Below are positions 1 to 64,000 of a stretch of DNA of 64,000 nucleotides, one piece after another (position 1 is the stretch's first letter; each line of letters starts with the position of its first letter). Under the pieces are notes generated by a model. That model saw nothing but the letters and a program-made list of their open reading frames with translations. It was not told the origin of the DNA and ran no database searches. Source of the stretch: Aquisphaera giovannonii (GTDB lineage: Bacteria > Planctomycetota > Planctomycetia > Isosphaerales > Isosphaeraceae); NCBI RefSeq assembly GCF_008087625.1, contig NZ_CP042997.1, positions 4,836,001 to 4,900,000 of the forward strand, in the 5' to 3' direction. The translations under genes and the position numbers were made by a program.

Positions 1-1
1 C

Positions 2-646
2 GGACAGCTCGAGTCCCTCGGCGACGACGCCCGGCGTGCGCACAACGCGAGGGCCGGCGCGCCGGGCAACCAGTTCGGCGTGAAGCTCGGCGACATCCGT
101 ACGCTGGCCAAGACGATCAAGGCAGATCGCGAGCTCGCTCTGGAGCTCTGGGAGACCGGCAACGTCGAGGCGCAGCTCCTCGCCACGCTCTTGATCAAGC
201 CGAAGTCGCTCTCCGCGGACGAGCTCGACGCCTTGACTCGCTCCACCACCTGTTCGCAGGTGGCGGACTGGCTGAACGCCTACGTCGTCGCGCAGCATCC
301 CGCGAAGGACTCTCTGCGAGAGGCGTGGATGAAGGCGGAGGACCGCTGGGCCGCCCGCGCCGGCTGGAACCTCACCGCCAGCCGCGTGAACAAGGGCCTC
401 GACGGCCTCGACCTGCCGGCCCTCCTCGATCGGATCGAGCGGGAGATGCCGGGGGCGATGCCCGAGGTGCAGTGGACGATGAACAACACGCTCGCCGCCA
501 TCGGCATCCACCACCCCGAGCACCGCGATCGCGTGATCGCGATGGGCGAGGCGATCGGCCTGTACCGCGACTGGCCGGTATCGAAGGGCTGCACGCCCCC
601 GTACGTGCCGGTCTGGGTGGAAGCCATGGTGAAGCGTCAACGCTGA
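2..646 (+). CDS. DNA alkylation repair protein, AlkD-like (5' partial)
   Basis: The reading frame is open from the window edge to TGA at 646 (214 residues seen), so the true start lies upstream. GTG at 80 is in frame, but the sequence before it (ending GNQFGVKLGD) already looks like coding sequence of this family. The helical-repeat pattern and stretches such as ADRELALELWETG, DRWAARAGWNLTASRV and GCTPPYVPVWVEAM fit the AlkD/COG4912 family of HEAT-like DNA glycosylases, which remove alkylated bases from DNA. Family members outside AlkC/AlkD often have unproven activity, so the exact substrate is inference. A DoxX gene follows after 12 bp on the same strand, so the two may be co-transcribed. 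Confidence 0.85.
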   Translation, partial: GQLESLGDDARRAHNARAGAPGNQFGVKLGDIRTLAKTIKADRELALELWETGNVEAQLLATLLIKPKSLSADELDALTRSTTCSQVADWLNAYVVAQHPAKDSLREAWMKAEDRWAARAGWNLTASRVNKGLDGLDLPALLDRIEREMPGAMPEVQWTMNNTLAAIGIHHPEHRDRVIAMGEAIGLYRDWPVSKGCTPPYVPVWVEAMVKRQR

Positions 647-658
647 GGGAGGACGAAG

Positions 659-1045
659 ATGACGACGGATCCGGTCCCCAAGTGGCAGCGCATCACCGGC
701 TGGGTGCTCTCCGGCCTCCTCGCGTTCGTGTTCCTGCCCAGCGCGTTCTTCAAGATCGCCCAGCCCGCGGGCTTCCTCGACGAGTGGTCCAAGACCTACC
801 CGGCCGCCTCCGCCTTGCCCCTCGGGGTCATCGAACTGACGCTGTTCGTCCTCTACCTGATCCCGATGACCCGCTACGTCGGCGGCCTCCTCATGCTCGC
901 CTACCTCGGCGGCGCGGTGGCGACCCACGTCCACGCCAACGACGGCATGTTCTTCGTGCCGGTGATCGTCGGCGTCGTCGCGTGGATCGGCCTGTACCTC
1001 CGCGACCGCAAGCTCCGCGCCCTCGTCCCCGTCGTGTCCGGGTGA
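659..1045 (+). CDS. DoxX family membrane protein
   Basis: A 128-residue protein with four predicted membrane segments (around residues 12-30, 50-70, 76-93 and 98-116) and the DoxX-like opening WVLSGLLAFVFLPSAFFKI. DoxX-family proteins are small inner-membrane proteins. Some relatives are linked to quinone-dependent thiosulfate oxidation or redox stress, but most have no assigned reaction. The start ATG is preceded by GAGGGAGGACGAAG, a good ribosome-binding site, and lies 12 bp after the AlkD-like gene. Immediately after the stop codon the same frame continues into a short stretch resembling a YciI-like protein. Confidence 0.85.
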   Translation: MTTDPVPKWQRITGWVLSGLLAFVFLPSAFFKIAQPAGFLDEWSKTYPAASALPLGVIELTLFVLYLIPMTRYVGGLLMLAYLGGAVATHVHANDGMFFVPVIVGVVAWIGLYLRDRKLRALVPVVSG

Positions 1046-1180
1046 GCCAAGGAGGTCCTCGGCGGCTACGCCCTCTTCAACGCCGCGGGCCGGGAGGACG
1101 CCGCAGAACACGCGCGGCGCCTCCTCGACCATGCCGGCCGGGGGGCCCGGGAGACGGTCCGGCTTCACGAGAGGCCGGCC
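1046..1180 (+). pseudogene. Remnant of a YciI/YCII-like gene
   Basis: Directly after the DoxX stop codon, in the same frame, the sequence reads AKEVLGGYALFNAAGRED followed by AAEHARRLLDHAG. This resembles the core of YCII-related proteins (a G-G-Y/F-x-L segment followed by an E-A-x-x-A-R helix). No start codon precedes it, and the similarity fades before the next gene, so it looks like a decayed 3' fragment. The identification rests on about 30 residues and is tentative. Confidence 0.35.
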
Positions 1181-1274
1181 GGGGTGCACAATCATCTCCC
1201 GACACCCGAGTCCCGGGGGGTTCCTCCGCGGCTTGCCGAGTCGCGCCGGGTGGCCGTTCTCGAAGGACACGACC

Positions 1275-2096
1275 GTGCGTCGATTCCCTTTGCGGTTCAC
1301 GGTGCGGCGACTGATGGCGGCGGTCGCGGTCGCGGCCGTGGTGATGGCGGCCTGGGCGATTTACTTCGACCCGGTCCGCCGGTGGCAATGGGCGGTCACC
1401 GATGACCAGGACGGCCCGGGGCGCTGGGAGGCCCTTCGCGAGGTTGGCCGCGGACGGATCGACAAGGCGACGGCCCTCGCCGTGCTGACGCACGCCCTCG
1501 GCTCGTCGAGCTATCGCGTCCGCGAGACGGCCGTCGCGGGCCTCGGCCAGCTCGGCCCCGCGGCGCGGCCCTCCGCGTCGGCGCTGATCGCGGTGCTGGC
1601 CGACCCGGAGCCGGTGATCCGGGCCCGCGCCGCGTCGGAGCTGATCCAGGTCCTGCCGCCCGGCGACCCCGGGCGCGACGAGGCCCTGCCCGAGCTCAGG
1701 CGATTGCTGGGCGACCCGTCCCCCCAGGTCCGCCTGAAGGCCGCCGGGACGCTCGCGGAGTTCGGCCACGGGCTCGACGGCCTGCCGATCCTCATCGATG
1801 TCCTGAAACGCCCGGAATACCTCGCGCGGGCCGAGGCCCTCTGGGCCATCGGCGTCATCGGGCCGTCGGCGGCCCCCGAGGCGCTGCCCGCGGTGAAGCA
1901 GCTCGAATCGGAGGTCGGGACGGCCGTCGCCCCCGACATGTCCCGCTTCCTGCGCGCCTACGCCCCCCAGGCCCGTTACCTCCTCGGAGACCGCGCCGGG
2001 GGGCTCGCATCCCTGCGGGCCCTCGCCGGCAGCCCCGACCCCGAGCTCGCCCGCGAGGCCCGCCGCGTCCTCGCTCGCCTCCCCGTCGACGAGTAG
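1275..2096 (+). CDS. Membrane-anchored HEAT-repeat protein
   Basis: A 273-residue protein. GTG at 1275 was chosen because AAGGA lies 7 bp upstream and the product then begins with a basic segment (RRFPLRFTVRRLM) followed by a membrane anchor (AAVAVAAVVMAAWAIYF). The longer frame upstream reads as low-complexity sequence. From about residue 60 there are HEAT/PBS-lyase-type repeats with the recurring pattern 'VRxxAAxxLxxLG', for example YRVRETAVAGLGQLG and PQVRLKAAGTLAEFG. Such repeats form protein-binding solenoids. No catalytic motif is seen and the partner is unknown. Similar anchored HEAT proteins are frequent in planctomycetes. Confidence 0.75.
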   Translation: MRRFPLRFTVRRLMAAVAVAAVVMAAWAIYFDPVRRWQWAVTDDQDGPGRWEALREVGRGRIDKATALAVLTHALGSSSYRVRETAVAGLGQLGPAARPSASALIAVLADPEPVIRARAASELIQVLPPGDPGRDEALPELRRLLGDPSPQVRLKAAGTLAEFGHGLDGLPILIDVLKRPEYLARAEALWAIGVIGPSAAPEALPAVKQLESEVGTAVAPDMSRFLRAYAPQARYLLGDRAGGLASLRALAGSPDPELAREARRVLARLPVDE

Positions 2097-2139
2097 GACG
2101 ATCCGGGCCGGGCCATCACACCACGGACCGATCTCATCG

Positions 2140-2440
2140 CGGCCCCGCGTGGCTGCGGCGGACCGGAGCGACACCAAGGGCGGTCGGGCGGCTCGCGGCG
2201 AGGCCTCCCTCGCCGTCCGTGGCGATCCCGCGGCCTCGCCTCCGGCCCTGCCGCGGCCACCCGGAGGGCCGGCCCAATCTTCCGCGGCCGCGCGCGGGCC
2301 ATGGGTGGCTGTGGCGGAAGCGCAGCGACGCCACGGAGGGGCGGGCCGGGGCGCGGACCGATGGCCGGCCCGCGGGGCTCGGCGATCCCGCGGCCTCGCC
2401 TCCGGCCCTGCCGCGGCCACCCGGAGGGCCGGCGATGTCC
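2140..2440. repeat. Cluster of GTGGCTGCGGCGGA-type repeats (family B)
   Basis: The 447-bp gap between the HEAT gene and the DUF1801 gene holds no convincing gene. It carries several copies of an imperfect palindrome: GTGGCTGCGGCGGA near 2149, GTGGCTGTGGCGGAAGCGCA near 2304 ending in GACGCCAC, and two direct copies of a ~48-bp unit starting CGATCCCGCGGCCTCGCC at about 2222 and 2384. The same words occur around the REP-associated transposase at 54-55.4 kb, so this looks like a dispersed REP-type family. Confidence 0.7.
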
Positions 2441-2543
2441 CTCCGTGATTCCCTTCCCGCGTCCGGCGCACGCCTCGACGGGATGAACCGGGACGCCCCG
2501 TTCCAGCCCCCGCTCTCGTCTCGGCGGGGAACGCGGCCTTCGA

Positions 2544-2951
2544 TCAGCGGCCCTTGGCCGTCCCCGGGCGGGTGTTGAACGCCACGGCGGCCCGGATCAG
2601 GGCCTTCAGCGCCTCCTCATCCACCGGGTCGCCCTCGCGGAAGTCGATCGCGCGCCGGGCGTTGCCCTCGAGGCTGGCGTTGAAGAGGCCCGACGGGTCC
2701 GGCAGCGAGGCCCCCTTCGCGAAGGTCAGCTTCACGACGCCCTTGTACGTCTCCCCGGTGCAGACGATCCCGCCGTGCGAGAACGTCGGCACCCCCGCCG
2801 GATTCGACGGCTTGACCCACTTCCGCTCCTCGACCATCTCCGGATCCGCCTCCAGGATCAGGGCGCGGAGCCGCGCGAGCATCTCGCCCCGCCAGTCGCC
2901 CGCGGCATCGCCCGGCCTCGATGCATCGTCCCCGGCCCGGTCCTTCTTCAT
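2544..2951 (-). CDS. DUF1801 domain protein
   Basis: A 135-residue protein. The segment EERKWVKPSNPAGVPTFSHG followed by GIVCTGETYKGVVKLTFAKG is typical of the DUF1801 (YdhG-like) fold, in which a short helical start leads into a beta-sheet domain related to that of iron-chaperone frataxin-like proteins. The C-terminus (NARRAIDFREGDPVDEEAL) matches the conserved 'aRxixfrxgdxidexal' ending of the family. The biochemical role is not established. It is transcribed away from the HEAT gene and has no close operon partner. Confidence 0.85.
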   Translation of the reverse strand: MKKDRAGDDASRPGDAAGDWRGEMLARLRALILEADPEMVEERKWVKPSNPAGVPTFSHGGIVCTGETYKGVVKLTFAKGASLPDPSGLFNASLEGNARRAIDFREGDPVDEEALKALIRAAVAFNTRPGTAKGR

Positions 2952-3078
2952 GACCTTTCAACCTCCCTCGTCGTGCGCCGCGCATCGCTCATGCGTCCCA
3001 TCCTACCTCGTGGTGGATGACCCCGCCTCGCGAACCCCGTCCCCGTGGGTCGGGGATGTTTCTCCGGGCACCGTCCCG

Positions 3079-3387
3079 AATGACTGCGGAGCCATCACGG
3101 GGAGGTTGACAGTCGGCACCGCCCCGCATGCACGGGTGACCACGATCGTCAGATCGTGGTTCGGACGGGCGAAGCCTCCAGCCTCGCACGTCAGTGCGAC
3201 CCGGGACGCGGGGCATCGAGATCAGGACGAGCCTCCCCCGCGGGCCGAGGCCGGCCCCGCCGATCCGGCTGACGCCGGAGGCTGGAGGCTTCGCCCGTCC
3301 GAACCACCCGCTCACGCGGGTGGTCACGTGTCCATGGATCCCCCGGCGAAGTGTCAAGTTGGGGCTCCAGCATTTGGGACGATCCCT
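3079..3387 (+). repeat. Two-hairpin REPIN-like element, copy 1
   Basis: A ~307-bp element whose near-identical inverse copy lies at 38341-38648. A shorter relative lies at 31146-31340. It contains two hairpins, 3139-3160 (ACCACGATC-GTCA-GATCGTGGT) and 3303-3324 (ACCACCCGC-TCAC-GCGGGTGGT). The first is followed by TCGGACGGGCGAAGCCTCCA and the second is preceded by its inverse complement, so the element is two REP-like units in inverted orientation around a spacer. It fills most of the 469-bp gap between the DUF1801 and amidohydrolase genes. Confidence 0.85.
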
Positions 3388-3420
3388 TTCTCCGGGCCCC
3401 GCGAGCCTCCCGGAGAATGA

Positions 3421-5166
3421 TCAGCGGGGCCGCGCGAAGACGGGACGGCCGTCGAGGTAGGTCGTCAGGGCGCGGGCCTCCCGGATCTGCTCCTCCGGGC
3501 AGGTCAGCAGGTCGCGATCGAGGACCACGAGGTCCGCCTGCTTGCCCACCTCGAGGGAGCCGATCCGGTCCTCCAGGAACAGCAGGTGCGCGTTGTTGAT
3601 GGTGTAGAACCGGATCGCCTGCGCGCGGGTCAGGGCCTCCTCGGGGTGGAGCTGGCCCTCGTAGCCGCGGGCCCGCCGGGTGATCGCGACCCACATGCCC
3701 AGGAACGGATTGTAGGGATTGATCGACCGGAGCGAGCCGATCTTCTGCATGTGGTCGGAGCCGCCCCCGGCGACCACGCCGGCCGCGAAGAGGGACTTCA
3801 GCGGCTGGAAATAGCGCAGCCGGCCGTCGCCGAACTGGGCGGCGAGCGTCCGCGTGTCGAGGTAGAGCCAGGCCGGCTGGATGTCGACCATCACGCCGAG
3901 CCTCGCGGCCGTGGCGATGGCCTCGCGGCTCATGAAGTTCGAGTGCGTCACGCACGGCCGGGTGGGGGCCACCGGCGTCCGCTCGTTGACCTCCGCATAG
4001 GCATCGAGCAGGGCGTGCACGGCGCCGTCCCCGACGCTATGGGCCGTGAATTGCAGCCCCTGTTCGACGGCCGCCCGCACCATCGGGACCAGCCGGTCGC
4101 GGGGGATGAACAGCACGCCGCGATACGCCGGGTCGTCGATCGCGTAGATCCGGCTGATCCCCCAGGGCTCGCGCATGTAGGCGCTGCCGGTGAGCATGCC
4201 GCCGTCGAGGTACGTCTTGATCCCGACGATCCGCAGCCGGGGCCCGCCCCTGCGGAGCGGGTGCTCCGCCACGCGGCGGATCTCGGCGAGGATGTCGTCG
4301 AGCGGGCCCAGGTTCTCGACGTGCCGCGAGATCCCGAGGCGGACGGTGAGCGCACCGGCCTGGTGAAGCCTCCCGTACCGCTCCACCGCGGCGCCGTCCG
4401 CGTCGCGGTCGATCACCGCGGTGATCCCGACCGAGTTGTAGTCGCGGAACAGCTCGAGCAGTCGCCGCTCCCGGTCCGACTCCGACGGTTCCCGCCCGGT
4501 CGGCTGGACCTTCACGTACCGCGTGAGGTTCCGGAGGATGCCGGTCGGCTCGCCCGTCCTCGGGTCCTTCTCGACCTTGCCCGGCCCGTCGGGCCGGAAA
4601 TTCCTGTCGATGCCGCTGAGCCTCAAGGCCGGCGAGTTGAGCGACGCATCCGGGCCGGTGGAGAAGAGCACCGGGTTCTCGGGCGCGGCCCGATCCAGCT
4701 CGTCGCGGGTCGGATAGCGCCGCTCCTTCAATCGGGTGATGAAGACCTGGCGGACGACGATCCATCGCCCCGGGCCCAGCGCCCCGGCCCGCGAGCGGAC
4801 GTAAGCCAGCACGTCCGCGATGGTCTCCATCTCGGGGATCTCGTGGTCGAACTCGGTCATGCTCGCGTCGGTCGGGTGGGCGTGCGAGTCGATCAGGCCC
4901 GGCAGGACCGTCTTGCCGCCCAGGTCGATCACCTCCGTCCGCGGCCCGCGGGTGGAGAGGACCTCCTCGTCGGTGCCGACGCGGAGGATGCGATCACCGC
5001 GGATCGCCACGGCCTGGCGGACCGAGAAGTCGTGATCCACAGTGACGACCTTGCCGCGGTGCAGGATCAGGTCCGCCTCGTCGGCCGCCGCGGCGAGCCC
5101 GCAGAGCCCGAGGCACAGGGACGGGAGCCATGCGGCGAGGCATCGACCGACGCGGGGCTTGATCAT
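3421..5166 (-). CDS. Exported amidohydrolase, YtcJ-like
   Basis: A 581-residue protein from ATG at 5166, chosen because it begins a clear signal peptide (MIKPRVGRCLAAWLPSLCLG then LCGLAAAADEA) cleaved near AAA-ADE. The longer frame adds 15 residues. The mature part starts with the small beta-sandwich typical of metal-dependent amidohydrolases (ADLILHRGKVVTVD) followed by the metal-binding GLIDSHAHPTD. Further family marks are FTAHSVGDGAVHALLDAYAE and GVVAGGGSDHMQK near residue 455. This is the YtcJ/amidohydrolase-3 group, which hydrolyses amide or related bonds of unknown substrates. Unlike most members it should act outside the cytoplasm. It stands alone. Confidence 0.88.
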   Translation of the reverse strand: MIKPRVGRCLAAWLPSLCLGLCGLAAAADEADLILHRGKVVTVDHDFSVRQAVAIRGDRILRVGTDEEVLSTRGPRTEVIDLGGKTVLPGLIDSHAHPTDASMTEFDHEIPEMETIADVLAYVRSRAGALGPGRWIVVRQVFITRLKERRYPTRDELDRAAPENPVLFSTGPDASLNSPALRLSGIDRNFRPDGPGKVEKDPRTGEPTGILRNLTRYVKVQPTGREPSESDRERRLLELFRDYNSVGITAVIDRDADGAAVERYGRLHQAGALTVRLGISRHVENLGPLDDILAEIRRVAEHPLRRGGPRLRIVGIKTYLDGGMLTGSAYMREPWGISRIYAIDDPAYRGVLFIPRDRLVPMVRAAVEQGLQFTAHSVGDGAVHALLDAYAEVNERTPVAPTRPCVTHSNFMSREAIATAARLGVMVDIQPAWLYLDTRTLAAQFGDGRLRYFQPLKSLFAAGVVAGGGSDHMQKIGSLRSINPYNPFLGMWVAITRRARGYEGQLHPEEALTRAQAIRFYTINNAHLLFLEDRIGSLEVGKQADLVVLDRDLLTCPEEQIREARALTTYLDGRPVFARPR

Positions 5167-5359
5167 GGGGGACTCGCTATGAGGCATTCGAGGACGCGGG
5201 CCGGTCGTCACGTGCCGATCCTCGCCGGCCCGCCTCGCTCCCCGCCATCACGCGAATCCTATCCGAGCGACGCGGCCCGCGACAGGGTCCGCGTCGGCCC
5301 GCCTTCGCCTCTCCCTCGGCGAGGCTCGGCGTTGCCCACAATTCGGCCGGCGGACCTTT

Positions 5360-5402
5360 CTGTCCCCTCTCCCCACCGCGGGGGAAGGTCAGGGTGAGAC
5401 GG
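5360..5402. repeat. CCCTCTCC...AGGGTGAG hairpin repeat (family C)
   Basis: A hairpin-forming repeat, GTCCCCTCTCCCCACCGCGG followed by GGGAAGGTCAGGGTGAG. Related units occur at about 13.56, 13.69, 19.56, 29.29, 29.42, 38.24 and 38.87 kb. Apart from this repeat, the 5212-5720 gap shows no recognisable gene or RNA. Confidence 0.6.
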
Positions 5403-5721
5403 CGACCGCCCCGGACAGGCGTGGAGAGCTCGGGATTGTGCGTCGCGCTGCGTCTCTCCTGCTCGGGGCCTCGTGCTTCGCGATGGAGATCCGACGCGTC
5501 CCGCCCGCCCTGCCTGGCCGGCTTACACTCATCCGACTCCTCCATTCGGTCGGCCCTCGCGTCCAGGTATGCCGAGATGGGGGCCTTTCGAAGAGCGGCT
5601 CGGTTGGAATCCTCGCGCAAGCTGCGTGAGTATTGGGCGGGGCAGTCCTCCATCGACCTCTCGGAATCTGACCAGTGCCCCAGGATGGCGATGTGGCGAG
5701 CCTCTTCCGTCCAGGCCATAG

Positions 5722-5948
5722 TGGGGAAGAAGTGGGTGACGGGCTTCACCAACGGCGAGGAGGAGGCCGTCCACCTCACCGAGGTCGTGCCCTTCCTCGT
5801 GGAGGACGAGCTGAAGCGCCTGGGGGCGCTCTACGAGAAGGGGCCGGACTGGGCGAGCTTCGTCGTCACCGACGGGCGGCTCGTCACCGGCCAGAACCCG
5901 GCCTCGTCCCGCGCGGGGGCCGAGGCGCTCCTCAAGCTCCTGGCCTGA
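5722..5948 (+). pseudogene. 3' fragment of the PfpI/DJ-1 gene (duplicated)
   Basis: The last ~74 codons repeat the end of the complete gene at 10717-11391 almost exactly (TGFTNGEEEAVHL, then EDELKRLGALYEKGPDWASF, ending EALLKLLA and the same TGA). The upstream two thirds, including the nucleophile-elbow cysteine, are absent. The frame upstream of 5722 is open but shows no similarity, so this is a non-functional fragment. The identity continues past the stop to about 5979, matching 11392-11424. It marks the left edge of an accessory island. Confidence 0.85.
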
Positions 5949-5979
5949 CGGGCGCCGGCGGCCGTGACCTCAACGGGGC
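5722..5979 (+). repeat. Direct repeat bounding the island, left copy
   Basis: About 257 bp matching 11168-11424 in the same orientation with only scattered differences. It covers the 3' end of the PfpI-type gene plus about 31 bp beyond it (TGACGGGCGCCGGCGGCC...). The two copies enclose about 5.2 kb carrying the DUF4041, ART-like and DUF1016 genes. Confidence 0.88.
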
Positions 5980-7782
5980 TCCGGCCCCGCCCGGGAGGGA
6001 GGGGCCGCGGGCGACGGTGTTTGAACCGACTGCCTCCTGCTCCGACTCGTCTTCGTCCGACAGTTCATCCTCGAAATTGAAGGTCGCCTGCTCCTCCAGC
6101 CACCTCTCCTTGAGGGTCGAATCCGTCTTCATCGCTTGATCCAACGCCAGGCTCTCGCGGTACTGGGCGGCCTCGGCTTGCAGGGTCCAGGTCGCGTCGA
6201 TCTGCAGTTTTTCCACGGCCTCGCGGATGTCGCTGAGCGGGAGTTTGAAGAACTCCTTGCGCTTGTTGACCTTGTTCACCTGGCGTTCGACGAAGAGGCG
6301 GTGGAGGGCGATCTCGAGGGCGGGGGCGTCGTCGGAGGAAAGCATGGCGTGGACGTCGAATGGGAACGGGACGCTGGCGTCGCCGAGCTCGCGGACGCGT
6401 TCCAGGGGGTCGAGGCGGCGGGTCAGGCCGATCTTGTAGACGTCCTCGCCGAAGGAGCCGACGTTGCTGATCACGTAGACGTGGCCCTTCTTCGTCTGCT
6501 GGGCCATCGAGAGGGCCTTGCGACCCTTCTCCTCGGCCTCCAGCAGCTTCGCATTCAGGTCGGAGAGCTGGGCCTGGTACTTGGCCTTCTCCGATTCGCT
6601 CGCCTGCTCGAACTGCTCACGGATCCGGGCGATGGCCCGGTTGACGAGCTCCTCCTCGCGGGCGGCCTGCTTGATCGCCCGCTCGATCTCGCGCTTCGCC
6701 CGCTGCTCCTCGCGGATCTGCTCGCGGATCGCCCGCTGCTCCTCGCGGGCCTGCTCCTTGAGCCGCTGGACGGCGACGGCCGCCTTCAACTCGCCGAGGC
6801 GGGCGTCGAGGTATTCCCGCTGGATGCGGGCGTCCTTGTAGACCTCGCCATCCTTGTTGACGAGGGCGTAGGCATCCTTCATCTCCTGGGCCAGGCGGGC
6901 GTGATTGCCGGACCTGACGCGGGAGAGGATCGTGTCGACCTGACCATTGAAGGTGCCGAGGACGAACTTGAGCGCGTGGTCTCGCTTCCAGCCGTCGGGG
7001 TAGCCGCAGGTCGCGGCGGTGCCGTTCCGCTGCATCAGGCGGGTCCGCTCGCGGGCGAGCTTGAGCTTCTCGCCGGGCTTGCTGAAGCCGAACTCGTCGG
7101 CCAGCTCGTCCAGGGCGTGGGGCAGGGGGGCGATCGGGACGTTCTCGTACCGCTTGATGGTTCGTTCCAGGGCCTGGATCACGTCCTCGTACTCTCGTGC
7201 CTTGCCGCGGGCTGCGAAGGCATCGGCATCGATCGCACGGGCGCGTGCCTCTGCGTCCAGGCGGATCTGGAGGGCGAGGGTCGTCGCGCCGTTCAGGGCG
7301 GTGTCGGCCTGCTCCCGCTTCTCCTTCGCGTCCTTGCGGGCCTTCGAGGCGATGTCGCGGGCCTCCTTGCTCGCCTCCGCGAGCGTGACCTGGGCCTCCC
7401 GGCGGAGGCGGTAGGCCTCGTCCTTGACTCGCTGGGCCGCGTCGTGGGTGATCGTCGCCTCGCCGTCGGCCTGGGCCCGGATCTTGCGGGCCTGTTCCTG
7501 GGCCTCGGCCGTGGCGAAGTCGATGATCTCCTGAGATCGACGCTCCGCCTCGGCGATCTTCGCTGCGATCTCCGCTTCCGTCCGCCGGGCCTTCTCGATG
7601 ACGTTCGGGATGTGGCGGATCTTCTCGAGCCTGGACAGCTCGGACTCGTACGCGCCTTCGCGCTCCTTCCACGCCGTTTCGAGCTGCGAGACCTGGGCCT
7701 TCAGCTCCCCCGCCCTCAGGAAGAAGAAGAGCGCAATCCCGACCAGCGCGAAGCAGAGGACGATCAGCAGCGCGTAGAGCAT
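5932..7782 (-). CDS. DUF4041 / GIY-YIG (MUG113, T5orf172) protein
   Basis: A 616-residue protein in four parts: a membrane anchor (LIVLCFALVGIALFFFLRAG, residues ~5-25); a long charged coiled coil (~25-210); a DUF4041-like domain (~215-330, with RERTRLMQRNGTAATCGYPD); a second coiled coil; and a MUG113/T5orf172 domain of the GIY-YIG nuclease superfamily (KKGHVYVISNVGSFGEDVYK, then IGLTRRLDPLERVRELGDAS, near 430-500). The family occurs in phage genomes and bacterial accessory regions; a DNA- or RNA-cleaving role is inferred. The last 15 codons (ending PPAPVRPGA) are read antisense from the duplicated PfpI segment, so the original C-terminus was replaced at the island junction. Confidence 0.85.
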   Translation of the reverse strand: MLYALLIVLCFALVGIALFFFLRAGELKAQVSQLETAWKEREGAYESELSRLEKIRHIPNVIEKARRTEAEIAAKIAEAERRSQEIIDFATAEAQEQARKIRAQADGEATITHDAAQRVKDEAYRLRREAQVTLAEASKEARDIASKARKDAKEKREQADTALNGATTLALQIRLDAEARARAIDADAFAARGKAREYEDVIQALERTIKRYENVPIAPLPHALDELADEFGFSKPGEKLKLARERTRLMQRNGTAATCGYPDGWKRDHALKFVLGTFNGQVDTILSRVRSGNHARLAQEMKDAYALVNKDGEVYKDARIQREYLDARLGELKAAVAVQRLKEQAREEQRAIREQIREEQRAKREIERAIKQAAREEELVNRAIARIREQFEQASESEKAKYQAQLSDLNAKLLEAEEKGRKALSMAQQTKKGHVYVISNVGSFGEDVYKIGLTRRLDPLERVRELGDASVPFPFDVHAMLSSDDAPALEIALHRLFVERQVNKVNKRKEFFKLPLSDIREAVEKLQIDATWTLQAEAAQYRESLALDQAMKTDSTLKERWLEEQATFNFEDELSDEDESEQEAVGSNTVARGPSLPGGAGAPLRSRPPAPVRPGA

Positions 7783-8102
7783 GACGGGGCCCGTGCTCCA
7801 CCATCAGGGGAGGTTCATGTCCGCCCGGAGATCAAGAGGCGGCCCTACGCCTCGGGATCGATCGAGTCCAGGCCCAAGTCAGACCGTCCAAGCATTCCTG
7901 CCCGATGGGCCTAATGCGACCAATCGGTTGGAGATTAAGCATATGAGCGACGCAATGCAAGAGGCGACGAGAAGATTGCACACGACGACGGGCAACCGAC
8001 TCATTCTGGCCCGTTCCAGCAGCCTGGGAACCTGGAGGGACATAGGACCCGAGCTTCTTATCCCCGGTTGGGTGGGGATGCCCCATTCGCGCTCAGGGAT
8101 AA

Positions 8103-8187
8103 GATTGCCCGTCCAGCCGGGCGGCTAGGTCGTCGGGGCTGGGGAGGTCGGACTTGGGGTCGTCGGGGAGGGAGCGGCTCGTCTGCC
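8103..8187 (-). pseudogene. Remnant of the 3' end of a DUF1016 nuclease gene
   Basis: Read on the minus strand this gives WQTSRSLPDDPKSDLPSPDD then LAARLDG and a stop shortly after. It closely matches the last residues of the complete DUF1016 protein at 9138-10406 (WQTSRSLPDDLKADLPSPTE). Nothing of the catalytic domain remains. The rest of the 7783-8282 gap shows no gene; an inverted repeat CTTCTTATCCC/GGGATAAGATT lies at 8050-8106. Confidence 0.7.
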
Positions 8188-8282
8188 ATCGCAGGATGAC
8201 CAGGGCACATGGCGATCAGTCCCTGGGGGCCGGAGGATTCGGGTAGGAGCCCGTCCGCGGATGCCGCGTCCAGCGGGGCCCG

Positions 8283-8462
8283 TCATTCCTGCCGGTCGGC
8301 CAGCCTCTTTCGCGCCCGGTCCGCCTGCTCTGGGGTGATGGCTCCGGCCTCGACCATCAGCTCAAGCTTCCTCTCCTTGGGGATGCGCTTGAGGGCCGCC
8401 TTTGCCTCACGGATCCTCTCGCTCGACGCGGGCAACGCCACCTCGGAGTGCTTCGCAGACAT
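8283..8462 (-). CDS. Small 59-residue protein overlapping the ART-like gene
   Basis: ATG at 8462 to TGA at 8283 encodes MSAKHSEVALPASSERIREA followed by KAALKRIPKERKLELMVEAG and AITPEQADRARKRLADRQE. It starts inside the 3' end of the ART-like gene in another frame (56-bp overlap), the arrangement expected of translationally coupled partners. The product is charged and probably helical, with no recognised family. Size, position and coupling suggest an antitoxin or other partner of the upstream protein, which is inference. It is short, so coding is likely but not certain. Confidence 0.55.
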   Translation of the reverse strand: MSAKHSEVALPASSERIREAKAALKRIPKERKLELMVEAGAITPEQADRARKRLADRQE

Positions 8463-9093
8463 CGTTCACCTCGAGTCCGGTCGGATGATGGAGCCAGGTT
8501 CCGAGGAGGCTTGCGGGGTTTCGGACGCAGAGTTGTATGTGGGTGTCTCGGGCGATCCAACTCCCCGGCCAGATTCGTCTGTCACCGGCGGTCGGTACGT
8601 AGATTCCCCGGGCTGTGTCCACGGTCGAATTCGGGGCACTCTCGCCGATCACCTTGTAGGCGTATTCGAAGACCGCGCAGTCGAGCCTCCGATACTTGCG
8701 CGAGTTGCCGGGTGGCTCGACGCCCATCTCCGCCATCAACGCCCGGTAATCCTGGTAGACGCTCGCAACATATTCTATGTTCTCGGGTTCGGTCAGGTCC
8801 AGGCAGAAGCCGAGGCGGACCATGCAGGCCACGACCGCCAGGGGTTCCGTCGCCCGCCGCCGATCGTCCGGCGTTTTGTGCTTCTTCCGCTGGTACTGAC
8901 GCTGGCGGATCTTGGCGAAGTTCAAGGCCTGGTTCGGGGCGTATTCCCAGAAGTAGATCCCCCGGCCCAGCCAGTCGTAATCCCGATCGCTCCAGCGGAA
9001 ATCTTCGATGCGATTGACGATGCGGAGCGCCGCGGTGAGCCCGGTGCCGTGATAGCCGATGACGGTCCGATGGTAATCGTCGTATCTGGCCAT
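8407..9093 (-). CDS. ADP-ribosyltransferase-like (PARP-fold) protein
   Basis: A 228-residue protein from ATG 9093 (GTG 9105 is an alternative start in frame). Near the N-terminus GYHGTGLTAALRIVN is followed by DYDWLGRGIYFWEYAPNQAL. This order resembles the H (xHGT/S) and Y (GxGIYF) signature of PARP-type ADP-ribosyltransferases. A possible third element lies near the C-terminus (ARDTHIQLCVRNPASLLG), where the usual glutamate is not evident. Related proteins of unknown function are common in bacterial accessory DNA. It lies 44 bp after the DUF1016 gene on the same strand and overlaps the 59-residue gene. Function as a toxin or effector is inferred. Confidence 0.72.
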   Translation of the reverse strand: MARYDDYHRTVIGYHGTGLTAALRIVNRIEDFRWSDRDYDWLGRGIYFWEYAPNQALNFAKIRQRQYQRKKHKTPDDRRRATEPLAVVACMVRLGFCLDLTEPENIEYVASVYQDYRALMAEMGVEPPGNSRKYRRLDCAVFEYAYKVIGESAPNSTVDTARGIYVPTAGDRRIWPGSWIARDTHIQLCVRNPASLLGTWLHHPTGLEVNDVCEALRGGVARVEREDP

Positions 9094-9137
9094 GGCCTCG
9101 AGCACACCCGCGGTTCGAACGTCACAAGCCCCCTATC

Positions 9138-10406
9138 TCAAGGATCGTCCGGCAAGCCTCCCGACCGCAGCCTGGATTCCCCAGTTTCGGGAGGCATACC
9201 GGGGGACGCGGGAGGGATCGTCGCGTCCAGCCGGGCGGCCAATTCGGTCGGGCTGGGGAGGTCGGCCTTGAGGTCGTCGGGGAGGGACCGGCTGGTCTGC
9301 CAGCGGGCGACGCCGATGGGGCGGGTGGTGTCGTGGAGGGCGTATTCGACAATGACGCGGTCGTGCTCCTTGCAGAGGATCAGGCCAATCGAGGGGCGGT
9401 CGTCGGCGTGCCGCATCCGGGCGTCCACGGCGGCGAGGTAGAAGCTCATCTTGCCGGCGAACTCGGGCTCGAAGGGCTCGACCTTCAGCTCGACCACGAC
9501 GAAGCAGCGCAGGCGGAGGTGGTAGAAGAGCAGGTCCACGTAATAGTCCCGGCCGCTGATCTCCAGGTGGACCTGCTGGCCGACGAAGGCGAAGCCGACG
9601 CCCAGCTCCATCAGGAAGTCGCGGATCCGGGCGACCAAGCCCTGCTCCAGCTCGCGCTCGCGGGCGCCGGCCGCCAGGGACAGGAAGCTCACGCAGTACG
9701 GGTCCTTCAGGACCTGCTGCGCCAGGTCCGAGTCCGCCGCGGGGAGCGTGCGGTCGAAGTTCGTCAGCGCCCGCCCCTGCCGCCGGTACAAATCCGTCTC
9801 GATCTGGTGCACCAGCACCGCCCGGCTCCAGCCCTGCTCGGTCGTCTGCCGGGCGTACCAGAGACGCTCGGACGGGTCCTTCAGCTTCTCGATGAGGGCG
9901 ATGTTATGGCCCCAGGGGATTGCTGCCACAGCTTGCGGCAGAATTCGCCCATCAAGCTCCCCAACAGCCTGTTGGAGAGTCGAACCGCTCAAATCTCGCA
10001 CAGCCCGTGCGAGATTTACAACCTCTTCCGTGTAGGCCAGATAGAACGACCGCATGCGCCAGAGGTTGCTGCCGGAGAACCCCGATTCGCCGGGGAACTC
10101 CTTCTGGAGGTCTGCCGCCAGGCGATCGACGACGGCCTTGCCCCAGCCCTCGGACTTCTGCCGTTCCACGATAGTCCGACCAATGTCCCAGTAGAGGCCG
10201 ATCAACTCCCGATTGACGGCCAGGGCCGCCTTCACCTGGGCGGTCCGGATGCGGGCCTTCAGGTCATCCAGCAGCGCCGCGTACGAGGCCGTCGACGGGC
10301 CGGCTTCGGCGGCCGGTTCGCGGCGGGTCGCGGGGCGTTTCGCCGGACGGGCCGGCGCCCGCTTCGGCTCCGTGGCGCCGGTCCTGGTCGCCTTCTTCCG
10401 AGCCAT
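9138..10406 (-). CDS. DUF1016 / YhcG-type PD-(D/E)XK nuclease
   Basis: A 422-residue protein from ATG 10406. The first ~50 residues are Lys/Arg/Ala-rich (MARKKATRTGATEPKRAPAR). The DUF1016 N-terminal domain follows (YAALLDDLKARIRTAQVKAA then NRELIGLYWDIGRTIVERQ, with a GFSGSNLWRMRSFY stretch). The C-terminal PD-(D/E)XK domain carries YYVDLLFYHLRLRCFVVVEL followed by K, giving D..ELK, then FYLAAVDARMRHADDRPSIG. YhcG-like nucleases are often encoded beside restriction genes; no methylase or restriction subunit is nearby here. Two decayed 3' fragments of related genes lie at 8103-8187 and 33070-33345. It probably leads an operon with the ART-like gene and the 59-residue gene. Confidence 0.9.
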   Translation of the reverse strand: MARKKATRTGATEPKRAPARPAKRPATRREPAAEAGPSTASYAALLDDLKARIRTAQVKAALAVNRELIGLYWDIGRTIVERQKSEGWGKAVVDRLAADLQKEFPGESGFSGSNLWRMRSFYLAYTEEVVNLARAVRDLSGSTLQQAVGELDGRILPQAVAAIPWGHNIALIEKLKDPSERLWYARQTTEQGWSRAVLVHQIETDLYRRQGRALTNFDRTLPAADSDLAQQVLKDPYCVSFLSLAAGARERELEQGLVARIRDFLMELGVGFAFVGQQVHLEISGRDYYVDLLFYHLRLRCFVVVELKVEPFEPEFAGKMSFYLAAVDARMRHADDRPSIGLILCKEHDRVIVEYALHDTTRPIGVARWQTSRSLPDDLKADLPSPTELAARLDATIPPASPGMPPETGESRLRSGGLPDDP

Positions 10407-10716
10407 CTCCAGAGCCCTCGAAAGTCCCGCGGGACTTACACCGGCCCGCGACGCGATGCCGGGAGGGGAGAGCTCCTCCGTCTTCTCCCGGTTCCGCCTT
10501 TCGGGTCGCGTTGATTCAGCCACGCAGAGCCTAATACTGAACAGGCGACGATGCAAGTCGGGGCCGATCTCGGAAGCTTCGTGTCGGGGAATTCGCTCGC
10601 GATGCGTGCCGCCCGCCGCTACGCTGGCGGCATTCCTCTCCATGGCCTGCGCCCGGCAGCATTGCGACACGCCGGCCCCCTCTCGGGGCACGGACACGAA
10701 CCCGAGGAGTCACGCG

Positions 10717-11391
10717 ATGAGGGTCCTCATGGTCCTGACCTCCCACGACCAACTCGGGAACACGGGGCGGAAGACCGGGTTCTGGCTCGAGGAGTTCGCT
10801 GCGCCGTACTACACGTTCCTCGACGCCGGGGCGACGGTGACGCTCGCGTCGCCGAAGGGGGGGCAGCCGCCCATCGACCCGGTCAGCGACGAGCCGGAGG
10901 GGCAGACCGATTGGACGCGTCGGTTCAAGCAGGATCCCGCCGCGCAGGCGGCGCTCGCGAGCACCTCGCGCCTGGCCGACGTCCGGGCCGGGGATCATGA
11001 CACCGTCTTCTATCCCGGCGGCCACGGGCCGATGTGGGACCTGGCGGAGGACCCGACCTCGATCGCACTCATCGAGGCCTTCTACGACGCCGGCAAGCCG
11101 GTCGCCGCCGTCTGCCATGCGCCGGGGGTCCTCCATCGGGTCCGGCACCAGGGCCGGCCGCTCGTGGAGGGGAAGCGGGTGACGGGCTTCACCAACGGCG
11201 AGGAGGAGGCCGTCCACCTCACGAAGGTCGTGCCCTTCCTCGTGGAGGACGAGCTGAAGCGACTGGGGGCGCTCTACGAGAAGGGGCCGGACTGGGCGAG
11301 CTTCGTCGTCACCGACGGGCGGCTCGTCACCGGCCAGAACCCGGCCTCGTCCCGCGCGGCGGCCGAGGCGCTCCTCAAGCTCCTGGCCTGA
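10717..11391 (+). CDS. Type 1 glutamine amidotransferase-like protein (DJ-1/PfpI, Hsp31-type)
   Basis: A 224-residue protein. ATG 10717 has GAGGAG 7 bp upstream. The DJ-1/PfpI fold is shown by the start MRVLMVLTSHDQLGNTGRKT, the GFWLEEFAAPYY loop that supplies the conserved acidic residue, YPGGHGPMWDL, and the nucleophile elbow AAVCHAPGVL with its cysteine near residue 137. This arrangement matches the Hsp31/YhbO-like chaperone, glyoxalase or deglycase group; the actual activity cannot be read from sequence. The last third of the gene is duplicated at 5722-5979. It diverges from the DUF1016 gene across a 310-bp gap with no other feature. Confidence 0.92.
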   Translation: MRVLMVLTSHDQLGNTGRKTGFWLEEFAAPYYTFLDAGATVTLASPKGGQPPIDPVSDEPEGQTDWTRRFKQDPAAQAALASTSRLADVRAGDHDTVFYPGGHGPMWDLAEDPTSIALIEAFYDAGKPVAAVCHAPGVLHRVRHQGRPLVEGKRVTGFTNGEEEAVHLTKVVPFLVEDELKRLGALYEKGPDWASFVVTDGRLVTGQNPASSRAAAEALLKLLA

Positions 11392-11424
11392 CGGGCGCCG
11401 GCGGCCGCGACCTCAGCGGGGCCG
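11168..11424 (+). repeat. Direct repeat bounding the island, right copy
   Basis: The parental copy of the 257-bp duplication at 5722-5979. It covers the end of the intact PfpI-type gene and about 33 bp beyond, including the last codons of the convergent PEP-CTERM gene. Because this copy sits in an intact gene, the left copy is the derived one. Confidence 0.85.
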
Positions 11425-12072
11425 ATGGCGGAGGGGGCCGATGCGGCCGGCCGTCGCCCGACGCCGCAGGGCGGAGGCGGCCACGCAGGCCAGGGCGGCC
11501 CCGGAGAGGGCGAGCGACGACGGCTCGGGGACCGCCGTCACGTTCACGGCGAAGGCGGGGAGGGTCCCGGTGAGCGTCCCGCTCCCGGTCTGGGAGACCA
11601 GGCCGCTCGCGTCGGTCGTGTTGAAGTTCCAGGTCCCGAGCGTGCTCGTGTCGGCGGCGGCGACCTCCAGCCAGTACTTCGAGCCGGCGACCAGGGAGGG
11701 GTGGAGCACCGAGGTGACGGACTCCGGCGCGTAGGGGTGGCCGTACGCGGGGAGGTCCGCCAGGGAGAACGACTCCAGCACGGTCGAGCCCGGCATGCCG
11801 CCGTCGTCGGCCCGGAGCGACACCGTGAAGGCGTTCGTGCCCGCGAGGTACGCCAGGGCGAGCCGGATCGTCGAGAGCTCGCCCGAGGCGGCCGACGTGA
11901 ACTGCGCGGCGACCGTGAGGACGCCGAAGCTGCCCCCGCCGGCCGCGACGTAGCCTTCGACCTGGTCGAATGCGTCCCCCGGCCCGAAGTCGTCGAAGGC
12001 GATGCCCGCCCGCGCGGGCGCCGCCCAGGCCAGGATCGCCGCCGTAAGGGCCAGGCTCGTGATCGTCCGCAT
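11413..12072 (-). CDS. PEP-CTERM sorting-domain protein
   Basis: A 219-residue exported protein. ATG 12072 was chosen because it starts a signal peptide (MRTITSLALTAAILAWAAPA, cleaved near ARA-GIA) and has GGAGG just upstream. The mature part is a beta-rich domain with ADTSTLGTWNFNTTDASG and AGTNAFTVSLRADDGGMPGS, as in 'choice-of-anchor' surface proteins. The C-terminus is a canonical PEP-CTERM signal: VPEPSSLALSGAALACVAAS followed by ALRRR. Such proteins are recognised by an exosortase and attached outside the cell. The specific role is unknown. The 3' end overlaps the right copy of the island-bounding repeat. Confidence 0.9.
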   Translation of the reverse strand: MRTITSLALTAAILAWAAPARAGIAFDDFGPGDAFDQVEGYVAAGGGSFGVLTVAAQFTSAASGELSTIRLALAYLAGTNAFTVSLRADDGGMPGSTVLESFSLADLPAYGHPYAPESVTSVLHPSLVAGSKYWLEVAAADTSTLGTWNFNTTDASGLVSQTGSGTLTGTLPAFAVNVTAVPEPSSLALSGAALACVAASALRRRATAGRIGPLRHRPR

Positions 12073-12259
12073 GGTCCTCCGCCCCCGTCTCGAGTCGAGT
12101 CGACGCCCCACCCCGGGGCACGGCGCCGGCCGGCGGCCGGGCCGTCGATCATGGCATATCGGCGGGGGCGTCGCATCGCGGGACGCCCGCGTGACGCGAA
12201 AACGCATCGCGACGGGCTCCCGCCGCGGCCTCATCCGAGGGGGCCATGGGCGGTGCGGG

Positions 12260-13336
12260 TCAGCCGGGGACCGAGGCGCCCGGGCGGACCAGGCGGTCGA
12301 GCGTCGCGACGCGGAGGTCGCGCGTCTGGGCGACCAGCGAGTAGACCATCGCCTCGCGGTAGAGGCGCTGGGCGGGGTGGTCCAGGCCGTTGGCCGCGCC
12401 GCCGGAGGCGACCACGGCGGCGTAAGACGCGCGCACGCCCAGGTCGATGCAATGGGCCCGCAGGGCGGTGACGTCGCCGCGGCCCTCCGCCGGCGTCGCC
12501 GGGTCGTCCCAGCGGTCGACGGCGGCCCGGGCCCGGGCCAGCTCCCGGCCCAGGGCGTCCGCCGCGTCGGCGAACGGGGCGTCGGGGCCGATGGCCCGCA
12601 GTAGGCCGATGGCGGCGAGCGTCACGCCGACGGATAAGGACGTGAAGAAGAGATTCGCGCCCGCCGTGTCGGCCGCCAGCTCGGCGGGCGTCATCGCCTT
12701 GACCTGGCGATCGGGCCCGACGCGGAGGCCGCGGCACTCCAGGGAGACGGTGGCCGAGGCGTCCATGGCGCAGAGGTGCGCGGGGGGCGAGGGCCGCAGC
12801 GACTCGCCCTCGACGAGCGGGGCGAGCGCCCAGGCGGAGCGGCCGTCCGGCAGCACGCCGGCGAGGAGCACGTCGTCGGCCAGGCCCCAGCCGGTCATCC
12901 ACGGGGCGGTCCCGTCGAAGACCCAGTCGTCGCCGTCGGCCCGGGCCCGGAGGATCGGCGGGCCCGGCCGGCGGATGTGGGAGAAGGCCAGCGAGCAGAA
13001 CCGGCGCCCGGCGGCGAGGTCCGGCAGCAGGCGGTCCTTCAGCGGCCCGTTGCCGCACCCGGCGAGATGCCGGCAGCCGACGAGGTGCTGATAGCAGACG
13101 AAGGCCGTGACGCCGCAGCCGGAGGCCACGGCCGCGAGGGCGTCGCGGACGACCTTCCGGGACGCCCCGAGCCCGCCGCATTCCGGCGGCGTCGTCAGGC
13201 CGAGCAGCCCGGACTCCGCCAGGTGCCGGACCTGCTCCACCGGCGGCCCCGCCGCCCGGTCGGCCAAGGCGGCGCGGGGGGCCAGGAACCGGGAGGCCAG
13301 CTCGTGGGCTCGATCGACGAGGGGGTCGCCTGTCAT
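12260..13336 (-). CDS. Acyl-CoA dehydrogenase family protein
   Basis: A 358-residue protein from ATG 13336 (GAGGAAG directly upstream). The N-terminal helical part (LAESGLLGLTTPPECGGLG) and middle part (SHIRRPGPPILRARADGDDW followed by VFDGTAPWMTGWGLADDVLL) show the acyl-CoA dehydrogenase fold, and the C-terminal four-helix part contains ASGGAANGLDHPAQRLYREA. Family enzymes use FAD to oxidise acyl-CoA or related compounds. It is a little shorter than typical (about 380), and the usual catalytic glutamate is not evident by eye, so it may act on a non-standard substrate like other diverged members. No fatty-acid genes are adjacent. Confidence 0.85.
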   Translation of the reverse strand: MTGDPLVDRAHELASRFLAPRAALADRAAGPPVEQVRHLAESGLLGLTTPPECGGLGASRKVVRDALAAVASGCGVTAFVCYQHLVGCRHLAGCGNGPLKDRLLPDLAAGRRFCSLAFSHIRRPGPPILRARADGDDWVFDGTAPWMTGWGLADDVLLAGVLPDGRSAWALAPLVEGESLRPSPPAHLCAMDASATVSLECRGLRVGPDRQVKAMTPAELAADTAGANLFFTSLSVGVTLAAIGLLRAIGPDAPFADAADALGRELARARAAVDRWDDPATPAEGRGDVTALRAHCIDLGVRASYAAVVASGGAANGLDHPAQRLYREAMVYSLVAQTRDLRVATLDRLVRPGASVPG

Positions 13337-13559
13337 CTTCCTCGGGCCGGTCGTGGATGGGGCGGGCGGATTCCCGGGGATTGTACCACCGGAGATCCGC
13401 GACCGGGAGTCGCCGGCACGGCGCATCGGGGCCGTGCGGCGTACGAGTGTCCCGCCTGACGCGCGGGCCGGGGGCGGCGGGAATGGCGGCGGAGCCGCAT
13501 CGCGAACTCCCCGCGGCCTGCCGCCGGCATGCCCATGCCCCCGAGCCGCGAGCGAAACC

Positions 13560-13810
13560 ATCACTCCCTCTCCCGCTCGGCGGGAGAGTGCTGGGGTGAG
13601 GGCGGGGCTGGCCTTCGCCCGCAGGCCGTATGTTCCGGCGGATGTGCCGATTCCACGGCCGGGGGTCCGCGGCGGGGCCGGGGCGACCGAAGACCCTCAC
13701 CCCAACCCTCTCCCGCCGAGCGAGAGAGGGAGAACATGAGGCCTCCACCGCGTAGCAAGAGTCGTTGAATCCTCCGCCCCGTCGGTCGTTGAATCCTCCG
13801 CCCCGTCGTC
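13560..13810. repeat. Family C hairpins and a 24-bp tandem duplication
   Basis: The 546-bp gap between the acyl-CoA dehydrogenase and sigma genes has no gene. It contains CCCTCTCCCGCTCGGCGGGA at about 13564 and, inverted, CCCTCACCCCAACCCTCTCC at about 13696. These are two family C units facing each other. At 13761-13808 a 24-bp unit (GTCGTTGAATCCTCCGCCCC + GTCG) occurs twice in tandem. Confidence 0.6.
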
Positions 13811-13882
13811 TGTCCCGTCCCCATCCGCCCTGGCCGAGACTCAGCAGTTCGCCGGCCGGGGCCGGCCCCCGCGGGGGCCGGG

Positions 13883-14905
13883 CTAGTTGGCCGTGCGCAC
13901 GGCCGAGGGCGGGGGCACGTCCGCCACCGGGGCGTGGCCGCCCTGCCGGATCGCCCTGAGGCGGCGGAGCTGGGCGTCCATCATGCGGACGTCCCAGCGC
14001 GCCTTCTCCAGCGCCCCGGCCTTCGCCTGGATCATCCGGTCGATCTCCTGGGGCGACTTGCCTCGCGCCTCCTTCTCCATGGTGATCATCGATTCGAGCA
14101 TCACCCGGGCACGCTCGAGCTGGTCGGGCGTGTGGTCGCCGGTCACGATCATCTCGACGAGCGGGTCGGCCTGGTGCGGTTCCGGCTCTTTCGCCGGCTC
14201 GGCGAGTTGCGTGGGCATCGGGATGTCTGCCGAAGGCGCGGAAAGGACCTCGTCCGACGGCGCGAGTGCGGGGACGGCGGAGGCTGACTTCGGCACTTCC
14301 TGGGCCTTCGGGGCCTCGGGGGCGGGGGCGCCCTTCGTGCCTACCGCGGCCTTCGTGTCCGATGGCCCGTCCTGAATCGCGGGCTGGGCGCCCTGGGCCC
14401 GATAGGCGAGGCGGCCCCCGCCGGCGACGAGTGCGGAGGTGACCAGGACCATCCCGACGACCTTGATCTTGGACAGGAGCATGAGCTTCGTGACCTCCCC
14501 AGTCAGGGCGGCGACCTCGGCGGGGACCATCCCCGCCGCGACCGCGCCCCCCGCCGCAGACAGGCTCGCGGCCCGAGCCGTGGGACCGATCAGCCCGGCC
14601 GGCATCCCGGCCGACGCGGACTCCTGGGCGAACAAAACCCCCAGGGTGCCGACGGTGAGCGTCGAGCCGGCCCGGGACAGCCGCCTCGCCAGCATCGCCC
14701 GGCCCCTCGAGAGGCGGCTGGAGACCGTGCCGACCGGCCAGCCGAGCCGGCCAGCCGCCTCCCGATGGTCGCGGCCCTCCAGGTCGCACAGGACGATCGG
14801 GACGCGGTACTTCTCGGGCAGGCGACTCAGCTCCCGGTCGAGCGCCTCGGCCAGCTCGTCCCTCGGGTCCTCCGGCGCCGCCGTCGGCTCGGGCACGTCC
14901 GACAC
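13883..14905 (-). CDS. ECF sigma factor, region 4 plus C-terminal extension (split gene, part 2)
   Basis: 340 residues from GTG 14905. The start encodes sigma region 4: LSRLPEKYRVPIVLCDLEGR then DHREAAGRLGWPVGTVSSRL, a classic helix-turn-helix. After it come a Ser/Ala-rich segment, a probable membrane segment (VVGMVLVTSALVAGGGRLAY, ~150-170), a Pro/Ala-rich linker and a helical tail with EKEARGKSPQEIDRMIQAKA. Such extended ECF factors are typical of planctomycetes. The region-2 half is encoded just upstream in the same frame, separated by one TAG at 14936-14938. GAGG lies 6 bp before this GTG, so separate translation is possible. Otherwise the gene is intact. Confidence 0.8.
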   Translation of the reverse strand: MSDVPEPTAAPEDPRDELAEALDRELSRLPEKYRVPIVLCDLEGRDHREAAGRLGWPVGTVSSRLSRGRAMLARRLSRAGSTLTVGTLGVLFAQESASAGMPAGLIGPTARAASLSAAGGAVAAGMVPAEVAALTGEVTKLMLLSKIKVVGMVLVTSALVAGGGRLAYRAQGAQPAIQDGPSDTKAAVGTKGAPAPEAPKAQEVPKSASAVPALAPSDEVLSAPSADIPMPTQLAEPAKEPEPHQADPLVEMIVTGDHTPDQLERARVMLESMITMEKEARGKSPQEIDRMIQAKAGALEKARWDVRMMDAQLRRLRAIRQGGHAPVADVPPPSAVRTAN

Positions 14906-14935
14906 CCGGCCCTCGCGGCCCCGCCTCCTCGCCCT

Positions 14936-15253
14936 CTACAGCCTGGCCTTCCTGGCGGTCCGGTAGGCCACGCCGTAGAGCCAGTTGCCGAGCTTCTCCC
15001 TCGGGAGGATCGAGGCCGACCTGCGGGCGAGCACCAGGAAGGTCGCCTGGAACGCGTCTTCCGCGTCATGGTGGTCTCGCAACATCCGCCGGCAAACGCC
15101 CCAGACCATCGGGCCGTGGCGACGGATGATGACCTCGAAGACGGCACCTTCGCGCCGCTCCACGAAGCGACCCAGCAACTGCCCGTCCGGCAGGTCCCCC
15201 ATCGCCCCGACGTCGAGGAGCGTCTGGAGGTCGCGGACCACCGCATCCGTCAC
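14936..15253 (-). CDS. ECF sigma factor, region 2 (split gene, part 1)
   Basis: 105 residues ending at an in-frame TAG. It contains ECF sigma region 2: DGQLLGRFVERREGAVFEVI, then MVWGVCRRMLRDHHDAEDAF and QATFLVLARR, the core-RNA-polymerase and -10 binding part. The frame continues past TAG as RARRRGREGRVSDVPEP into region 4 with no shift, so one base change (for example CAG to TAG) would account for the split. It may be a recent nonsense mutation, a sequencing error, a read-through site or a true two-part factor. Confidence 0.8.
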   Translation of the reverse strand: MTDAVVRDLQTLLDVGAMGDLPDGQLLGRFVERREGAVFEVIIRRHGPMVWGVCRRMLRDHHDAEDAFQATFLVLARRSASILPREKLGNWLYGVAYRTARKARL

Positions 15254-15868
15254 GCCATCCGCCTCCTCTGGGTCCCCCCCGCCGGCCCGGCCCGTCCTCT
15301 ACCCGCTTATTGCCCGGTCGAAGGCCGTCCCATCCCTCATTTCCCGAAATCGTCGCCGGGACATTGTGAATGAGGCGCGGCGGAGGCACCATCCTTCTTC
15401 CCGAGGCATGAGCCTAGGAAGTCTGGGAAGTTGAAGGAGGCTGCGGGAGGTGCGAGGGATCGCACGCCGTGTTTTCCTGTCTTTCGTCGAGGGGATGGTC
15501 CTCCCCGGCTCCTTGTTGATACGGGAGATCGGGCCGTCCGGCGTGGATGGGTCGGCCCCGTCGGGAGGCCCACCCGGGGCGGTGTGGGGAGGGCGTCCGA
15601 CGGGAGGGGCGGGCCCCTTTGCGATCGGGGCCGGACGGTTGCGTCCGCGGATCGGGCGGCGGGGGAAGGTTTGGGGTGAAAAGGTTGGAGTAACGTCTCT
15701 TGACCGGTCGGGGGGGATCCGATAGGGTCCGGCCGTCGTGGCTCATCGCGAGCCGCGGGCGCCCGTTCCACAGGGACGTGGGGGGGCAAATCCGGTCGTC
15801 AGGCGCGCCCCTGGTTCTCGGGGCGGGTCCGGGGGTTCTCCCCGATTGCGGTGCAAGGAGGCTGCCCG
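15254..15868. other. 615-bp gap between divergent genes
   Basis: This lies between the split sigma gene (minus) and the FlgI-like gene (plus). Short open frames here have no recognisable product. The stretch 15415-15500 is less G+C-rich than its surroundings and may hold the sigma-gene promoter. A possible promoter for the plus-strand gene is listed separately. Confidence 0.4.
15700..15728 (+). promoter_or_regulatory. Possible sigma-70-type promoter of the FlgI-like gene
   Basis: TTGACC (15700-15705), a 17-bp spacer, then TAGGGT (15723-15728). The -35 hexamer and spacing are good and the -10 hexamer is poor. It would give a leader of about 135 nt before the ATG at 15869. Confidence 0.3.
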
Positions 15869-17950
15869 ATGCGGCGATTCATCCCCGGGGGGACCCGGGC
15901 GCTCCAAGCCCTGGCCATCTTGCTGGCCCTGGCCCAGGTCCAGGCGGACGCCGCGTCCAAGAAGAAGGAGCCCCCGCCGCCCAAGACGGACGAGACCGTC
16001 GGCGACCTCGCCTTCGTCCCCCAGGCGGGCGAGACCAAGGTGGAGGGCGTGGGCCTGGTGTCCAACCTGGAGAACACCGGCGTGGACCCGCCGCCGTCGT
16101 GGTATCGCACCCAGCTCGTGGAAGAGATGGGCAAGGCGATGATCGACCACCCCAACAAGATCCTGGCCGACCCCCGGTTCGCGATGGTCGTCGTCCGGAT
16201 GACGATCCGCACCGGCGCCAGCCCGGAGGACCGCTTCGACGTGGAGGTCGAGGTCCCGCCCGCCTGCGGCACCAAGAGCCTCGCCGGCGGCTACCTCATG
16301 ATGACCCGGCTCCGCGAGGTCATGGTCGCCGGCGGCAGCCCGCGGACCAGCCAGGACCTCGCCCTGGCGCAGGGGCCGGTCATGATCGGCAACGAGAAGG
16401 ACCCGAACAACCCGAAGGTCGGCCGGGTGCTCGGCGGCGGCAAGGTGAAGAAGGAGACGCCCTTCACCCTGGTCATCATGGAGAACCGCCGCAGCTTCCG
16501 CACGGCAAAGATGCTGGAGACGGTCATCAACGCCCGGTTCCACCAGAGCGAGGCCGGCACCCAGAAGGGGGCGGCCACCGGCAAGACCGACGGCCACCTG
16601 ACCCTCAAGGTCCCCACCACCTACCACCAGAACCAGCTCCGCTTCTTCCGGGTCGTCCAGCTCCTGCCCATGATCGACACGCCCGAGCTGCGGGAGCGGC
16701 GGATGGCCGCCTGGGGCAAGGAGCTGCTGGACCCCAAGACCAGCGGCGTCGCCGCGATGAAGCTGGAGGGTCTGGGGCCCTCCGCGGGCGAGGTGCTCCG
16801 GCAGGGCCTCAAGAGCGACAACGCCCAGGTCCGGTTCTTCTCCGGCGAGTCGCTCGCGTACCTCGACGACCCGTCGGGGGCCGACGCCCTGGGCGACACC
16901 GCGGCCAAGATGCCCCAATTCCGGGCCTACGCCCTGGCCGCGCTGGCCGCCATGGACCAGAACGCCTCGCACATGAAGCTCCGCAAGCTGATGGACGAGC
17001 CCGACGTCGAGGTCCGCTACGGCGCCTTCAACGCCCTGCGGACCCTCGACCCGAACGACCCGGCGCTGGGGCGGGTGGGGATCCTGGACCAGCCGCGGAA
17101 GGAGGAGGACGAGGCCGACGAGGAGGCGCCCGACGCCATGGCCGTCGCGCTGGCCTCGGCGTCGCAGCGGGCCCGCCCGGAGGACCCCTTCGCCCTCTAC
17201 ATCGTGGACTCCGAGGGCCCGCCGATGGTCCACGTCTCGCGGTCCCGCCGGTCGGAGATCGTGGTCTTCGGCCGGGACCAGAAGCTCCTGCCGCCGATCG
17301 TCCTGGGGACCGGGGCCATCCTCCTGAACGCGTCGGACAACAATGAGGAGGTCGAGATCTCCAAGATCGTCCCCAGCCGGGGCGGCGACTCCGACCTGAA
17401 GTACCGGACGTCGCTGGACGTCGGCGAGGTGGTCCGCCGCGTCAGCAACCTCGGGGCCAGCTACCCCGAGGTGGTCGCCATCCTGGAGGCGGCCAACCGC
17501 CAGAAGAACCTCCCCGGCTCGCTCGCGATCGACGCGGTCCCGGTCACGACCCCGGCCTACTTCGAGGCCGCGATCCTGGGCAAGGACTCGACGAAGCCCG
17601 ACAAGGCGGTGAAGCAGGCCTCGGCGAAGGCCGAGAAGCCCGCCTCCAGGCTCCGCCGGCTCCTGCGGCTCGGCCGCGGCGACGACGGCGAGGGGGACGC
17701 GACGGCCGCCTCCGTCGACAAGGACAAGGGCAAGGGCAAGGACGCCGACGCGACCGCCTCCGCGTCGCCGAAGGCCCCCGGGGCCGGCGCCGACGCGGAC
17801 AAGGCCGGGTCGGGCCCCGCCGCCAAGAAGGACCCGTCGGTGCAGAAGGCCGGCACCGAGGCCGAGGCCGGGGCGGACGACGGCGACGGCCCCTCGTCGC
17901 GGCCCCGCCTGTTCAACCTCTTCCGGCGGCGGCCGTCGGGCGGGTCCTGA
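15869..17950 (+). CDS. FlgI-like (flagellar P-ring related) exported protein with HEAT-like region
   Basis: A 693-residue protein. ATG 15869 has AAGGAG 8 bp upstream and begins a signal peptide (ALQALAILLALAQVQADAAS). Residues ~50-260 follow the FlgI order: VEGVGLVSNLENTG (FlgI GxGLVxGLxGTGD), MVVVRMTIRTGASPEDRFDV, TKSLAGGYLMMTRL (KSLxGGxLLxTPL), LALAQGPVMIG (AIAQG) and a FRTAKMLETVINARF helix. Helical repeats follow (~270-400), then a second globular part and a Lys/Ala/Asp-rich tail ending in Arg-rich FNLFRRR. FlgI is normally about 370 residues and forms the periplasmic ring of the flagellar motor. No other flagellar gene is present, so a non-flagellar envelope role is likely (inference). 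Confidence 0.75.
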   Translation: MRRFIPGGTRALQALAILLALAQVQADAASKKKEPPPPKTDETVGDLAFVPQAGETKVEGVGLVSNLENTGVDPPPSWYRTQLVEEMGKAMIDHPNKILADPRFAMVVVRMTIRTGASPEDRFDVEVEVPPACGTKSLAGGYLMMTRLREVMVAGGSPRTSQDLALAQGPVMIGNEKDPNNPKVGRVLGGGKVKKETPFTLVIMENRRSFRTAKMLETVINARFHQSEAGTQKGAATGKTDGHLTLKVPTTYHQNQLRFFRVVQLLPMIDTPELRERRMAAWGKELLDPKTSGVAAMKLEGLGPSAGEVLRQGLKSDNAQVRFFSGESLAYLDDPSGADALGDTAAKMPQFRAYALAALAAMDQNASHMKLRKLMDEPDVEVRYGAFNALRTLDPNDPALGRVGILDQPRKEEDEADEEAPDAMAVALASASQRARPEDPFALYIVDSEGPPMVHVSRSRRSEIVVFGRDQKLLPPIVLGTGAILLNASDNNEEVEISKIVPSRGGDSDLKYRTSLDVGEVVRRVSNLGASYPEVVAILEAANRQKNLPGSLAIDAVPVTTPAYFEAAILGKDSTKPDKAVKQASAKAEKPASRLRRLLRLGRGDDGEGDATAASVDKDKGKGKDADATASASPKAPGAGADADKAGSGPAAKKDPSVQKAGTEAEAGADDGDGPSSRPRLFNLFRRRPSGGS

Positions 17951-18637
17951 CCGTCGCCGGCGAGATGGACCGAAGCGGCCGGCCGGGGCCCCCGCCCCCG
18001 GCCGGCCCGATCCCGCACCTCCCCGCCCCCCGCGAAATCCGGGCGATCCCCCACGCCCCCCGCCCTCGACGCAAGCCCGCCCCTTCGCGAAGAATTCACA
18101 ACCCGACCAGCCCCGCGGATCGGCCCCTTGGAGCAAGTATCCGGACCCCTCCTAAAGTCCCACGCCGCGCGGTTCGAATATTAGTCGTGACGGTCAGGTC
18201 CGCTACGGCGAGGCGAGGGGGCGAAAGCCACGGCCCTCGGATGGCCCAGGACCGAGCCGCTCCCCGCATCCCCGTGCGGGGAGGCCTTTCGACCTCTATC
18301 GGAGGGAGTCGGGCCCCGATCGGTCTCGGAACGTGCTGAGGCAGGCGGCCTTCGCGTCGCGGCGGGTCGGGCCCGGAGGGGCCCGGGGCGTCGCGGCGGA
18401 GGACGGTCGGGCCCGGGGCATGGTGGAGGTCGGGGGAGGGGCCTGCGCGTCACTGCACGGTCACGGAGGCGGTCGCGGCCGACGACGGCCGGTCCGGCCC
18501 CCCGCGAGGGGGCTCCCGGGTCGTGCCCGCCGGAGGGCACGGCTTCCGCGCCCGGCGACGCGCCGGCCAGGTTCTCAGGCGGAGGGAAAGGAAGCCTCCG
18601 CAGTCTCGCACCCAACAGGGCGAGTGGAGTCCTCGAG
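17951..18637. other. 687-bp gap without a recognised gene
   Basis: No coding pattern or known RNA was recognised. A less G+C-rich pocket at about 18090-18190 (GAAGAATTCACAACC, TTCGAATATTAG) could hold the promoter of the HTH-receiver gene. The length leaves room for a long leader. Confidence 0.4.
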
Positions 18638-19213
18638 ATGAAGAAGGTGTTTACAACCGGCCAGGTGGCGAAGATCTGCAAGGTCGCGCCCCGGACCGTT
18701 TCCAAGTGGTTCGACTCGGGCCGCTTGCGTGGCTATCGAATCCCCGGCTCACAGGATCGCCGGATCCCGCGGGAACACCTCCTGCGGTTCCTCAAGGAGC
18801 ACAACATGCCCTTGGGCGATCTCGAGGCCGAGGTCTACAATAAAATCCTCGCGGTCGGCGCGGACGCCCCGCTCCAGGCCGTGCTCCGGGAGCACCTTCG
18901 CGAGAGCGACGACTTCCGGATCGAGACCGCCGCGTCGGGCTTCGAAGCCGGCATCCGCGCCGAGAGCTTCCACCCCGATTGCATCATCATCGACATGGCC
19001 CTGGGCCGCATCGAGGCCGGGCAGATCGCCCAGAACCTGCGGAAGAGCGCCGACCACCAGAAGACCATCCTCCTGGCCCTCACCAGCGACGAGCCGGGCG
19101 AGGAGGTCTTCGCGCTGGGCTTCAACGACGCCTTCAAGAAGCCCTTCGACGGCGCCCTGCTGGCCGAGCGGGTCCGCAGGCTGATCTCCCAGAAGAAGTC
19201 CGAGGAGCCCTGA
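18638..19213 (+). CDS. HTH (MerR/excisionase-type) - receiver fusion regulator
   Basis: A 191-residue protein. Residues 1-50 are a winged helix of the MerR/BldC/excisionase type (FTTGQVAKICKVAPRTVSKW then FDSGRLRGYRIPGSQDRRIP). Residues ~65-185 are a CheY-like receiver with the likely phosphoacceptor in CIIIDMALG and the conserved lysine in FKKPFDGALL. The DNA-binding part precedes the receiver, the reverse of most response regulators. The receiver lacks the usual acidic pair near its start (ILAVGADAPLQAVL), so Mg-dependent phosphorylation may be impaired. No kinase is adjacent. It probably regulates transcription; the target is unknown. A strong terminator follows. Confidence 0.85.
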   Translation: MKKVFTTGQVAKICKVAPRTVSKWFDSGRLRGYRIPGSQDRRIPREHLLRFLKEHNMPLGDLEAEVYNKILAVGADAPLQAVLREHLRESDDFRIETAASGFEAGIRAESFHPDCIIIDMALGRIEAGQIAQNLRKSADHQKTILLALTSDEPGEEVFALGFNDAFKKPFDGALLAERVRRLISQKKSEEP

Positions 19214-19300
19214 GCCATCCGGGCCCATCCGACCCGACGCGACGCGAACGGGCGTACTCCCCGAGGTACCCACGCCCATACCCGGATCCCCCGATCCGGG

Positions 19301-19364
19301 GCCGACGAGCTCGAGGCCTCCACCGGTTCCCGGCCGGGTGGAGATCCCGGGCTCGTCGGCTTTT
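19301..19364 (+). terminator. Rho-independent terminator after the HTH-receiver gene
   Basis: GCCGACGAGC (19301-19310) pairs with GCTCGTCGGC (19351-19360). Inside, GGCCTCCACC can pair with GGGTGGAG. TTTT follows at 19361-19364. It lies 88 bp after the stop codon. Confidence 0.85.
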
Positions 19365-19559
19365 CCTCGCGCCCCGTCCCCTCACCTTGACCTCCCGGCG
19401 CGGACCCCTCATCCTGTCCTGTTCGACCCGGCGGGGCGGGGCGGGGAGCTGGATTGATGGCGATCGATGATCATCGGGGCCTTGAAAGGTGCGTTCGCCG
19501 CGCACAGTCTGCCCGCTCCTCCACAATGCCTCGGGCCACACCCTACCCGGGCCGAGCTT

Positions 19560-19608
19560 CCATTCTGGTCCCCTCCCCACGGTGGGGGGAGGGGACCAGA
19601 GTGTCGCC
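19560..19608. repeat. Family C hairpin
   Basis: TGGTCCCCTCCCCACGGTGG followed by GGGGAGGGGACCAGAGTG forms a near-perfect hairpin. The rest of the gap between the terminator and the glycosyltransferase gene shows nothing recognisable. Confidence 0.55.
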
Positions 19609-19689
19609 TCCCCCACTTGTGGGGCATGACAGGCTTGCCAAGGGGGAGGGCCAGATCAGCCGCCATCCGCCCGCCTTGGAGCCGGCGCG

Positions 19690-21414
19690 ATGACCGGCGA
19701 CCCGACCGGCCCCCGCAAGCAGCCCGCGGCGGCGTCCCGATGGCTCGGGCGGCCGGCGCTGGTCCTCGGCGTCGCGTCCGGCTTGGCGGTGCTGCTGACG
19801 CTGGGCGGGCCGGGGCTGACGATCGACGAGCCGCTGGACGTCCGCCCGGGGCGGACCTACGTGGCGACGCTCCGCGCCGAGGGGCTGGGGTTCTTCTCGC
19901 GGGGCGTGGTGACGCGGGTCTTCCGCGACAACGCCGAGCACCCGCCGCTGGGCCGCTGGCTGCTCGGGATCGCCTCGACGGCCGGCGAGCCGCTGGAGGT
20001 CCTGATCCGGGGCGTGGACCCGACCGGGATCTACGTCCACTCCGGCCGGCTGGCCCCGGCGCTCGCGTTCGCGGCGCTCGTGGCGGCGGTCGCGGCCGAG
20101 GCGAGGCGGCGGTGGGGGCTCGCCGCGGGCTACGCGGCGGGGGGCTCGCTGGCCCTGATGCCCCGGGCCTTCGCGCATGCGCACCTCGGGGCGCTGGACA
20201 CGTTCCTCGCCCTCTTCTGGACGCTCGCGCTGCTCGCCGGGGCGAGGGCCCTGGAGAAGGGGGGCGTCGGCCGCTCGGCCGCGGCGGGGCTGGTCTGGGG
20301 GCTCGGCCTGCTGACGAAGCTGCACGCGTGGCTCCTCTGGCCCCTCATGGCGGGATGGGCGGCGTACCGGCTCGGGCGGCGGGCCCCCGCGGGCCTCGCC
20401 GCCTGGACGGCCGCCGGCGTCGCCGCCTTCCTGGCCGGCTGGCCGTGGCTCTGGTATGACACGGCCGCCCGCTGGGGGGCCTACTGGTGGACCTCCGTCG
20501 CCCGGACGCCCATCATGGTCGAGTACTTCGGCCGCGTCGTGGCCGACCGCGACGTCCCGTGGCACTACCCGTGGTTCTACTTCGCGGCCACGGTCCCCGT
20601 CGGCCTTCAGCTCCTGGGCCTCGCCGGCCTCGCCCGCGGCTGGAAGGGGAGGGGCGAGGACCCGTTCCCGATGCTCCTGGCCGCGAGCATCGGCCTGTTC
20701 CTGCTCCTGTTCAGCACCCGGGTGCCGGTCTACGACGGCGAGCGCCTGTTCCTGCACGTCTTCCCCGCCTGGGCCCTGCTGATCGGCCTGGGCTTCGCGG
20801 GCCTCTGGGGATGGGCGGGCGGCGAAGGCGGAGGGGGCCCGCGTGGGGGCCGCCTCCGCGCGGCGACCGCGCCGGCCGGGGCTCAACCGGTCGCCGCACG
20901 GAGGCGGCTCCTGCGGAGATCGTCCCTCGTCGCGTTCCTGGCGGTGCAGGGGGCCGGGACGCTGGGCGTCCACCCGTTCGGCCTGAGCTACTACAACCTC
21001 CTGGTCGGCGGCCTGCCGGGGGCCGAGCGGCTCGGGCTGGAGCTGACGTACTGGGGGGACGCCGTGGACCGGGTCCTCCTGGACCGGCTGGCCGCCGACG
21101 CAGGCCCGGGAGAACGCGCCGCGATCGCCCCCACGCTCTATCCCTCGCAAGGGATCGTCACCACGACCGCCGCCTTGCTGAAACGCAAGATCGTCCTCGC
21201 GGACGAGGACGCCGCGGCGACCGCCGAGTGGGTCGCCGTCTCCCGCCGCCGGGCCTACTGGAAGCCCGACCTGGCCGCCCGGCTCGCCGGCGGCCGCGGC
21301 CGGCTCGTCCTCGCGCGGTCCCGCCAGGGTGTCTGGCTGTCGGCCCTCTGGCACTTCCCGCCCCCCGCCCCGGGGACGCCGCCGGCGCCCCCGCCCGCCC
21401 CGTCGCCGCGTTGA
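19690..21414 (+). CDS. Glycosyltransferase family 39-type membrane protein
   Basis: A 574-residue multi-pass membrane protein. A first membrane segment (ALVLGVASGLAVLLTLGGPG) is followed by the extracytoplasmic loop with TIDEPLDVRPG, where a D-E pair is expected in GT-C/PMT-type enzymes, and later by NAEHPPLGRWLLG, the second acidic loop motif. At least eight further hydrophobic stretches follow, with DVPWHYPWFYFAATVPVGLQ near residue 295. The family moves sugars from polyprenyl-phosphate donors to lipid or protein acceptors on the outer face of the membrane. The moaC and polyprenyl synthetase genes follow on the same strand, but the gap suggests separate transcription. Confidence 0.82.
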   Translation: MTGDPTGPRKQPAAASRWLGRPALVLGVASGLAVLLTLGGPGLTIDEPLDVRPGRTYVATLRAEGLGFFSRGVVTRVFRDNAEHPPLGRWLLGIASTAGEPLEVLIRGVDPTGIYVHSGRLAPALAFAALVAAVAAEARRRWGLAAGYAAGGSLALMPRAFAHAHLGALDTFLALFWTLALLAGARALEKGGVGRSAAAGLVWGLGLLTKLHAWLLWPLMAGWAAYRLGRRAPAGLAAWTAAGVAAFLAGWPWLWYDTAARWGAYWWTSVARTPIMVEYFGRVVADRDVPWHYPWFYFAATVPVGLQLLGLAGLARGWKGRGEDPFPMLLAASIGLFLLLFSTRVPVYDGERLFLHVFPAWALLIGLGFAGLWGWAGGEGGGGPRGGRLRAATAPAGAQPVAARRRLLRRSSLVAFLAVQGAGTLGVHPFGLSYYNLLVGGLPGAERLGLELTYWGDAVDRVLLDRLAADAGPGERAAIAPTLYPSQGIVTTTAALLKRKIVLADEDAAATAEWVAVSRRRAYWKPDLAARLAGGRGRLVLARSRQGVWLSALWHFPPPAPGTPPAPPPAPSPR

Positions 21415-21505
21415 TCCTTTCGAATTTCGCGACAAGTCCACTAGCCTGGACATGGACGGTCCGTAGAATACTTTCAGAATGAATTGAACGGAGCCCATCG
21501 CGACC

Positions 21506-22024
21506 ATGGCCGAGCTGACGCACTTTGACGAGTCGGGGGCCAGCCGGATGGTGGACGTGTCCGGCAAGGAGGCGACCGCGCGGATGGCCCGGGCCAGCGG
21601 CTGGGTGCGGATGGCCCCGGCGACGCTGGAGCTGGTGTCGGACCGTCGGCTGGCGAAGGGGGACGTCCTGGAGGTGGCGAGGCTGGCGGGCATCATGGCG
21701 GCGAAGCGGACCGGGGAGCTGATCCCGCTCTGCCACCCGCTGGGCCTGGACGCCGTGGAGGTCCGCCTGGCCGCGGCGCCGCCGGACCGGGTGGCGATCG
21801 AGGCGACGGCGAGGCTGGTGGGCCGGACGGGCGTGGAGATGGAGGCCCTGACGGCCGTGAGCGTCGCCGCCCTGACGATCTACGACATGTGCAAGGCGGT
21901 GGACCGCGGCATGGAGATCGGCCCGATCCGGCTCGAGGAGAAGTCCGGCGGGCGGAGCGGCCACTACCGGAGGCAGGCGGCCGGGGGCGACGGCGACGGG
22001 CCGGGCGAGGGCCGGCCCCGCTAG
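21506..22024 (+). CDS. moaC: Cyclic pyranopterin monophosphate synthase MoaC
   Basis: A 172-residue protein (usual length about 160). Clear MoaC features are [20 protein letters not shown] at the start, [20 protein letters not shown] with the conserved lysine and histidine, and [20 protein letters not shown] followed by MCKAVD, which carry the catalytic Asp and Lys. With MoaA it converts GTP-derived 3',8-cyclo-dihydro-GTP to cyclic pyranopterin monophosphate, the first stable molybdopterin intermediate. The C-terminal tail after GHYRRQ is extra and low in complexity. No other moa gene is in the window. A relatively A+T-rich stretch just upstream (21416-21485) is likely to hold its promoter. 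Confidence 0.96.
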
Positions 22025-22073
22025 CGGGGGGCGAGGGCCGAACGACGACGGACGATCCGCGGGGGAGACGAGG

Positions 22074-23081
22074 ATGACGAGGCGACCCGTGCTCGAGATG
22101 GACGCCACCCGGCGGGCCCTGGCGGACCTGTTTGCGCCGATCCGGGACGAGCTGGCCGAGGCCGAGCGGATCTTCCGCCGCGAGCTCGAGAGCCGCTTCC
22201 CGTTCGTGCAGCAGCTCGTGGACCACTGCGGCGACTACCGGGGCAAGCGGCTCCGCCCGGCGCTGCTGCTGCTCTCGGGCCGGGCCTGCGGGGCGGTCAC
22301 CGGGGCCCACCCCGTGCTGGCCGCCGTGGTGGAGATGATCCACACCGCCACCCTGGTGCACGACGACATCCTGGACGAGTCGATGGTCCGCCGCCACGCC
22401 GCCACGGTGAACGCCGAGTGGGGCAACGAGACCGCCGTGCTCCTGGGCGACTACATGTTCACGCATGCCTTCCACCTCGCCGCCTCGCTGGAGACCACCC
22501 AGGCCTGCCGCTGGATCGGCCGGGCCACCAACCGGGTCTGCGAGGGGGAGATGCAGCAGGTCCACCACCGGGGCAACCTGGACCTGGGCGAGGACGGCTA
22601 CTTCGCGATCATCGACGGCAAGACGGCGGAGCTCACCGCCGTCTCGTGCCGCCTGGGCGCGCACTACGCCGGGGCCGACGCCGACACGTCGGAGGCGCTC
22701 GACCGCTACGGCCGCAACCTCGGGATCGCCTTCCAGATCGCCGACGACGTGCTCGACCTCTGGGGCGACGAGCGGGCCACCGGCAAGAGCCTGGGGACCG
22801 ACCTGGAGAAGCAGAAGCTCACGCTGCCGCTCATCCACCTCCTGGCCCATGCGAAGCCGGCGGCGACGGCCGCCGCCCGCCGCCTCCTGGAGCGGGCCCG
22901 GCCCGAGTGCCGCAGGGAGCTCGTCCCCCTCCTCGAGGAGGCCGGCTCGCTCGACTACGCCTGGCAGCGGGCCCGCGGCCACGTCCGCGAGGCGATCGCC
23001 GCCCTCGACGGGCTCCCCGATTCCGAGGCCGTCGCGGCGCTCCGGGTGCTCGCCGAGCTGTCCGCCCGCCGGTCCTCCTGA
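22074..23081 (+). CDS. Polyprenyl diphosphate synthase (trans-isoprenyl synthase family)
   Basis: A 335-residue protein 49 bp after moaC. The two aspartate-rich motifs are present: HDDILDE (near residue 103) in TLVHDDILDESMVRRHAATV, and ADDVLDLWGDE (near 224). YRGKRLRPALLLLSGRACG and KSLGTDLEKQKLTLPLIHLL are further conserved segments. The enzyme condenses isopentenyl diphosphate onto allylic diphosphates. The long-chain (hepta/octaprenyl) type that makes the quinone side chain is most likely, but product length cannot be read safely. No terminator is seen between moaC and this gene, so co-transcription is possible. Confidence 0.93.
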   Translation: MTRRPVLEMDATRRALADLFAPIRDELAEAERIFRRELESRFPFVQQLVDHCGDYRGKRLRPALLLLSGRACGAVTGAHPVLAAVVEMIHTATLVHDDILDESMVRRHAATVNAEWGNETAVLLGDYMFTHAFHLAASLETTQACRWIGRATNRVCEGEMQQVHHRGNLDLGEDGYFAIIDGKTAELTAVSCRLGAHYAGADADTSEALDRYGRNLGIAFQIADDVLDLWGDERATGKSLGTDLEKQKLTLPLIHLLAHAKPAATAAARRLLERARPECRRELVPLLEEAGSLDYAWQRARGHVREAIAALDGLPDSEAVAALRVLAELSARRSS

Positions 23082-23143
23082 GGCCCCGCCGCGACGCCCC
23101 GCCGCCCGTCAGGTAAAACCGCCACGGCGGGGCGCCTTTTGAA

Positions 23144-23171
23144 TTGCATCCCGGTCGTTTGGCGTTATGAT
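23144..23171 (+). promoter_or_regulatory. Candidate sigma-70-type promoter before the XRE gene
   Basis: TTGCAT (23144-23149), a 16-bp spacer, then TATGAT (23166-23171), in an unusually A+T-rich pocket for this genome. The leader to the XRE start at 23437 would be about 260 nt. A weak hairpin with TTTT at 23118-23140 just before it could end the polyprenyl synthase transcript. Confidence 0.4.
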
Positions 23172-23436
23172 GGCCGACGACCTCGGAACCCTCCCGACGG
23201 GGGACGGGGAACGCGACCGATCTCCCCGGAACGGGAGGCGCGTCGAGCCCCCACGCCGCCCCGCCCTTGCACCCTTTTCCAAGGGCCCCACGCCTGGCCG
23301 CCTTCCGGTCCCGCGCCCTCACTACGGCTTCGAGATCGCACCGCCACCGGGCTTCGACGCGACAACATCCGGGATGTCACTCAACAAAACGCAAGTCGAG
23401 CCTCCCCGCATCCGGGAGATGTCCTAGATTCCTGAC

Positions 23437-23910
23437 ATGGAACTTAAACAGAAGCTCAAGGACCTGATGGCCGCGCGGGGGCTCAACGGGCAGAAGCTCG
23501 CGAGGCTCTCCCGCGTGAGCGACTCCGAGATCTCCAGGATCCTCCAGGGGAAGTCGCGGCCGGGCCTGGACAACGCCCTGCGGCTGGCCCGGGCGCTGGG
23601 GGTCTCGCTCGACTACATCGCCGACGACGCCGCGGACGCCGAGCCCCCCGGGCCCGCCGACTCGGTCTCCCCGGACGAGCGCAAGGCCCTCAACCTCGTC
23701 CAGAAGCTGGGACCGGCCGAGGTCCTGACCATCCTCGAGAACGTCCGCTTCCTCGGCTACGAGGTCGCCATGGGCCGGCTCGTCGGCGCCAAGCCGATCA
23801 TCGAGATCGACAAGGACACCGCCCCGGTCATCGAGCCCAAGCCCGCCCCCTCCCCGGCCATCCCCGCCCCCCACGTCGCCCCGCGCGCCGCCAGCTCGGT
23901 CCCGGCCTGA
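23437..23910 (+). CDS. XRE-family transcriptional regulator
   Basis: A 157-residue protein. Residues ~3-65 form a Cro/C1-type helix-turn-helix (LKDLMAARGLNGQKLARLSR then VSDSEISRILQGKSRPGLDN and ALRLARALGVSLDYIADD). A short helical part (PDERKALNLVQKLGPAEVLT) and a Pro/Ala-rich tail follow. It binds DNA as a dimer by family analogy; targets are unknown. No Shine-Dalgarno-like sequence precedes the ATG, while TAGATT ends only 6 bp before it, so the gene may also be expressed from a nearly leaderless transcript (inference). It converges with rpoN. Confidence 0.88.
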   Translation: MELKQKLKDLMAARGLNGQKLARLSRVSDSEISRILQGKSRPGLDNALRLARALGVSLDYIADDAADAEPPGPADSVSPDERKALNLVQKLGPAEVLTILENVRFLGYEVAMGRLVGAKPIIEIDKDTAPVIEPKPAPSPAIPAPHVAPRAASSVPA

Positions 23911-23919
23911 GTTGGGACT

Positions 23920-24152
23920 AACCACAGAGGCACGGAGGACACAGAGAAGACCGGAAGAAAGGATGGGGGAGGGGAGGAACAAGGCATCAGGGCACGAGAA
24001 GCCTGCGGGAAGAGCAGGGCGAGAGGCGGGCGAATTGATCACCGGGGCGGTGGCCGTCTGGCGGGCCCCCGCCTCATTCCCTGCCGAGAAACCTTTCCCG
24101 GTTCTTCCTCTCGGTTTTCCTCTTCTCTGTGTCCTCCGTGCCTCCGTGGTGA
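23920..24152. repeat. Inverted pair of ACCACAGAGGCACGGAGGAC repeats (family D)
   Basis: ACCACAGAGGCACGGAGGAC followed by ACAGAGAAGA at 23921-23950 faces TCTTCTCTGTGTCCTCCGTG followed by CCTCCGTGGT at about 24121-24150. The two can pair across ~170 bp between the converging XRE and rpoN genes, and might end transcription from both sides. Single related copies lie near 49.10 and 50.86 kb. Confidence 0.75.
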
Positions 24153-24165
24153 GTCCCCGTCCCTC

Positions 24166-25614
24166 CTAGAATTGCCGGCGCTGGCGGCTGGAGAGGATGT
24201 TCAGGGCCTGGCGGTACTTGGTGACGGTCCGGCGGGCGACGACCAGCTCCTGCCGCCGCATCTCCTCGACGATCTCCTCGTCGGAGAGCGGGTTGGACTT
24301 GTCCTCCTTGGCGATGATCTCGAGCAGCTTCTGCTTGATCGTGTCCCAGGCGATCTCCTCGCCGCCGGCCGTGGTGGTGCCGCCGCCGAAGAATCGCTTC
24401 AGCGGGAAGATGCCGCGGGGGGTCTGGACCCACTTGTCGTCCACCGCCCGGCTCACCGTGGTGACGTGCACGCCCACCCGGTCGGCGATCTGCTGCATCT
24501 TCAGGGGCTCGATGAATTCCGGCCCCTTGTCGAGGAAGACCTTCTGGTGCTCGATGATCGCCCGGGCCACCTTCAGCAGCGTGTTCCGGCGCTGCTCGAT
24601 GGACTCGATGAGCCAGCGGGCCGACTGGATCCGCTTCTGGATGAACTCCCGCGCGGCGGGATCCGTGGACTTGTTCCGCAGCTGCTTCTGGTAATACCGC
24701 GAGATCGACAGGTGGGGCATGTGGTCGTCCACCAGCCGCACCTCGTAGTTGCCGTGCTCGTCGGCCTCCACGATCAGGTCCGGGACGACGTACTTGTTGC
24801 CGGTGTCGACCGCGAACGAGGCCCCCGGCTTGGGGTTGAGCCGGCGGAGGTGCTCGAGCGCCTCCTTGATGGTGGAGAGCGGGTAGCCGGTCTTCTTCTC
24901 GATCGCCGGCAGGCGGTTGTGCTGGAGGTCGTCCAGGTGGTTGGAGATGATCGTCCGGAGGACGTCGTGGCTGGGGGTCTCCGGCGTGAGCTGCAGCAGC
25001 AGGCACTCGCGGAGGTCCCGGGCGCCGACGCCCGGGGGGTCCAGCTTCTGGACCATCCGCAGCGCCTCCTCGGCCTGCTCGAGGGTGGCCTCGCCGCCGA
25101 AGTCGCGGATCACGTCGTGGAGGTCGAGCTTCAGGTACCCGTTGTCGTCCAGGTTGTAGATGATGTACTCGGCGAGCTGGCGGATCACCGGGTCGCAGTC
25201 GTCGAAGCAGAGCTGCTCGGTCAGGCTGTCGTGGAACGACCGCGGCCGCGAGGCCATGTTCTGCATCGCGTCCTGCTTGCGGTCCCCCTCCTCGCTGAGC
25301 GACGCCCGGCTCCGCCGCGGCCCCTCGTCGTAGAGCTCGCTCCAGTTCTCGTCCAGGTTGATCAGGCTGTCGAACTCGTTCGGCTCGGGCTCCGGCTCCG
25401 GCGCCGCCGGGGCGCCCCCCTCCTCGCCTTCGCCCTCGCCGGTGGGGCTGCTCTCCCGCAGGTCCACCAGCATCGGGTTCTCGCTGAGCTCCTGCTCGAT
25501 CTTCTCCTGCAGGGCCATGATCGGGAGCTGGAGGATCTCCATCGACTGGATCATCCGAGGCGCCATCCGCAGGCGCATCTCGGTTCGCATCTGCTGCGAT
25601 GTATCTAGGCGCAT
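24166..25614 (-). CDS. rpoN: RNA polymerase sigma-54 factor RpoN
   Basis: A 482-residue protein from ATG 25614 (AGGA 7 bp upstream). The Gln/Leu-rich activator-interacting N-terminus is clear (MRLDTSQQMRTEMRLRMAPR then MIQSMEILQLPIMALQEKIE). An acidic linker follows (about 50-110), then the core-binding domain and the C-terminal HTH. The RpoN box ARRTVTKYRQALNILSSRQR is present near the end. Sigma-54 directs polymerase to -24/-12 promoters and needs an ATPase activator. A few linker residues (EEGDRKQDAMQNMASRPRSF) are typical of planctomycete members. It stands alone in this segment, with recR upstream on the same strand after a 206-bp gap. Confidence 0.97.
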   Translation of the reverse strand: MRLDTSQQMRTEMRLRMAPRMIQSMEILQLPIMALQEKIEQELSENPMLVDLRESSPTGEGEGEEGGAPAAPEPEPEPNEFDSLINLDENWSELYDEGPRRSRASLSEEGDRKQDAMQNMASRPRSFHDSLTEQLCFDDCDPVIRQLAEYIIYNLDDNGYLKLDLHDVIRDFGGEATLEQAEEALRMVQKLDPPGVGARDLRECLLLQLTPETPSHDVLRTIISNHLDDLQHNRLPAIEKKTGYPLSTIKEALEHLRRLNPKPGASFAVDTGNKYVVPDLIVEADEHGNYEVRLVDDHMPHLSISRYYQKQLRNKSTDPAAREFIQKRIQSARWLIESIEQRRNTLLKVARAIIEHQKVFLDKGPEFIEPLKMQQIADRVGVHVTTVSRAVDDKWVQTPRGIFPLKRFFGGGTTTAGGEEIAWDTIKQKLLEIIAKEDKSNPLSDEEIVEEMRRQELVVARRTVTKYRQALNILSSRQRRQF

Positions 25615-25820
25615 GGCCAGTCCTCTGCCCCGTCGCGTCGCGAAAAGACGAAGAGGGCGGCCGGCTCGATCGGCGGCCACCCCTCTCGACTACAGAGCAA
25701 ATTCTATGCCATCAGAACTCGCCTTGCAAGGGCGCATCGGCGGCCGGGCCCGGAATCTCGCGATCCCTGGGCCGCCGGCCGACGGGCCGCGAACCCCAAG
25801 TCCCTTTCCTGAAAGGGCTT

Positions 25821-26462
25821 TCAGAATGGCTGTCGGCCGGCCAGGGCGTCGGCGAGCATGTCGCGGCTGGCGAATTCGAGGGTGCTGCCGGAGGCGACGC
25901 CGCGGGCCAGCCGGGTGATCGTGACCGGCTGATCTTGCAGCCGCTTGGCGATGTAGAGGGCCGTGCCGTCCCCCTCCAGGTTGGGGTTGGTGGCCATGAT
26001 GATCTCGCGGACGGCGCCGGAGCGGACGCGGTGCTCCAGGGCGTCCACCGTGAGCTGGTCCGGCCCCATCCCCTGGAGCGGGGCGAGGCGGCCCAGGAGG
26101 ACGTGGTAGACGCCGTGATACGTGCCGGCCTTCTCCATGGAGAGGAGGTCGCGGGACTGCTCCACGACGCAGACTATGCCGGCGTCGCGGCGGGTGTCGC
26201 GGCAGATGGCGCAGGTCGGCTGCTCGGCCTCGGTCAGGTGGAAGCAGACCTGGCAGTGCCGGATCTGGTCCTTGGCCGCGCGGATGGCCTCGGCGAGCTC
26301 GACGGCCTCCTCTTCGGGGCACTTGAGCAGGTGGTGGGCGAGCCGCTCCGCGGACTTCGCGCCGATGCCCGGCAGACGCCCCAACGCCGCCGTGAGGCGA
26401 TCGACGGCGGCCGAGAAGCCGCCGCCGCCCCCGCCCTGGCCGCCGCCTCCGCCGCGGGCCAC
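25821..26462 (-). CDS. recR: Recombination protein RecR
   Basis: A 213-residue protein. Order: a short Gly-rich start, helix-hairpin-helix (ALGRLPGIGAKSAERLAHHL), a zinc finger (CQVCFHLTEAEQPTCAIC) and a Toprim domain (GIVCVVEQSRDLLSMEKAGT then YHGVYHVLLGRLAPLQGMGP). RecR acts with RecO (and RecF) to load RecA on gapped DNA. The start codon follows the ebfC stop by one base, so the two are translationally linked in the dnaX-ebfC-recR operon seen in many bacteria. The Gly-rich leader (GGGGGQGGGGGGFS) is unusual, and a start inside it cannot be excluded. Confidence 0.96.
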   Translation of the reverse strand: MARGGGGGQGGGGGGFSAAVDRLTAALGRLPGIGAKSAERLAHHLLKCPEEEAVELAEAIRAAKDQIRHCQVCFHLTEAEQPTCAICRDTRRDAGIVCVVEQSRDLLSMEKAGTYHGVYHVLLGRLAPLQGMGPDQLTVDALEHRVRSGAVREIIMATNPNLEGDGTALYIAKRLQDQPVTITRLARGVASGSTLEFASRDMLADALAGRQPF

Positions 26463-26463
26463 G

Positions 26464-26844
26464 TCAGGGCCTCCCGGCGTCGCCGGAGTCCGGCCCGCCG
26501 GCGCCGGGGAAGAGGCCGCCGAGCGGGAGGCCGCCCGGCGCGAGGCCGCCGGCGATCGAGGCCAGCGACTGCGCCGCGGAGTCGCGGGCCTTGACCAGCC
26601 CCGCGTTCACGGCCGCCGTCACGAGGTCCTCCAGGAGCTCGGCGTCGCCGTCGGCCAGCAGCTTGGGGTCGATCCGGACCGAGACGACCTCGAGGCGGCC
26701 GTTCACCTTGGCGGTGACGGCGCCGCCGCCGGCGGTGCCCTCCACCTGGACCTGGCCGAGCGACTCGGTCGCCCTGGCCATGGACTCCCGGATCTTGCCG
26801 GCGTTCTTCATCAGCTCCGCGAGGTTGCCGAGTTGTCCGAACAC
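26464..26844 (-). CDS. YbaB/EbfC family nucleoid-associated protein
   Basis: A 126-residue protein from GTG 26844 (AAGGCAGG upstream). The family pattern is MFGQLGNLAELMKNAGKIRE, then GTAGGGAVTAKVNGRLEVVS and a region with DPKLLADGDAELLEDLVTAA, matching the dimeric DNA-binding EbfC/YbaB fold. The C-terminal LAPGGLPLGGLFPG tail is the Gly-rich end usual in the family. It coats DNA and is almost always encoded between dnaX and recR, as here (58 bp after dnaX, 1 bp before recR). The longer frame upstream has no family similarity. Confidence 0.94.
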   Translation of the reverse strand: MFGQLGNLAELMKNAGKIRESMARATESLGQVQVEGTAGGGAVTAKVNGRLEVVSVRIDPKLLADGDAELLEDLVTAAVNAGLVKARDSAAQSLASIAGGLAPGGLPLGGLFPGAGGPDSGDAGRP

Positions 26845-26902
26845 GTTGGGCCTGCCTTGTCTCGCCGCGGGGAGACTCGCTCGGGGTCGGGGATGGGGTC
26901 GA

Positions 26903-28873
26903 TCAGTTCGGGTCCGGATTCGCCCCCGGCCGGGGCTCCTCCTCGTATTCCAGGTGGAGCGGCCGGGCCTCGAAGAGCTCGACCATCCGCTGGACGATCG
27001 GGTCGCCCGCCAGGACCTCCGGGCGTCGGGCCTCGGCGGCCGCCGGCCTCCCTTCCCCGGGGCCGTCCGCGCCCACCGCCGGGTCGTAGCGGGCGGCGAT
27101 GGCCCGGTGGAACATCCTCTGGAGGGCCAGCTCGATCTTGGCGATCGCATCCGGCGTGCCGCAGTGATCCGCGAACGAGCGATTGTAGCCCGACTTCAGC
27201 CCGAAGACCAGCACGTCCGCCCCCTGCACGGCGACCGGCTCGGTGGCGACCAGCTTCAGCCCGAGCCCCGCGCCCACCTTCTTCACGACCTCCGGCCAGG
27301 CCTCCTTCATCGCCTTCAGGTCCAGCGGCGGGCCCGAATTCCTCGACGCCGGCCCCTTCGCCGCGGGCGACGGCCTCGATTCGGCCTCCCGGGGGGCCGG
27401 CGGCGGCGGCGAGGGCCTCGCCGGGGGCGCGTCCGCGGGCCTCGGAGGCGGCTCGGCGGCCGCCCTTTCCGGTCGTGCCGGGGGTGCCGGCGGCGGGTCG
27501 GCCGACCTCGCCGGGGCGGGCTCGACCCGCGGCGCGACGGCCGGCTCGTGGCTCAGGGCCGCGTCAGACTGCTTTTTTTTTTCGACGGGTGCCGCAGGCC
27601 TGGGCGGCACGGGCACGCCGGCCTCGATATCGGCGAGCCTCCGGACGAGATCGCCCAGCTCGGAGAGGTTCTCCAGCCGCGCCACGCGGACCATCGCCAT
27701 CTCCACGAGCAAGCGGCCGTAGGGCGTGCCCCTCATCCGGGCACGGGCCTCCGCGAGGATCTGGAGGGCGGCGAGGATGGCGTCGGTCGTCCAGGCCTCG
27801 ACGATCGCCTGGAGCCGGGGCTTCTGGCGGGGCGTCACCGCCAGGAGGACCGAGCCGGCCCCGACGGACAGGACCAGGGCGTCGCGGAGGAAATCCAGCA
27901 CGCCGGAGAGCAGGTCCACCGGCTCCACGCCCTGGGAGGCGGCCTCGTCCAGCAGCGACAGGGCCTTCGCGGCGTCGCGGCCGGCCAGGGCCTCCAGCAC
28001 GCCCAGGAGCCGCTCGTCGCTGGGTGTGCCCAGCAGGCGATGGACGACCTCCACGGTCAGCTTCGGGCTGCCGGAGGCGAGGAGCTGCTCGAGCAAGGAC
28101 TGGGCGTCCCGCATCGAGCCCCCCGCGCGGCGGGCGACGACCTGGAGCGCCTCCGGCTCCGCGTCCATCCGCTCGCGGCGGCAGATGTCCCTCAGGCTGG
28201 CGACGATGTCGTCCGGCGTGATGCCCGCGAAGTCGTACTTCTGGCAACGCGACAGCACCGTGATCGGGATCTTGTTCGCCTCGGTCGTGGCGAAGAAGAA
28301 CTTCACGTGCGGCGGCGGCTCCTCCAGGGTCTTCAACAGCGCGTTGAAGGCCCCGGTGGAGAGCATGTGGACCTCGTCGATGTAGTAGATCTTGAACCGG
28401 GCCCGGCTGGGCCGCAGCGAGGCGTTCTGGCGGAGCTCGCGGACCTGCTCGACGCCGTTGTTGCTCGCCCCGTCGATCTCGATGACGTCCATGTCCTGGC
28501 CGGCGGCGATGTCCCGGCAGATCTCGCAGACCTGGCACGGCTCCTCGGTCGGGCCCTTCACGCAGTTCAGGCACTTGGCGAAGATCCGGGCCATCGACGT
28601 CTTGCCGACGCCCCGGGTGCCGCAGAAGAGGTAGGCCTGGGCCAGCCGCTTGAGGCGGATCGCGTTGCGAAGGGCCTGGACGACGTGGTCCTGGCCGACG
28701 ACGTCCTCCAGCCGCTGGGGCCGGTACCGGCGGGCAACCACCGTGTAGCCGTCGCCCCCTTCCGGTGCCGAGGGGGGACCGTCGCGGCCGTCCGCCGTCG
28801 CGAGGGCCGGGGCGTCATCCTCGGCGGGGGTCTCCTCCGCCGATCGTCTTTTCGACCCGGTTCCTGGGGTCAC
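26903..28873 (-). CDS. dnaX: DNA polymerase III subunits tau and gamma
   Basis: A 656-residue protein from GTG 28873 (an upstream frame start would run through the SRP RNA flank). ARRYRPQRLEDVVGQDHVVQ is the classic start of the ATPase. The Walker A is FCGTRGVGKTSMARIFAKCL, followed by the zinc-binding C-x8-C-x2-C-x2-C region (NCVKGPTEEPCQVCEIC), the Walker B/DEVH in IYYIDEVHMLSTGAFNALLK, and the sensor FFFATTEANKIPITVLSRCQ. The Pro-rich middle (~430-540) joins the tau C-terminal domain. A run of ten A residues at 27573-27582 (coding VEKKKQSD) would, with a one-base slip, end the product after EKKKAV, giving a gamma-like short form. It clusters with the SRP RNA, ebfC and recR. Confidence 0.96.
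   Translation of the reverse strand: MTPGTGSKRRSAEETPAEDDAPALATADGRDGPPSAPEGGDGYTVVARRYRPQRLEDVVGQDHVVQALRNAIRLKRLAQAYLFCGTRGVGKTSMARIFAKCLNCVKGPTEEPCQVCEICRDIAAGQDMDVIEIDGASNNGVEQVRELRQNASLRPSRARFKIYYIDEVHMLSTGAFNALLKTLEEPPPHVKFFFATTEANKIPITVLSRCQKYDFAGITPDDIVASLRDICRRERMDAEPEALQVVARRAGGSMRDAQSLLEQLLASGSPKLTVEVVHRLLGTPSDERLLGVLEALAGRDAAKALSLLDEAASQGVEPVDLLSGVLDFLRDALVLSVGAGSVLLAVTPRQKPRLQAIVEAWTTDAILAALQILAEARARMRGTPYGRLLVEMAMVRVARLENLSELGDLVRRLADIEAGVPVPPRPAAPVEKKKQSDAALSHEPAVAPRVEPAPARSADPPPAPPARPERAAAEPPPRPADAPPARPSPPPPAPREAESRPSPAAKGPASRNSGPPLDLKAMKEAWPEVVKKVGAGLGLKLVATEPVAVQGADVLVFGLKSGYNRSFADHCGTPDAIAKIELALQRMFHRAIAARYDPAVGADGPGEGRPAAAEARRPEVLAGDPIVQRMVELFEARPLHLEYEEEPRPGANPDPN
27564..27582 (-). 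promoter_or_regulatory. Probable dnaX slippage/frameshift site (A10) and gamma stop
   Basis: The coding strand reads GTC-GAA-AAA-AAA-AAG-CAG. Adding one A by transcriptional slippage, or a -1 ribosomal shift, gives GAA-AAA-AAA-AAA-GCA-GTC-TGA, stopping at 27564. The site lies near codon 430, just after the region that corresponds to gamma, as in the A9 slippage site of Thermus dnaX. Confidence 0.7.
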
Positions 28874-29002
28874 GAGGCGCGCTCCGCGTGCCGAAGGTCT
28901 CGACTCGAAGGGAGGGGCCCGCCGCATCCGTGGCGGCCGCGGCCGGCGACGGCCGTCGCGAGCCCGGCCGCGTCGCCCGCATCCGCGGGGGCCTGGGAGA
29001 GC

Positions 29003-29099
29003 CGGGGAGGTTCTCCCGGGCACATGAAGGTGTTGCTTATGGCTGCTGCGTTCCCGCCCTGACCAGGTTCACAAACCCCCATTGCCCGGGTCCCCCCCG
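29003..29099 (-). ncRNA. ffs: Signal recognition particle RNA (small, 4.5S type)
   Basis: The minus strand contains the universal SRP domain IV: GTGAACCTGGTCAGGGCGGG then AACGCAGCAGCCATAAGCAA. The flanks pair to extend the hairpin (CCCGGGCA with TGCCCGGG, and GGGGG with CCTCCCC at the base). The length of about 97 nt fits the small bacterial form, which binds Ffh for co-translational targeting. It lies 130 bp upstream of dnaX on the same strand, a linkage seen in many bacteria. The exact ends are estimated from the stem. Confidence 0.95.
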
Positions 29100-29284
29100 G
29101 CTCGCCCGGAACCCCGCGAGACGCGCAGCAACCGGCGAAGGGACAATTTTCGGTCATCCGGCCGGTCGTTGCAAGGGCAAGTCGGCCGGGGCGTCGCGCG
29201 ACACGGCTATGGGCCGGGGATCGGGGACTTGGCTCCTTGCCACGTCGAAGGGCCCCTCCCACAACATGGGCCATGGAAACCATA

Positions 29285-29645
29285 TCGTCCCCTCCCCCCC
29301 GGTGGGGGAAGGTCAGGGAGAGGGGGTCAGGGGCCCTCGATCGTGGGATGAGGCTCCGAATCGGAGCAGGCCTCTCCCGAGGAACCGCTGCCCTCTCGCA
29401 TGTCGGAGGCGGTCGCCCCCTCTCCCTAGCCCTCCCCCACCAGGGGGGAGGGGACAGGAGTGTTGCCACCGAGGTGGAGGAATGTGCCGGTCGGCCAGAC
29501 CGAGGTGGGGGACCAGAACGTCGCGTCCTTGCTCGAGGATACTGACCGGCTTACCAGGCGGAATGCAGGGGACCGATTCGATCGCCTCGGCTCGCTCCAA
29601 CCACCCCCTCCGGCTCCCCTCGGTAAGGGGGAGAGCCGGATTGTC
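29285..29645. repeat. Family C hairpins in the SRP RNA - P450 gap
   Basis: The 626-bp gap contains CCCCTCCCCCCCGGTGGGGG with AAGGTCAGG (29289-29318), CCCCCTCTCCCTAGCCCTCC followed by GGGGGGAGGGGACAG (29419-29458), and CCGGCTCCCCTCGGTAAGGG followed by GGAGAGCCGG (29609-29639). No gene is recognised. Confidence 0.55.
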
Positions 29646-29725
29646 ACGCCCGGTTACGAAAGGGGCAGGATAACAATCGCGACCTTCATCCCGTATTTGC
29701 AAGCTGTATCGATCCATCCCTCCCG

Positions 29726-31084
29726 TCAACGCCTGGAGACGATCGCCCGGACCCCGTGGGCGGGGCGCAGGGTCATGGTCGGGAGGAAGGCGATCCGGGC
29801 GTCGGGGGCCAGGCGGATCCGGTAGCGGCCGGCGACGGAGGCGAGCAGGAGGGCGGACTCCATCAGGGCGAAGTTGTTGCCGATGCAGATCCTCGGCCCG
29901 CCCCCGAACGGGAAATACGCGTAGCGTGGGATCGACTCCAGCATCCTGCGCCCGGCCTCCCAGCGCCCCGGGCGGAACGCCTCCGGCTCGTCGAACCATC
30001 GGGCGTCGCGGTGGATCGTCCACTGGGGCATGAAGACCGTCACGCCGGCCGGGAACCGGTAGCCGCCGAGCTCCACCGGCTCGATCGCCTCGCGGCCGAG
30101 CATCCAGACCGTCGGATAGACGCGCAGGGTCTCGTTGATGACCGCGGCCGTGTACGGCAGCCGCGGCAGGTCGGCCAGCGACGGCGGCCGGCCGCCGAGC
30201 ACGGAGTCGAGCTCGGCGTGGAGCTTCGCCTCGGCCTCGGGGTGGCCGGCCAGCAGGCAGAAGGCCCAGGCCAGGGTGTTGGCCGTGGTCTCGTGGCCGG
30301 CCATGAACAGGGTCATCGCCTCGTCCCGGAGCTGCGCGTCGGTCATCCTCCGGCCGCTCTCCTCGTCCTGCGCCTGGAGGAGCATGGAGAGCAGGTCGCC
30401 GCGGTCGTCGCCGCCCTTCCGGCGCTCGGCGATGATGCCGAGGATGATGGCGTCGAGCCGCCTCGCCGCGCGCTCGGTGCGGATGTTGTGGGGCGTGGGG
30501 AGCCAGGTGGGGACGGGGATCAGCCGGCTGGTCATCCGGATGAAGGCGTTCGCCAGGGTCTCCATCGCCTCGCTGGCCTCGCCGGACGCCCCGCCGCTGT
30601 CGGCGCCGAAGAGGGTGATCAGGACGATCTCGAGCGTCAGCCGCATCATGTCGTCCTGCACGTCGCGCGTCTGGCCGTCCTCCCACGCGTCGAGCATCCG
30701 GGTCGCGGCGTCGACCATCGAGCCGGCGTAGCCGGCGATCCGGTCGCGGTGGAAGGCCGGCTGGGCGAGCTTCCGCTGGCCCCGCCAGAAGTCGCCGTCG
30801 CTGGTGAGCAGGCCGTTGCCCAGCGTCCGCGTCGCGCTCCGCAGCCGGTAATGCTTGATGAACTTCCGGTTCTGCTCGACGAGGACCGTCTCCACGAGGT
30901 CCGGGTGGTTCACGAAGACGATCGGCCGGGGCCCGAACCGTGCCGAGACCACGTCGCCGTAATCTCGGTGCCAGCGGGAGAGCGCCCCCAGCCGGTCCCT
31001 GCTGAACTCTCGCAGGTTGCCGGCGAGCCAGTGCTGTTTGGGCCCTGGGGGTACAGACCGTCCCGCGGTCGCGGTCGCATTCAC
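29726..31084 (-). CDS. Cytochrome P450
   Basis: A 452-residue protein from GTG 31084 (GAGGAGG 7 bp upstream; the longer frame adds 26 residues with no P450 similarity). All P450 marks are present: I-helix AGHETTANTLAW, K-helix ETLR (NETLRVYPTVWMLGR), PERF-like FRPGRW, and the haem loop FGGGPRICIGNNFALME with the cysteine ligand. The proline-rich hinge is PPGPKQHWLAGN. No membrane anchor is seen, so it is soluble and uses separate redox partners, none of which are adjacent. Family resemblance is to bacterial CYP102/CYP110-like fatty-acid or terpenoid hydroxylases; the substrate is unknown. Confidence 0.95.
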   Translation of the reverse strand: MNATATAGRSVPPGPKQHWLAGNLREFSRDRLGALSRWHRDYGDVVSARFGPRPIVFVNHPDLVETVLVEQNRKFIKHYRLRSATRTLGNGLLTSDGDFWRGQRKLAQPAFHRDRIAGYAGSMVDAATRMLDAWEDGQTRDVQDDMMRLTLEIVLITLFGADSGGASGEASEAMETLANAFIRMTSRLIPVPTWLPTPHNIRTERAARRLDAIILGIIAERRKGGDDRGDLLSMLLQAQDEESGRRMTDAQLRDEAMTLFMAGHETTANTLAWAFCLLAGHPEAEAKLHAELDSVLGGRPPSLADLPRLPYTAAVINETLRVYPTVWMLGREAIEPVELGGYRFPAGVTVFMPQWTIHRDARWFDEPEAFRPGRWEAGRRMLESIPRYAYFPFGGGPRICIGNNFALMESALLLASVAGRYRIRLAPDARIAFLPTMTLRPAHGVRAIVSRR

Positions 31085-31145
31085 GTCGCAGCCTCCTCGC
31101 CGACGAGCCACGGAGCCCCGATTCGACATCTCACCGGGAAACACA

Positions 31146-31340
31146 TGCGTAGGTGACCACACGCGTGAGCGTGTGGTTCGGACGGGCGAAGCCCCCAGCC
31201 TCCGGCGTCAGCCGGACGGGCATGCGGCGATTCCGACCCGCCGGCCCGGATGGCCACGCCGTCCGGCCCCCGATCGCGCGGACGTGCGAGGCTTGATGCT
31301 CCGCCCGTCCGAACCGCGATCCGACGATCGTGGTCACCCA
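31146..31340 (-). repeat. Two-hairpin REPIN-like element, copy 3 (short)
   Basis: Hairpins at 31154-31175 (ACCACACGC-GTGA-GCGTGTGGT) and 31313-31334 (ACCGCGATC-CGAC-GATCGTGGT) flank a ~137-bp spacer. The inner conserved words are TCGGACGGGCGAAGCC and GCCCGTCCGAAC. Compared with copies 1 and 2 the first stem has CCGC changed to ACGC with the partner changed to GCGT, and the outer 40-60 bp are missing. It sits between the P450 and DUF5009 genes. Confidence 0.8.
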
Positions 31341-31413
31341 CGCAGGAGCATGCCAAGTGCGAATCTCCCGGACGCGGGCGGCCGGCCCCTCGGGATGACC
31401 TCGGCCGCCCCCA

Positions 31414-32655
31414 TCAGACCCTCAGGAAGATCCGCCGGCGGTACAGGTCCAGCAGCAGGAGCCATTCCAGGGCCAGCACGCCGACGGCCAGGATGACGTC
31501 GCGCAGGCCCGGCGAGTACCCGTTGGCGATGCGGGCGGTCCCGCCCAGGAGCTTGCCCGCGATCCGATCAAAGGGGATGAAGCTCGACGCCAGGTAGATC
31601 GTGATCGCGTTCATGCCGATCACCACGAAGAAGAACGCCCAGCCGCGGAGCTTCACCACGTCGATGATCGCGTAGAAGAGCCCCAGCAGCATCAGGCTGA
31701 AGCCCCCGGCGACCAGGACGAACGAGCTCGTCCAGAGGTTCTTGATGATCGGGAAGACCTCGCCCCAGGCGTACCCGAGCGCCACCGACGCCGCGCCCGC
31801 GGCGATCAGGGCGACGACCTTCAGCCAGGGATTGCGGTCGGTCCGCAGCCAGGTGCCGGCCATCACGCCCAAAAGCGCGGTGGCCACCGCCGGGATCATC
31901 GAGAGGAGCCCCTCGTTGTCGCCGTACTTGTAATAGCCGTCGAAGATCTTGCCCGGCAGGTAGTGGCGGTCGACCCAGCCGGCCAGGTTCGTCTCCTTGG
32001 CGTAGTCGCCCCGCTTGCCGGTCTCGGGCGCGGGGACGAGCGCCAGGAGCGCCCAGTAGCCCAGGAGGATGGCCGCGAACAGGATGGCCCGGGCCCGGAC
32101 CGTCGTGAACAGGAAGATGACCGCCGCGGCGCCGTAGCAGAAGGCGATCCGCGGCAGCACGCCGGTCATCCGCATCGGGAAGTTGAAGTTGAGCAGGCCG
32201 CTGTAGACCAGGCCCAGCAGGTAGAGCACCAGGACCCGCCGCGCGATCCGCAGGAGCGGCCCACGCTTCGAGCCGTCCGTCCCCTGGTACTTGGCCAGCG
32301 AGTACGGCAGCACGGCGCCGACGAGGAACAGGAACAGGGGGAAGATCAGGTCGTAGAACCGGAACCCGGCCCAGTCCACGTGCTCGAACTGCTCGTTCAG
32401 CTCCTTCGCCTGCGGCGTCCCCCACCAGGCGCAGAGGCTCCGCGCCAGGTCGTCGCCCCCGACGATCCAGAACATGTCGAACCCGCGGAGGGCGTCGATG
32501 GAGAGCACCCGGGCCGAGGGCGGCGTCGCGCCCGCCTGCGCCTCGACGGCCGGCTCGAAGTCGGGCGCCGTCGCAATCGCGACCTCGTCGATGGCCCCCG
32601 GCCCGACGACCTCCCGGCCCGTCACGTACTCCTCGTCCCGTTCCAGCTCAGTCAT
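31414..32655 (-). CDS. DUF5009 / HGSNAT-like membrane acyltransferase
   Basis: A 413-residue protein from ATG 32655. After ~50 soluble residues comes the family signature RVLSIDALRGFDMFWIVGGD, with FRFYDLIFPLFLFLVGAVLP next. About ten membrane segments follow. KETNLAGWVDRHYLPGKIFD and LLSMIPAVATALLGVMAG are conserved in the bacterial DUF5009 group related to heparan-alpha-glucosaminide N-acetyltransferase, which moves acetyl groups across the membrane onto amino sugars. The role in planctomycetes is unproven. The longer frame upstream is antisense-like low-complexity sequence. Confidence 0.88.
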   Translation of the reverse strand: MTELERDEEYVTGREVVGPGAIDEVAIATAPDFEPAVEAQAGATPPSARVLSIDALRGFDMFWIVGGDDLARSLCAWWGTPQAKELNEQFEHVDWAGFRFYDLIFPLFLFLVGAVLPYSLAKYQGTDGSKRGPLLRIARRVLVLYLLGLVYSGLLNFNFPMRMTGVLPRIAFCYGAAAVIFLFTTVRARAILFAAILLGYWALLALVPAPETGKRGDYAKETNLAGWVDRHYLPGKIFDGYYKYGDNEGLLSMIPAVATALLGVMAGTWLRTDRNPWLKVVALIAAGAASVALGYAWGEVFPIIKNLWTSSFVLVAGGFSLMLLGLFYAIIDVVKLRGWAFFFVVIGMNAITIYLASSFIPFDRIAGKLLGGTARIANGYSPGLRDVILAVGVLALEWLLLLDLYRRRIFLRV

Positions 32656-32783
32656 GGGTGCTTCGCCCTCGGCGGGTCCGTCGGCGGCCCTGGCCGCAGT
32701 CATGGCCGCCGATTCTAAAGGACCGCCCCCGGCCGGGGAAGGGGACGGGGCGGCGGGCCGGTCGCGCCGGGGCCGCTCTGCCC

Positions 32784-33050
32784 TCAGGAAGCGGCCGTCG
32801 CGTCGAAGTCGGTCCCCAGGGAGACCGGCTCCCAGCGGTCGAGCTCGCCCGAGAGCCGATCCAGCTTCCGGCGGGCCCGGCGGAGCGAGTCCGAGCCGAG
32901 GATGAGGTGCAGCGGGGGCTCGGGGGATTCGACGGCCTCGACGATCGCCCGGGCCGCGCGGGCGGGGTCGCCGATCTGGCGTCCCTCCATCTGCTGGAAC
33001 GCGGCGAGCGCCTTGCCGGTCGTCCCGGCGTAGGCGTCGATCCGGCCCGG
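32784..33050 (-). pseudogene. 3' fragment of a short-chain dehydrogenase gene
   Basis: The minus strand encodes RIDAYAGTTGKALAAFQQME then GRQIGDPARAARAIVEAVES and PEPPLHLILGSDSLRRAR. This matches the C-terminal part of classical short-chain dehydrogenase/reductases (the 'xxGDPxxxAxAI' and 'PLxLxLGxDA' segments). The Rossmann nucleotide-binding part and the YxxxK site are absent. Similarity stops at about 33050, where a DUF1016 fragment begins on the other strand, so the gene was cut by a rearrangement. Confidence 0.75.
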
Positions 33051-33069
33051 CGTGTACCGGATCGACTGC

Positions 33070-33345
33070 GAGGAGAGGAAGTTTCACCTCTCCGCCATCG
33101 ACGACCTCCTGCGCCACCCCGATGACAAGCCCTCGATCGGCATCATCCTCTGCAAGGCCCGGAACCAGGTCGTGGCCGAATACGCCCTGCGTGACCTGGC
33201 CAAGCCCGTCGGCATCGCCAGATACGTCACGAGACTCGTCGAATCCCCCCCCGCCGCCTTCCGCGGCTCCCTGCCTTCCCCGGAGGAGCCGGCCGGCGAG
33301 CTGGGAAACGGGACGACCGAGCCCCGAGGCAGAGACGACGACTGA
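33070..33345 (+). pseudogene. 3' fragment of a DUF1016 nuclease gene
   Basis: The plus strand reads RKFHLSAIDDLLRHPDDKPS followed by IGIILCKARNQVVAEYALRD. This matches the last ~95 residues of the complete DUF1016 protein (FYLAAVDARMRHADDRPSIG, LCKEHDRVIVEYALHD). The catalytic residues upstream are missing. It abuts the SDR fragment head-on within about 20 bp. Confidence 0.8.
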
Positions 33346-33448
33346 CGCTCTGACAAGAGATGCCCCTTGCCGTCCCCGACGGCGGCCGGGTTGCCGGCAC
33401 GAATCCCGCGGAGCAGCTTTGGTCTCCCAAGTCCTCAGGAACATCGGC

Positions 33449-33820
33449 GTGAGGCGACTGGGCGTGAGTGCCGGCTTCGACTTCGCTGGTCAGGATTACT
33501 GGGGCATCAACTGCGCCGTCGAGGCGTACCTGGAGACGCTCGCCCGGATCGCGGCCGAGCGGCTCGGTCCCGGCGACCCAATGGCGATCGCACTCAGCGA
33601 CGAGTCGGATGGGTTCTTCACCGGAAAGGTTGTCTTCGTCGATGACATCCTGCACCGCCCAGGAGATCGACAACGGTTCGTGCCGCTCCTCGATGCGGCG
33701 ACGGATCAGCTCTTGCGAGAAGACGTCTTCACGGACTACGGCCGCCGGTGGGTCGCCACCATCGTCCAGTCGCTGCGGGATCGCCTCGCAGCCCCGGATC
33801 CGGCGGAGTCCGGCGATTGA
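33449..33820 (+). CDS. Hypothetical protein (123 residues)
   Basis: Unrecognised. From GTG 33449 (CAGGA upstream; GTG 33464 is an alternative) it encodes an acidic, probably globular alpha/beta protein: SAGFDFAGQDYWGINCAVEA, then SDESDGFFTGKVVFVDDILH and YGRRWVATIVQSLRDRLAA. Codon use is like its neighbours. It follows a rearrangement scar, so the N-terminus may be truncated. It converges with the endonuclease III gene 18 bp away. Confidence 0.55.
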   Translation: MRRLGVSAGFDFAGQDYWGINCAVEAYLETLARIAAERLGPGDPMAIALSDESDGFFTGKVVFVDDILHRPGDRQRFVPLLDAATDQLLREDVFTDYGRRWVATIVQSLRDRLAAPDPAESGD

Positions 33821-33838
33821 CTGGCGTCGCGGCTGCAA

Positions 33839-34570
33839 TCAGGCCGGGGCCACGCGGGCCTGGCCGTACGGGCAGAGGTCCAGCACGACGCAGCGGGCGC
33901 AGGCCGGGTTGCGGGCGAAGCAGCAGCGCTGGCCGTGGAGCATGAGGGCCTCGTGGTTGTCGTAGACCTGCTGCGCGGACCAGTCGGCGGGGAGCTGGGC
34001 CTCGAGGATCGCGTGCGAGGGGCCGACCGAGACGCTCGCCGGTATCAAGGCCAGGCGGACGGCGACCCGGTGGTGATGGCTGTCCACCGGCAGGGCCGGC
34101 TTGTGGAGGCGGCTGAAGAGCAGGGTGGCGGCGCTGGTCTTCGGCCCCACGCCCGGGAGCTCCTCCAGCCAGTCGCGGGCCTCGGGCACGGGCCAGTCGG
34201 CGAGGAAGTCCAGCGAGAGCTCGCCGTCCCGGCGCTCGGCGATCGCGCGGAGGACCTGCTGGATCCGCGGCGCCTTCTGCTCCGGCCAGGTGCAGGGCGA
34301 GACCGCCTCCTCGACCTCGGCCGTCGGCGCGTCGCGGACCGCCTCCCACGTCCCGAACCGCGCCCGCAACTGCTTGAAGGCCCGCCCCGAGTCCGCGTTC
34401 CGCGTCCGGTGCGACAGCAACGACGAGATCAGCTCGCTCAGCGGGTCGAGCTCGTGGAAATACGGGATCGGGCATCCGTACTCGGCGCAGAGCCGTTCGT
34501 GCACCGCCATCGCCCGCTCGCGGACATCCCCCGCGACCGCGCCCGCATGCTCCTGGGTTTGCCTCCCCAT
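33839..34570 (-). CDS. Endonuclease III-like DNA glycosylase/AP lyase
   Basis: A 243-residue protein from ATG 34570 (a further in-frame ATG at 34666 adds 32 residues). The HhH motif and catalytic lysine lie in LEELPGVGPKTSAATLLF, and the catalytic aspartate in PVDSHHHRVAVRL, in the order of endonuclease III. A [4Fe-4S] loop C-x6-C-x2-C-x5-C is present (CFARNPACARCVVLDLCP). It should excise oxidised or mismatched pyrimidines. The early part LSELISSLLSHRTRNADSGR corresponds to the 'LIxxxLSxQTxD' helix of Nth, with H-R in place of Q-T, so this is a diverged Nth subgroup and substrate preference may differ. Confidence 0.88.
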   Translation of the reverse strand: MGRQTQEHAGAVAGDVRERAMAVHERLCAEYGCPIPYFHELDPLSELISSLLSHRTRNADSGRAFKQLRARFGTWEAVRDAPTAEVEEAVSPCTWPEQKAPRIQQVLRAIAERRDGELSLDFLADWPVPEARDWLEELPGVGPKTSAATLLFSRLHKPALPVDSHHHRVAVRLALIPASVSVGPSHAILEAQLPADWSAQQVYDNHEALMLHGQRCCFARNPACARCVVLDLCPYGQARVAPA

Positions 34571-34842
34571 CGAATCCACCCCCGGCCGACCTGCGAGCGT
34601 GGCGGAATTGTCCGCAGGACACGGCCGCCCGATCTTCCGCAGAATCGATGCCACCCGCCGGATCACCTACCCGTTTCCGCGGGGAATTCCCGCGGCCCGG
34701 GGCGGAGGCGCGCATCCCCGGCGGTTAAGCGGGCCCGCTTCCCGCCGCCCGGCCCGGGCCCCGCGGATGATACGATGCGGCGAACGGTCTTCCTGTCCTC
34801 GGAAGGCCGACGTCCCGCCGCTTTCGCCTCAGGAGGGCGAGC

Positions 34843-35601
34843 ATGGAAAATCCGTTCTCGATCATCGGCACGCAGAAGATCGCCATGTCGATGGACGACT
34901 ACCGCAAGCTCCCCCACCACCCCGCGTTCAAGCAGGAGTACCTCGAAGGCGAGCTCTGGATCTCGCCGAGGTGGCGTAGCCTCGACCTGTACCTGCCCAT
35001 CAACGAGCCGGAATCGCCGGCCCCGACGGCCCCCGCGCCGGCCACGATCCGCCGGCTGGAGGATGCGGACTGGGAGGACCTGCCGGAGCTGTTCGCCAGG
35101 TCCATCGGCCAGACTCCGCCCCTCTCCCTCATCCCCAGGGAGCAGCGCGACGAAGCCGGCCGTCGGTTCATGGAGTACGCCCGGGCCGGCGGCGACGGCC
35201 CGCTGATCCCCGACGCCTGCTTCGTCGCCCGCGACGCCGAGGAGGGGGACCTCGACGGGGCCATCCTCATCGGCGAGCTGGAAGGCCGCGGCCTCCGCAT
35301 GCACGGGGACGCCCGCGGGGCCGCGACGCCGCCGGCCCCGCCGCTCCCCCGCGATGCTTCGGGCCCTCCGCACCTCAACTGGATCTTCGTGAGGGAGTCC
35401 ACCCAGGGCGAGGGCATCGGGACGGCCCTGCTGGCCCGCGCGACGGCGACGCTTTGGGACCTGGGCCACCGCGAGCTGGCCTCGACCATCTTCCGCGGCA
35501 ACGCCCAGAGCATGGCCTTCCACTGGGCCGCGGGCTTCCGGCTCCTGCCGCGCCCGGACAGCCCGAAACGCCTGCGGAGGCGATGGCCGCCGGCATGTTG
35601 A
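34843..35601 (+). CDS. GNAT-family N-acetyltransferase with an N-terminal extension
   Basis: A 252-residue protein with AGGAGGGCGAGC before the ATG. Residues ~65-245 form the acetyltransferase domain (ATIRRLEDADWEDLPELFAR; HLNWIFVRESTQGEGIGTAL with the acetyl-CoA-binding QGEGIG; NAQSMAFHWAAGFRLLP). The first ~60 residues (MDDYRKLPHHPAFKQEYLEG then ELWISPRW) resemble the start of Uma2-type proteins and may carry a separate role, such as recognising the target. The acceptor substrate is unknown. It diverges from the endonuclease III gene. Confidence 0.82.
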   Translation: MENPFSIIGTQKIAMSMDDYRKLPHHPAFKQEYLEGELWISPRWRSLDLYLPINEPESPAPTAPAPATIRRLEDADWEDLPELFARSIGQTPPLSLIPREQRDEAGRRFMEYARAGGDGPLIPDACFVARDAEEGDLDGAILIGELEGRGLRMHGDARGAATPPAPPLPRDASGPPHLNWIFVRESTQGEGIGTALLARATATLWDLGHRELASTIFRGNAQSMAFHWAAGFRLLPRPDSPKRLRRRWPPAC

Positions 35602-35757
35602 AACCGGCGGCTCCCCGGTCGCGGGTCGGCAGCAGTCACCCGGCGTCTCCATCCGCGCGGGCGGGCCGCCGCGAGCCGGAGCGGCCTCGCTGGGTGGCGA
35701 ACGGGGCGGCGGGTGACCCGGGCCCCCGCGCCGCGGCGGCTCCCCCGCTTCCGGATC

Positions 35758-36141
35758 TCACCGCCGGGCCCGGATCCTCCTGAACCTCCGGAGGGGCTTG
35801 CGCCGCCGCCTGGAGGGCCTCAGGGAGATCGCCAGGACCAGGCCCCCGAAGCACCCCACGGCCAGGGCGGCCTTCCGCACCGCCTCGTAGCCGTTGAGGT
35901 CCGAGGTCATCCAGAGGGCATTCATCCACATCCAGGCGTTCAGCGCCAGGTCCTCGTCGCGCCGCCGGCTCCAGTAGAGGAGCAGGCCGCCCGTGGAGAG
36001 GGTCACCAGAAGGGCCGCATAGGCAGGCGCCTGCCACTGGGCCAGCCAGAGCCCGTCCATGGCGAACCAGGCGACGGAATTGATCGGATCGACGAGCCGG
36101 CGGACACGCCTGGTCCGGAGGAGGGAGGATTCCGAGATCAC
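35758..36141 (-). CDS. Hypothetical membrane protein
   Basis: A 127-residue protein from GTG 36139-36141 (ATG at 36060 is an alternative). Unrecognised. It has hydrophobic stretches at WQAPAYAALLVTLSTGGLLL and ALAVGCFGGLVLAISL, plus an intervening Trp/Met-rich segment (LNAWMWMNALWMTSDLNGY) and a strongly basic C-terminus (RPSRRRRKPLRRFRRIRARR), predicted to lie in the cytoplasm. No operon partner. Confidence 0.55.
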   Translation of the reverse strand: MISESSLLRTRRVRRLVDPINSVAWFAMDGLWLAQWQAPAYAALLVTLSTGGLLLYWSRRRDEDLALNAWMWMNALWMTSDLNGYEAVRKAALAVGCFGGLVLAISLRPSRRRRKPLRRFRRIRARR

Positions 36142-36353
36142 GACAGCTCCGGGATTCGAACGGGGAAGGATGTCCGCCGTCCATCATAACCGCCGGCGAA
36201 GGGGCGACCCGCCCCGGCCGGCCGCGCCTCGCCGCACATCCGGTCGAATCCTCGGCCCGGGCAGCGAGGCGGCGGCAACGGGGATCGGGCGACCGAATCC
36301 CACCCCGGCGCGACCCGGTCGAGGCTGGCGACCGGTGGCACGGTGGGCTCGCC

Positions 36354-37409
36354 TCAGGCCGGCTCGGCCCGCCGCAGGAGGGCGTTCACGCCCCCGGCGA
36401 TCAGGTGCTGGGCCAGGTTGTAGACGATGATCGGCAGCATCACCAGCGGCTGGGCCCCCAGCGACATCGAGGCCAGCACGAGGCCGGTGCCGTTGTTGTT
36501 CATCCCCAGGCCGAACATCAGGGCCACGCGCTGGCCGCGGTCGGCGCCGGCCATCCGGCCGACGAGGTGGCCGGCGGCGAAGGTCAGGGTGCAGAGGCCC
36601 GCCACGAAGGCCAGGACGATCCCCAGGAAGTCCCAGTCCGGGTCGCGGATCGCCTGCGGCAGGCAGGCCGAGGCATTCGCGTAGCAGAGGATCATGAGCG
36701 TCAGCGGGGCGGCGATCCTGAGCCGACGCTCGACGGCCGGGGCGCGGGCCTCGCCCAGCGCCGCCCTCGCGGCGATGCCCAGCACCGACGGGAGCAGCAC
36801 CCAGGCGGCCAGGAACGTCCCGGTGTCCCGGCCGGCGAGCTGGTGGAGCTGCCCGCCGTACGGGCCGGGGGCGAGCAGCCCCAGGGCGTGCAGGGCGGCG
36901 GGCGTGGAGATAGGGCTCAGGAGCGTGGAGCCCAGGACCAGGCCCAGGCTCAGGGCCATGTCGCCGTCGGCCGCCTGCGCCCAGCCGGTCGACGACCCGG
37001 CGATCGGCATCGACGAGACCAGGGCCAGGCCGACGAGCACCACCGCCGCCTCGTCGGGGTTGTGCCAGGCGCGGAGCATCGGGATCATGAGGGCGAGGAA
37101 GGCCAGCGGCACCGCGAGGTTCGCCGCCAGGCCCGCGAGAACCATCCCCGGGCGGCGGGCGAGCTGGCCGACCCGCCCGACCCGGACCCGCAGCCCGGCG
37201 TTGAACAGGAGCAGCCAGAGCAGCAGCTTCGGCGGCGTCACGCCGGGCCAGCCGTGCAGCCCGATCAGCCCGGGGACGTCCGCCTCCTTGATCCAGAGCC
37301 CCGGGCCCGGGATCAGGGCGGCCAGCCCGTAGCTCAGGATGATGAGCTTGAGCAGGTGCCGGTGCAGGAAGTGCGACACGGCGGACAGCCTATCCGGGAT
37401 TGCAGTCAT
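36354..37409 (-). CDS. Bile acid:sodium symporter-like membrane transporter
   Basis: A 351-residue protein with about nine to ten membrane segments. The BASS/ArsB-like (SBF) fold is suggested by LLWLLLFNAGLRVRVGRVGQ, the discontinuous-helix segment ALVSSMPIAGSSTGWAQAAD, and the second crossover GLGMNNNGTGLVLASMSL, in which the paired N/G-rich crossovers bind Na+. Family members move organic anions with Na+; the substrate is not predictable. ATG 37409 was used; a start at 37436 is in frame. It diverges from the PepSY-like gene. Confidence 0.82.
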   Translation of the reverse strand: MTAIPDRLSAVSHFLHRHLLKLIILSYGLAALIPGPGLWIKEADVPGLIGLHGWPGVTPPKLLLWLLLFNAGLRVRVGRVGQLARRPGMVLAGLAANLAVPLAFLALMIPMLRAWHNPDEAAVVLVGLALVSSMPIAGSSTGWAQAADGDMALSLGLVLGSTLLSPISTPAALHALGLLAPGPYGGQLHQLAGRDTGTFLAAWVLLPSVLGIAARAALGEARAPAVERRLRIAAPLTLMILCYANASACLPQAIRDPDWDFLGIVLAFVAGLCTLTFAAGHLVGRMAGADRGQRVALMFGLGMNNNGTGLVLASMSLGAQPLVMLPIIVYNLAQHLIAGGVNALLRRAEPA

Positions 37410-37645
37410 CGGCCCGTCCCTTAAGATTCTGGGCATCCCCGTCGCGGGGCGCCTCGGCCCCCACGGACGGAAGGATACGGGCCGACCCCGAGGGGACCGT
37501 GAGGGCTCGATAAGATCGTTCTTATCGTCGGCTCACGGACACCTCATGACGGCAGGGTATGATGCCCCGCACCGGAGGCCGGCCGCCGAGGGGGGGGCCG
37601 GGCCGACTCGCCGCTTCCCACCGCACGATCCCGAGGAGGACGATC

Positions 37646-38158
37646 ATGAAGACCGCCATGCTGCTCTCGCTGGGCCTGCTCGCCGGCGCCATCGGATCGG
37701 TCCGCGCCGACGAGCAGAGGATCAAGATGGAGGAACTGCCGAAGGCCGTCACGGCCGCCATCAAGGACAAGTTCCCCGACGGGAGGCTGACGAAGGCCGA
37801 GAAGGAGGTCGAGGACGGCAAGACCACCTACGAGGTCACGGTCGAGGCCGGCGCCAAGAAGCTCGACGTCGTCGCCTCGCCGGCGGGGGTGATCCTCGCG
37901 ATCGAGAAGAAGATCGACGCCAAGAATCTCCCCGAGCCCGTCGCGGCCGCGATCAAGGTGAGGCACCCCACGGCCAGGGTCAAGTCGGCCGAGGAGGTCG
38001 TCGAGTTCAAGGCCGCCGGCGAGGAGACCGTCTACGAGGTCACCCTGGGCCTCGAGGGCAAGGAGGTCGAGCTCACGGTCTCCCCGAAGGGCCGGATCCT
38101 CAAGGAGGAGGGCGACGAGGAAGAGGACGAGAAGCCGGCCGACGCGCCCAAGGGCTGA
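37646..38158 (+). CDS. Exported PepSY-like (BLIP-type) domain protein
   Basis: A 170-residue protein. ATG 37646 has GAGGAGG 6 bp upstream and starts a signal peptide (MKTAMLLSLGLLAGAIGSVR-ADE). Two tandem copies of a PepSY-like unit follow: ELPKAVTAAIKDKFPDGRLT with TTYEVTVEAGAKKLDVVASP, and NLPEPVAAAIKVRHPTARVK with TVYEVTLGLEGKEVELTVSP. Each has the pattern 'P xAV xaai kxxxP... YEV.. G...v.. sp.G'. These domains are periplasmic and may bind or inhibit proteases or ligands. The C-terminal DEEEDEKPADAPKG tail is acidic. Single gene. Confidence 0.85.
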   Translation: MKTAMLLSLGLLAGAIGSVRADEQRIKMEELPKAVTAAIKDKFPDGRLTKAEKEVEDGKTTYEVTVEAGAKKLDVVASPAGVILAIEKKIDAKNLPEPVAAAIKVRHPTARVKSAEEVVEFKAAGEETVYEVTLGLEGKEVELTVSPKGRILKEEGDEEEDEKPADAPKG

Positions 38159-38234
38159 GTGACTGTCTCATAAGCCCGCGCCGAGGCCCCTGACTCCTTC
38201 GGAGTGCCCCGGTCATCGCGGAGGGCCAATCCGC

Positions 38235-38340
38235 TTCCCCCCTTACGAAGGGGGGATACAGGGGGGTGAGTTCGATCGCCTCGGCCTCGACCGATACACC
38301 CCCTCTGACTCCCCCTTCGTAAGGGGGAGAACCGGGATGG
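38235..38340. repeat. Family C-like hairpins beside REPIN copy 2
   Basis: CCCCCCTTACGAAGGGGGGA (38238-38257) and CCCCCTTCGTAAGGGGGAGA (38311-38330) are inverted copies of one another, each able to form a hairpin. They lie directly before the REPIN-like element. Confidence 0.6.
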
Positions 38341-38648
38341 GATCGTCCCAGATGCTGGAGCCCCAACTTGACACTTCGCCGGGTAATTTATGAACACGTG
38401 ACCACCCGCGTAAGCGGGTGGTTCGGACGGGCGAAGCCTCCAGCCTCCGGCGTCAGCCGGACCTGGGGGGCCGGCCTCGGCCCGCGGGAGGAGGCTCGTC
38501 CTCGCCCCGATGCCCCGGCGTCCCGGGTCGCACTGACGTGCGAGGCTGGAGGCTTCGCCCGTCCGAACCACGATCTGGCGATCGTGGTCACCCGCACATG
38601 CAGGGCGGTGCCAACTGTCAACCTCCCCGTGATGGCTCCCCGGTCATT
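38341..38648 (-). repeat. Two-hairpin REPIN-like element, copy 2
   Basis: The inverse of copy 1 (3079-3387), alike over its whole ~308 bp. Hairpins at 38401-38422 (ACCACCCGC-GTAA-GCGGGTGGT) and 38567-38588 (ACCACGATC-TGGC-GATCGTGGT) keep the stems while the loops differ. The shared outer parts include CCAACTTGACACTTCGCCGG and CAACCTCCCCGTGATGGCTC. Confidence 0.85.
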
Positions 38649-38859
38649 TGGGATGATGCCACCGGGATCGGCCGGCCTTCTTCGCAAGGCTTCCAGGAAG
38701 CGTCGCTTATGGGACAGACCCTGAGAGGCCGTCGCGGCGGACGGCGGGACGGATCCAGGGGCCGCCCCCGGCTTCGTATTCGTCCTTCACTCGCGAGCGA
38801 GGCTGCTGTCACGACCTCCTGATGACTTCACGACCTCGCGGCCGGAGCGTAGCCATCCC

Positions 38860-39020
38860 TCCCTCTCCCGCTCGGCGGGAGAGGGGCGGGGTGAGGGTGG
38901 AGCAAGCCTCGGAGGACAGAGGGCCCGAGGGCCCAGGTAGAGTGCCTCCGGAACCAGATCGCCGGGAGGCCTCGGCCGGGAGTCCCCCGCCCTGGCCCTC
39001 TCCCGCCGGGCGGGGCAGGG
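38860..39020. repeat. Family C hairpins before the two-component operon
   Basis: CCCTCTCCCGCTCGGCGGGA followed by GAGGGGCGGGGTGAGGGTGG at 38869-38908, and a degenerate inverted unit (CCTGGCCCTCTCCCGCCGGG) at about 38990-39010. The rest of the 38649-39148 stretch shows no gene. Confidence 0.55.
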
Positions 39021-39148
39021 GACGGGAATCCGCAGCCCCGTTCGAGGGTGCAGCCGAGTCTCGGAGGAAAGACGGGGTTCGCCACCTCGCTTGCAAGCGT
39101 CGCCGCTGATCGCGGCGGCTCCGGGCAGCGAATCCGGAGGGCATCGCC

Positions 39149-39847
39149 ATGGGCATCCGGGTCCTTGTCATCGAAGATGACGCGGAGATCGCCGACTTCG
39201 TGGTCCGGGGGCTCCGCGAGGAGGGCTACACGGTCGAGCACGCGGCCGACGGGATCGACGGCGGCCACGCCCTGGCCCGCGGGGGGTGGGACGTGGTGGT
39301 GCTCGACTGGTGGCTGCCCGGGGCGGACGGCCTGGCCCTGCTGCGTCGCCTCCGGCAGGCCGGGGACGCCACGCCGGTCCTCTTCCTGACCGCCCGCGAC
39401 GCCGTCTCCGACCGCGTCCGCGGGCTCGACGCCGGCGCCGACGATTACCTCTGCAAGCCGTTCGACTACGAGGAGCTGCTGGCCCGCGTCCGCGCCCTCT
39501 CGCGGCGCCAGGCGGGCGCCGTCTCCAACGTCCTGGCCCATGCCGACGTCCGCGTGGACCTGGCGACGCACCGCGTCGAGCGGGCCGGGAATCGGCTCGA
39601 CCTGACCGCCAAGGAGTACGCGCTCCTCGTCTTCTTCCTCCGCCACCCCGGCGAGGTCCTCTCCCGCACGCGGATCTACGAGCGCGTCTGGGAGGAGCGG
39701 TACGACGGGGTCTCGAACACGCTGGAGTTCCACGTCATGCAGCTCCGCAAGGCGCTCGAGTCCCGCGGCGGCCGGCTGATCCACACCCTGCGCGGCCGCG
39801 GCTACCTCCTCGCGGAGCACCCCGGCGGCGAGGGGGAAAACGCGTGA
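39149..39847 (+). CDS. Two-component response regulator, OmpR/PhoB type
   Basis: A 232-residue protein. The receiver has the acidic pair in VIEDDAEIADFVVRGL, the phosphoacceptor aspartate in VVVLDWWLPGADGLALLRRL, the conserved threonine in LFLTARDA, and the lysine in CKPFDYEELLARV. The winged helix (~130-225) includes LTAKEYALLVFFLRHPGEVL and VIHTLRGRGYLL-type ending (LIHTLRGRGYLLAEHPG). It binds DNA when phosphorylated by the kinase encoded next, whose GTG start overlaps this stop (GTGA). The regulon is unknown; resemblance is to the CusR/QseB-like group. Confidence 0.95.
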   Translation: MGIRVLVIEDDAEIADFVVRGLREEGYTVEHAADGIDGGHALARGGWDVVVLDWWLPGADGLALLRRLRQAGDATPVLFLTARDAVSDRVRGLDAGADDYLCKPFDYEELLARVRALSRRQAGAVSNVLAHADVRVDLATHRVERAGNRLDLTAKEYALLVFFLRHPGEVLSRTRIYERVWEERYDGVSNTLEFHVMQLRKALESRGGRLIHTLRGRGYLLAEHPGGEGENA

Positions 39848-41304
39848 AGGCGCTGCCGATCGGAACGAGGCTGACGATCTCTTTCGTCGCGGCGATGGCC
39901 GCGGTCCTGGCGGGCTTCTCGGCGGGCCTCTACGCGATGGCCGCGCGGCACCTGCATCGCCAGGCGGACGAGCGGCTGGAGGCGGCCATCGACACCCTGA
40001 CCGCCGCGGCGGAGATCGGCCCGGAGGGCGTGGAGTGGGAGCCCGCGGAGCGCCGGCTCGCGCTCGGCCGCCGGGGGCCGGACGGCCGGCTCTCCTGGCG
40101 GGTGTCCGACGGTCTGGGCGGGCGCATCGACGGCTCGGCGACGGCCGAGGTGGACGGCTTCCTCGCCCGGCTCGGGCCCTCGCGCCGGCACCCGGCCGAG
40201 TTCACGGACGCCGCCGGGATCCCGTGGCGGGCGCTCGCCCGGCGGCTCGATCGCCCGCGGCCCGCTGGCGAGGACGCGACGCCCGTGGCCCCGGGCCGCC
40301 ACGAGGCGCTGGTCCTGGCCGCCGCCGCGTCGATGGACGGGGTCCGGGCGACCCTCCGCGCGCTGGCGACGACGCTCGCCGGCCTCTCCCTCGCCATCTG
40401 GACGCTCGCCCTCTTGACCGGCCGCCGGCTCTGCCGCGCCGCGCTGAGGCCCCTGACCGAGATGGCCGCGTCCGCCCGCGCGATCGACGCCGACGAGCCG
40501 GGCCGCCGGCTGCCGACCCCCGCGGCCGACGACGAGCTGGCCGAGCTCGGCCGCTCGTTCAACGCGCTCCTGGGCCGCCTGGGTGAGTCGCTCGAGCGGC
40601 AGCGGCGGTTCGCCGGGGACGCCTCGCACCAGCTCCGCACCCCCTTGACCGCGATCCAGGGGCAGGTGGACCTGGCCCTCCGCCAGGACCGGCCGCCGGA
40701 GGAGTACCGCCGCGTCCTCTCGGTCGTCCAGTCCCGGACCCGGCACCTCCGCCAGATCGTCGAGGGCCTGCTGTTCCTCTCGCGGGCCGACGCCGAGGCG
40801 CGAGGGCCCTCGCTCGAGGAGGTCGCGCTCGACGGCTGGCTGCGGGCCCACCTCGACGCCTGGCCGGGCCCCCGGCGGGCCGACGTCACCCTCTCCATCG
40901 ACGCCCCGGTGGGCGGCGGCTCGTACCGGGCCCTCGTCCACCCGCCCCTGCTGGGGGAGCTGCTGGACAACCTGCTCGACAACGCGGCGAAGTACAGCCC
41001 GCCCGGGACGCCGATCCGGGTCCGGCTCTGGCGGCGCGACGGCGAGGTCTCCTTCCGCGTCGCCGACGCCGGGCCGGGGATCGCGAGGGCGGAGCTGGGC
41101 CGGGTCTTCGAGCCGTTCTACCGGGCCGAGCCCGCCCGGGCGGGCGGCCACCACGGCGTCGGCCTGGGCCTCTCCGTTGCCGCCCGCATCGCCGCCGCCT
41201 GCGGCGGCCGGATCCGGGCCGACAGCGAGCCGGGCCGGGGCGCGACGTTCACCGTGGACCTGCCGGCGAGCGACGACGCCCCGGATCCCGAGGGCCCGGC
41301 ATGA
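39844..41304 (+). CDS. Sensor histidine kinase
   Basis: A 486-residue protein from GTG 39844, overlapping the regulator stop by 4 bp. Order: first membrane segment (TISFVAAMAAVLAGFSAGLY), a ~150-residue periplasmic domain, second membrane segment (LATTLAGLSLAIWTLALLTG), HAMP (RPLTEMAASARAIDADEPGR), dimerisation/phosphoacceptor region with the H-box DASHQLRTPLTAIQGQVDLA, then the ATPase with N-box LDNLLDNAAKYSPPGTPI, G1 VADAGPGI and G2 HHGVGLGLSVAARI. It should sense an envelope signal and phosphorylate the preceding regulator. The periplasmic domain is not recognised. Confidence 0.95.
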   Translation: MKALPIGTRLTISFVAAMAAVLAGFSAGLYAMAARHLHRQADERLEAAIDTLTAAAEIGPEGVEWEPAERRLALGRRGPDGRLSWRVSDGLGGRIDGSATAEVDGFLARLGPSRRHPAEFTDAAGIPWRALARRLDRPRPAGEDATPVAPGRHEALVLAAAASMDGVRATLRALATTLAGLSLAIWTLALLTGRRLCRAALRPLTEMAASARAIDADEPGRRLPTPAADDELAELGRSFNALLGRLGESLERQRRFAGDASHQLRTPLTAIQGQVDLALRQDRPPEEYRRVLSVVQSRTRHLRQIVEGLLFLSRADAEARGPSLEEVALDGWLRAHLDAWPGPRRADVTLSIDAPVGGGSYRALVHPPLLGELLDNLLDNAAKYSPPGTPIRVRLWRRDGEVSFRVADAGPGIARAELGRVFEPFYRAEPARAGGHHGVGLGLSVAARIAAACGGRIRADSEPGRGATFTVDLPASDDAPDPEGPA

Positions 41305-41313
41305 GGCCCGGGG

Positions 41314-41634
41314 TCAGTGGGGCGACAGGACCTTCAGCCCGACGATCCCCGCGACGATCAGGGCCACGCACGCGAGGCGGCGGGGATCCATCGATTCGCC
41401 GAAGAGGACGACGCCCAGGGCCACGGCCCCCACGGCGCCGATGCCCGTCCACACGGTGTACGCCGTGCCGAGCGGCAGGGACCTCAGCGCCACGCCCAGC
41501 AGGGAGACGCTCGCCGCGGTGAAGAGGACGAAGCCGGCGGTGGGCCACGGCTCCGTGAATCCGCGGGCATACTTCAGGCAGACCGACCAGCCGACCTCGA
41601 ACAGGCCGGCGACCACCAGGACGACCCAGGCCAT
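41314..41634 (-). CDS. SMR-family guanidinium exporter (Gdx/SugE)
   Basis: A 106-residue protein with four membrane segments. ATG 41634 was chosen because MAWVVLVVAGLFEVGWSVCL is the normal SMR start, with the essential glutamate in GLFEVGW (residue ~13). SLPLGTAYTVWTGIGAVGAV matches the Gdx/SugE signature rather than the drug-exporting EmrE type. Gdx proteins export guanidinium in exchange for protons. A two-hairpin guanidine-II riboswitch lies just upstream, which independently supports the substrate. A GGGAG ribosome-binding site is 6 bp before the start. It converges with the kinase gene. Confidence 0.92.
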   Translation of the reverse strand: MAWVVLVVAGLFEVGWSVCLKYARGFTEPWPTAGFVLFTAASVSLLGVALRSLPLGTAYTVWTGIGAVGAVALGVVLFGESMDPRRLACVALIVAGIVGLKVLSPH

Positions 41635-41659
41635 CGCTCGCTCCCATCGGAGTGAGTGC

Positions 41660-41732
41660 GACGAGGTCGTCCCCGTCCCGGTCGAGCCCCCGGGGACCAT
41701 GGCGTCCCGGCCCGGCATGGGGTCGTCCCCAC
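41660..41732 (-). promoter_or_regulatory. Guanidine-II (mini-ykkC) riboswitch
   Basis: On the minus strand two short hairpins both carry the loop ACGA: GTGGGG-ACGA-CCCCAT (41716-41732, counting the outer pairs) and GACGGGG-ACGA-CCTCGTC (41660-41677), joined by a ~38-nt linker. Paired hairpins with ACGR loops and a C after the loop are the defining mark of guanidine-II riboswitches. The second hairpin ends about 15 nt before the Shine-Dalgarno sequence of gdx, so guanidine binding would control translation start. The A/C/G loop and G-C closing pairs are intact in both. Confidence 0.85.
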
Positions 41733-41925
41733 GGGGTGAATTCTACGCGCCGGCCGGCGGATTTCCAGGCCGGGGCCGTCGCGGGGGCCGCCGCCGCGCC
41801 CTTGATGGGGCCCGTAGACTTGCCCCGTACCACCTGGTACAGGATCCATTCCGCGCGGCGACCGGTCGCCGCGCGGGCCGAACCGGCGGCGCAGCCGGAC
41901 TCCACAAACTTCACGGGGGCGGGAT

Positions 41926-42420
41926 ATGTTCACGAGTCTCGAGGCCCTGACCTACGGGCACGTCGCCATCAGCCTGGCGGCCATCGCCGCGGGGTTCGTC
42001 GTCGCGATCGGCATGGCGAGGGGCCGCCGGCTCGACGGCTGGACGGCGGCCTTCCTCGCGACCACGATCCTCACGAGCGTCACCGGGTTCTTCTTCCCGT
42101 TCCGGGGCGTCACGCCGGGCATCGTCTTCGGCGTCGTCTCGCTGATCCTGCTGGCCGTCGCGCTGTACGCGCGCCACGCCGGCGGGCTCGCCGGGATCAA
42201 CCGGGGCCTGTACGTCGTGACGGCGATGGTGGCGTTCTACCTGAACTTCGTGGTCCTCATCGTCCAGTCGTTCCAGAAGGTCCCCGCGCTGCACGCGCTG
42301 GCGCCGACGCAGTCCGAGGCCCCGTTCCTGGCCGCGCAGGTCGTCGCGCTGGCGGGGTTCCTCTTCCTCGGCTACCGGGCCCTGGTCGGCTTCCGCCCGC
42401 CGGTGGCGCCGGCGGCGTGA
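41926..42420 (+). CDS. Hypothetical membrane protein (five hydrophobic segments)
   Basis: A 164-residue protein, unrecognised by name. Hydrophobic segments lie at about residues 12-30 (GHVAISLAAIAAGFVVAIG), 40-58, 64-82 (GIVFGVVSLILLAVALYAR), 94-114 (LYVVTAMVAFYLNFVVLIVQ) and 133-152. The FQKVPALHALAPTQSEAPFL loop before the last segment is a conserved-looking motif of a family of unknown small bacterial membrane proteins. The start has GGGGGCGGGATAT upstream. No functional inference is possible from context. Confidence 0.7.
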   Translation: MFTSLEALTYGHVAISLAAIAAGFVVAIGMARGRRLDGWTAAFLATTILTSVTGFFFPFRGVTPGIVFGVVSLILLAVALYARHAGGLAGINRGLYVVTAMVAFYLNFVVLIVQSFQKVPALHALAPTQSEAPFLAAQVVALAGFLFLGYRALVGFRPPVAPAA

Positions 42421-42606
42421 CGGATCCGGTTCTCGTCGGCGGCGACCGTCGCCGGGCAGGCCACCGGCCGCAGGACGGCTGATGAGGATCGCCTGACGAT
42501 CGCCTCTCGCTCGCGGGCCCCTCGGCCATCATCCGCCGGATCCGACGGATGATGTCAGGGCCACACGACGCGGGGCAAGGCCGAACGCGTCGCGATGAGG
42601 ACATGC

Positions 42607-43365
42607 TCAACTCACGCCCCCGCTGCCCGATCGGCGGATCGCCGAGGCGGCCATCTCCTCGACGACCTCACGGAGCAGTCCGAAGCAGTGCATGAGGTAG
42701 GGTTCGTCGAGTTGGATCTCCTCGCCTTCACGACAGCGAGCGAAACGACCGGACTTCTCTACGTAATCGCGCCCGGCCGTGCCCCGGTTGTGTTCGATCG
42801 CATCGCGGGCCGCCTTCAGCTCGCAGATCGCCCCGCGTCGAGCCTCATCGGGACATCCGAGATTGACCCGATGATCGAGGAACTGGAACCACTGCGACGG
42901 CCGACGATAGGCCAGCTCACGCACGACCCGCTCCACCACGGAACCGATGATGGCATCGCGGTCGGGTGCGCCGAGGATCTCCGACAGGGGGACCTGGATC
43001 TCCTCCCGCCTCTGCGATCGTGACCGTTCCGCGGCCTCACCATAGGCCGCGTCGAGCTGCACAGGGTAGGCGGTCAGCCAGAGCCTCGCCAGGCCGAGGA
43101 TCCAGTCTTCCAGGATCCCGGAGAGCCCCCTGAACACGGCCCCGGTCAGATGGCCGGTCACGTAGCGCTGGGCGAGCGGCTCGAGCGAGGTCGCCGGGAT
43201 CTCGGCGCCGCTGGCCGCATCGACGATGCCGACCGAACGGCCCTCGTGGACGACCTGCTGGACAACTCGCCAGGCTTGCTGGGTATGTATGTAGTAGTCC
43301 CGGGATTCTTGCAGTCGCCGGAGAATCCCGTCGGCGAGGGCACGTATCTCATCGGGCAATGGCAT
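42607..43365 (-). CDS. HEPN-like protein
   Basis: A 252-residue, largely helical protein. Near residue 188 it has ARDAIEHNRGTAGRDYVEKS. This contains R-x4-H followed by N, the pattern of HEPN RNase active sites (R-[ND]-x3-H), and the 'H-N-x-G...Y-x-x-K' continuation is typical of HEPN proteins of the RiboL-PSP/MAE_28990 kind. The N-terminal part (IRALADGILRRLQESRDYYI, GHLTGAVFRGLSGILEDWIL) forms additional helices. HEPN proteins are often toxins or phage-defence RNases, which is inference here. It follows the 80-residue gene by 17 bp on the same strand, probably as one operon. Confidence 0.65.
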   Translation of the reverse strand: MPLPDEIRALADGILRRLQESRDYYIHTQQAWRVVQQVVHEGRSVGIVDAASGAEIPATSLEPLAQRYVTGHLTGAVFRGLSGILEDWILGLARLWLTAYPVQLDAAYGEAAERSRSQRREEIQVPLSEILGAPDRDAIIGSVVERVVRELAYRRPSQWFQFLDHRVNLGCPDEARRGAICELKAARDAIEHNRGTAGRDYVEKSGRFARCREGEEIQLDEPYLMHCFGLLREVVEEMAASAIRRSGSGGVS

Positions 43366-43382
43366 GTCAGCTTATCCAGCAG

Positions 43383-43625
43383 TCAGCCAGCCTCGTCCAG
43401 CAGATTCTGGATCCGCTCCGCGTCGCCGCCGCGGCCGAAGTTGATCACGATGATCGCGGGCTTCCCGTCCAGGGATATTGCAGTCGAATCGACCCAGTAG
43501 CGTACGGCATGGCGGTCCAGCCGGGCCCGGACGCTCGCGAGCTGGGACAGTGGCAGCATCAGGTAGGGACCGGCGATTTCGTCGGCGCCCACTCGGAGCC
43601 GGTCATTGGTCATCTCGTCGATCAT
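43383..43625 (-). CDS. Small protein paired with the HEPN-like gene
   Basis: An 80-residue protein, unrecognised. MTNDRLRVGADEIAGPYLML is followed by PLSQLASVRARLDRHAVRYW and VDSTAISLDGKPAIIVINFG, predicted as an alpha-beta mixture with a hydrophobic last strand. GAGGTGC precedes the ATG at 43625. Position, size and order (small gene first, 17 bp from the HEPN-like gene) resemble an antitoxin or regulatory partner. No DNA-binding motif is evident, so it may act by protein contact (inference). Confidence 0.6.
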   Translation of the reverse strand: MIDEMTNDRLRVGADEIAGPYLMLPLSQLASVRARLDRHAVRYWVDSTAISLDGKPAIIVINFGRGGDAERIQNLLDEAG

Positions 43626-43703
43626 GGAGCACCTCGGTCGAGCGGGATCAGCCCCACCTCCATGTTATTCCGAAGCCGACGATGGGGAAAGGACGGCACG
43701 GAT

Positions 43704-44720
43704 TCAGCGGCCCTTCTCATGATCACGAGGGATCGCCCTCGCGATCGCCTCGAGCTGCTGCATCTGGGCCTCGGAGATCGCCCCCACGGGGCCGGCCTTG
43801 GGGTCGTAGTTGGGGCCGGCGTCGAGCGTGACGGCGCCGCCCCCGGCGTTCACGGCGCGGATCCATTCGGCCCAGCGGGCGGCCGGGAAGCGGGCGTCGC
43901 GGGCGCCCCAGTGGGAGCCCAGGAACGTCAGGGCGTGCCACTGGGAGCCGTCCACGAAACGGGAGGTCGGGCGGACGTCGAACGGATCGTTCAGCTCGCC
44001 GGCGGTGTAGTCCTCGGCCCTCGTCCAGCGGGCGAGCTTGACGCCCGGGTTGAAGGTCACGATCGCGCGGGGGTTGCCGCGGCGGACGGCCTCGGCGTAG
44101 ATCGCGGCGATCTTCTCGTCGAAGCCGATCCACTCGTAGCCGCCGTCGAACCACCAGCCCGAGACCCTGTCTCCGTAGCGCTCGGCCCACTCGCCGATCA
44201 CCTTCGCCCATTCCTTCGCGGCGACCTCGTCGATGTGCTGGTCGCCGGCCGCGGCCTTGAGGCCGAACGCCTCCTGGGCGCGTCGGTCCTCGTTCGGCGG
44301 CTGGCAGGGGAGATACAGCATCAGCCGGATGCCCCGCGGGGCCAGCACGCGCGACATCTCCAGCGGCAGGTCGCGGATCGCGCACCGCTCGCCGGGGGCG
44401 TACCGGGCCCTGCGGTCGTACGCCGCATTCGGCGCGTTGAAGAACCCCGAGTTCTGCCCGAGCGTCAGCACGAAATACTTCGCCCCGGCCCGCTCGAGCT
44501 GCCCCGCCAGCGCCTCCACGTCGAACTCCGCCGCCGCCTTCGGCCCGTCCGCGACCGAGGGCAGGAAGTGCATGAAGACCCCGTGCCCGGCCTCGCGGAG
44601 CCAGTCCGCGCGGGAGCCCTGGCCCTGCGCGGGCGAGGCCGTGAACCCGACGAGCGAGCACGCGATCGCGATCAGCCAGGGCCGGTACGGCCGGGAGGCA
44701 GGCGTCCTGAGGGGGTTCAT
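43704..44720 (-). CDS. Exported alpha-L-fucosidase-like (GH29-type) hydrolase
   Basis: A 338-residue protein from ATG 44720, which starts a signal peptide (RPWLIAIACSLVGFTASPAQ-GQG). The catalytic barrel is recognised from REAGHGVFMHFLP near the start, AGAKYFVLTLGQNSGFFNAP (strand 2 region), RGIRLMLYLPCQPP, and RVSGWWFDGGYEWIGFD, where the W-F-D-G aspartate is the GH29 nucleophile. It is shorter than full GH29 enzymes (about 450) because the C-terminal beta-sandwich is missing. Activity on fucosides is therefore uncertain. It should act in the periplasm or outside the cell. Confidence 0.75.
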   Translation of the reverse strand: MNPLRTPASRPYRPWLIAIACSLVGFTASPAQGQGSRADWLREAGHGVFMHFLPSVADGPKAAAEFDVEALAGQLERAGAKYFVLTLGQNSGFFNAPNAAYDRRARYAPGERCAIRDLPLEMSRVLAPRGIRLMLYLPCQPPNEDRRAQEAFGLKAAAGDQHIDEVAAKEWAKVIGEWAERYGDRVSGWWFDGGYEWIGFDEKIAAIYAEAVRRGNPRAIVTFNPGVKLARWTRAEDYTAGELNDPFDVRPTSRFVDGSQWHALTFLGSHWGARDARFPAARWAEWIRAVNAGGGAVTLDAGPNYDPKAGPVGAISEAQMQQLEAIARAIPRDHEKGR

Positions 44721-44994
44721 GGGGCGGGATCCGGGCGGTGAGTTCGTGGTGGGCCATCCGGGCGCGGCCGGCGGCCGCATCCGGCCTCGGGCCCTCATTG
44801 GAGCACCGCGCCCGCGGGATCTCAAGCCCCGGGCGAGACGTGCCTACTGACCGTGAGGATGGAACCGGCCTGTGGCTGGACCCCTTCCGCCGCGAACCCC
44901 GCATGGCCGCGGGTTGTCCGTGGTACGATCGATCCGCCCGGCCGTCGGTTCGCCGGGCCGGAGGATCGGCCTATCCCTCGGTCCTGGTGATCCC

Positions 44995-45240
44995 ATGTCC
45001 GCGACGGCTCCGCGTCACACCGTCGCCGACTTCCTCGATCGCCTCGCCGACGGCCGGTCGGGCGACGAGGAATGGCGGGCCCTCGCCGTGGCGCACTGCG
45101 AGGACGCGGTGCTAGAAGACGCCCGGTGCCGGTGCATGAGGCTGGCCATCGCCGCCCCGCCCTGGCGCGACCGGTCGGCCGCCGGGCGGGAGGGCTTCCG
45201 GGCGCTCGCCTCCGAGCTGCGGGATTCGGGGTGGGCATGA
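44995..45240 (+). CDS. Hypothetical protein (81 residues)
   Basis: Unrecognised. From ATG 44995 it encodes MSATAPRHTVADFLDRLADG then RSGDEEWRALAVAHCEDAVL with three cysteines (CEDAVLEDARCRCMR) that could bind a metal but show no standard spacing. The stop overlaps the next ATG (ATGA), so the two small genes are translationally coupled. Confidence 0.5.
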   Translation: MSATAPRHTVADFLDRLADGRSGDEEWRALAVAHCEDAVLEDARCRCMRLAIAAPPWRDRSAAGREGFRALASELRDSGWA

Positions 45241-45461
45241 AGTACCACACGGACGACGAGAAGGCGCTCATCGAGAGCTTCCGGGCCGCCGGAGGCGAGC
45301 GCTTCATCCTCTTCCGGCATGGCGAGCCGCGGCTCCCGGCGGCGATGGCCGAGGCCCTCGCCCGGCTGGTCCGCAGCGGGCACATCCGGCGGCACGGGAG
45401 CCCGGACGTCGGCTGGGCCTCCTACCGGCTGCGGGAAGGCGCCGAGGAGGAGGCCGAATGA
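45237..45461 (+). CDS. Hypothetical protein (74 residues)
   Basis: Unrecognised. ATG 45237 overlaps the previous stop. The product (MKYHTDDEKALIESFRAAGG, then ERFILFRHGEPRLPAAMAEA) has a helix-rich body ending in DVGWASYRLREGAEEEAE. The 'aLarLVrsGhIr.....gWasYRL' portion looks like a winged-helix fragment, so DNA binding is possible. It ends 80 bp before the insertion-sequence target site. Confidence 0.5.
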   Translation: MKYHTDDEKALIESFRAAGGERFILFRHGEPRLPAAMAEALARLVRSGHIRRHGSPDVGWASYRLREGAEEEAE

Positions 45462-45577
45462 CAGGCATCTCAACGCGACGAAACTCCCGCCGAGCGGCCC
45501 GCTCGCCGCAAAGGCGCCCGCCGGGGCCAACGCTCGAGGGAGGCCGATGGGGGTGAGCGTCTTGTAAGTGGTAAAGG

Positions 45578-46980
45578 TCAAGCTGCCTTCCGGCGGTTGG
45601 CCCAGAAGCCGGTCCAGAGGGCGGACTCGCTGAGGTAGAGGGCCCGGAGGTGGGCCATGGCGTCGGCCCCCTGATGGCCCCAGCGCATCCCGGTGCCGTT
45701 GAGCCGCTCGTTGATCACCAGCTTGCAGCCGGCCTCCATCGGGCCCGAGCCGATCTGCCACCCCTTGGCCAGGTAGGCCGGGTAGTCCATCCGGTGGTGC
45801 TGGTTGCGGAAGTAGTTCACCGTCGCCTCCCACGTCGCCCGCGCCCGCGGGGCGGCCGCGACGTCCAGGCCCTCCAGCCAGGCCAGCATCGCGGCGCCCC
45901 CCTCGTGCTTCAGCCGATGCGACCACGCCGCGTGCGCCGCCTCCGCCTGGGCCTCGTCGGCGTGCCAGGCCTTGGCCAGGTCCCCCAGGTGCTCGCTGGC
46001 GTGGTAGAAGTCCAGGATCACCGCGTCGATCCGCCCGAAGTGCCGCCTCAGCAGGTCCTCCAGCCCCGACCCGCCGTCGCACACCGCGATCCAGCGCCGG
46101 GCCTCGCCCATGCCCGCCCGGGCGGCCATGTGTCGCAGCGGCTCGGCCACCGCCTCCTGGCCCTCGGCGCTGGCGACGTACCTCGCCTGCCGGGGGGGCC
46201 GGCGCCGGCCCTGGGTCGCCCATCGCTCGCGGCCCTCGGGGATGGGGTTGTAGACCATGCCCACGGCGATCATCTCCCCCTCGGCCGCGGCCCCCTCGGG
46301 CCCCTGCCTGCGGACGCCCGTCAGGTCGATCGACACGTAGGCGCAGGTCATCCCCTCGGCGTCCACGTGCCAGGCCCAGGGGCCCGCCTCGTCGAAGGGG
46401 ACCTTGGACTCGATGGCCCGGCCCACCTCGGCGCCGACGGCCTCGGCGACCCGCTCCACGGTGGACTCGGCGAGGTCCAGGCCGCACATCCGCGGCAGGG
46501 CGACATCGGCGGCCTTGGCGAAGCTCTCCCGGGCCGCCGCCAGGCAGGCCAGCTCGGCGGCGCCGGAGGTCAGGTCGCCGCCGTCGAGGCCGAAGGCGGC
46601 GTCGGCGGGGCAGTGGCCCTCGCGGCATCGCGGGCAGTGGTAGTAGCCGCGCTCGATGCGCAGCGGGCCCAGGGCCGAGACCAGCCCCTTGGGCCGATAG
46701 CCCTTGAAGCGGGCGGCCTCGGAGCAGCGGGGGCAGCTCGTGCTGGACCCTACATACCCCCTTTTTTCCGCTGCATGGCAGCGGCCTGGAGGGCCTTGGC
46801 GCCGACCCGATGGACCATGTCGCGGAGCTGGAACTCGGCCTCGCCGAAGAGCTCGTCGTCGGGCTTGGTGGCCAGCAGCTCGGCCATGGCCCGGATGTCC
46901 GCGTCCGAGGCCGCCCGGAGCTCCTCGTAGAGATCCTGGGCGAGGCGGGCCTGCCGCTCGGGCAGATGCTCGAAGGACAT
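45578..46980 (-). CDS. ISKra4-type transposase (expressed by -1 frameshift)
   Basis: The first frame, ATG 46980 to TAG 46750, encodes 76 helical residues (MSFEHLPERQARLAQDLYEE). At the run of six A (46762-46767, coding QRKKGGM then stop) a -1 shift enters the long frame (KKRGYVGSSTSCPRCSEAAR), giving about 465 residues. The second part has a zinc-finger-like CPRC/CPRCREGHC pair, then the DDE core: ARRWIAVCDGGSGLEDLL, AVILDFYHASEHLGDLAK and GSGPMEAGCKLVINERLNGT, typical of ISKra4. The downstream frame is intact, so the transposase may be active. Frame fusion is inferred from the overlap and family precedent. Confidence 0.88.
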
Positions 46981-47484
46981 GACGGGGACCCTCCGTGAAC
47001 AGAAGGCTACTGATTCCGAGGCGACGCATCGAAGACCTCTGTTCTACGGAATTTCCCACCCACTTTCGAGACGCTTACCCGAGACCAGCCCCTTGGGCCG
47101 ATAGCCCTTGAAGCGGGCGGCCTCGGAGCAGCGGGGGCAGCTCGTGCTGGACCCTACATACCCCCTTTTTTCCGCTGCATGGCAGCGGCCTGGAGGGCCT
47201 TGGCGCCGACCCGATGGACCATGTCGCGGAGCTGGAACTCGGCCTCGCCGAAGAGCTCGTCGTCGGGCTTGGTGGCCAGCAGCTCGGCCATGGCCCGGAT
47301 GTCCGCGTCCGAGGCCGCCCGGAGCTCCTCGTAGAGATCCTGGGCGAGGCGGGCCTGCCGCTCGGGCAGATGCTCGAAGGACATGACGGGGACCCTCCGT
47401 GAACAGAAGGCTACTGATTCCGAGGCGACGCATCGAAGACCTCTGTTCTACGGAATTTCCCACCCACTTTCGAGACGCTTACCC
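46677..47484 (-). repeat. 404-bp tandem duplication inside the insertion sequence
   Basis: 46677-47080 and 47081-47484 are identical as far as can be checked by eye. Each holds the first transposase frame, the frameshift site, the upstream region and the right inverted repeat. Confidence 0.9.
47081..47384 (-). pseudogene. Duplicated 5' part of the transposase gene
   Basis: The second unit of the tandem duplication carries a complete first frame (47154-47384) and about 29 codons of the second frame (to RPKGLVS), then runs into the internal right-end repeat. It lacks the catalytic core. Confidence 0.85.
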
Positions 47485-47497
47485 GGCCGATGGCTCC

Positions 47498-47737
47498 ATG
47501 CGACCGCTTCGTGGATCCGCATATGCCATCCTGATAGAATTCCTCCTGTTGCTGGCCCTGTGCTTCGCGTTGGGCGGGGGCACCGTCGGGGTGGAGAGGG
47601 CAGGGCACGTGGGGGACGCGATGCCGACGCTGCTTGCCGACGAACTCGGCATCTGGCGAGATGATAAGCCGGGATCGCCGTTCGGCCTCGGTTGCCGATC
47701 ACATGGAGTCAGCCATCGGGCGAGCGCGAACGCGTAG
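47498..47737 (+). CDS. Hypothetical membrane protein next to the insertion sequence
   Basis: A 79-residue frame starting 5 bp after the right target-site duplication. It encodes a membrane segment (AYAILIEFLLLLALCFALGG) and a short soluble tail. Before the insertion a GAGGGAGG ribosome-binding site (now at 45537-45543) would have stood about 11 bp before this ATG, so the insertion probably separated the gene from its translation start signals and promoter. Unrecognised family. Confidence 0.45.
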   Translation: MRPLRGSAYAILIEFLLLLALCFALGGGTVGVERAGHVGDAMPTLLADELGIWRDDKPGSPFGLGCRSHGVSHRASANA

Positions 47738-47829
47738 CCGTGATCCGAGGCAGGGCGTGGCGCGGGCGACCCGAGCGGTGCGGTTGCATCGCCCAGGCCG
47801 CGTCCGTAGACTTGCGACGGGAGGGGATC

Positions 47830-48066
47830 ATGCGTATCCGCGTCGAGAAGTGCCCGGGAGGGATTGCGCTGGTCGTGCCGGGACCGCTCGCGGCCCAGGT
47901 CGGTCTGCGCGAGGGTGAGGCGGCCGAGCTGGACGTGACCGGCGGGCAGCTCGTCGTCCGGCCCGGCAGCCCGGCTACGCTCGCGGAGCTGCTAGCCGGC
48001 GTCACGCCCGAGAACTGCCATCCGGAGTGGGCCGACGGCCCGCCTGCCGGGGCCGAGATGCTGTGA
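47830..48066 (+). CDS. AbrB/MazE-family antitoxin
   Basis: A 78-residue protein with GAGGGGAT before ATG 47830. MRIRVEKCPGGIALVVPGPL then AAQVGLREGEAAELDVTGGQ LVV is a swapped-hairpin (AbrB/MazE) DNA-binding domain. The C-terminal part (TLAELLAGVTPENCHPEWAD) is the toxin-binding tail typical of MazE relatives ('..L..it.en.H.e.d.g...G.E'). Its stop overlaps the GTG of the downstream mazF-like frame (GTGA). The toxin gene is broken, so this antitoxin may now be an orphan. Confidence 0.85.
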   Translation: MRIRVEKCPGGIALVVPGPLAAQVGLREGEAAELDVTGGQLVVRPGSPATLAELLAGVTPENCHPEWADGPPAGAEML

Positions 48067-48290
48067 GCACGCCCGCCTCGCCCGACCGCGGGCATCTTGA
48101 CTGGCTCACGCTCGACCCGCAGGCCGGCCACGAGCAGGCCGGAAGGCGGCCCGCGCTTGTGCTCTCCCCGGCGTCCTACAATCAGGCGGTGGGACTGGCC
48201 CTGTTCTGCCCGGTCACGAGACAAGGCCAGGCTGCCCGGCCATCTGTCCTATCCCATCGGAGCCGAGGCCCTCAGCGAAGCGCTGGCTGA
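48063..48290 (+). pseudogene. Truncated mazF-type toxin gene
   Basis: From GTG 48063 the frame matches the first ~55 residues of MazF/PemK toxins (DRGHLDWLTLDPQAGHEQAG then RRPALVLSPASYNQAVGLAL and FCPVTRQ). After about 48225 the similarity ends and the frame runs on as unrelated Arg/Ser-rich sequence to a stop. The C-terminal half (the usual 'GYPFEV....GVVLADQ' region) is not found in any frame. The toxin is therefore probably inactive. Confidence 0.75.
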
Positions 48291-48705
48291 TGTGCCCCAC
48301 GTCGGCTCCCTGTCGGTCTCGTTCCACGGCCAGGCGGTCTGGCCCGGCACGGCCTTCCGCCGCGTGCTGGCCGATCGGGCGCCCTACGAGATCCTTAAAA
48401 CCACGCACATGCCCGCCAGCAAGCCGGGGATCAGCGCCTCTCCAGACATGATCGAGCGCGGCTGGTATGACGAGAAGTGGGACATCCACGTCAACCCCGT
48501 CCTTCGCGAGCTCCGGCACACGGCGAATCGCCTCCTCCGCGAGCGGGGCCTGGCTGAGGTTGCGCGGTGGCTGAAGTCGGCGAAGCCGATGCGCCGGGCC
48601 TGTCCATCAAGGCCGCCCGAGGCCCGATCTCCAGGAAGCACGACTCGATGGCTCTCTGGACCGTCGATCGCGAGTTCGACCAGCCCATCCGCCACGCCTG
48701 CCTGA
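48228..48705 (+). pseudogene. Fragment of an unidentified gene joined to mazF
   Basis: In the next frame, directly after the mazF break, a protein-like sequence begins without a start codon (HLSYPIGAEALSEALADVPH, EILKTTHMPASKPGISASPD then MIERGWYDEKWDIHVNPVLR). It ends in low-complexity sequence overlapping the next gene. It looks like the body of another gene whose 5' end was lost where it joined mazF. Family not recognised. Confidence 0.4.
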
Positions 48706-49013
48706 CGGCGTCCGGCGGGAGCTACGTCGCGGTCTTCACCCTGCGCCTCGCCCCCGATCTCGACGACGCGGCCGTCCGCTTCGTCAACGCGGTCGAGGAT
48801 CCCGAGGTCGGGCACTGGGCGCTGCACATCGAGGAGGGCGTAAGGGCCTACGTCGAGACGCGTGCCGCGGCGGGGTTCCCGGTCGGTTATCTCCGGGTCA
48901 CCCTCGTCGAGATCACGCTGCATCCGGTCGATTCCCAGCCCTATCGGTTCCGGGAGGCGGCCGTGATGGCGATGACGCAGGCGTTCGAGGCCGTCGGCGT
49001 GGAGCTGTCGTGA
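48567..49013 (+). CDS. Hypothetical protein (148 residues)
   Basis: Unrecognised. From GTG 48567 (ATG 48648 is an alternative that avoids the overlap with the fragment upstream) it encodes a soluble alpha/beta protein: [20 protein letters not shown], then [20 protein letters not shown] and [20 protein letters not shown]. The alternating pattern and the last helix ([17 protein letters not shown]) resemble an EF-G domain-IV-like fold, but that is only an impression. Confidence 0.6.
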
Positions 49014-49089
49014 CGGCCCGGCGGCCCGCCGCCCGAGGCTCGCCCGGTCGCCGGACGGAGCCGGCTCCCACATGAGGTCGACTCTGTCG

Positions 49090-49147
49090 CGCCCGGGTCT
49101 TCTCCTCGTTCCCTTCTCTGTGCCTTCGGTGCCTCCGTGGCTCGACC
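49090..49147. repeat. Family D repeat (single copy)
   Basis: TTCTCCTCGTTCCCTTCTCT followed by GTGCCTTCGGTGCCTCCGTG, related to the inverted pair at 23.92-24.15 kb. It lies between converging genes and may act as a terminator-like stop. Confidence 0.55.
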
Positions 49148-49179
49148 CGGTTCATCCGGTCTCCGCGCGGGGCCGGCTC

Positions 49180-49749
49180 CTACGGGTTCGGGCCGCCCAC
49201 GCGGATGAGGGCCTCGCCCTCGTTGAGGTCCACGTCGATCTCGCCGGCGGAGGCGTAGCCGTAGCCGAGGCCGACGGACCAGGAGGGGAGGCGGAGGGCC
49301 TTCGCGAGCCGGAGGTGGCGGTCGATGGCGAGGGGGATCTCCCCGCGGAGGATGGCCTCGACGGCCGGGAGGTCGGCGTCGGGGCGGAGCGCGGCGCAGA
49401 GCTTCGCGGCGTCGCCGTCCTCCCAGGGCGGTGCGCCTTCGTCGGGCTCGAAGGCGTCCGGGTCGGAGTTGTACGAGTCGGTGACGAGGCCCCACTCGAA
49501 GAGCCAGTAGGCCAGGACGACGTTGTGGTTGAGCACCGCCAGGACCGGCCGCTCGAGCTCGCGGGAGAGCAGGCCGCCGACCTCCGCGATCGGCGCGATC
49601 GCCTGGGTGTCCGCCTCCCGGTCGAACGCCACCGCGTAGCCGCCCCGCGCCGGAGTGACGAGCGCGACCCGCCCCGCCCGACCCAGGGCATCGGCGATGG
49701 CCCGGGGCTCGCCCCCCTTGACCGAGAAGTTCACGTAGAAGTTGCCCAT
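49180..49749 (-). CDS. Hypothetical protein (189 residues), widespread unknown family
   Basis: A 189-residue soluble protein. [20 protein letters not shown] begins a small alpha-beta domain. [20 protein letters not shown] followed by [17 protein letters not shown] is a recognisable motif of bacterial proteins without assigned function ('L.hNdDvl.YwLf..G.l.d.Y.s.P..F'). The C-terminal third has [20 protein letters not shown] then [22 protein letters not shown] 49749 is preceded by GGAGGACCGG. Function unknown. Confidence 0.72.
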
Positions 49750-49950
49750 TCCGGTCCTCCGCGGCGGGGGCCGCCACGCGCCCCACGCCTACGACAGCCT
49801 AGGGGCCGGGCCGGGCCGCCGGCAAGGGACGCGGCCGCGGGCGGGCGATCGGACGCCCCGCCCGCCGGACCGGGCGTGCAAAGCCGGAGGCTCCCGGGTA
49901 GAGTCTCCGAGGCCCCGGCGGACGGGGCCGCCGTTTCCTCGAAGGTGACC

Positions 49951-50277
49951 ATGAAATCACTGGCCTGGTACGTGCTGGCGGCGGCGGGGGAGATCGGCGG
50001 ATGCTTCGCGTTCTGGGCCTGGCTCCGGATGCAGAAGAGCCCGCTCTGGATCGGGCCCGGCGTGGCCTCCCTCGTCGTCTTCGCGCTGGCGCTGACGCGG
50101 ATCGACGCCGACGCCGCCGGCCGGGCCTATGCGGCGTATGGGGGCATATACATCCTCGCCTCGGTGACCTGGCTGAGGGTCGTCGAGGGGGTGCGGCCGG
50201 ACCGCTGGGACCTGCTGGGCGCCGGGATCTGCCTCGCGGGGGCGGCGGTCATCCTGTTCGGCCCGCGGAGGCCCTGA
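49951..50277 (+). CDS. ynfA: YnfA family membrane protein (UPF0060)
   Basis: A 108-residue protein with four membrane segments. [20 protein letters not shown] followed by [17 protein letters not shown] is the characteristic YnfA start (Glu in the first segment, then the FW-W pattern), and [20 protein letters not shown] then [20 protein letters not shown] the conserved second half. YnfA is related to SMR-type exporters; some members export cationic compounds. AAGG lies 4-5 bp before ATG 49951. Together with Gdx at 41.3 kb this makes two SMR-related proteins in the window. Confidence 0.93.
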
Positions 50278-50359
50278 CGCGACCAGGCCGACGGCTCGGC
50301 CCGATTCGACCCGACTCACCCGCCCGGCCGACGGGCCGGCAACCCCATGGAGGATCGTC

Positions 50360-50794
50360 ATGCTCCGACTGCTTCTCGCCGTCGCGGCCGCCGTCGCCTC
50401 GGCCGCCGCCATGGCCGGAGGGCCCGAGATGGACGACGCGAAGGCGATGGAAGGGACCTGGGGATTCGTCTCCGGCGAGGTCGGCGGCGTCAAGCTGCCC
50501 GACGAGGTCCTGAAGACGATGTCCCTCGTGCTGGAGGACGGCAAGTACACGACGAAGTCCCCCGGCCCCGACGATAAGGGGACGGTGAAGATCGACCCGG
50601 GCAAGGAGCCGAAGGCGATGGACATCACCGGCGTCGAGGGGCCGAACAAGGGCAGGACCTTCCCGGCCATCTACGTCCTCGACGGCGACACCCTGAAGAT
50701 CTGCTACGACCTCTCCGGCAAGGCGCGTCCGACCGAGTTCAAATCCCCGCCGGGAACGAAGCACTTCCTGGCGGTGTACAGGCGGAAGAAGTGA
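50360..50794 (+). CDS. Exported TIGR03067-domain protein
   Basis: A 144-residue protein with a signal peptide (MLRLLLAVAAAVASAAAMAG). The mature part starts with the domain's usual AMEGTWGFVSGEVGGVKLPD and ends in KPTEF-like ARPTEFKSPPGTKHFLAVYR, with DDKGTVKIDPGKEPKAMDIT and YVLDGDTLKICYDLSG between. These are diagnostic of the TIGR03067 lipocalin-like domain found in many paralogues in planctomycetes and allied bacteria. A ligand-binding role outside the cytoplasm is plausible but unproven. Confidence 0.9.
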   Translation: MLRLLLAVAAAVASAAAMAGGPEMDDAKAMEGTWGFVSGEVGGVKLPDEVLKTMSLVLEDGKYTTKSPGPDDKGTVKIDPGKEPKAMDITGVEGPNKGRTFPAIYVLDGDTLKICYDLSGKARPTEFKSPPGTKHFLAVYRRKK

Positions 50795-50849
50795 GGGCTC
50801 GGTCGGGGGCGGAGGCTCCTCCGCCCGGCCGGGGCTCGTCCCCGGGCCT

Positions 50850-50900
50850 TCTTCTCTTCCCCCTCTTCTCCGTGCCCTCCGTGCCTCTGTGGTTCGACCG
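50850..50900. repeat. Family D repeat (single copy)
   Basis: CTTCTCTTCCCCCTCTTCTC followed by CGTGCCCTCCGTGCCTCTGT and GG, related to the repeats at 23.92, 24.12 and 49.10 kb. It lies between the converging TIGR03067 and kinase genes. Confidence 0.55.
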
Positions 50901-50907
50901 TCCCCTC

Positions 50908-53307
50908 CTACGATGCGGCCCGGCGTCCGCGGCGGGCCCGCATCCAGGCGCAGTAGACGGTGGCGGCACAGACGAGGGCCACGAGGGCGAGCTGCCAGGG
51001 GCTGTCGATCAGGCGGAGCGGCCAGGAGTAGGGCTGGCGGAGGACGACGACCAGCGGGGTCCGGCCGACGCGGTGGTAGTCCGTCATGGCGCCGGCGTGG
51101 ACGTACTCGACGGCCTCCTTCAGGGACGGGTCGGCCTCGAAGGACGCCATGAGGGGGACGTCCGACGCGGCCCGCCAGATCGGGTCGAACGGGGCGCCGG
51201 CGGTGGCGTGGTCCGGGCTCAGGAGGACGACGTAGCGCGAGGGCGGGGTGCCCTCGAACTCGGTGTAGGTCCAGTCCGGCGGGCTGACCACCGCGGCGCC
51301 CGGGAGCTCGTTGCGCATGTCCAGGTCCACGAGCTGCGACCCGGCCGTGACGTTGGCCACCAGGAGCGCCACCCAGCGGCCCGCCTCCTCGTCCCAGACG
51401 CGGGTGGCGATCGCCACCTTGTAGCGGTCGTCCTTGATCGAATGGTAGACCCGCGAGACGTAGTAGGCGTGCCGCTCGCCCTCCAGCGGGGGTCGCCGGA
51501 AGCCCTGGAAGTAGTCGCGCCGGGAGAAGTCCCTGCCCAGGAACCGCTCCCCCTCGGGGATCGTGTCGGCCAGGAGGGTGCCGGAGGGGTCGACCAGGTA
51601 GACGTTGAACAGCGGCTGGCTGTCGGTGAGGTCGAACCAGTAGTTGTAGTCCTTCGAGATCTCGGCGAGGAACGCGTCGAGGGCGAGGCGGAGCTCCCGC
51701 GGGGAGCCGTCGTGGCGGCGGAAGGCGTCCACGAGCCGCGGGTCCCGTGCGGAGCGGACGATGGCCCGGCCGATCATCCGGAGCTTGTCGTCGACGTCGC
51801 GGGCCAGCCGCGCGGCCTCGCGGGCGTTCGAGGTGCGGAGCTGGCCGAACGAGCCGGCGGCGGCGGCGAGCACCCCGAAGGCGATCGCGGCGAGGGCGAC
51901 CTGGAACGGGTGCCGGCGGGCCCAGAAGCGCAGGTGCTTGCTCGTCGAGGGCCCGCCGGCGACCGTCGGCTCGCCGCGGAGCCGGCGGCCCAGGTCGTTG
52001 GCCAGGGCGTCGGCCGAGCCGTAGCGGCGGGCCGGATCCCGGTGCAGGCACTTCAGGCAGATCGCCTGGAGCTCGGCGTCCACCTCCGGGTTCAGCCGGC
52101 GTGGCGGCGTGAGATTCCCCTCGATCACCATCGCCGCGGTCTCGGTCCCGTCCTTGCCCTGGAACGGGGGCCGGCCGGTGAGCATCGCGTAGAGGATCGC
52201 CCCCAGGCCGTACACGTCGGACGCCGTCGAGACGTCGGCCCACCGCCCGGCGGCCATCTCCGGCGACATGTACGGGAAGGTGCCCACCGCCCCCAGCCGG
52301 TAGAGCGTCCGCGAGGCCTCCTCGCTCATCGCGTCCGCGACGGGGTACGCGACCGTCTCGTCCTGCGGGCCGGCCCCCGGCGCCGGGGCCGGCGCCGCGG
52401 CCGGGCCGCCCCCCGCCGATGCGTCCGGGCCCGGGGCCGGGTCCGCCTCCGATTCCCCGTCGAGCTCCGGGCTCAGGCCCGTGGACCTCGACCCGGCGGC
52501 CAGTGTGGCCAGGGACTCCACGCGGATGGCCAGGCCGAAGTCGGAGACCCGCGGCTCGCCGTCGGGGTCCAGCAGCACGTTGGCGGGCTTCAGGTCCAGG
52601 TGGAGCACGCCCGGGTTCCGCGTGTGGGCGTGGTGGATCGCCCGGGCGACCTTCTCCATGAGCGCCGCCGCCGCCTCCGGCGGGGCGGGCGAGCCCCGGT
52701 AGCGGTCGGCGACGGTGCCCCCCTCCATGAGGTCCATGGAGATGAACCAGCGCCCGCGGTCGTGGTCGAAGTACTTGATCCGGATGATGTTCGGGTGCCG
52801 CAGCGCGGCGATGATGCGGGCCTCGTCGGTGAGGCGGCGGACCGAGGAGCCGTCGGACTCGACGCGGGCGTCCAGGACCTTGAGGGCGACGAGGTCGTTG
52901 CTCTTGAGGTGCCGGGCCTTCCAGACCTCGCCCTGGCCGCCTCCGCCGAGCCGCTCCAGGAGGACGTAGCCCCCCAGCTCGTCCCCCGGGCGGGGCCGGT
53001 CCAGCCGCGTCGCGAGGCCCGCCCGGCCCGCGCCCCCGCCGGGCCCGGCGGCGGGGTGGGCGCGGGTGGCCTCGGCGCCGGGGCCGGGCGGGCCGGCGAA
53101 CGCGGCGAGGTCGTCGAAGTAGGCGGCCAGCTCCCCCGCGATCTCGGGATGGGCCGCGACCCAGTCCTCCGGCCGCGGGGCCTCGCCGCGGTCGACGGCG
53201 GCGTGGAAGTCGTAGACCGCGAGGTCCACGGCGCCCTCGGCGTCGCCGGCGCGGAGGGCGGGCCCGGCGTCGGGGCCATGGTCGTCGGGGGCGTTGCCGT
53301 CGGTCAT
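50908..53307 (-). CDS. Transmembrane Ser/Thr protein kinase with an extracytoplasmic sensor (Cache-like) domain
   Basis: A 799-residue protein from ATG 53307. An N-terminal ~115 residues precede the kinase: ATP loop ERLGGGGQGEVWKARHLKSN, the VALKVLD lysine, the catalytic loop GVLHLDLKPANVLLDPDGEP (HLD in place of HRD), VSDFGLAIR and a Pro/Ala-rich insert (~290-335) before GTFPYMSPEMAAGRWADVST. After the kinase come a membrane segment (VALAAIAFGVLAAAAGSFGQ), a ~270-residue sensor region with a Cache-like pattern (FSRRDYFQGFRRP, HAYYVSRVYHSIKDDRYKVA) and a second membrane segment. It likely senses an external ligand. An ECF sigma gene lies 8 bp upstream in the same operon. Confidence 0.92.
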   Translation of the reverse strand: MTDGNAPDDHGPDAGPALRAGDAEGAVDLAVYDFHAAVDRGEAPRPEDWVAAHPEIAGELAAYFDDLAAFAGPPGPGAEATRAHPAAGPGGGAGRAGLATRLDRPRPGDELGGYVLLERLGGGGQGEVWKARHLKSNDLVALKVLDARVESDGSSVRRLTDEARIIAALRHPNIIRIKYFDHDRGRWFISMDLMEGGTVADRYRGSPAPPEAAAALMEKVARAIHHAHTRNPGVLHLDLKPANVLLDPDGEPRVSDFGLAIRVESLATLAAGSRSTGLSPELDGESEADPAPGPDASAGGGPAAAPAPAPGAGPQDETVAYPVADAMSEEASRTLYRLGAVGTFPYMSPEMAAGRWADVSTASDVYGLGAILYAMLTGRPPFQGKDGTETAAMVIEGNLTPPRRLNPEVDAELQAICLKCLHRDPARRYGSADALANDLGRRLRGEPTVAGGPSTSKHLRFWARRHPFQVALAAIAFGVLAAAAGSFGQLRTSNAREAARLARDVDDKLRMIGRAIVRSARDPRLVDAFRRHDGSPRELRLALDAFLAEISKDYNYWFDLTDSQPLFNVYLVDPSGTLLADTIPEGERFLGRDFSRRDYFQGFRRPPLEGERHAYYVSRVYHSIKDDRYKVAIATRVWDEEAGRWVALLVANVTAGSQLVDLDMRNELPGAAVVSPPDWTYTEFEGTPPSRYVVLLSPDHATAGAPFDPIWRAASDVPLMASFEADPSLKEAVEYVHAGAMTDYHRVGRTPLVVVLRQPYSWPLRLIDSPWQLALVALVCAATVYCAWMRARRGRRAAS

Positions 53308-53315
53308 GGTCGGGC

Positions 53316-53966
53316 TCACTCGGTCCTCGGCCGGAGGTCCTCGAAGTCGCGGGTGGCGGCCAGCTCGCGGAGCGTCCGGAGCCCGCGGCGTAGCAGGCCG
53401 CCGATCGCCTGCGGCGACCGGTTCATGTGGCGGGCCACGTCCTGCACCGGCAGCCCCTCGCAGTGCTTCAGGACGATCGCCTCCGCCTGCTCGCGGGGGA
53501 GCCGCGCGAGCAGCCGCGCGACCAGCAGGGCCTTCTCCTCGGATTGTAGGCCGGCGCTGGGGGTGCTGAGGCAGGCCGGGATCAGGTGCTCCATCCCGGC
53601 GCTGCTGCGGTCCAGGTCGTGGAGCGAGACGCCGCGGGCCCGCCCGAGCTCCCGCAGCCGGTCGGCCAGGCGGGCGGCGAGGATCTGCTTCAGCCACCCG
53701 GCCCTGGCCGCGGCGCGGGCGTCGGGGCCGGCATCCCCTCCGGCGCCGGCCTCGGCCTCGGCCTCGCCGCCCCGGAAGCGGTCGCGGTCGCGATGGGCGC
53801 GGAGGAGGGTCTCCTGGATCAGGTCGGACGGGTCGACGCGGCCCCGCAGGTCGGCCGGGATCCACTTCCAGGTGAGCGCCCGGAGGTAGTCGCGGAAGCC
53901 GTCCAGGTCGCCGACGTCGGGCGGGGGCGGGGTCTTCGCGCCGGGCCTGGGCTGGGTCTCGGGCAT
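53316..53966 (-). CDS. ECF-type RNA polymerase sigma factor
   Basis: A 216-residue protein from ATG 53966. Region 2 has RALTWKWIPADLRGRVDPSD LIQETLLRAHRDRDRF, and region 4 has LVARLLARLPREQAEAIVLK then HCEGLPVQDVARHMNRSPQA IGGLLRRGLRTLREL, with the helix-turn-helix in its second half. This is the planctomycete-type ECF group that is often encoded with a Ser/Thr kinase. The kinase gene starts 8 bp after this stop, so the two are in one operon, and the kinase may phosphorylate or otherwise regulate the factor (inference). The upstream frame extension is repeat DNA, not coding sequence. Confidence 0.92.
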   Translation of the reverse strand: MPETQPRPGAKTPPPPDVGDLDGFRDYLRALTWKWIPADLRGRVDPSDLIQETLLRAHRDRDRFRGGEAEAEAGAGGDAGPDARAAARAGWLKQILAARLADRLRELGRARGVSLHDLDRSSAGMEHLIPACLSTPSAGLQSEEKALLVARLLARLPREQAEAIVLKHCEGLPVQDVARHMNRSPQAIGGLLRRGLRTLRELAATRDFEDLRPRTE

Positions 53967-54119
53967 GTCATCCCCCGGGCCGGGCACTCGTCCCCCTCGA
54001 AGCGTCACGTCGGGCTCCCCGGGCCTGCGACGGCACGCCCGACGGCCCATTCTCCCAGAGAACGCGCTTGACGGCCATCCGGGACCCGACGCCCACGGGG
54101 ACGAACGCAAGCCGAGGCT

Positions 54120-54540
54120 CACCTTCCCGGCCGGCTGCGTGAGAGCCGCAGGCGATGGGATCGCCTCGGCCGGCGGGCCGGGCCTCGTCCCCGGCCGCGG
54201 CCGGCCCGACCGTGGCGTCGCTGCGCTCCGCCACAGCCACCCATGGCCCGGGCGCACGACCCACGACGGTAGGAGCGCCCCTCCGGGTGGCTGCGCGGGG
54301 CCGGGTCGATGCCGAAACCTCGCCCGGGTGGCTGCGGCAGAGCCGGAGGCGATGCCGCGGGATCGCCGGGGCCGGCGAGCCGGGCTCGGATCCTCGCGCC
54401 GGCCCGACCGACCGTGGCGTCGCTCCGCTCCGCCACAGCCACCCGGGTCGTGTGGCATCCGATTGGGGGACAAGCGAGCGGCTCCGGGTGGCTGCGGCGG
54501 AGCCGGAGGCGATTCCGCGGGACCGCCGCGGCATCGAGTT
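54120..54540. repeat. REP-like repeats (family B), left of the RAYT gene
   Basis: Several alternating units: CGTGGCGTCGCTGCGCTCCG+CCACAGCCAC (54210-54240), GGGTGGCTGCGGCAGAGCCG+GAGGCGATGC (54329-54359), CGTGGCGTCGCTCCGCTCCG+CCACAGCCAC (54412-54442), GGGTGGCTGCGGCGGAGCCG+GAGGCGATTC (54486-54516). Neighbouring units face opposite ways. Each contains a GTGGC...GCCAC-type palindrome. The gap from the sigma factor start (53966) to the transposase (54594) holds nothing else. Confidence 0.85.
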
Positions 54541-54593
54541 GGCTGCGTCAGCCGTGCTTGCCCTCCAGAAGTTCCGGGCCTACGTTTGCCTCC

Positions 54594-55168
54594 ATGGAGT
54601 ACTGGAAACGCACGTCGCGTCGTCGATCCGGCAATGAGCCGGGTGAGGCCCACGAGCTCACGTTCACCTGCTATCGTCGCTATCGCTTCCTCGAGGCGGA
54701 CCGCACGTGCCGCTGGCTCAGCGAATCCATCCGCGACGCGAGACTCGCCCTCGACTTCTCGCTCTGGGCCTTCGTGTCATGCCCGAGCACGCCCACCTCG
54801 TGGTCTTCCCCAGGAGGCCCGAGTACGACATGGGGGATATTCTCCGGGCGATCAAGGAGCCCGTGGGCAGGCAGGCTGTCGCCTTCATCAAGGAGCACGC
54901 CCCCCGCTGGTTGCCCCGGATCTCGCGCCAGCGAGGCGAGAAGAGGGAGCGCCTGTTCTGGCAATCGGGCGGCGGCCACGATCGCAACATCCGGAAGCCG
55001 AAGGTCCTGATGGCGATGATCCACTACATCCACGAGAACCCCGTCCGAAGGGGGCTGGTTGGCCGGGCGGCGGACTGGAGATGGTCCAGCGCCGGTTGGT
55101 TCGAAGGCGAGCCGACCTGCGACCTGATCCCCGATCGCGTCCCCCCGGAGTGGGTCCCCCGAGGCTGA
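54594..55168 (+). pseudogene. REP-associated tyrosine transposase (RAYT/Y1_Tnp), frameshifted
   Basis: ATG 54594 begins MEYWKRTSRRRSGNEPGEAH, then ELTFTCYRRYRFLEADRTCR, the start of IS200/RAYT-type Y1 transposases. At 54774-54780 the frame shifts: GTG-TC-ATG appears where GTG-GTC-ATG is expected, so one base seems to be missing. The second frame continues with MPEHAHLVVFPRRPEY, the HUH-type motif in its usual place (here H-A-H), then FWQSGGGHDRNIRKPK, MAMIHYIHENPVRRGLVGRA with the presumed tyrosine, and ADWRWSSAGWFEGE. Apart from the shift all parts are intact, about 190 residues as usual. It may be a recent mutation or sequencing error. Confidence 0.85.
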
Positions 55169-55194
55169 CCAACATCGATCCGGCCCGCCAAGCC

Positions 55195-55395
55195 CTCGGG
55201 TGGCTGCGGCGGAAGCGCAGCGACGCCACGACGAGCGGGCCGGCGCAAGCGCCCCAGCTCCGCTCGCTCGCCGCGGCGGTCCCGTGGCGTCGCTGCGCTC
55301 CGCCACAGCCACCCGGAGGGGCCCTCCCGCCCTCGAAAATCGCGCGCACGATGGGCCTCGGGTGGCTGTGACGGCGTGCGGCGACGCCACGGGCA
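55195..55395. repeat. REP-like repeats (family B), right of the RAYT gene
   Basis: GGGTGGCTGCGGCGGAAGCG+CAGCGACGCCACG (55198-55230), CCGTGGCGTCGCTGCGCTCC+GCCACAGCCACCCGG (55281-55318) and GGGTGGCTGTGACGGCGTGC+GGCGACGCCACGG (55359-55391). These are the same units as on the left side, here in alternating orientation. The rest of the 55169-55630 gap shows no gene. Confidence 0.85.
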
Positions 55396-55630
55396 GGAGG
55401 CCGGCGCGAACGGCCCGGCCCGCACTCGGGCCCGAGCGGCCGGCCGGGCCGCACCCCCGTGATAAAGCTCCCACGCGAAGGGGCGCGAGCCCGGCCGCCG
55501 AAATGCGACTGGGATTTGTGCTAGGATCGGCGGGGGGGTTAGAATCGACCGGCCGCGCGGGGCTGGCCCGGCGGATCACGTCGGGGATGGCCGCCGGGCC
55601 GGCGGGTCGGGGATCATCGGGGGGGGACAC

Positions 55631-58600
55631 GTGGCCGAGGGCAGCACGCGGCGATCGGGCTCGGCGAATCCCACGGTCCTGGCGATGGACCACCCCGTCA
55701 CGCTGATGATGGTGGTCCTCGGCCTCATCAGCCTGGGGATGCTCGCCTACAATAAAATGCGGGTGGACATCTTCCCCTCGCTCAACACGCCCAAGATCTA
55801 CGTCTTCTTCGACTTCATCGGCATGAGCCCCGACCAGATCGAGGGCTTCATCGTCAACGAGCTGGAGCTGTATTTCCAGTACGTGGACGGCATCCAGGAC
55901 ATCAAGTCCCGGAACATCCAGCAGGTCGGCCTGATCGAGCTGGGCTTCTTCAACGGCACCGAGATGGGGCAGGCCATGGCGCAGGTGGTCGCCATGTCCG
56001 ACCGCGCCATGGCCTGGATGCCCCCCGGGGCGTTGCCGCCGATGATCATGCGCATGGACGCCGGCAGCGTGCCCATCGGCTACCTGGTCTTCAACAGCGA
56101 GGGGGACAAGACCTCCATCGGCGCCATGGGCGACCTCGCCCAGAACGTCATCCGGCCGCTCGTGCAGAAGAACGTGCCCGGCACGGTGGCCATCAGCCCC
56201 TTCGGGCCGAACATGCGGTCGATCGTCATCGACGTGGACCCCCGCAAGCTGCTCCAGTACAACCTCAACCCCCAGGACCTCATCGAGGCCCTGGCGCAGG
56301 GGAACGTCGTGATCCCGGCGGGGAACCTGTACATCAAGGACTCGATGCCGATCGTCCACAACAACGCCACGGTGGTGGACGTCCACAAGCTGGGGGACAT
56401 CCCCATCAAGCTCGGGCAGAACGTCTACATGCGCGACGTGGCGACGATCCGCGACGACACCGACATCACCTACGGCTACGCGCTGGTCAACGGCAAGAAG
56501 GCCATCCACCTGCCGATCATCAAGAAGGACACCGGCTCCACGCTCACGGTCGTCGCCGACGTCCACAAGGCCATGCCCCAATTCCGCGCCGCCGTGCCGC
56601 CGGACGTGAAGATCAGCTTCGAGTTCGACGAGTCGCCCACCGTCGTCCACGCGGTCGAGAGCGTGGCGACCGAGGGCGCCATCGGCGCCGGGCTGACCGG
56701 GCTGATGATCCTGCTGTTCCTCCGCGACCTGCGGAGCGTGATCGTCGTCGTCTGCAACATCCCCCTGGCGCTGATCGGCTCGCTGTTCGGGCTCTGGGTG
56801 ACGGGCAACACGATCAACATCATGTCCCTGGGCGGCATGGCGCTGGCGATCGGCATCCTCGTGGACGAGGCGACGGTGACGATCGAGAACACCCACGTCC
56901 AGATGGCCCGGACCCCTCGGGTCGCCACGGCCGTGCTGCACGCCAGCAACGCGACGGCCGTCCCCCGGCTGCTGGCGCTGCTCTGCATCCTCTCGGTGTT
57001 CATCCCGGCGTTCATCATGGAGGACCCCCTGCGCTCGCTGTTCATGCCGCTGACGCTGGCGGTCGGCTTCGCGATGGTCTCCTCCTACCTGCTCTCCAGC
57101 ACGTTCGTGCCGATCATGAGCGTGTACCTGCTGAAGCACAAGGCGCACGAGGACGCCGGGGGCGGGCTCTTCGGCCGGGTCGAGCGGGCCTACAAGGGGA
57201 TGGTGGAGTGGCTGCTCGGGTTCCGCCTGATCCTGGTGGGGGCCTACCTCGCCGCCTGCGTCGCCGTGCTCGCCATCCTCGGGCTCCAGGTCGGCCAGGA
57301 GCTCTTCCCGCAGATCGACTCCGGCGAGTTCGTCCTGCGGTTCCGGCCGCCGCCGGGCTCGAACTTCGAGCTGACGCGGGAGATGGGCCTGCAGTGCCTC
57401 AAGGAGATCGAGCGCGAGGCCGGGCAGGGCCAGGTGGAGATCTCCATGGGCTTCGTCGGCCAGGTGGCCCCGAACTTCGGCATCAACAACATGGTGCTGT
57501 TCATGCGGGGGCCCGACGACGGCCAGCTCCGCGTGAAGCTCGTGGAGTCCACCGACATCAAGCTCGACGCCTTCCGCGAGCGGCTCCGCCAGGTGCTCCC
57601 GGAGCGCGTGGGCGCCTGGATGGCCAGCCGCCTGGAGCAGGGGGGCGGCACCGGCGGCCTGCCGCCGGACCAGGCGAAGAAGCTGGCGGACCAATGCACG
57701 TTCGGGTTCGAGCCGGGCGACATCGTCAGCCAGGTCATGAGCTTCGGCTCCTCACGGCCGATCGCCGTCCGGATCATCGGCACCGACTACGGCGACGTCC
57801 GCAAGCACGCCGAGGCCGTGGCCGCCCGGCTGAAGGGCACGGCGCACCTCCGCGACGTCAACTTCGAGCAGACGCTCGACTACCCGTCGGTGGAGATCGA
57901 GATCGACCGCGAGCTCGCCGGCCTCGTGGGCATCACGCCCATGCACGTGAAGCGCGCCCTGGTCATGGCCACGTCCTCCACGCGGTTCTCGAACCTGAAC
58001 TACTGGATCAACGACAAGACGGGCTTCGACTACCTGGTGCAGCTCCAGGTGCCGCCCCTGCAGCTGGACAAGCCGGAGGACATCGAGGAGCTGCCGCTGG
58101 AGTCGGTCAACCCGCTCGTCCCCCTGATGGTCCGCGACGTGCTGAAGGACGGCCGGGTCCACACGAGCGTCCGGCCCGGCGAGTACGACCGCGACATGTC
58201 CCAGCGCTTCCTCACGGTGCTGGCCAACGTGGAGGGCGAGGACCTCGGCCGCGCCGCCAGGCGGGTCCGGCAGGCCGTCGACTCCCTGGGCGAGCCGCCC
58301 CGCGGCGTCCGCGTGGAGGAGCAGGGCTCGCTGCCGCAGATGACCCAGATGTTCACGTCCCTGGGCATCGGCCTGGGCGTGGCCGTGTTCGTGATCGTCG
58401 TCCTGCTGACGGCCTACTTCCAGTCCCCCCGTCTGGCGATCATCTCGGTGGGCGCCGTGCCGGGCGTGCTGGCCGGGATCGTGACGATGCTGCTGCTCAC
58501 GAACACCACGCTGAACATCGAGTCGTTCATGGGCTCGATCATGTGCCTGGGCGTCTCGGTGTCCAACTCGGTGATGATGGTCACGTTCATGGACGAGCAC

Positions 58601-59008
58601 TGGAAGGCCGGCAAGCCCTCCGCCGAGGCCGCCCTGCTGGGCGCCAGCGAGCGGCTGCGGCCGATCCTGATGACCGCATGCGCCATGACCGTGGGCATGG
58701 TCCCCATGGCGCTGGCGCTGGAGAAGGGGAGCCAGATGGAGGCCCCCCTCGGCCGCGCGGTCATCGGCGGGCTGGTGATGTCCACCTTCGCCACCCTGAT
58801 CGTGCTCCCCTCGATCTTCGCCCTGGTCATCGGGCGGCGGCAGCCCGCGTCCCCGTCGATCTACCCGGGCAACCCGGAGAGCCCGCACTTCGACCCCGAG
58901 ATGGACCTCCTCGAGGGCGAGGGCGAGGGCAACGGCCACGAGAACGGCAACGGCAACGGCAACGGCTACGACGGGCATCACGAGGCGGGAGGGCCGGAGG
59001 GATCATGA
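55631..59008 (+). CDS. RND-family efflux permease
   Basis: A 1125-residue inner-membrane protein from GTG 55631 with about twelve membrane segments and two large periplasmic loops. PVTLMMVVLGLISLGMLAYN opens the first half. TM4 has MALAIGILVDEATVTIENTH, where HAE1/AcrB proteins have D-D and this has D-E. TM10 has GVSVSNSVMMVTF where AcrB has the essential lysine (K-N), so the proton-relay set is altered. A Gly/Asn/His-rich tail ends the protein (GNGHENGNGNGNGYDGHHEA). The next gene (adaptor) overlaps the stop by 4 bp. Substrates cannot be predicted; metal, drug and lipid-type pumps all share the fold. Confidence 0.95.
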   Translation: MAEGSTRRSGSANPTVLAMDHPVTLMMVVLGLISLGMLAYNKMRVDIFPSLNTPKIYVFFDFIGMSPDQIEGFIVNELELYFQYVDGIQDIKSRNIQQVGLIELGFFNGTEMGQAMAQVVAMSDRAMAWMPPGALPPMIMRMDAGSVPIGYLVFNSEGDKTSIGAMGDLAQNVIRPLVQKNVPGTVAISPFGPNMRSIVIDVDPRKLLQYNLNPQDLIEALAQGNVVIPAGNLYIKDSMPIVHNNATVVDVHKLGDIPIKLGQNVYMRDVATIRDDTDITYGYALVNGKKAIHLPIIKKDTGSTLTVVADVHKAMPQFRAAVPPDVKISFEFDESPTVVHAVESVATEGAIGAGLTGLMILLFLRDLRSVIVVVCNIPLALIGSLFGLWVTGNTINIMSLGGMALAIGILVDEATVTIENTHVQMARTPRVATAVLHASNATAVPRLLALLCILSVFIPAFIMEDPLRSLFMPLTLAVGFAMVSSYLLSSTFVPIMSVYLLKHKAHEDAGGGLFGRVERAYKGMVEWLLGFRLILVGAYLAACVAVLAILGLQVGQELFPQIDSGEFVLRFRPPPGSNFELTREMGLQCLKEIEREAGQGQVEISMGFVGQVAPNFGINNMVLFMRGPDDGQLRVKLVESTDIKLDAFRERLRQVLPERVGAWMASRLEQGGGTGGLPPDQAKKLADQCTFGFEPGDIVSQVMSFGSSRPIAVRIIGTDYGDVRKHAEAVAARLKGTAHLRDVNFEQTLDYPSVEIEIDRELAGLVGITPMHVKRALVMATSSTRFSNLNYWINDKTGFDYLVQLQVPPLQLDKPEDIEELPLESVNPLVPLMVRDVLKDGRVHTSVRPGEYDRDMSQRFLTVLANVEGEDLGRAARRVRQAVDSLGEPPRGVRVEEQGSLPQMTQMFTSLGIGLGVAVFVIVVLLTAYFQSPRLAIISVGAVPGVLAGIVTMLLLTNTTLNIESFMGSIMCLGVSVSNSVMMVTFMDEHWKAGKPSAEAALLGASERLRPILMTACAMTVGMVPMALALEKGSQMEAPLGRAVIGGLVMSTFATLIVLPSIFALVIGRRQPASPSIYPGNPESPHFDPEMDLLEGEGEGNGHENGNGNGNGYDGHHEAGGPEGS

Positions 59009-60840
59009 GCGGCGATTCGATTCGGCTCGACCGGGGCGGACGCCGCGGCCGGGCCCCCAGCGACGGGAGGCGGGCCTTGGGCGGGGAGAACGGATCTCGG
59101 CTGCGCGACGCACGAGGGGCGGGGCCCGGCACCGCCCGCCGACCGGAGGCGGCCCCGGCCGGGAGGCCGAGCCGCGGGGGCCGGTCGGGCCCCGCGGGAG
59201 CCGGCTCCGCCCGGCGACCGGGAGGGCCTTCGCGAGGCGGCCGGGGAGCCGCGTCCCGGCCGGGCCCCGCGGGGGCCGCCCGGCTCCTCGCGATGGCCGC
59301 CCTGGTGATGGCGGCGGGCTGCGCGAAGGAGGAGGAGAAGGCCGCCCCGAGCGTCGCGCATGCGCCGGAGATCCAGGTGACCCGGGCGTCCCCGCGGAAG
59401 ATCGTCCGGGTCGTCGGCCAGCCGAGCTTCGTGCAGAGCTACGAGCAGACGGCGATCTACGCCAAGCTCGCCTCGTACATCGAGAAGTGGAACGTGGACA
59501 TCGGCGACGCCGTCCGCAAGGGGGACGTCCTGGCGGACCTCTTCGTGCCCGAGCTCCGCGAGGAGTGGGAGTCGAGGAAGGCCACCGTCGAGTTCGACGC
59601 CGAGCGGGTCCGCGTCGCCGAGAAGGACGTGGAGGTGGCCGCCGCCCGCGTGCGGGCGTCCGCGGCCAAGCTCGAGGAGGCCAAGGCGATCCTGGCCAAG
59701 TACCAGGCCGAGGTCGACCGCTGGGACGTCCAGGTGAAGCGGATCCAGGGCGAGGTGGACAAGCAGGTCATCGCCCCCCAGATCCTCCTGGAGTCGCAGA
59801 ACCAGCTCCGGTCCTCGGCCGCCGCGCGGGACGCGGCGAAGGCGACGATCTCCACGGCGGCGGCGGACCTCCAGGCCGACGACGCGTCGCTGGACCGGGC
59901 GAAGGTCAACGTCGCCGCGGCGAAGGCCGAGCTGTCCGTCGCCCGCAGCGAGGCCAAGCGGGTGGAGGCGCTCGTCGGCTACCTGAAGCTCTACGCCCCG
60001 TTCGACGGCATCGTCGTGGCCCGCAACGCCAACACCTGGGACTTCGTCCTGCCGAGGACCGGGGATCCCTCCGCCGGCGCCCGCTCGCCGGACCTCTCCC
60101 CCGGCCAGCAGGCCGCCCCCGTCTACGTGGTGGACCGCACCGACATCGTCCGCATCTTCGTGGACGTCCCGGAGCGGGACGCCAACTTCGTGCACGTCGG
60201 CTCGGAGGCGCGCGTCAAGCTCTGGGCGTACAAGGACGAGTGGCTCCCGGCCTCGGTCACGCGGCTCTCCTGGGCCCTCAACGTGAAGAGCCGGACGCTG
60301 CGGGCCGAGATCGACATGCCCAACCCCGGGGCCAAGATCCTGCCGGGGATGTACGCCTACGGCCGGATCGTCATCGAGCGGCCCGGGGTCCTCGCGATCC
60401 CCGAGTCGGCCCTGGTGCAGGCCGGCGGCAAGTCGTTCGTCTGGCTCTATGAGGGGGGCAAGTCCCGCCGCACGGAGGTCCAGACCGGGGTCGAGGACGG
60501 CCGCTGGATCGAGGTCACCAACCGCCGCGTCGGCAACCCATCCGGCGACCCGTTCGGCGACGAGTGGCGGGCGATGGACGGGTCCGAGCAGATCCTCATC
60601 GGCAGCAACCTCTCGATCCTCAGCGAGGGCGCCGAGGTGAAGGTCACCGGCCCGTCGCCGGACGTCCCCGGCGCGGGCGGGGGCGACGCCAAGGGCAGCA
60701 GCCCGGCCGCCGCCGGCGAGGAGGCCGCCCAGGCGGGCCCCGCGCCGACGCCGGACGCCGAGCCCCCCCCATCCGAGGCCCGGCCCCGCCCGGCGGCCTC
60801 GACGAACACGAACCCCCCCGGCCCGACCGCCGGATCCTGA
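59005..60840 (+). CDS. RND efflux periplasmic adaptor (lipoprotein)
   Basis: A 611-residue frame from ATG 59005 (ATGA overlap with the permease). The first ~95 residues are Arg/Gly/Pro-rich and unlike a signal peptide. A lipobox follows: MAALVMAAGCAKEEEKA, with the cysteine near residue 108. Either the extended leader is real or translation starts later (ATG 59293). The adaptor body has the lipoyl-like half AIYAKLASYIEKWNVDIGDA VRKGDVLADLFVPE, a long coiled-coil hairpin (~190-320), LYAPFDGIVVARNANTWDF, and the beta-barrel part VARIFVDVPE-like IVRIFVDVPERDANFVHVGS. A Pro/Ala-rich tail ends it. It links the permease to an outer-membrane channel, not encoded here. Confidence 0.9.
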   Translation: MSGDSIRLDRGGRRGRAPSDGRRALGGENGSRLRDARGAGPGTARRPEAAPAGRPSRGGRSGPAGAGSARRPGGPSRGGRGAASRPGPAGAARLLAMAALVMAAGCAKEEEKAAPSVAHAPEIQVTRASPRKIVRVVGQPSFVQSYEQTAIYAKLASYIEKWNVDIGDAVRKGDVLADLFVPELREEWESRKATVEFDAERVRVAEKDVEVAAARVRASAAKLEEAKAILAKYQAEVDRWDVQVKRIQGEVDKQVIAPQILLESQNQLRSSAAARDAAKATISTAAADLQADDASLDRAKVNVAAAKAELSVARSEAKRVEALVGYLKLYAPFDGIVVARNANTWDFVLPRTGDPSAGARSPDLSPGQQAAPVYVVDRTDIVRIFVDVPERDANFVHVGSEARVKLWAYKDEWLPASVTRLSWALNVKSRTLRAEIDMPNPGAKILPGMYAYGRIVIERPGVLAIPESALVQAGGKSFVWLYEGGKSRRTEVQTGVEDGRWIEVTNRRVGNPSGDPFGDEWRAMDGSEQILIGSNLSILSEGAEVKVTGPSPDVPGAGGGDAKGSSPAAAGEEAAQAGPAPTPDAEPPPSEARPRPAASTNTNPPGPTAGS

Positions 60841-60858
60841 TCACCGAGGGCATCTCCG

Positions 60859-62076
60859 ATGGCAGAGCACAGCGACGAGGGGCGGGGCGACGGGACCACG
60901 ATCGTGACGCCCCGCGAGGGGGCGCATGTCGCGGCCCCGCCGCACCACGCCGGCCGGGCCGACCGCCCCGCCGGCGGCCCGTCCCGCTGGGGCACGCTGC
61001 TCCCCGCGGCGCTCGTGTGCCTGGCCGCCGGCGCCGCCGGCGCCTGGGGGTACTCGCACTTCTTCGGCGGGGGGAAGTCCCGGGATGAGTCCGGGGCGAG
61101 CAAGGGGTCGAGCTCCGCGCCGGACGCCCGGAAGGACGCGGCCTCGGCGCCGGCCGGCGGCGGGCAGGACTCGGGGCGGCTCAAGGACGCGCAGTCGGCG
61201 TGGGCCGACGCGGTGAAGGAGCTGAAGGCGGCCCGCGACGCCGAGGCGCAGGCCCGGCGGTCGGCCGACGAGTCCCGCGCGGTGCTCGGCTTCCTCGAGC
61301 GGACGCTGCTGGCGGGCCGGGGCTCGGGCGACGGCGCGCTGCCCAAGGCGTTCTGGAGCGGCGGCCAGGGGGGCAACCCGACCCTCCGCCAGGCCGTGGA
61401 CGCGGCCGAGTCGCAGGTGGGCGCCACGTTCGGCGACCGGCCGCTCGCCGAGGCCTCCGTGCGCGAGGCCCTGGGCCAGGCCTACCTCGCCCTGGACGAC
61501 GCCGCGAAGGGGGTCAAGCAGTACGAGCGGGCCCTCGCGCTGCGGCAGGCGTTGCAGGGCTCCACCGCCGCCGACACGTCCGCCTGCCGGAACAAGCTGG
61601 CCGTCGCCTACCGGATGGCCGGGCTCACCGCCGAGGGGGAGCGGCTCTTCCAGGCCACGCCGGATTCGGCCGAGCGCGCCGCCGCCCTGGCCGTCCAGGG
61701 GGCGATGCTCCTGGCCGGCAAGAAGCCCGCCGAGGCCGAGCTGCCCCTCCGCGAGTGCGTGACCATCCGCCGCAAGCTCATGCCCGACGACTGGTCCACC
61801 TTCGACGCCGAGTCGGCCCTCGGCCAGGCACTCCTGGACCAGCGCAAGTTCGTCGAGGCCGAGCCGGTGCTCGCCGAGTCCTACGAGGGCCTCTCCAGGA
61901 ACTCGGGCGCCATCCCGGCCGCCGACAGGCCCGCCGTCTCCCGGGCCCGCGACCGCCTCGTCAAGCTCTACGAGGCCTGGGGCAAGCCCGAGCAGGCCGC
62001 GAAGTGGAAGGCCGACGCGCCGAAGTCCGCCCCCGCGAGCCCCTCGCCGCCGACGCCGCCCTCCGCCCCGCGCTGA
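60859..62076 (+). CDS. Membrane-anchored TPR protein of the efflux operon
   Basis: A 405-residue protein 18 bp after the adaptor. A cytoplasmic start (~45 residues) leads to a membrane segment (TLLPAALVCLAAGAAGAWGY, ~46-66), a Ser/Ala-rich linker and a helical part (KDAQSAWADAVKELKAARDA). Tetratricopeptide-like repeats follow: SVREALGQAYLALDDAAKGV KQYERALALRQAL, NKLAVAYRMAGLTAEGERLF, ALGQALLDQRKFVEAEPVLA, resembling the 'kinase-associated' TPRs of planctomycetes. The position suggests a scaffolding role for the pump (inference). Confidence 0.82.
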   Translation: MAEHSDEGRGDGTTIVTPREGAHVAAPPHHAGRADRPAGGPSRWGTLLPAALVCLAAGAAGAWGYSHFFGGGKSRDESGASKGSSSAPDARKDAASAPAGGGQDSGRLKDAQSAWADAVKELKAARDAEAQARRSADESRAVLGFLERTLLAGRGSGDGALPKAFWSGGQGGNPTLRQAVDAAESQVGATFGDRPLAEASVREALGQAYLALDDAAKGVKQYERALALRQALQGSTAADTSACRNKLAVAYRMAGLTAEGERLFQATPDSAERAAALAVQGAMLLAGKKPAEAELPLRECVTIRRKLMPDDWSTFDAESALGQALLDQRKFVEAEPVLAESYEGLSRNSGAIPAADRPAVSRARDRLVKLYEAWGKPEQAAKWKADAPKSAPASPSPPTPPSAPR

Positions 62077-62229
62077 CCGTCGCCACGCCGCCGGGAGGCG
62101 CCCACGTCCCGTCGCCGCCGGACCTCCCGGCGGGCGACCCCGGGGCCGCCGAGTCGGGCCCGGCACGACACGCGTCGCGTCGCGTCGGGAGCGTCGCGGA
62201 GGAATCGGGATCATCCGGAGCCGCCGGCC

Positions 62230-63576
62230 ATGCGAAAGCCCTGGTGCACCGCCCATGTCGTCCTCGTCCTGGCATCCCTGGCGCCGAATGCCGCATGGTC
62301 CCAGGACCGCGGGGCGGGCAAGGCCCCGGAGCCGGCCCCGGAGGAGGTGAGGCAGGCGATCGTCGCCCTGCGGAACACCGACATCGCGAACAGCAAGGGC
62401 TGGGCGACGGCCTCGCGCACGCTCACGCGGATCGGGAAGGCTGCCGTGCCCCCCTTGATCGAGGAGCTGGAGCGCACGACGGCCGATCGCCCCCTCCGCA
62501 CGCTCGGTTTCACGCTCCGGGCCATCAACGACCCGAGGGCGGTCCCGGCCCTGATCCGGGCGATCCCGCGCACGCTGATGCCGCCCGGGAGCGATTTCGG
62601 ATTGCGGATGGACGACCCGGAGCTGCTCGCCTTCCTGAGGAAGCATGACCTCGACGAGGAGGACAGGGGGGACGGCTTCCACCTGGGCCGGTCCTACCGC
62701 GAGATCACCGGCGCGCTCCACGCCATCACGGGCCGGCGATTCAACGAGGACGAGCTGAACTTCATCAGCCTCTCCGGGACGCCCAAGCAGCAATGGCTCC
62801 AGCGCTGGCTCTTCCACGGCCTGGCCTCCCGATGGGCCCTCTGGTGGAAGAAGAACTGGCGGACGTTCACGGACGACCCGGCCTACTCGAAGATCAGCCT
62901 GCCGCTCCTGCCGGACGCCCCCCCCGTCGCCGCGATCGCGGCCGAGCAGCCGTTCCCGACCGGGGAGAACGTCCGCGCGACGGGCTCGCACGCCAACGTG
63001 ATCCTCGGGCCGCCGCAGGCCGAGAAGAATTACCGGGCCTTCAAGGACCTGGACACCGGGAGGGAGATCCGCTGGCCCGCGGAGCTGCCCGAGGCGGCCG
63101 CGGGCGCGGAGGTCGCGGCGTTCGCGGCGAGGGAGAACTTCGACCTCAGGGGCGTCGAGTACGAGCCCCCGGGATCCGATCGCCCCCATTTCGCCCTCCA
63201 GGGGCTCGGGATGCGCGCGTGGCAGGTCGGCAATGACCTCTACGGCAGGATCGAGGCCGACCTCCGCGCCGGGAAGGTCCCGGACCTCGACCGCCCGGCC
63301 GGCGAGATGCTGGTCGACCTCGACCCCGCGACGGGGGCGTATCACCCGGAGAACAAGGCGACGTTCCTCTTCGTCACGAGGGAGGGGACGACCGGCATCC
63401 TCCAGCTGACCGGCCTGGTGACCGAGCTGTTCCGACCCGAAGACCTCGGCCGGCCCCTCGTCGAGGATCCCCCCGATCCCCCGGGCCGGACGGCCCCCCT
63501 GAAGTTGACCAGGGGCTTCAGCCGCGGCATCCAGATCCAGTACAAGTTCCTCGTCGAAGGCGGCCAGGACCGCTAG
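62230..63576 (+). CDS. Exported hypothetical protein with a short HEAT-like region
   Basis: A 448-residue protein with a signal peptide (RKPWCTAHVVLVLASLAPNA-AWS). Residues ~45-115 contain helical repeats like HEAT (TLTRIGKAAVPPLIEELERT, GFTLRAINDPRAVPALIRAI). A Trp-rich segment (QQWLQRWLFHGLASRWALWW KKNWRTF) marks the middle. The C-terminal half (residues ~230-448) is a beta-rich domain of unknown type (GMRAWQVGNDLYGRIEADLR). No known family is recognised; a periplasmic or surface role is likely. It is 153 bp after the TPR gene and may be transcribed separately. Confidence 0.75.
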   Translation: MRKPWCTAHVVLVLASLAPNAAWSQDRGAGKAPEPAPEEVRQAIVALRNTDIANSKGWATASRTLTRIGKAAVPPLIEELERTTADRPLRTLGFTLRAINDPRAVPALIRAIPRTLMPPGSDFGLRMDDPELLAFLRKHDLDEEDRGDGFHLGRSYREITGALHAITGRRFNEDELNFISLSGTPKQQWLQRWLFHGLASRWALWWKKNWRTFTDDPAYSKISLPLLPDAPPVAAIAAEQPFPTGENVRATGSHANVILGPPQAEKNYRAFKDLDTGREIRWPAELPEAAAGAEVAAFAARENFDLRGVEYEPPGSDRPHFALQGLGMRAWQVGNDLYGRIEADLRAGKVPDLDRPAGEMLVDLDPATGAYHPENKATFLFVTREGTTGILQLTGLVTELFRPEDLGRPLVEDPPDPPGRTAPLKLTRGFSRGIQIQYKFLVEGGQDR

Positions 63577-63689
63577 CTACGCGGCGAGGATCGGCGTCGG
63601 CCGGAGGATCGGCGTCCGCCCTTCTCGCGCGCAGGGGAGGGGGGCTGGCACTCGCGGGGGCGCGACGACCGAGCCGCGGCCGATCGAGC

Positions 63690-64000
63690 CCCCTGCAAGC
63701 CCGCGCCGAGGCCGCCGGGCGTGACTACGGCGCCAACTCCGCCGGCCACGGCTTCGCCGCGACGGACGGGACCACATCCACGCCGATCGATTTCCCCGCC
63801 GCGGTGCCTCCGCCGCCCGGCGACGTGACGGCCGGGACCTTCGCCCGGGGGATCAACGATTCCGGCCGGGTCGTCGGCTACGCCGCCGGCCACCCCATCG
63901 GGATCACCGGATTCCAGCTCGACGGGGCCGACCTCTCGCCGGCCAACGCCCCGGGCGCATTCCAGGCCCTCGCCTTCGGGATCAACGACGCCGGCGACTT
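63690..64000 (+). pseudogene. HAF-repeat protein, 5' truncated and continuing past the window
   Basis: The plus strand encodes RDYGANSAGHGFAATDGTTS, then FARGINDSGRVVGYAAGHPI and ALAFGINDAGD. The repeated 'GINDxGxVVGYxxxxxGxxGF' pattern is that of secreted HAF-repeat proteins. No start codon or signal peptide is found upstream in this frame (it reads SSPLQARAEAAG), so the visible part looks 5'-truncated, although a shift upstream cannot be excluded. The 3' end is beyond the window. Confidence 0.6.

Follow-up and report, generated by a model that had tools for sequence, protein, structure and literature searches.

A REP-associated tyrosine transposase gene with a one-base break among paired REP elements in Aquisphaera giovannonii

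A stretch of 64,000 nucleotides of the Aquisphaera giovannonii genome (hereafter the window, 64 kb on a 10.37-Mb chromosome) was found to carry a gene for a REP-associated tyrosine transposase (RAYT) that is one base short of a continuous reading frame and lies between inverted REP palindromes of two types. The palindromes recur throughout the genome, mostly as inverted pairs (REPINs), and an intact paralogue of the gene is present at 136 kb. Very probably, this is a RAYT locus with its cognate REPs in which the window copy was inactivated by the shift, and the REPINs are either a relic or are kept up in trans by the second RAYT.

The RAYT gene and the position of its break

The gene occupies 54594-55168 on the forward strand and consists of two overlapping frames that can be read as a single protein broken once. 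The N-side frame (54594-54776, 61 codons) reads MEYWKRTSRRRSGNEPGEAHELTFTCYRRYRF...LDFSLWAFV and, judging from a sister protein's model, would contain the first strand, the first helix and the second strand. The C-side frame (54779-55168, stop codon at 55166-55168) reads MPEHAHLVV...WQSGGG...YIHENPVRRGLV and includes the HUH motif (PEHAHL), WQ and the tyrosine motif YIHENPVRRG. NF047646, the NCBIfam model for REP-associated tyrosine transposases, matched both halves, with 65.8 bits (E 3.8e-18) on the C side and 17 bits (E 0.0042) on the N side against a cut-off of 80; the intact paralogue of the same genome scored 80.4 bits, barely above that cut-off. Identity to the sister genes L073, L075 and L074 was 66-74% in the N-side half and 67-69% in the C-side half. 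Among seven aligned sequences, H66 and H68 of the HUH motif and Y145, N149 and P150 of the tyrosine motif (YIHxNPVRRG) were invariant. From the literature, we take the tyrosine of YIHxNPVRRG to be the nucleophile.

The intact sister from A. insulae was modelled with AlphaFold on the basis of seven sequences (pLDDT 82.4), and the top match of this model in the PDB was 4er8, TnpAREP on a REP hairpin (E 5e-8), with the ISDra2 and IS608 transposases ranking behind. A TnpAREP-like fold was thus obtained on the sister model, in place of the window gene. Taken together, the family model, the motifs and the fold predicted for a close relative support the assignment of the window gene as a RAYT, in agreement with the first-pass annotation, which had called a Y1/RAYT gene at these positions. 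No Pfam family scored above its cut-off, and PHROGs yielded a single family, whose function is not known (4.3e-5).

Where intact relatives have a whole codon between the end of the N side (last codon 54774-54776) and the ATG at 54779, the window gene has two bases (54777-54778), so that the frame is one base short just before the HUH motif, as had been noticed at first reading. The gene is therefore interrupted, and the shift makes it the pseudogene of a RAYT, barring a sequence error or cooperation between its two parts. On the sister model, the break would map to the turn that joins strand 55-62 to the HUH strand (66-73), in which case neither fragment would have the whole sheet. No slippery run was seen at the site on inspection of the window letters.

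Outside 54777-54778, the gene has neither a stop nor an additional shift. Compared with its sisters, pN/pS was 0.26-0.36, indicating long-term constraint on both halves, which means that the break is young, or is a sequence error, or that the product still matters. Of the substitutions unique to the window copy, 9 lie on the N side and 17 on the C side; 2 of the former and 13 of the latter affect codon positions 1 or 2 (Fisher p 0.014). The C-side excess is a hint, in small numbers, of constraint that may have relaxed after the shift; the spared N side is not what a wholly dead gene would predict, and would count against our preferred explanation. On reading by eye, the neighbours at 50908-53970 and 55631-59008 are presumably look-alikes of a serine/threonine kinase and an ECF-type sigma factor (reverse strand) and of an RND-type transporter (forward strand).

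The closest RAYT kin inside the genome were the intact copy at 136 kb, which is 66% identical, and four more remote matches. An IS200/IS605 insertion sequence was considered and rejected, because many near-identical copies would be expected of it in place of one relative at 66% and four distant matches. Three members of the close set are intact, namely this second copy, the RAYT of A. insulae JC669 (genome G002, contig G002:C251, NZ_JAALJH010000046.1) and that of G011. The first-pass annotation had raised the question of whether the shift is fixed among relatives; given these three intact genes and the breaks elsewhere described below, it is not.

A search of 397 genomes of the class gave stop codons in 8 of the 150 RAYT matches listed, showing that decay is not rare in this lineage. 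Two of these belong to close relatives, a second A. insulae copy (C236) with TGA and G016 with TAG, both at a tryptophan five codons before the HUH methionine; the same tryptophan is thus replaced by different stop codons in two genera. The six further stops lie 22, 37 and 10 codons before (the last in L129) and 58, 54 and 37 codons after that methionine. When the window gene and the RAYT of G025, which is frameshifted near its N end, are added to the eight, 4 of the 10 breaks examined fall within the ten codons before the HUH motif and the other six elsewhere. If breaks were spread evenly, at least 4 of 10 in 10 of 190 codons would have a probability of 0.0012, a value computed after the fact. 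We read this pattern as recurrent decay with a susceptible tryptophan codon, and a gene that is split or recoded would also be compatible with it.

Two further matches were unusual in context. L032 (G021:C2:4939310-4939483) is a RAYT-like match whose open frame runs over 1316 codons and may be a fusion or open by chance, and L133 (G194:C43:400-2500) is a tandem RAYT pair, the first member in an open frame of 149 codons, that resembles a recent local duplication.

Two REP types and their pairing

The palindromes fall into two types, type A (GGTGGCTGTGGCGGAGCGCAGCGACGCCACGG) and type B (GGTGGCTGCGGCAGAGCCGGAGGCGATGCCGCGG, usually preceded by CGG). Upstream of the gene, a degenerate type B REP (54127-54165, forward; direct repeat D1, 67% to the reference copy) is followed by a type A REP on the reverse strand at 54210-54243, an exact 24-mer with its head at the right end (54241), by a REPIN of 117 bp at 54327-54443 that joins a forward type B to an inverted type A, and by a forward type B REP adjoining the gene (54487-54520, head at 54487, a match to the type B pattern). 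Downstream, a pair of type A REPs, forward at 55199 and reverse at 55313, spans 115 bp and is followed by a diverged forward type A REP at 55361-55392 (inverted repeat I4, head at 55361). Far from the gene, heads at 2148 (forward), 2261 (reverse), 2304 (forward) and 2421 (reverse) belong to two REPINs in tandem, one of a type A-like REP with an inverted type B (2148-2261, by head and pattern matches) and one of type A with an inverted type B (2304-2421). The first-pass annotation had reported palindromes on both flanks and again at 2.15-2.43 kb, which is borne out; it had missed that there are two types and that they pair at about 118 bp.

The whole-genome search for the palindrome that it had suggested gave a clear result. 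The sequence GTGGCTGYGGCGGA occurs at 50 places in the genome versus 4 for its reversed control, and with up to 3 mismatches allowed, the 24-base type A pattern was matched at 60 places and the 34-base type B pattern at 81, versus 0 for either reversed pattern. Exact copies made up 14 of the 60 type A and 33 of the 81 type B places, and 18 and 11 type B places carried 2 and 3 mismatches, respectively. Within the family, 6 of 45 genomes matched the type A pattern. A coding-like frame covered 4 of 111 REP heads compared with 553 of 1000 random positions, by a rough test of codon usage rather than annotation in which 1 of the 111 heads lay too near an end and 4 were lone heads of the window.

The REP head is GTGG within GGGTGGC, of the GT(A/G)G kind of known REPs, and is followed by an imperfect palindromic stem. 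With the REP laid out as a single DNA strand, the stem is interrupted by tandem G-A/G-A in 27 of 31 type A heads, 24 of 24 heads of type A plus one base and 38 of 49 type B heads, and is capped by a GNA triloop in 27 of 31, 22 of 24 and 43 of 49, respectively; the pattern used to collect heads was biased to the left G-A, not to the right G-A or the loop, and the sorting into types used stem pairs. Eight of 112 heads lay outside all three length classes. At pair 9-31 of the type B stem, C-G (33), T-A (7) and G-C (5) were found among 49 heads, with sorting by pairing favouring paired heads; this compensatory pattern speaks for selection or copying that would keep the pairing. DNA folding predicted such hairpins for types A and B and for two sister REPs, and did not yield the hairpin of these four for the REP of the A. 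insulae C236 type. Relative to shuffled sequences, folding was weak for type A alone (z -0.9) and stronger for type B (-2.0) and the two sister REPs (-3.2 and -2.9). An Rfam search returned nothing but weak microRNA look-alikes under the cut-off.

Outward-headed inverted pairs of 113-121 bp were found at 27 of 39 sites read, these being 37 fetched sites and two in the window, chosen for an exact GTGGCTGYGGCGGA, a choice that biases one end towards type A. The sites held 32 such pairs, 20 A-B, 10 B-A and 2 A-A, so that 30 of 32 were heterotypic, and at the same distance only one pair had the opposite arrangement and one the same strand. Some REPINs stand in tandem. Inverted REPs are therefore set at a fixed distance beyond chance, and the one unit that was folded (54327-54443) formed a single long hairpin (z -3.9). 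Type B showed an overall excess of one orientation (54:27), with tandem copies counted several times. An orientation of REPINs by the direction of replication was rejected, as the ratios for the two arms were 27:17 and 27:10 for type B and 15:13 and 19:13 for type A, with no change of sign between arms. These results support the palindromes as a genome-wide, mostly extragenic and paired REP family, whose inverted members flank the RAYT.

Sister systems, the shared head and the readings of the locus

The other RAYTs of the genus stand between REP variants of their own. The intact A. insulae RAYT lies between copies of GGTGGCCGTGGTGGAACACCACGG, whose palindrome is perfect and closed by a GAA loop. 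This REP occurs at 98 places in that genome (66 exact, control 0) and forms 32 pairs (64 of the 98 places) with starts 73-74 bases apart and a length of about 97 bp. The broken A. insulae RAYT (C236) has three tandem A-like REPs on each side, whose 24-base form was listed at 12 places, 5 of them at this RAYT. The intact second RAYT of the window genome (136 kb) carries a type B variant on its flanks that, among the type B places listed, occurs only there. The relation of RAYT to REPs that had first been proposed from flanking is supported by the genome-wide pairs and by the sister RAYTs. Comparison of these flanks indicates that one RAYT lineage in one genus has both bulged heterotypic and perfect symmetric REPINs, and that enzymes 74% identical go with a 34-base bulged REP in one case and a 24-base perfect REP in the other. 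Since this switch occurs among close sisters that share the head, the parts of head, bulge, loop and stem in recognition can be tested by hairpin swaps.

Uniformity was highest in the REP of the intact A. insulae RAYT (66 of 98 exact versus 14 of 60 for type A and 33 of 81 for type B). The age of a REP population was judged here from uniformity alone, and because a 24-base pattern is set against a 34-base one with two degenerate positions, the comparison is one of kind rather than degree. The intact RAYT at 136 kb is without a comparably large REP set, which is at odds with any simple rule. With intact and broken copies and REP sets of unequal uniformity, the genus offers a natural test of the model of REP decay after the death of the RAYT.

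Across the class, 32 RAYT loci were compared, comprising the best 30 of the 150 matches listed (for three of them a longer stretch of the gene was used instead) together with the window and A. insulae C236. GGGTGGC stood within 350 bases on both sides in 24 of 32 loci versus 0.36-0.43 expected from shuffled flanks, and the wider form GGGTG[G/C]C, which was chosen post hoc, in 29 of 32 versus 1.25 expected, the exceptions being L087, L088 and L101. The reversed motif was on both flanks in 0 of 32 loci (about 0.4 expected), and GTAG in 15 of 32 versus 11.7 expected. In 23 of 32 loci, counted from the listing, an upstream head points with the gene and a downstream head against it; in other loci, such as L075 and L073, heads face the gene. 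Read by eye, the sequence behind the head is palindromic in most listed cases and differs by locus. The stems diverge and the head is largely constant, which marks the head as the shared part, and recognition of GGGTGGC by the enzyme would fit this pattern. Stems range from bulged to perfect among close sister enzymes, and the sharing of the head across the class is new here.

In the mechanism that we infer, including its DNA cleavage, its copying, the loss of activity and the direction of cause, an intact enzyme of the lineage would bind single-stranded hairpins that start with GGGTGGC and would use its HUH/tyrosine site to cleave and rejoin them, and paired REPs would thereby be copied into intergenic DNA as REPINs. 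The window copy, lying beside its REPs, would have been inactivated by the one-base shift between the second strand and the HUH strand. The REPINs of types A and B would persist as a slowly diverging relic or through low-rate upkeep in trans by the RAYT at 136 kb; since this paralogue could still move both types, the REP population need not be dead. The window enzyme is probably inactive. The first-pass annotation had left it at 'switch off or regulate', and switching off is the likelier, as the break parts two strands of the predicted sheet from the HUH strand, three close relatives are intact and there is no visible slippery run, while the case for regulation is weaker and draws on the 4 of 10 breaks before the HUH motif.

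The breaks before the HUH motif also bear on programmed recoding or a split gene, in which a second polypeptide would start at the HUH ATG and the halves would reassemble into an enzyme or regulate. This idea was prompted by three close relatives, the window included, that are broken within six codons of each other; C236 (TGA) and G016 (TAG) share their tryptophan five codons before that ATG, L129 breaks at ten, the crowding of breaks has the post hoc p of 0.0012 given above, and the window gene is conserved in both halves. Against it, three of the six remaining breaks lie downstream of the motif, where a restart would be useless, a single change turns a tryptophan codon into a stop, the window site shows no slippery run and three close sisters are unbroken, so that we regard recoding as quite unlikely. 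An active window RAYT, with the break due to an error in sequencing or assembly, is also unlikely: the constraint on both halves and the rest of the gene, free of stops and shifts, are what an active gene would show, but the genome is assembled in 3 contigs with 99.94% completeness, the site is not a long homopolymer and other members are broken too, 8 of the 150 matches listed carrying a stop.

The palindromes themselves could be terminators or protein-binding sites that lie beside the RAYT by chance, and it is true that they are mostly extragenic hairpins and far outnumber RAYT genes. This is very improbable, given that GGGTGGC is on both flanks of 24 of 32 loci of the class where 0.36-0.43 would be expected, its reverse at 0 of 32, and that each sister RAYT of the genus has its own REP variant. 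A RAYT locus with cognate REPs, its enzyme gene broken, accordingly remains the preferred explanation.

Loci of this kind are already known. RAYTs with inverted REPs on either side, headed by GT(A/G)G, appear in the accessible text of PMC2817692 from 2010, and REPINs in that of PMC3116915 from 2011. The E. coli RAYT, TnpAREP (group 2), shares with the window lineage the HUH and tyrosine motifs, the fold (4er8) and REPs with interrupted stems, and E. coli REPs and BIMEs are likewise extragenic, in tandem arrays and of two types per paired unit (Y and Z2, in the accessible text of PMC2817692). However, identity to 4er8 is 22% in the structural alignment, the head here is GGGTGGC instead of GTAG, and the stem interruption here is tandem G-A/G-A under a GNA triloop. 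RAYTs of group 3 with short perfect REPs and REPINs, from Stenotrophomonas and Pseudomonas, are similar in that GT(A/G)G heads are known for them (as far as PMC2817692 is accessible). The best-studied RAYTs are proteobacterial, and the available part of PMC8266576, which also treats single-strand cleavage and the role of the head, assigns bulged and perfect REPs to two different enzyme groups, whereas the Aquisphaera lineage has both. RAYT pseudogenes with frameshifts and nonsense codons, their cognate REPs left behind and decaying, have been reported from Pseudomonas and Stenotrophomonas together with a model of the decay (PMC3686654, in its accessible part); the present case differs in its phylum, its REP class and its intact second RAYT.

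Within the HUH classification, Table 1 in the available part of PMC6006769 contains no subclass with exactly the motif set of the window lineage, and class 3, which names Planctomycetes, differs in its tyrosine motif. REPs are mentioned for Planctomycetes in the accessible text of PMC3733652. The GTAG-tagged repeats of Planctomycetes and Verrucomicrobia treated there are also palindromes with tagged ends, and GTGG is the majority head of one Opitutus terrae family, but that text gave neither a RAYT of the window lineage nor a GGGTGGC head. A full-text literature search returned no paper on a REP-associated tyrosine transposase in Planctomycetota. The lineage with its head thus appears to be undescribed in the searchable literature; new here are the class-wide GGGTGGC head, the finding that closely related sisters differ in having bulged or perfect REPs, and the uneven distribution of REPs along the chromosome.

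Distribution of REPs on the chromosome

When REPs within 1 kb were merged, the window genome contained 93 sites. No listed place of either REP pattern fell at 1.75-3.89 or 6.31-8.03 Mb, and the window lies between these gaps, at 4.836-4.900 Mb. At 2.17 and 1.73 Mb, each is wider than any gap in 20,000 random draws, where the maximum was 1.61 Mb, and a looser pattern likewise had no match between 1.745 and 3.893 Mb among the matches listed, which extend up to 6.3 Mb. The two gaps mirror each other about dnaA (best match at 10.18 Mb, used as a proxy for the origin) and its antipode; there is a second, weaker dnaA-like match at base 49, 0.19 Mb from the best one. The axis statistic, calculated on 41 sites after merging over 50 kb, was 0.56 and was unmatched in 20,000 random draws. 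In other genomes, the same test gave p 0.013 for G027 (sites merged over 50 kb, a chromosome of about 9.6 Mb assumed) and was not significant for either REP type in G029 (p 0.19 and 0.68).

Gene density was rejected as a cause of the gaps, the mean coding fraction by a rough count of ten 20-kb stretches each being 0.88 in the gaps and 0.89 outside, as was base content, G+C being only slightly lower in the gaps (0.70 versus 0.72). A very loose head pattern gave 27 matches in ten gap stretches versus 33 in ten others; these matches are taken as chance, and the pattern does not show the gaps. Integrase genes do occur within the gaps (5 of the 9 on the chromosome, with a gap share of 37.6%). That REPINs in these planctomycetes arise or persist only close to the origin and terminus of replication is a tentative idea that we consider doubtful; if true, it would point to control of single-strand transposition, or of REP retention, by replication state or chromosome domain.

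G027 gave no RAYT match at E 1e-5. It contains 45 places of a related REP, GGTGCCACGGGTTC, many of them paired 70 bases apart, perhaps a REPIN set that outlived its enzyme.
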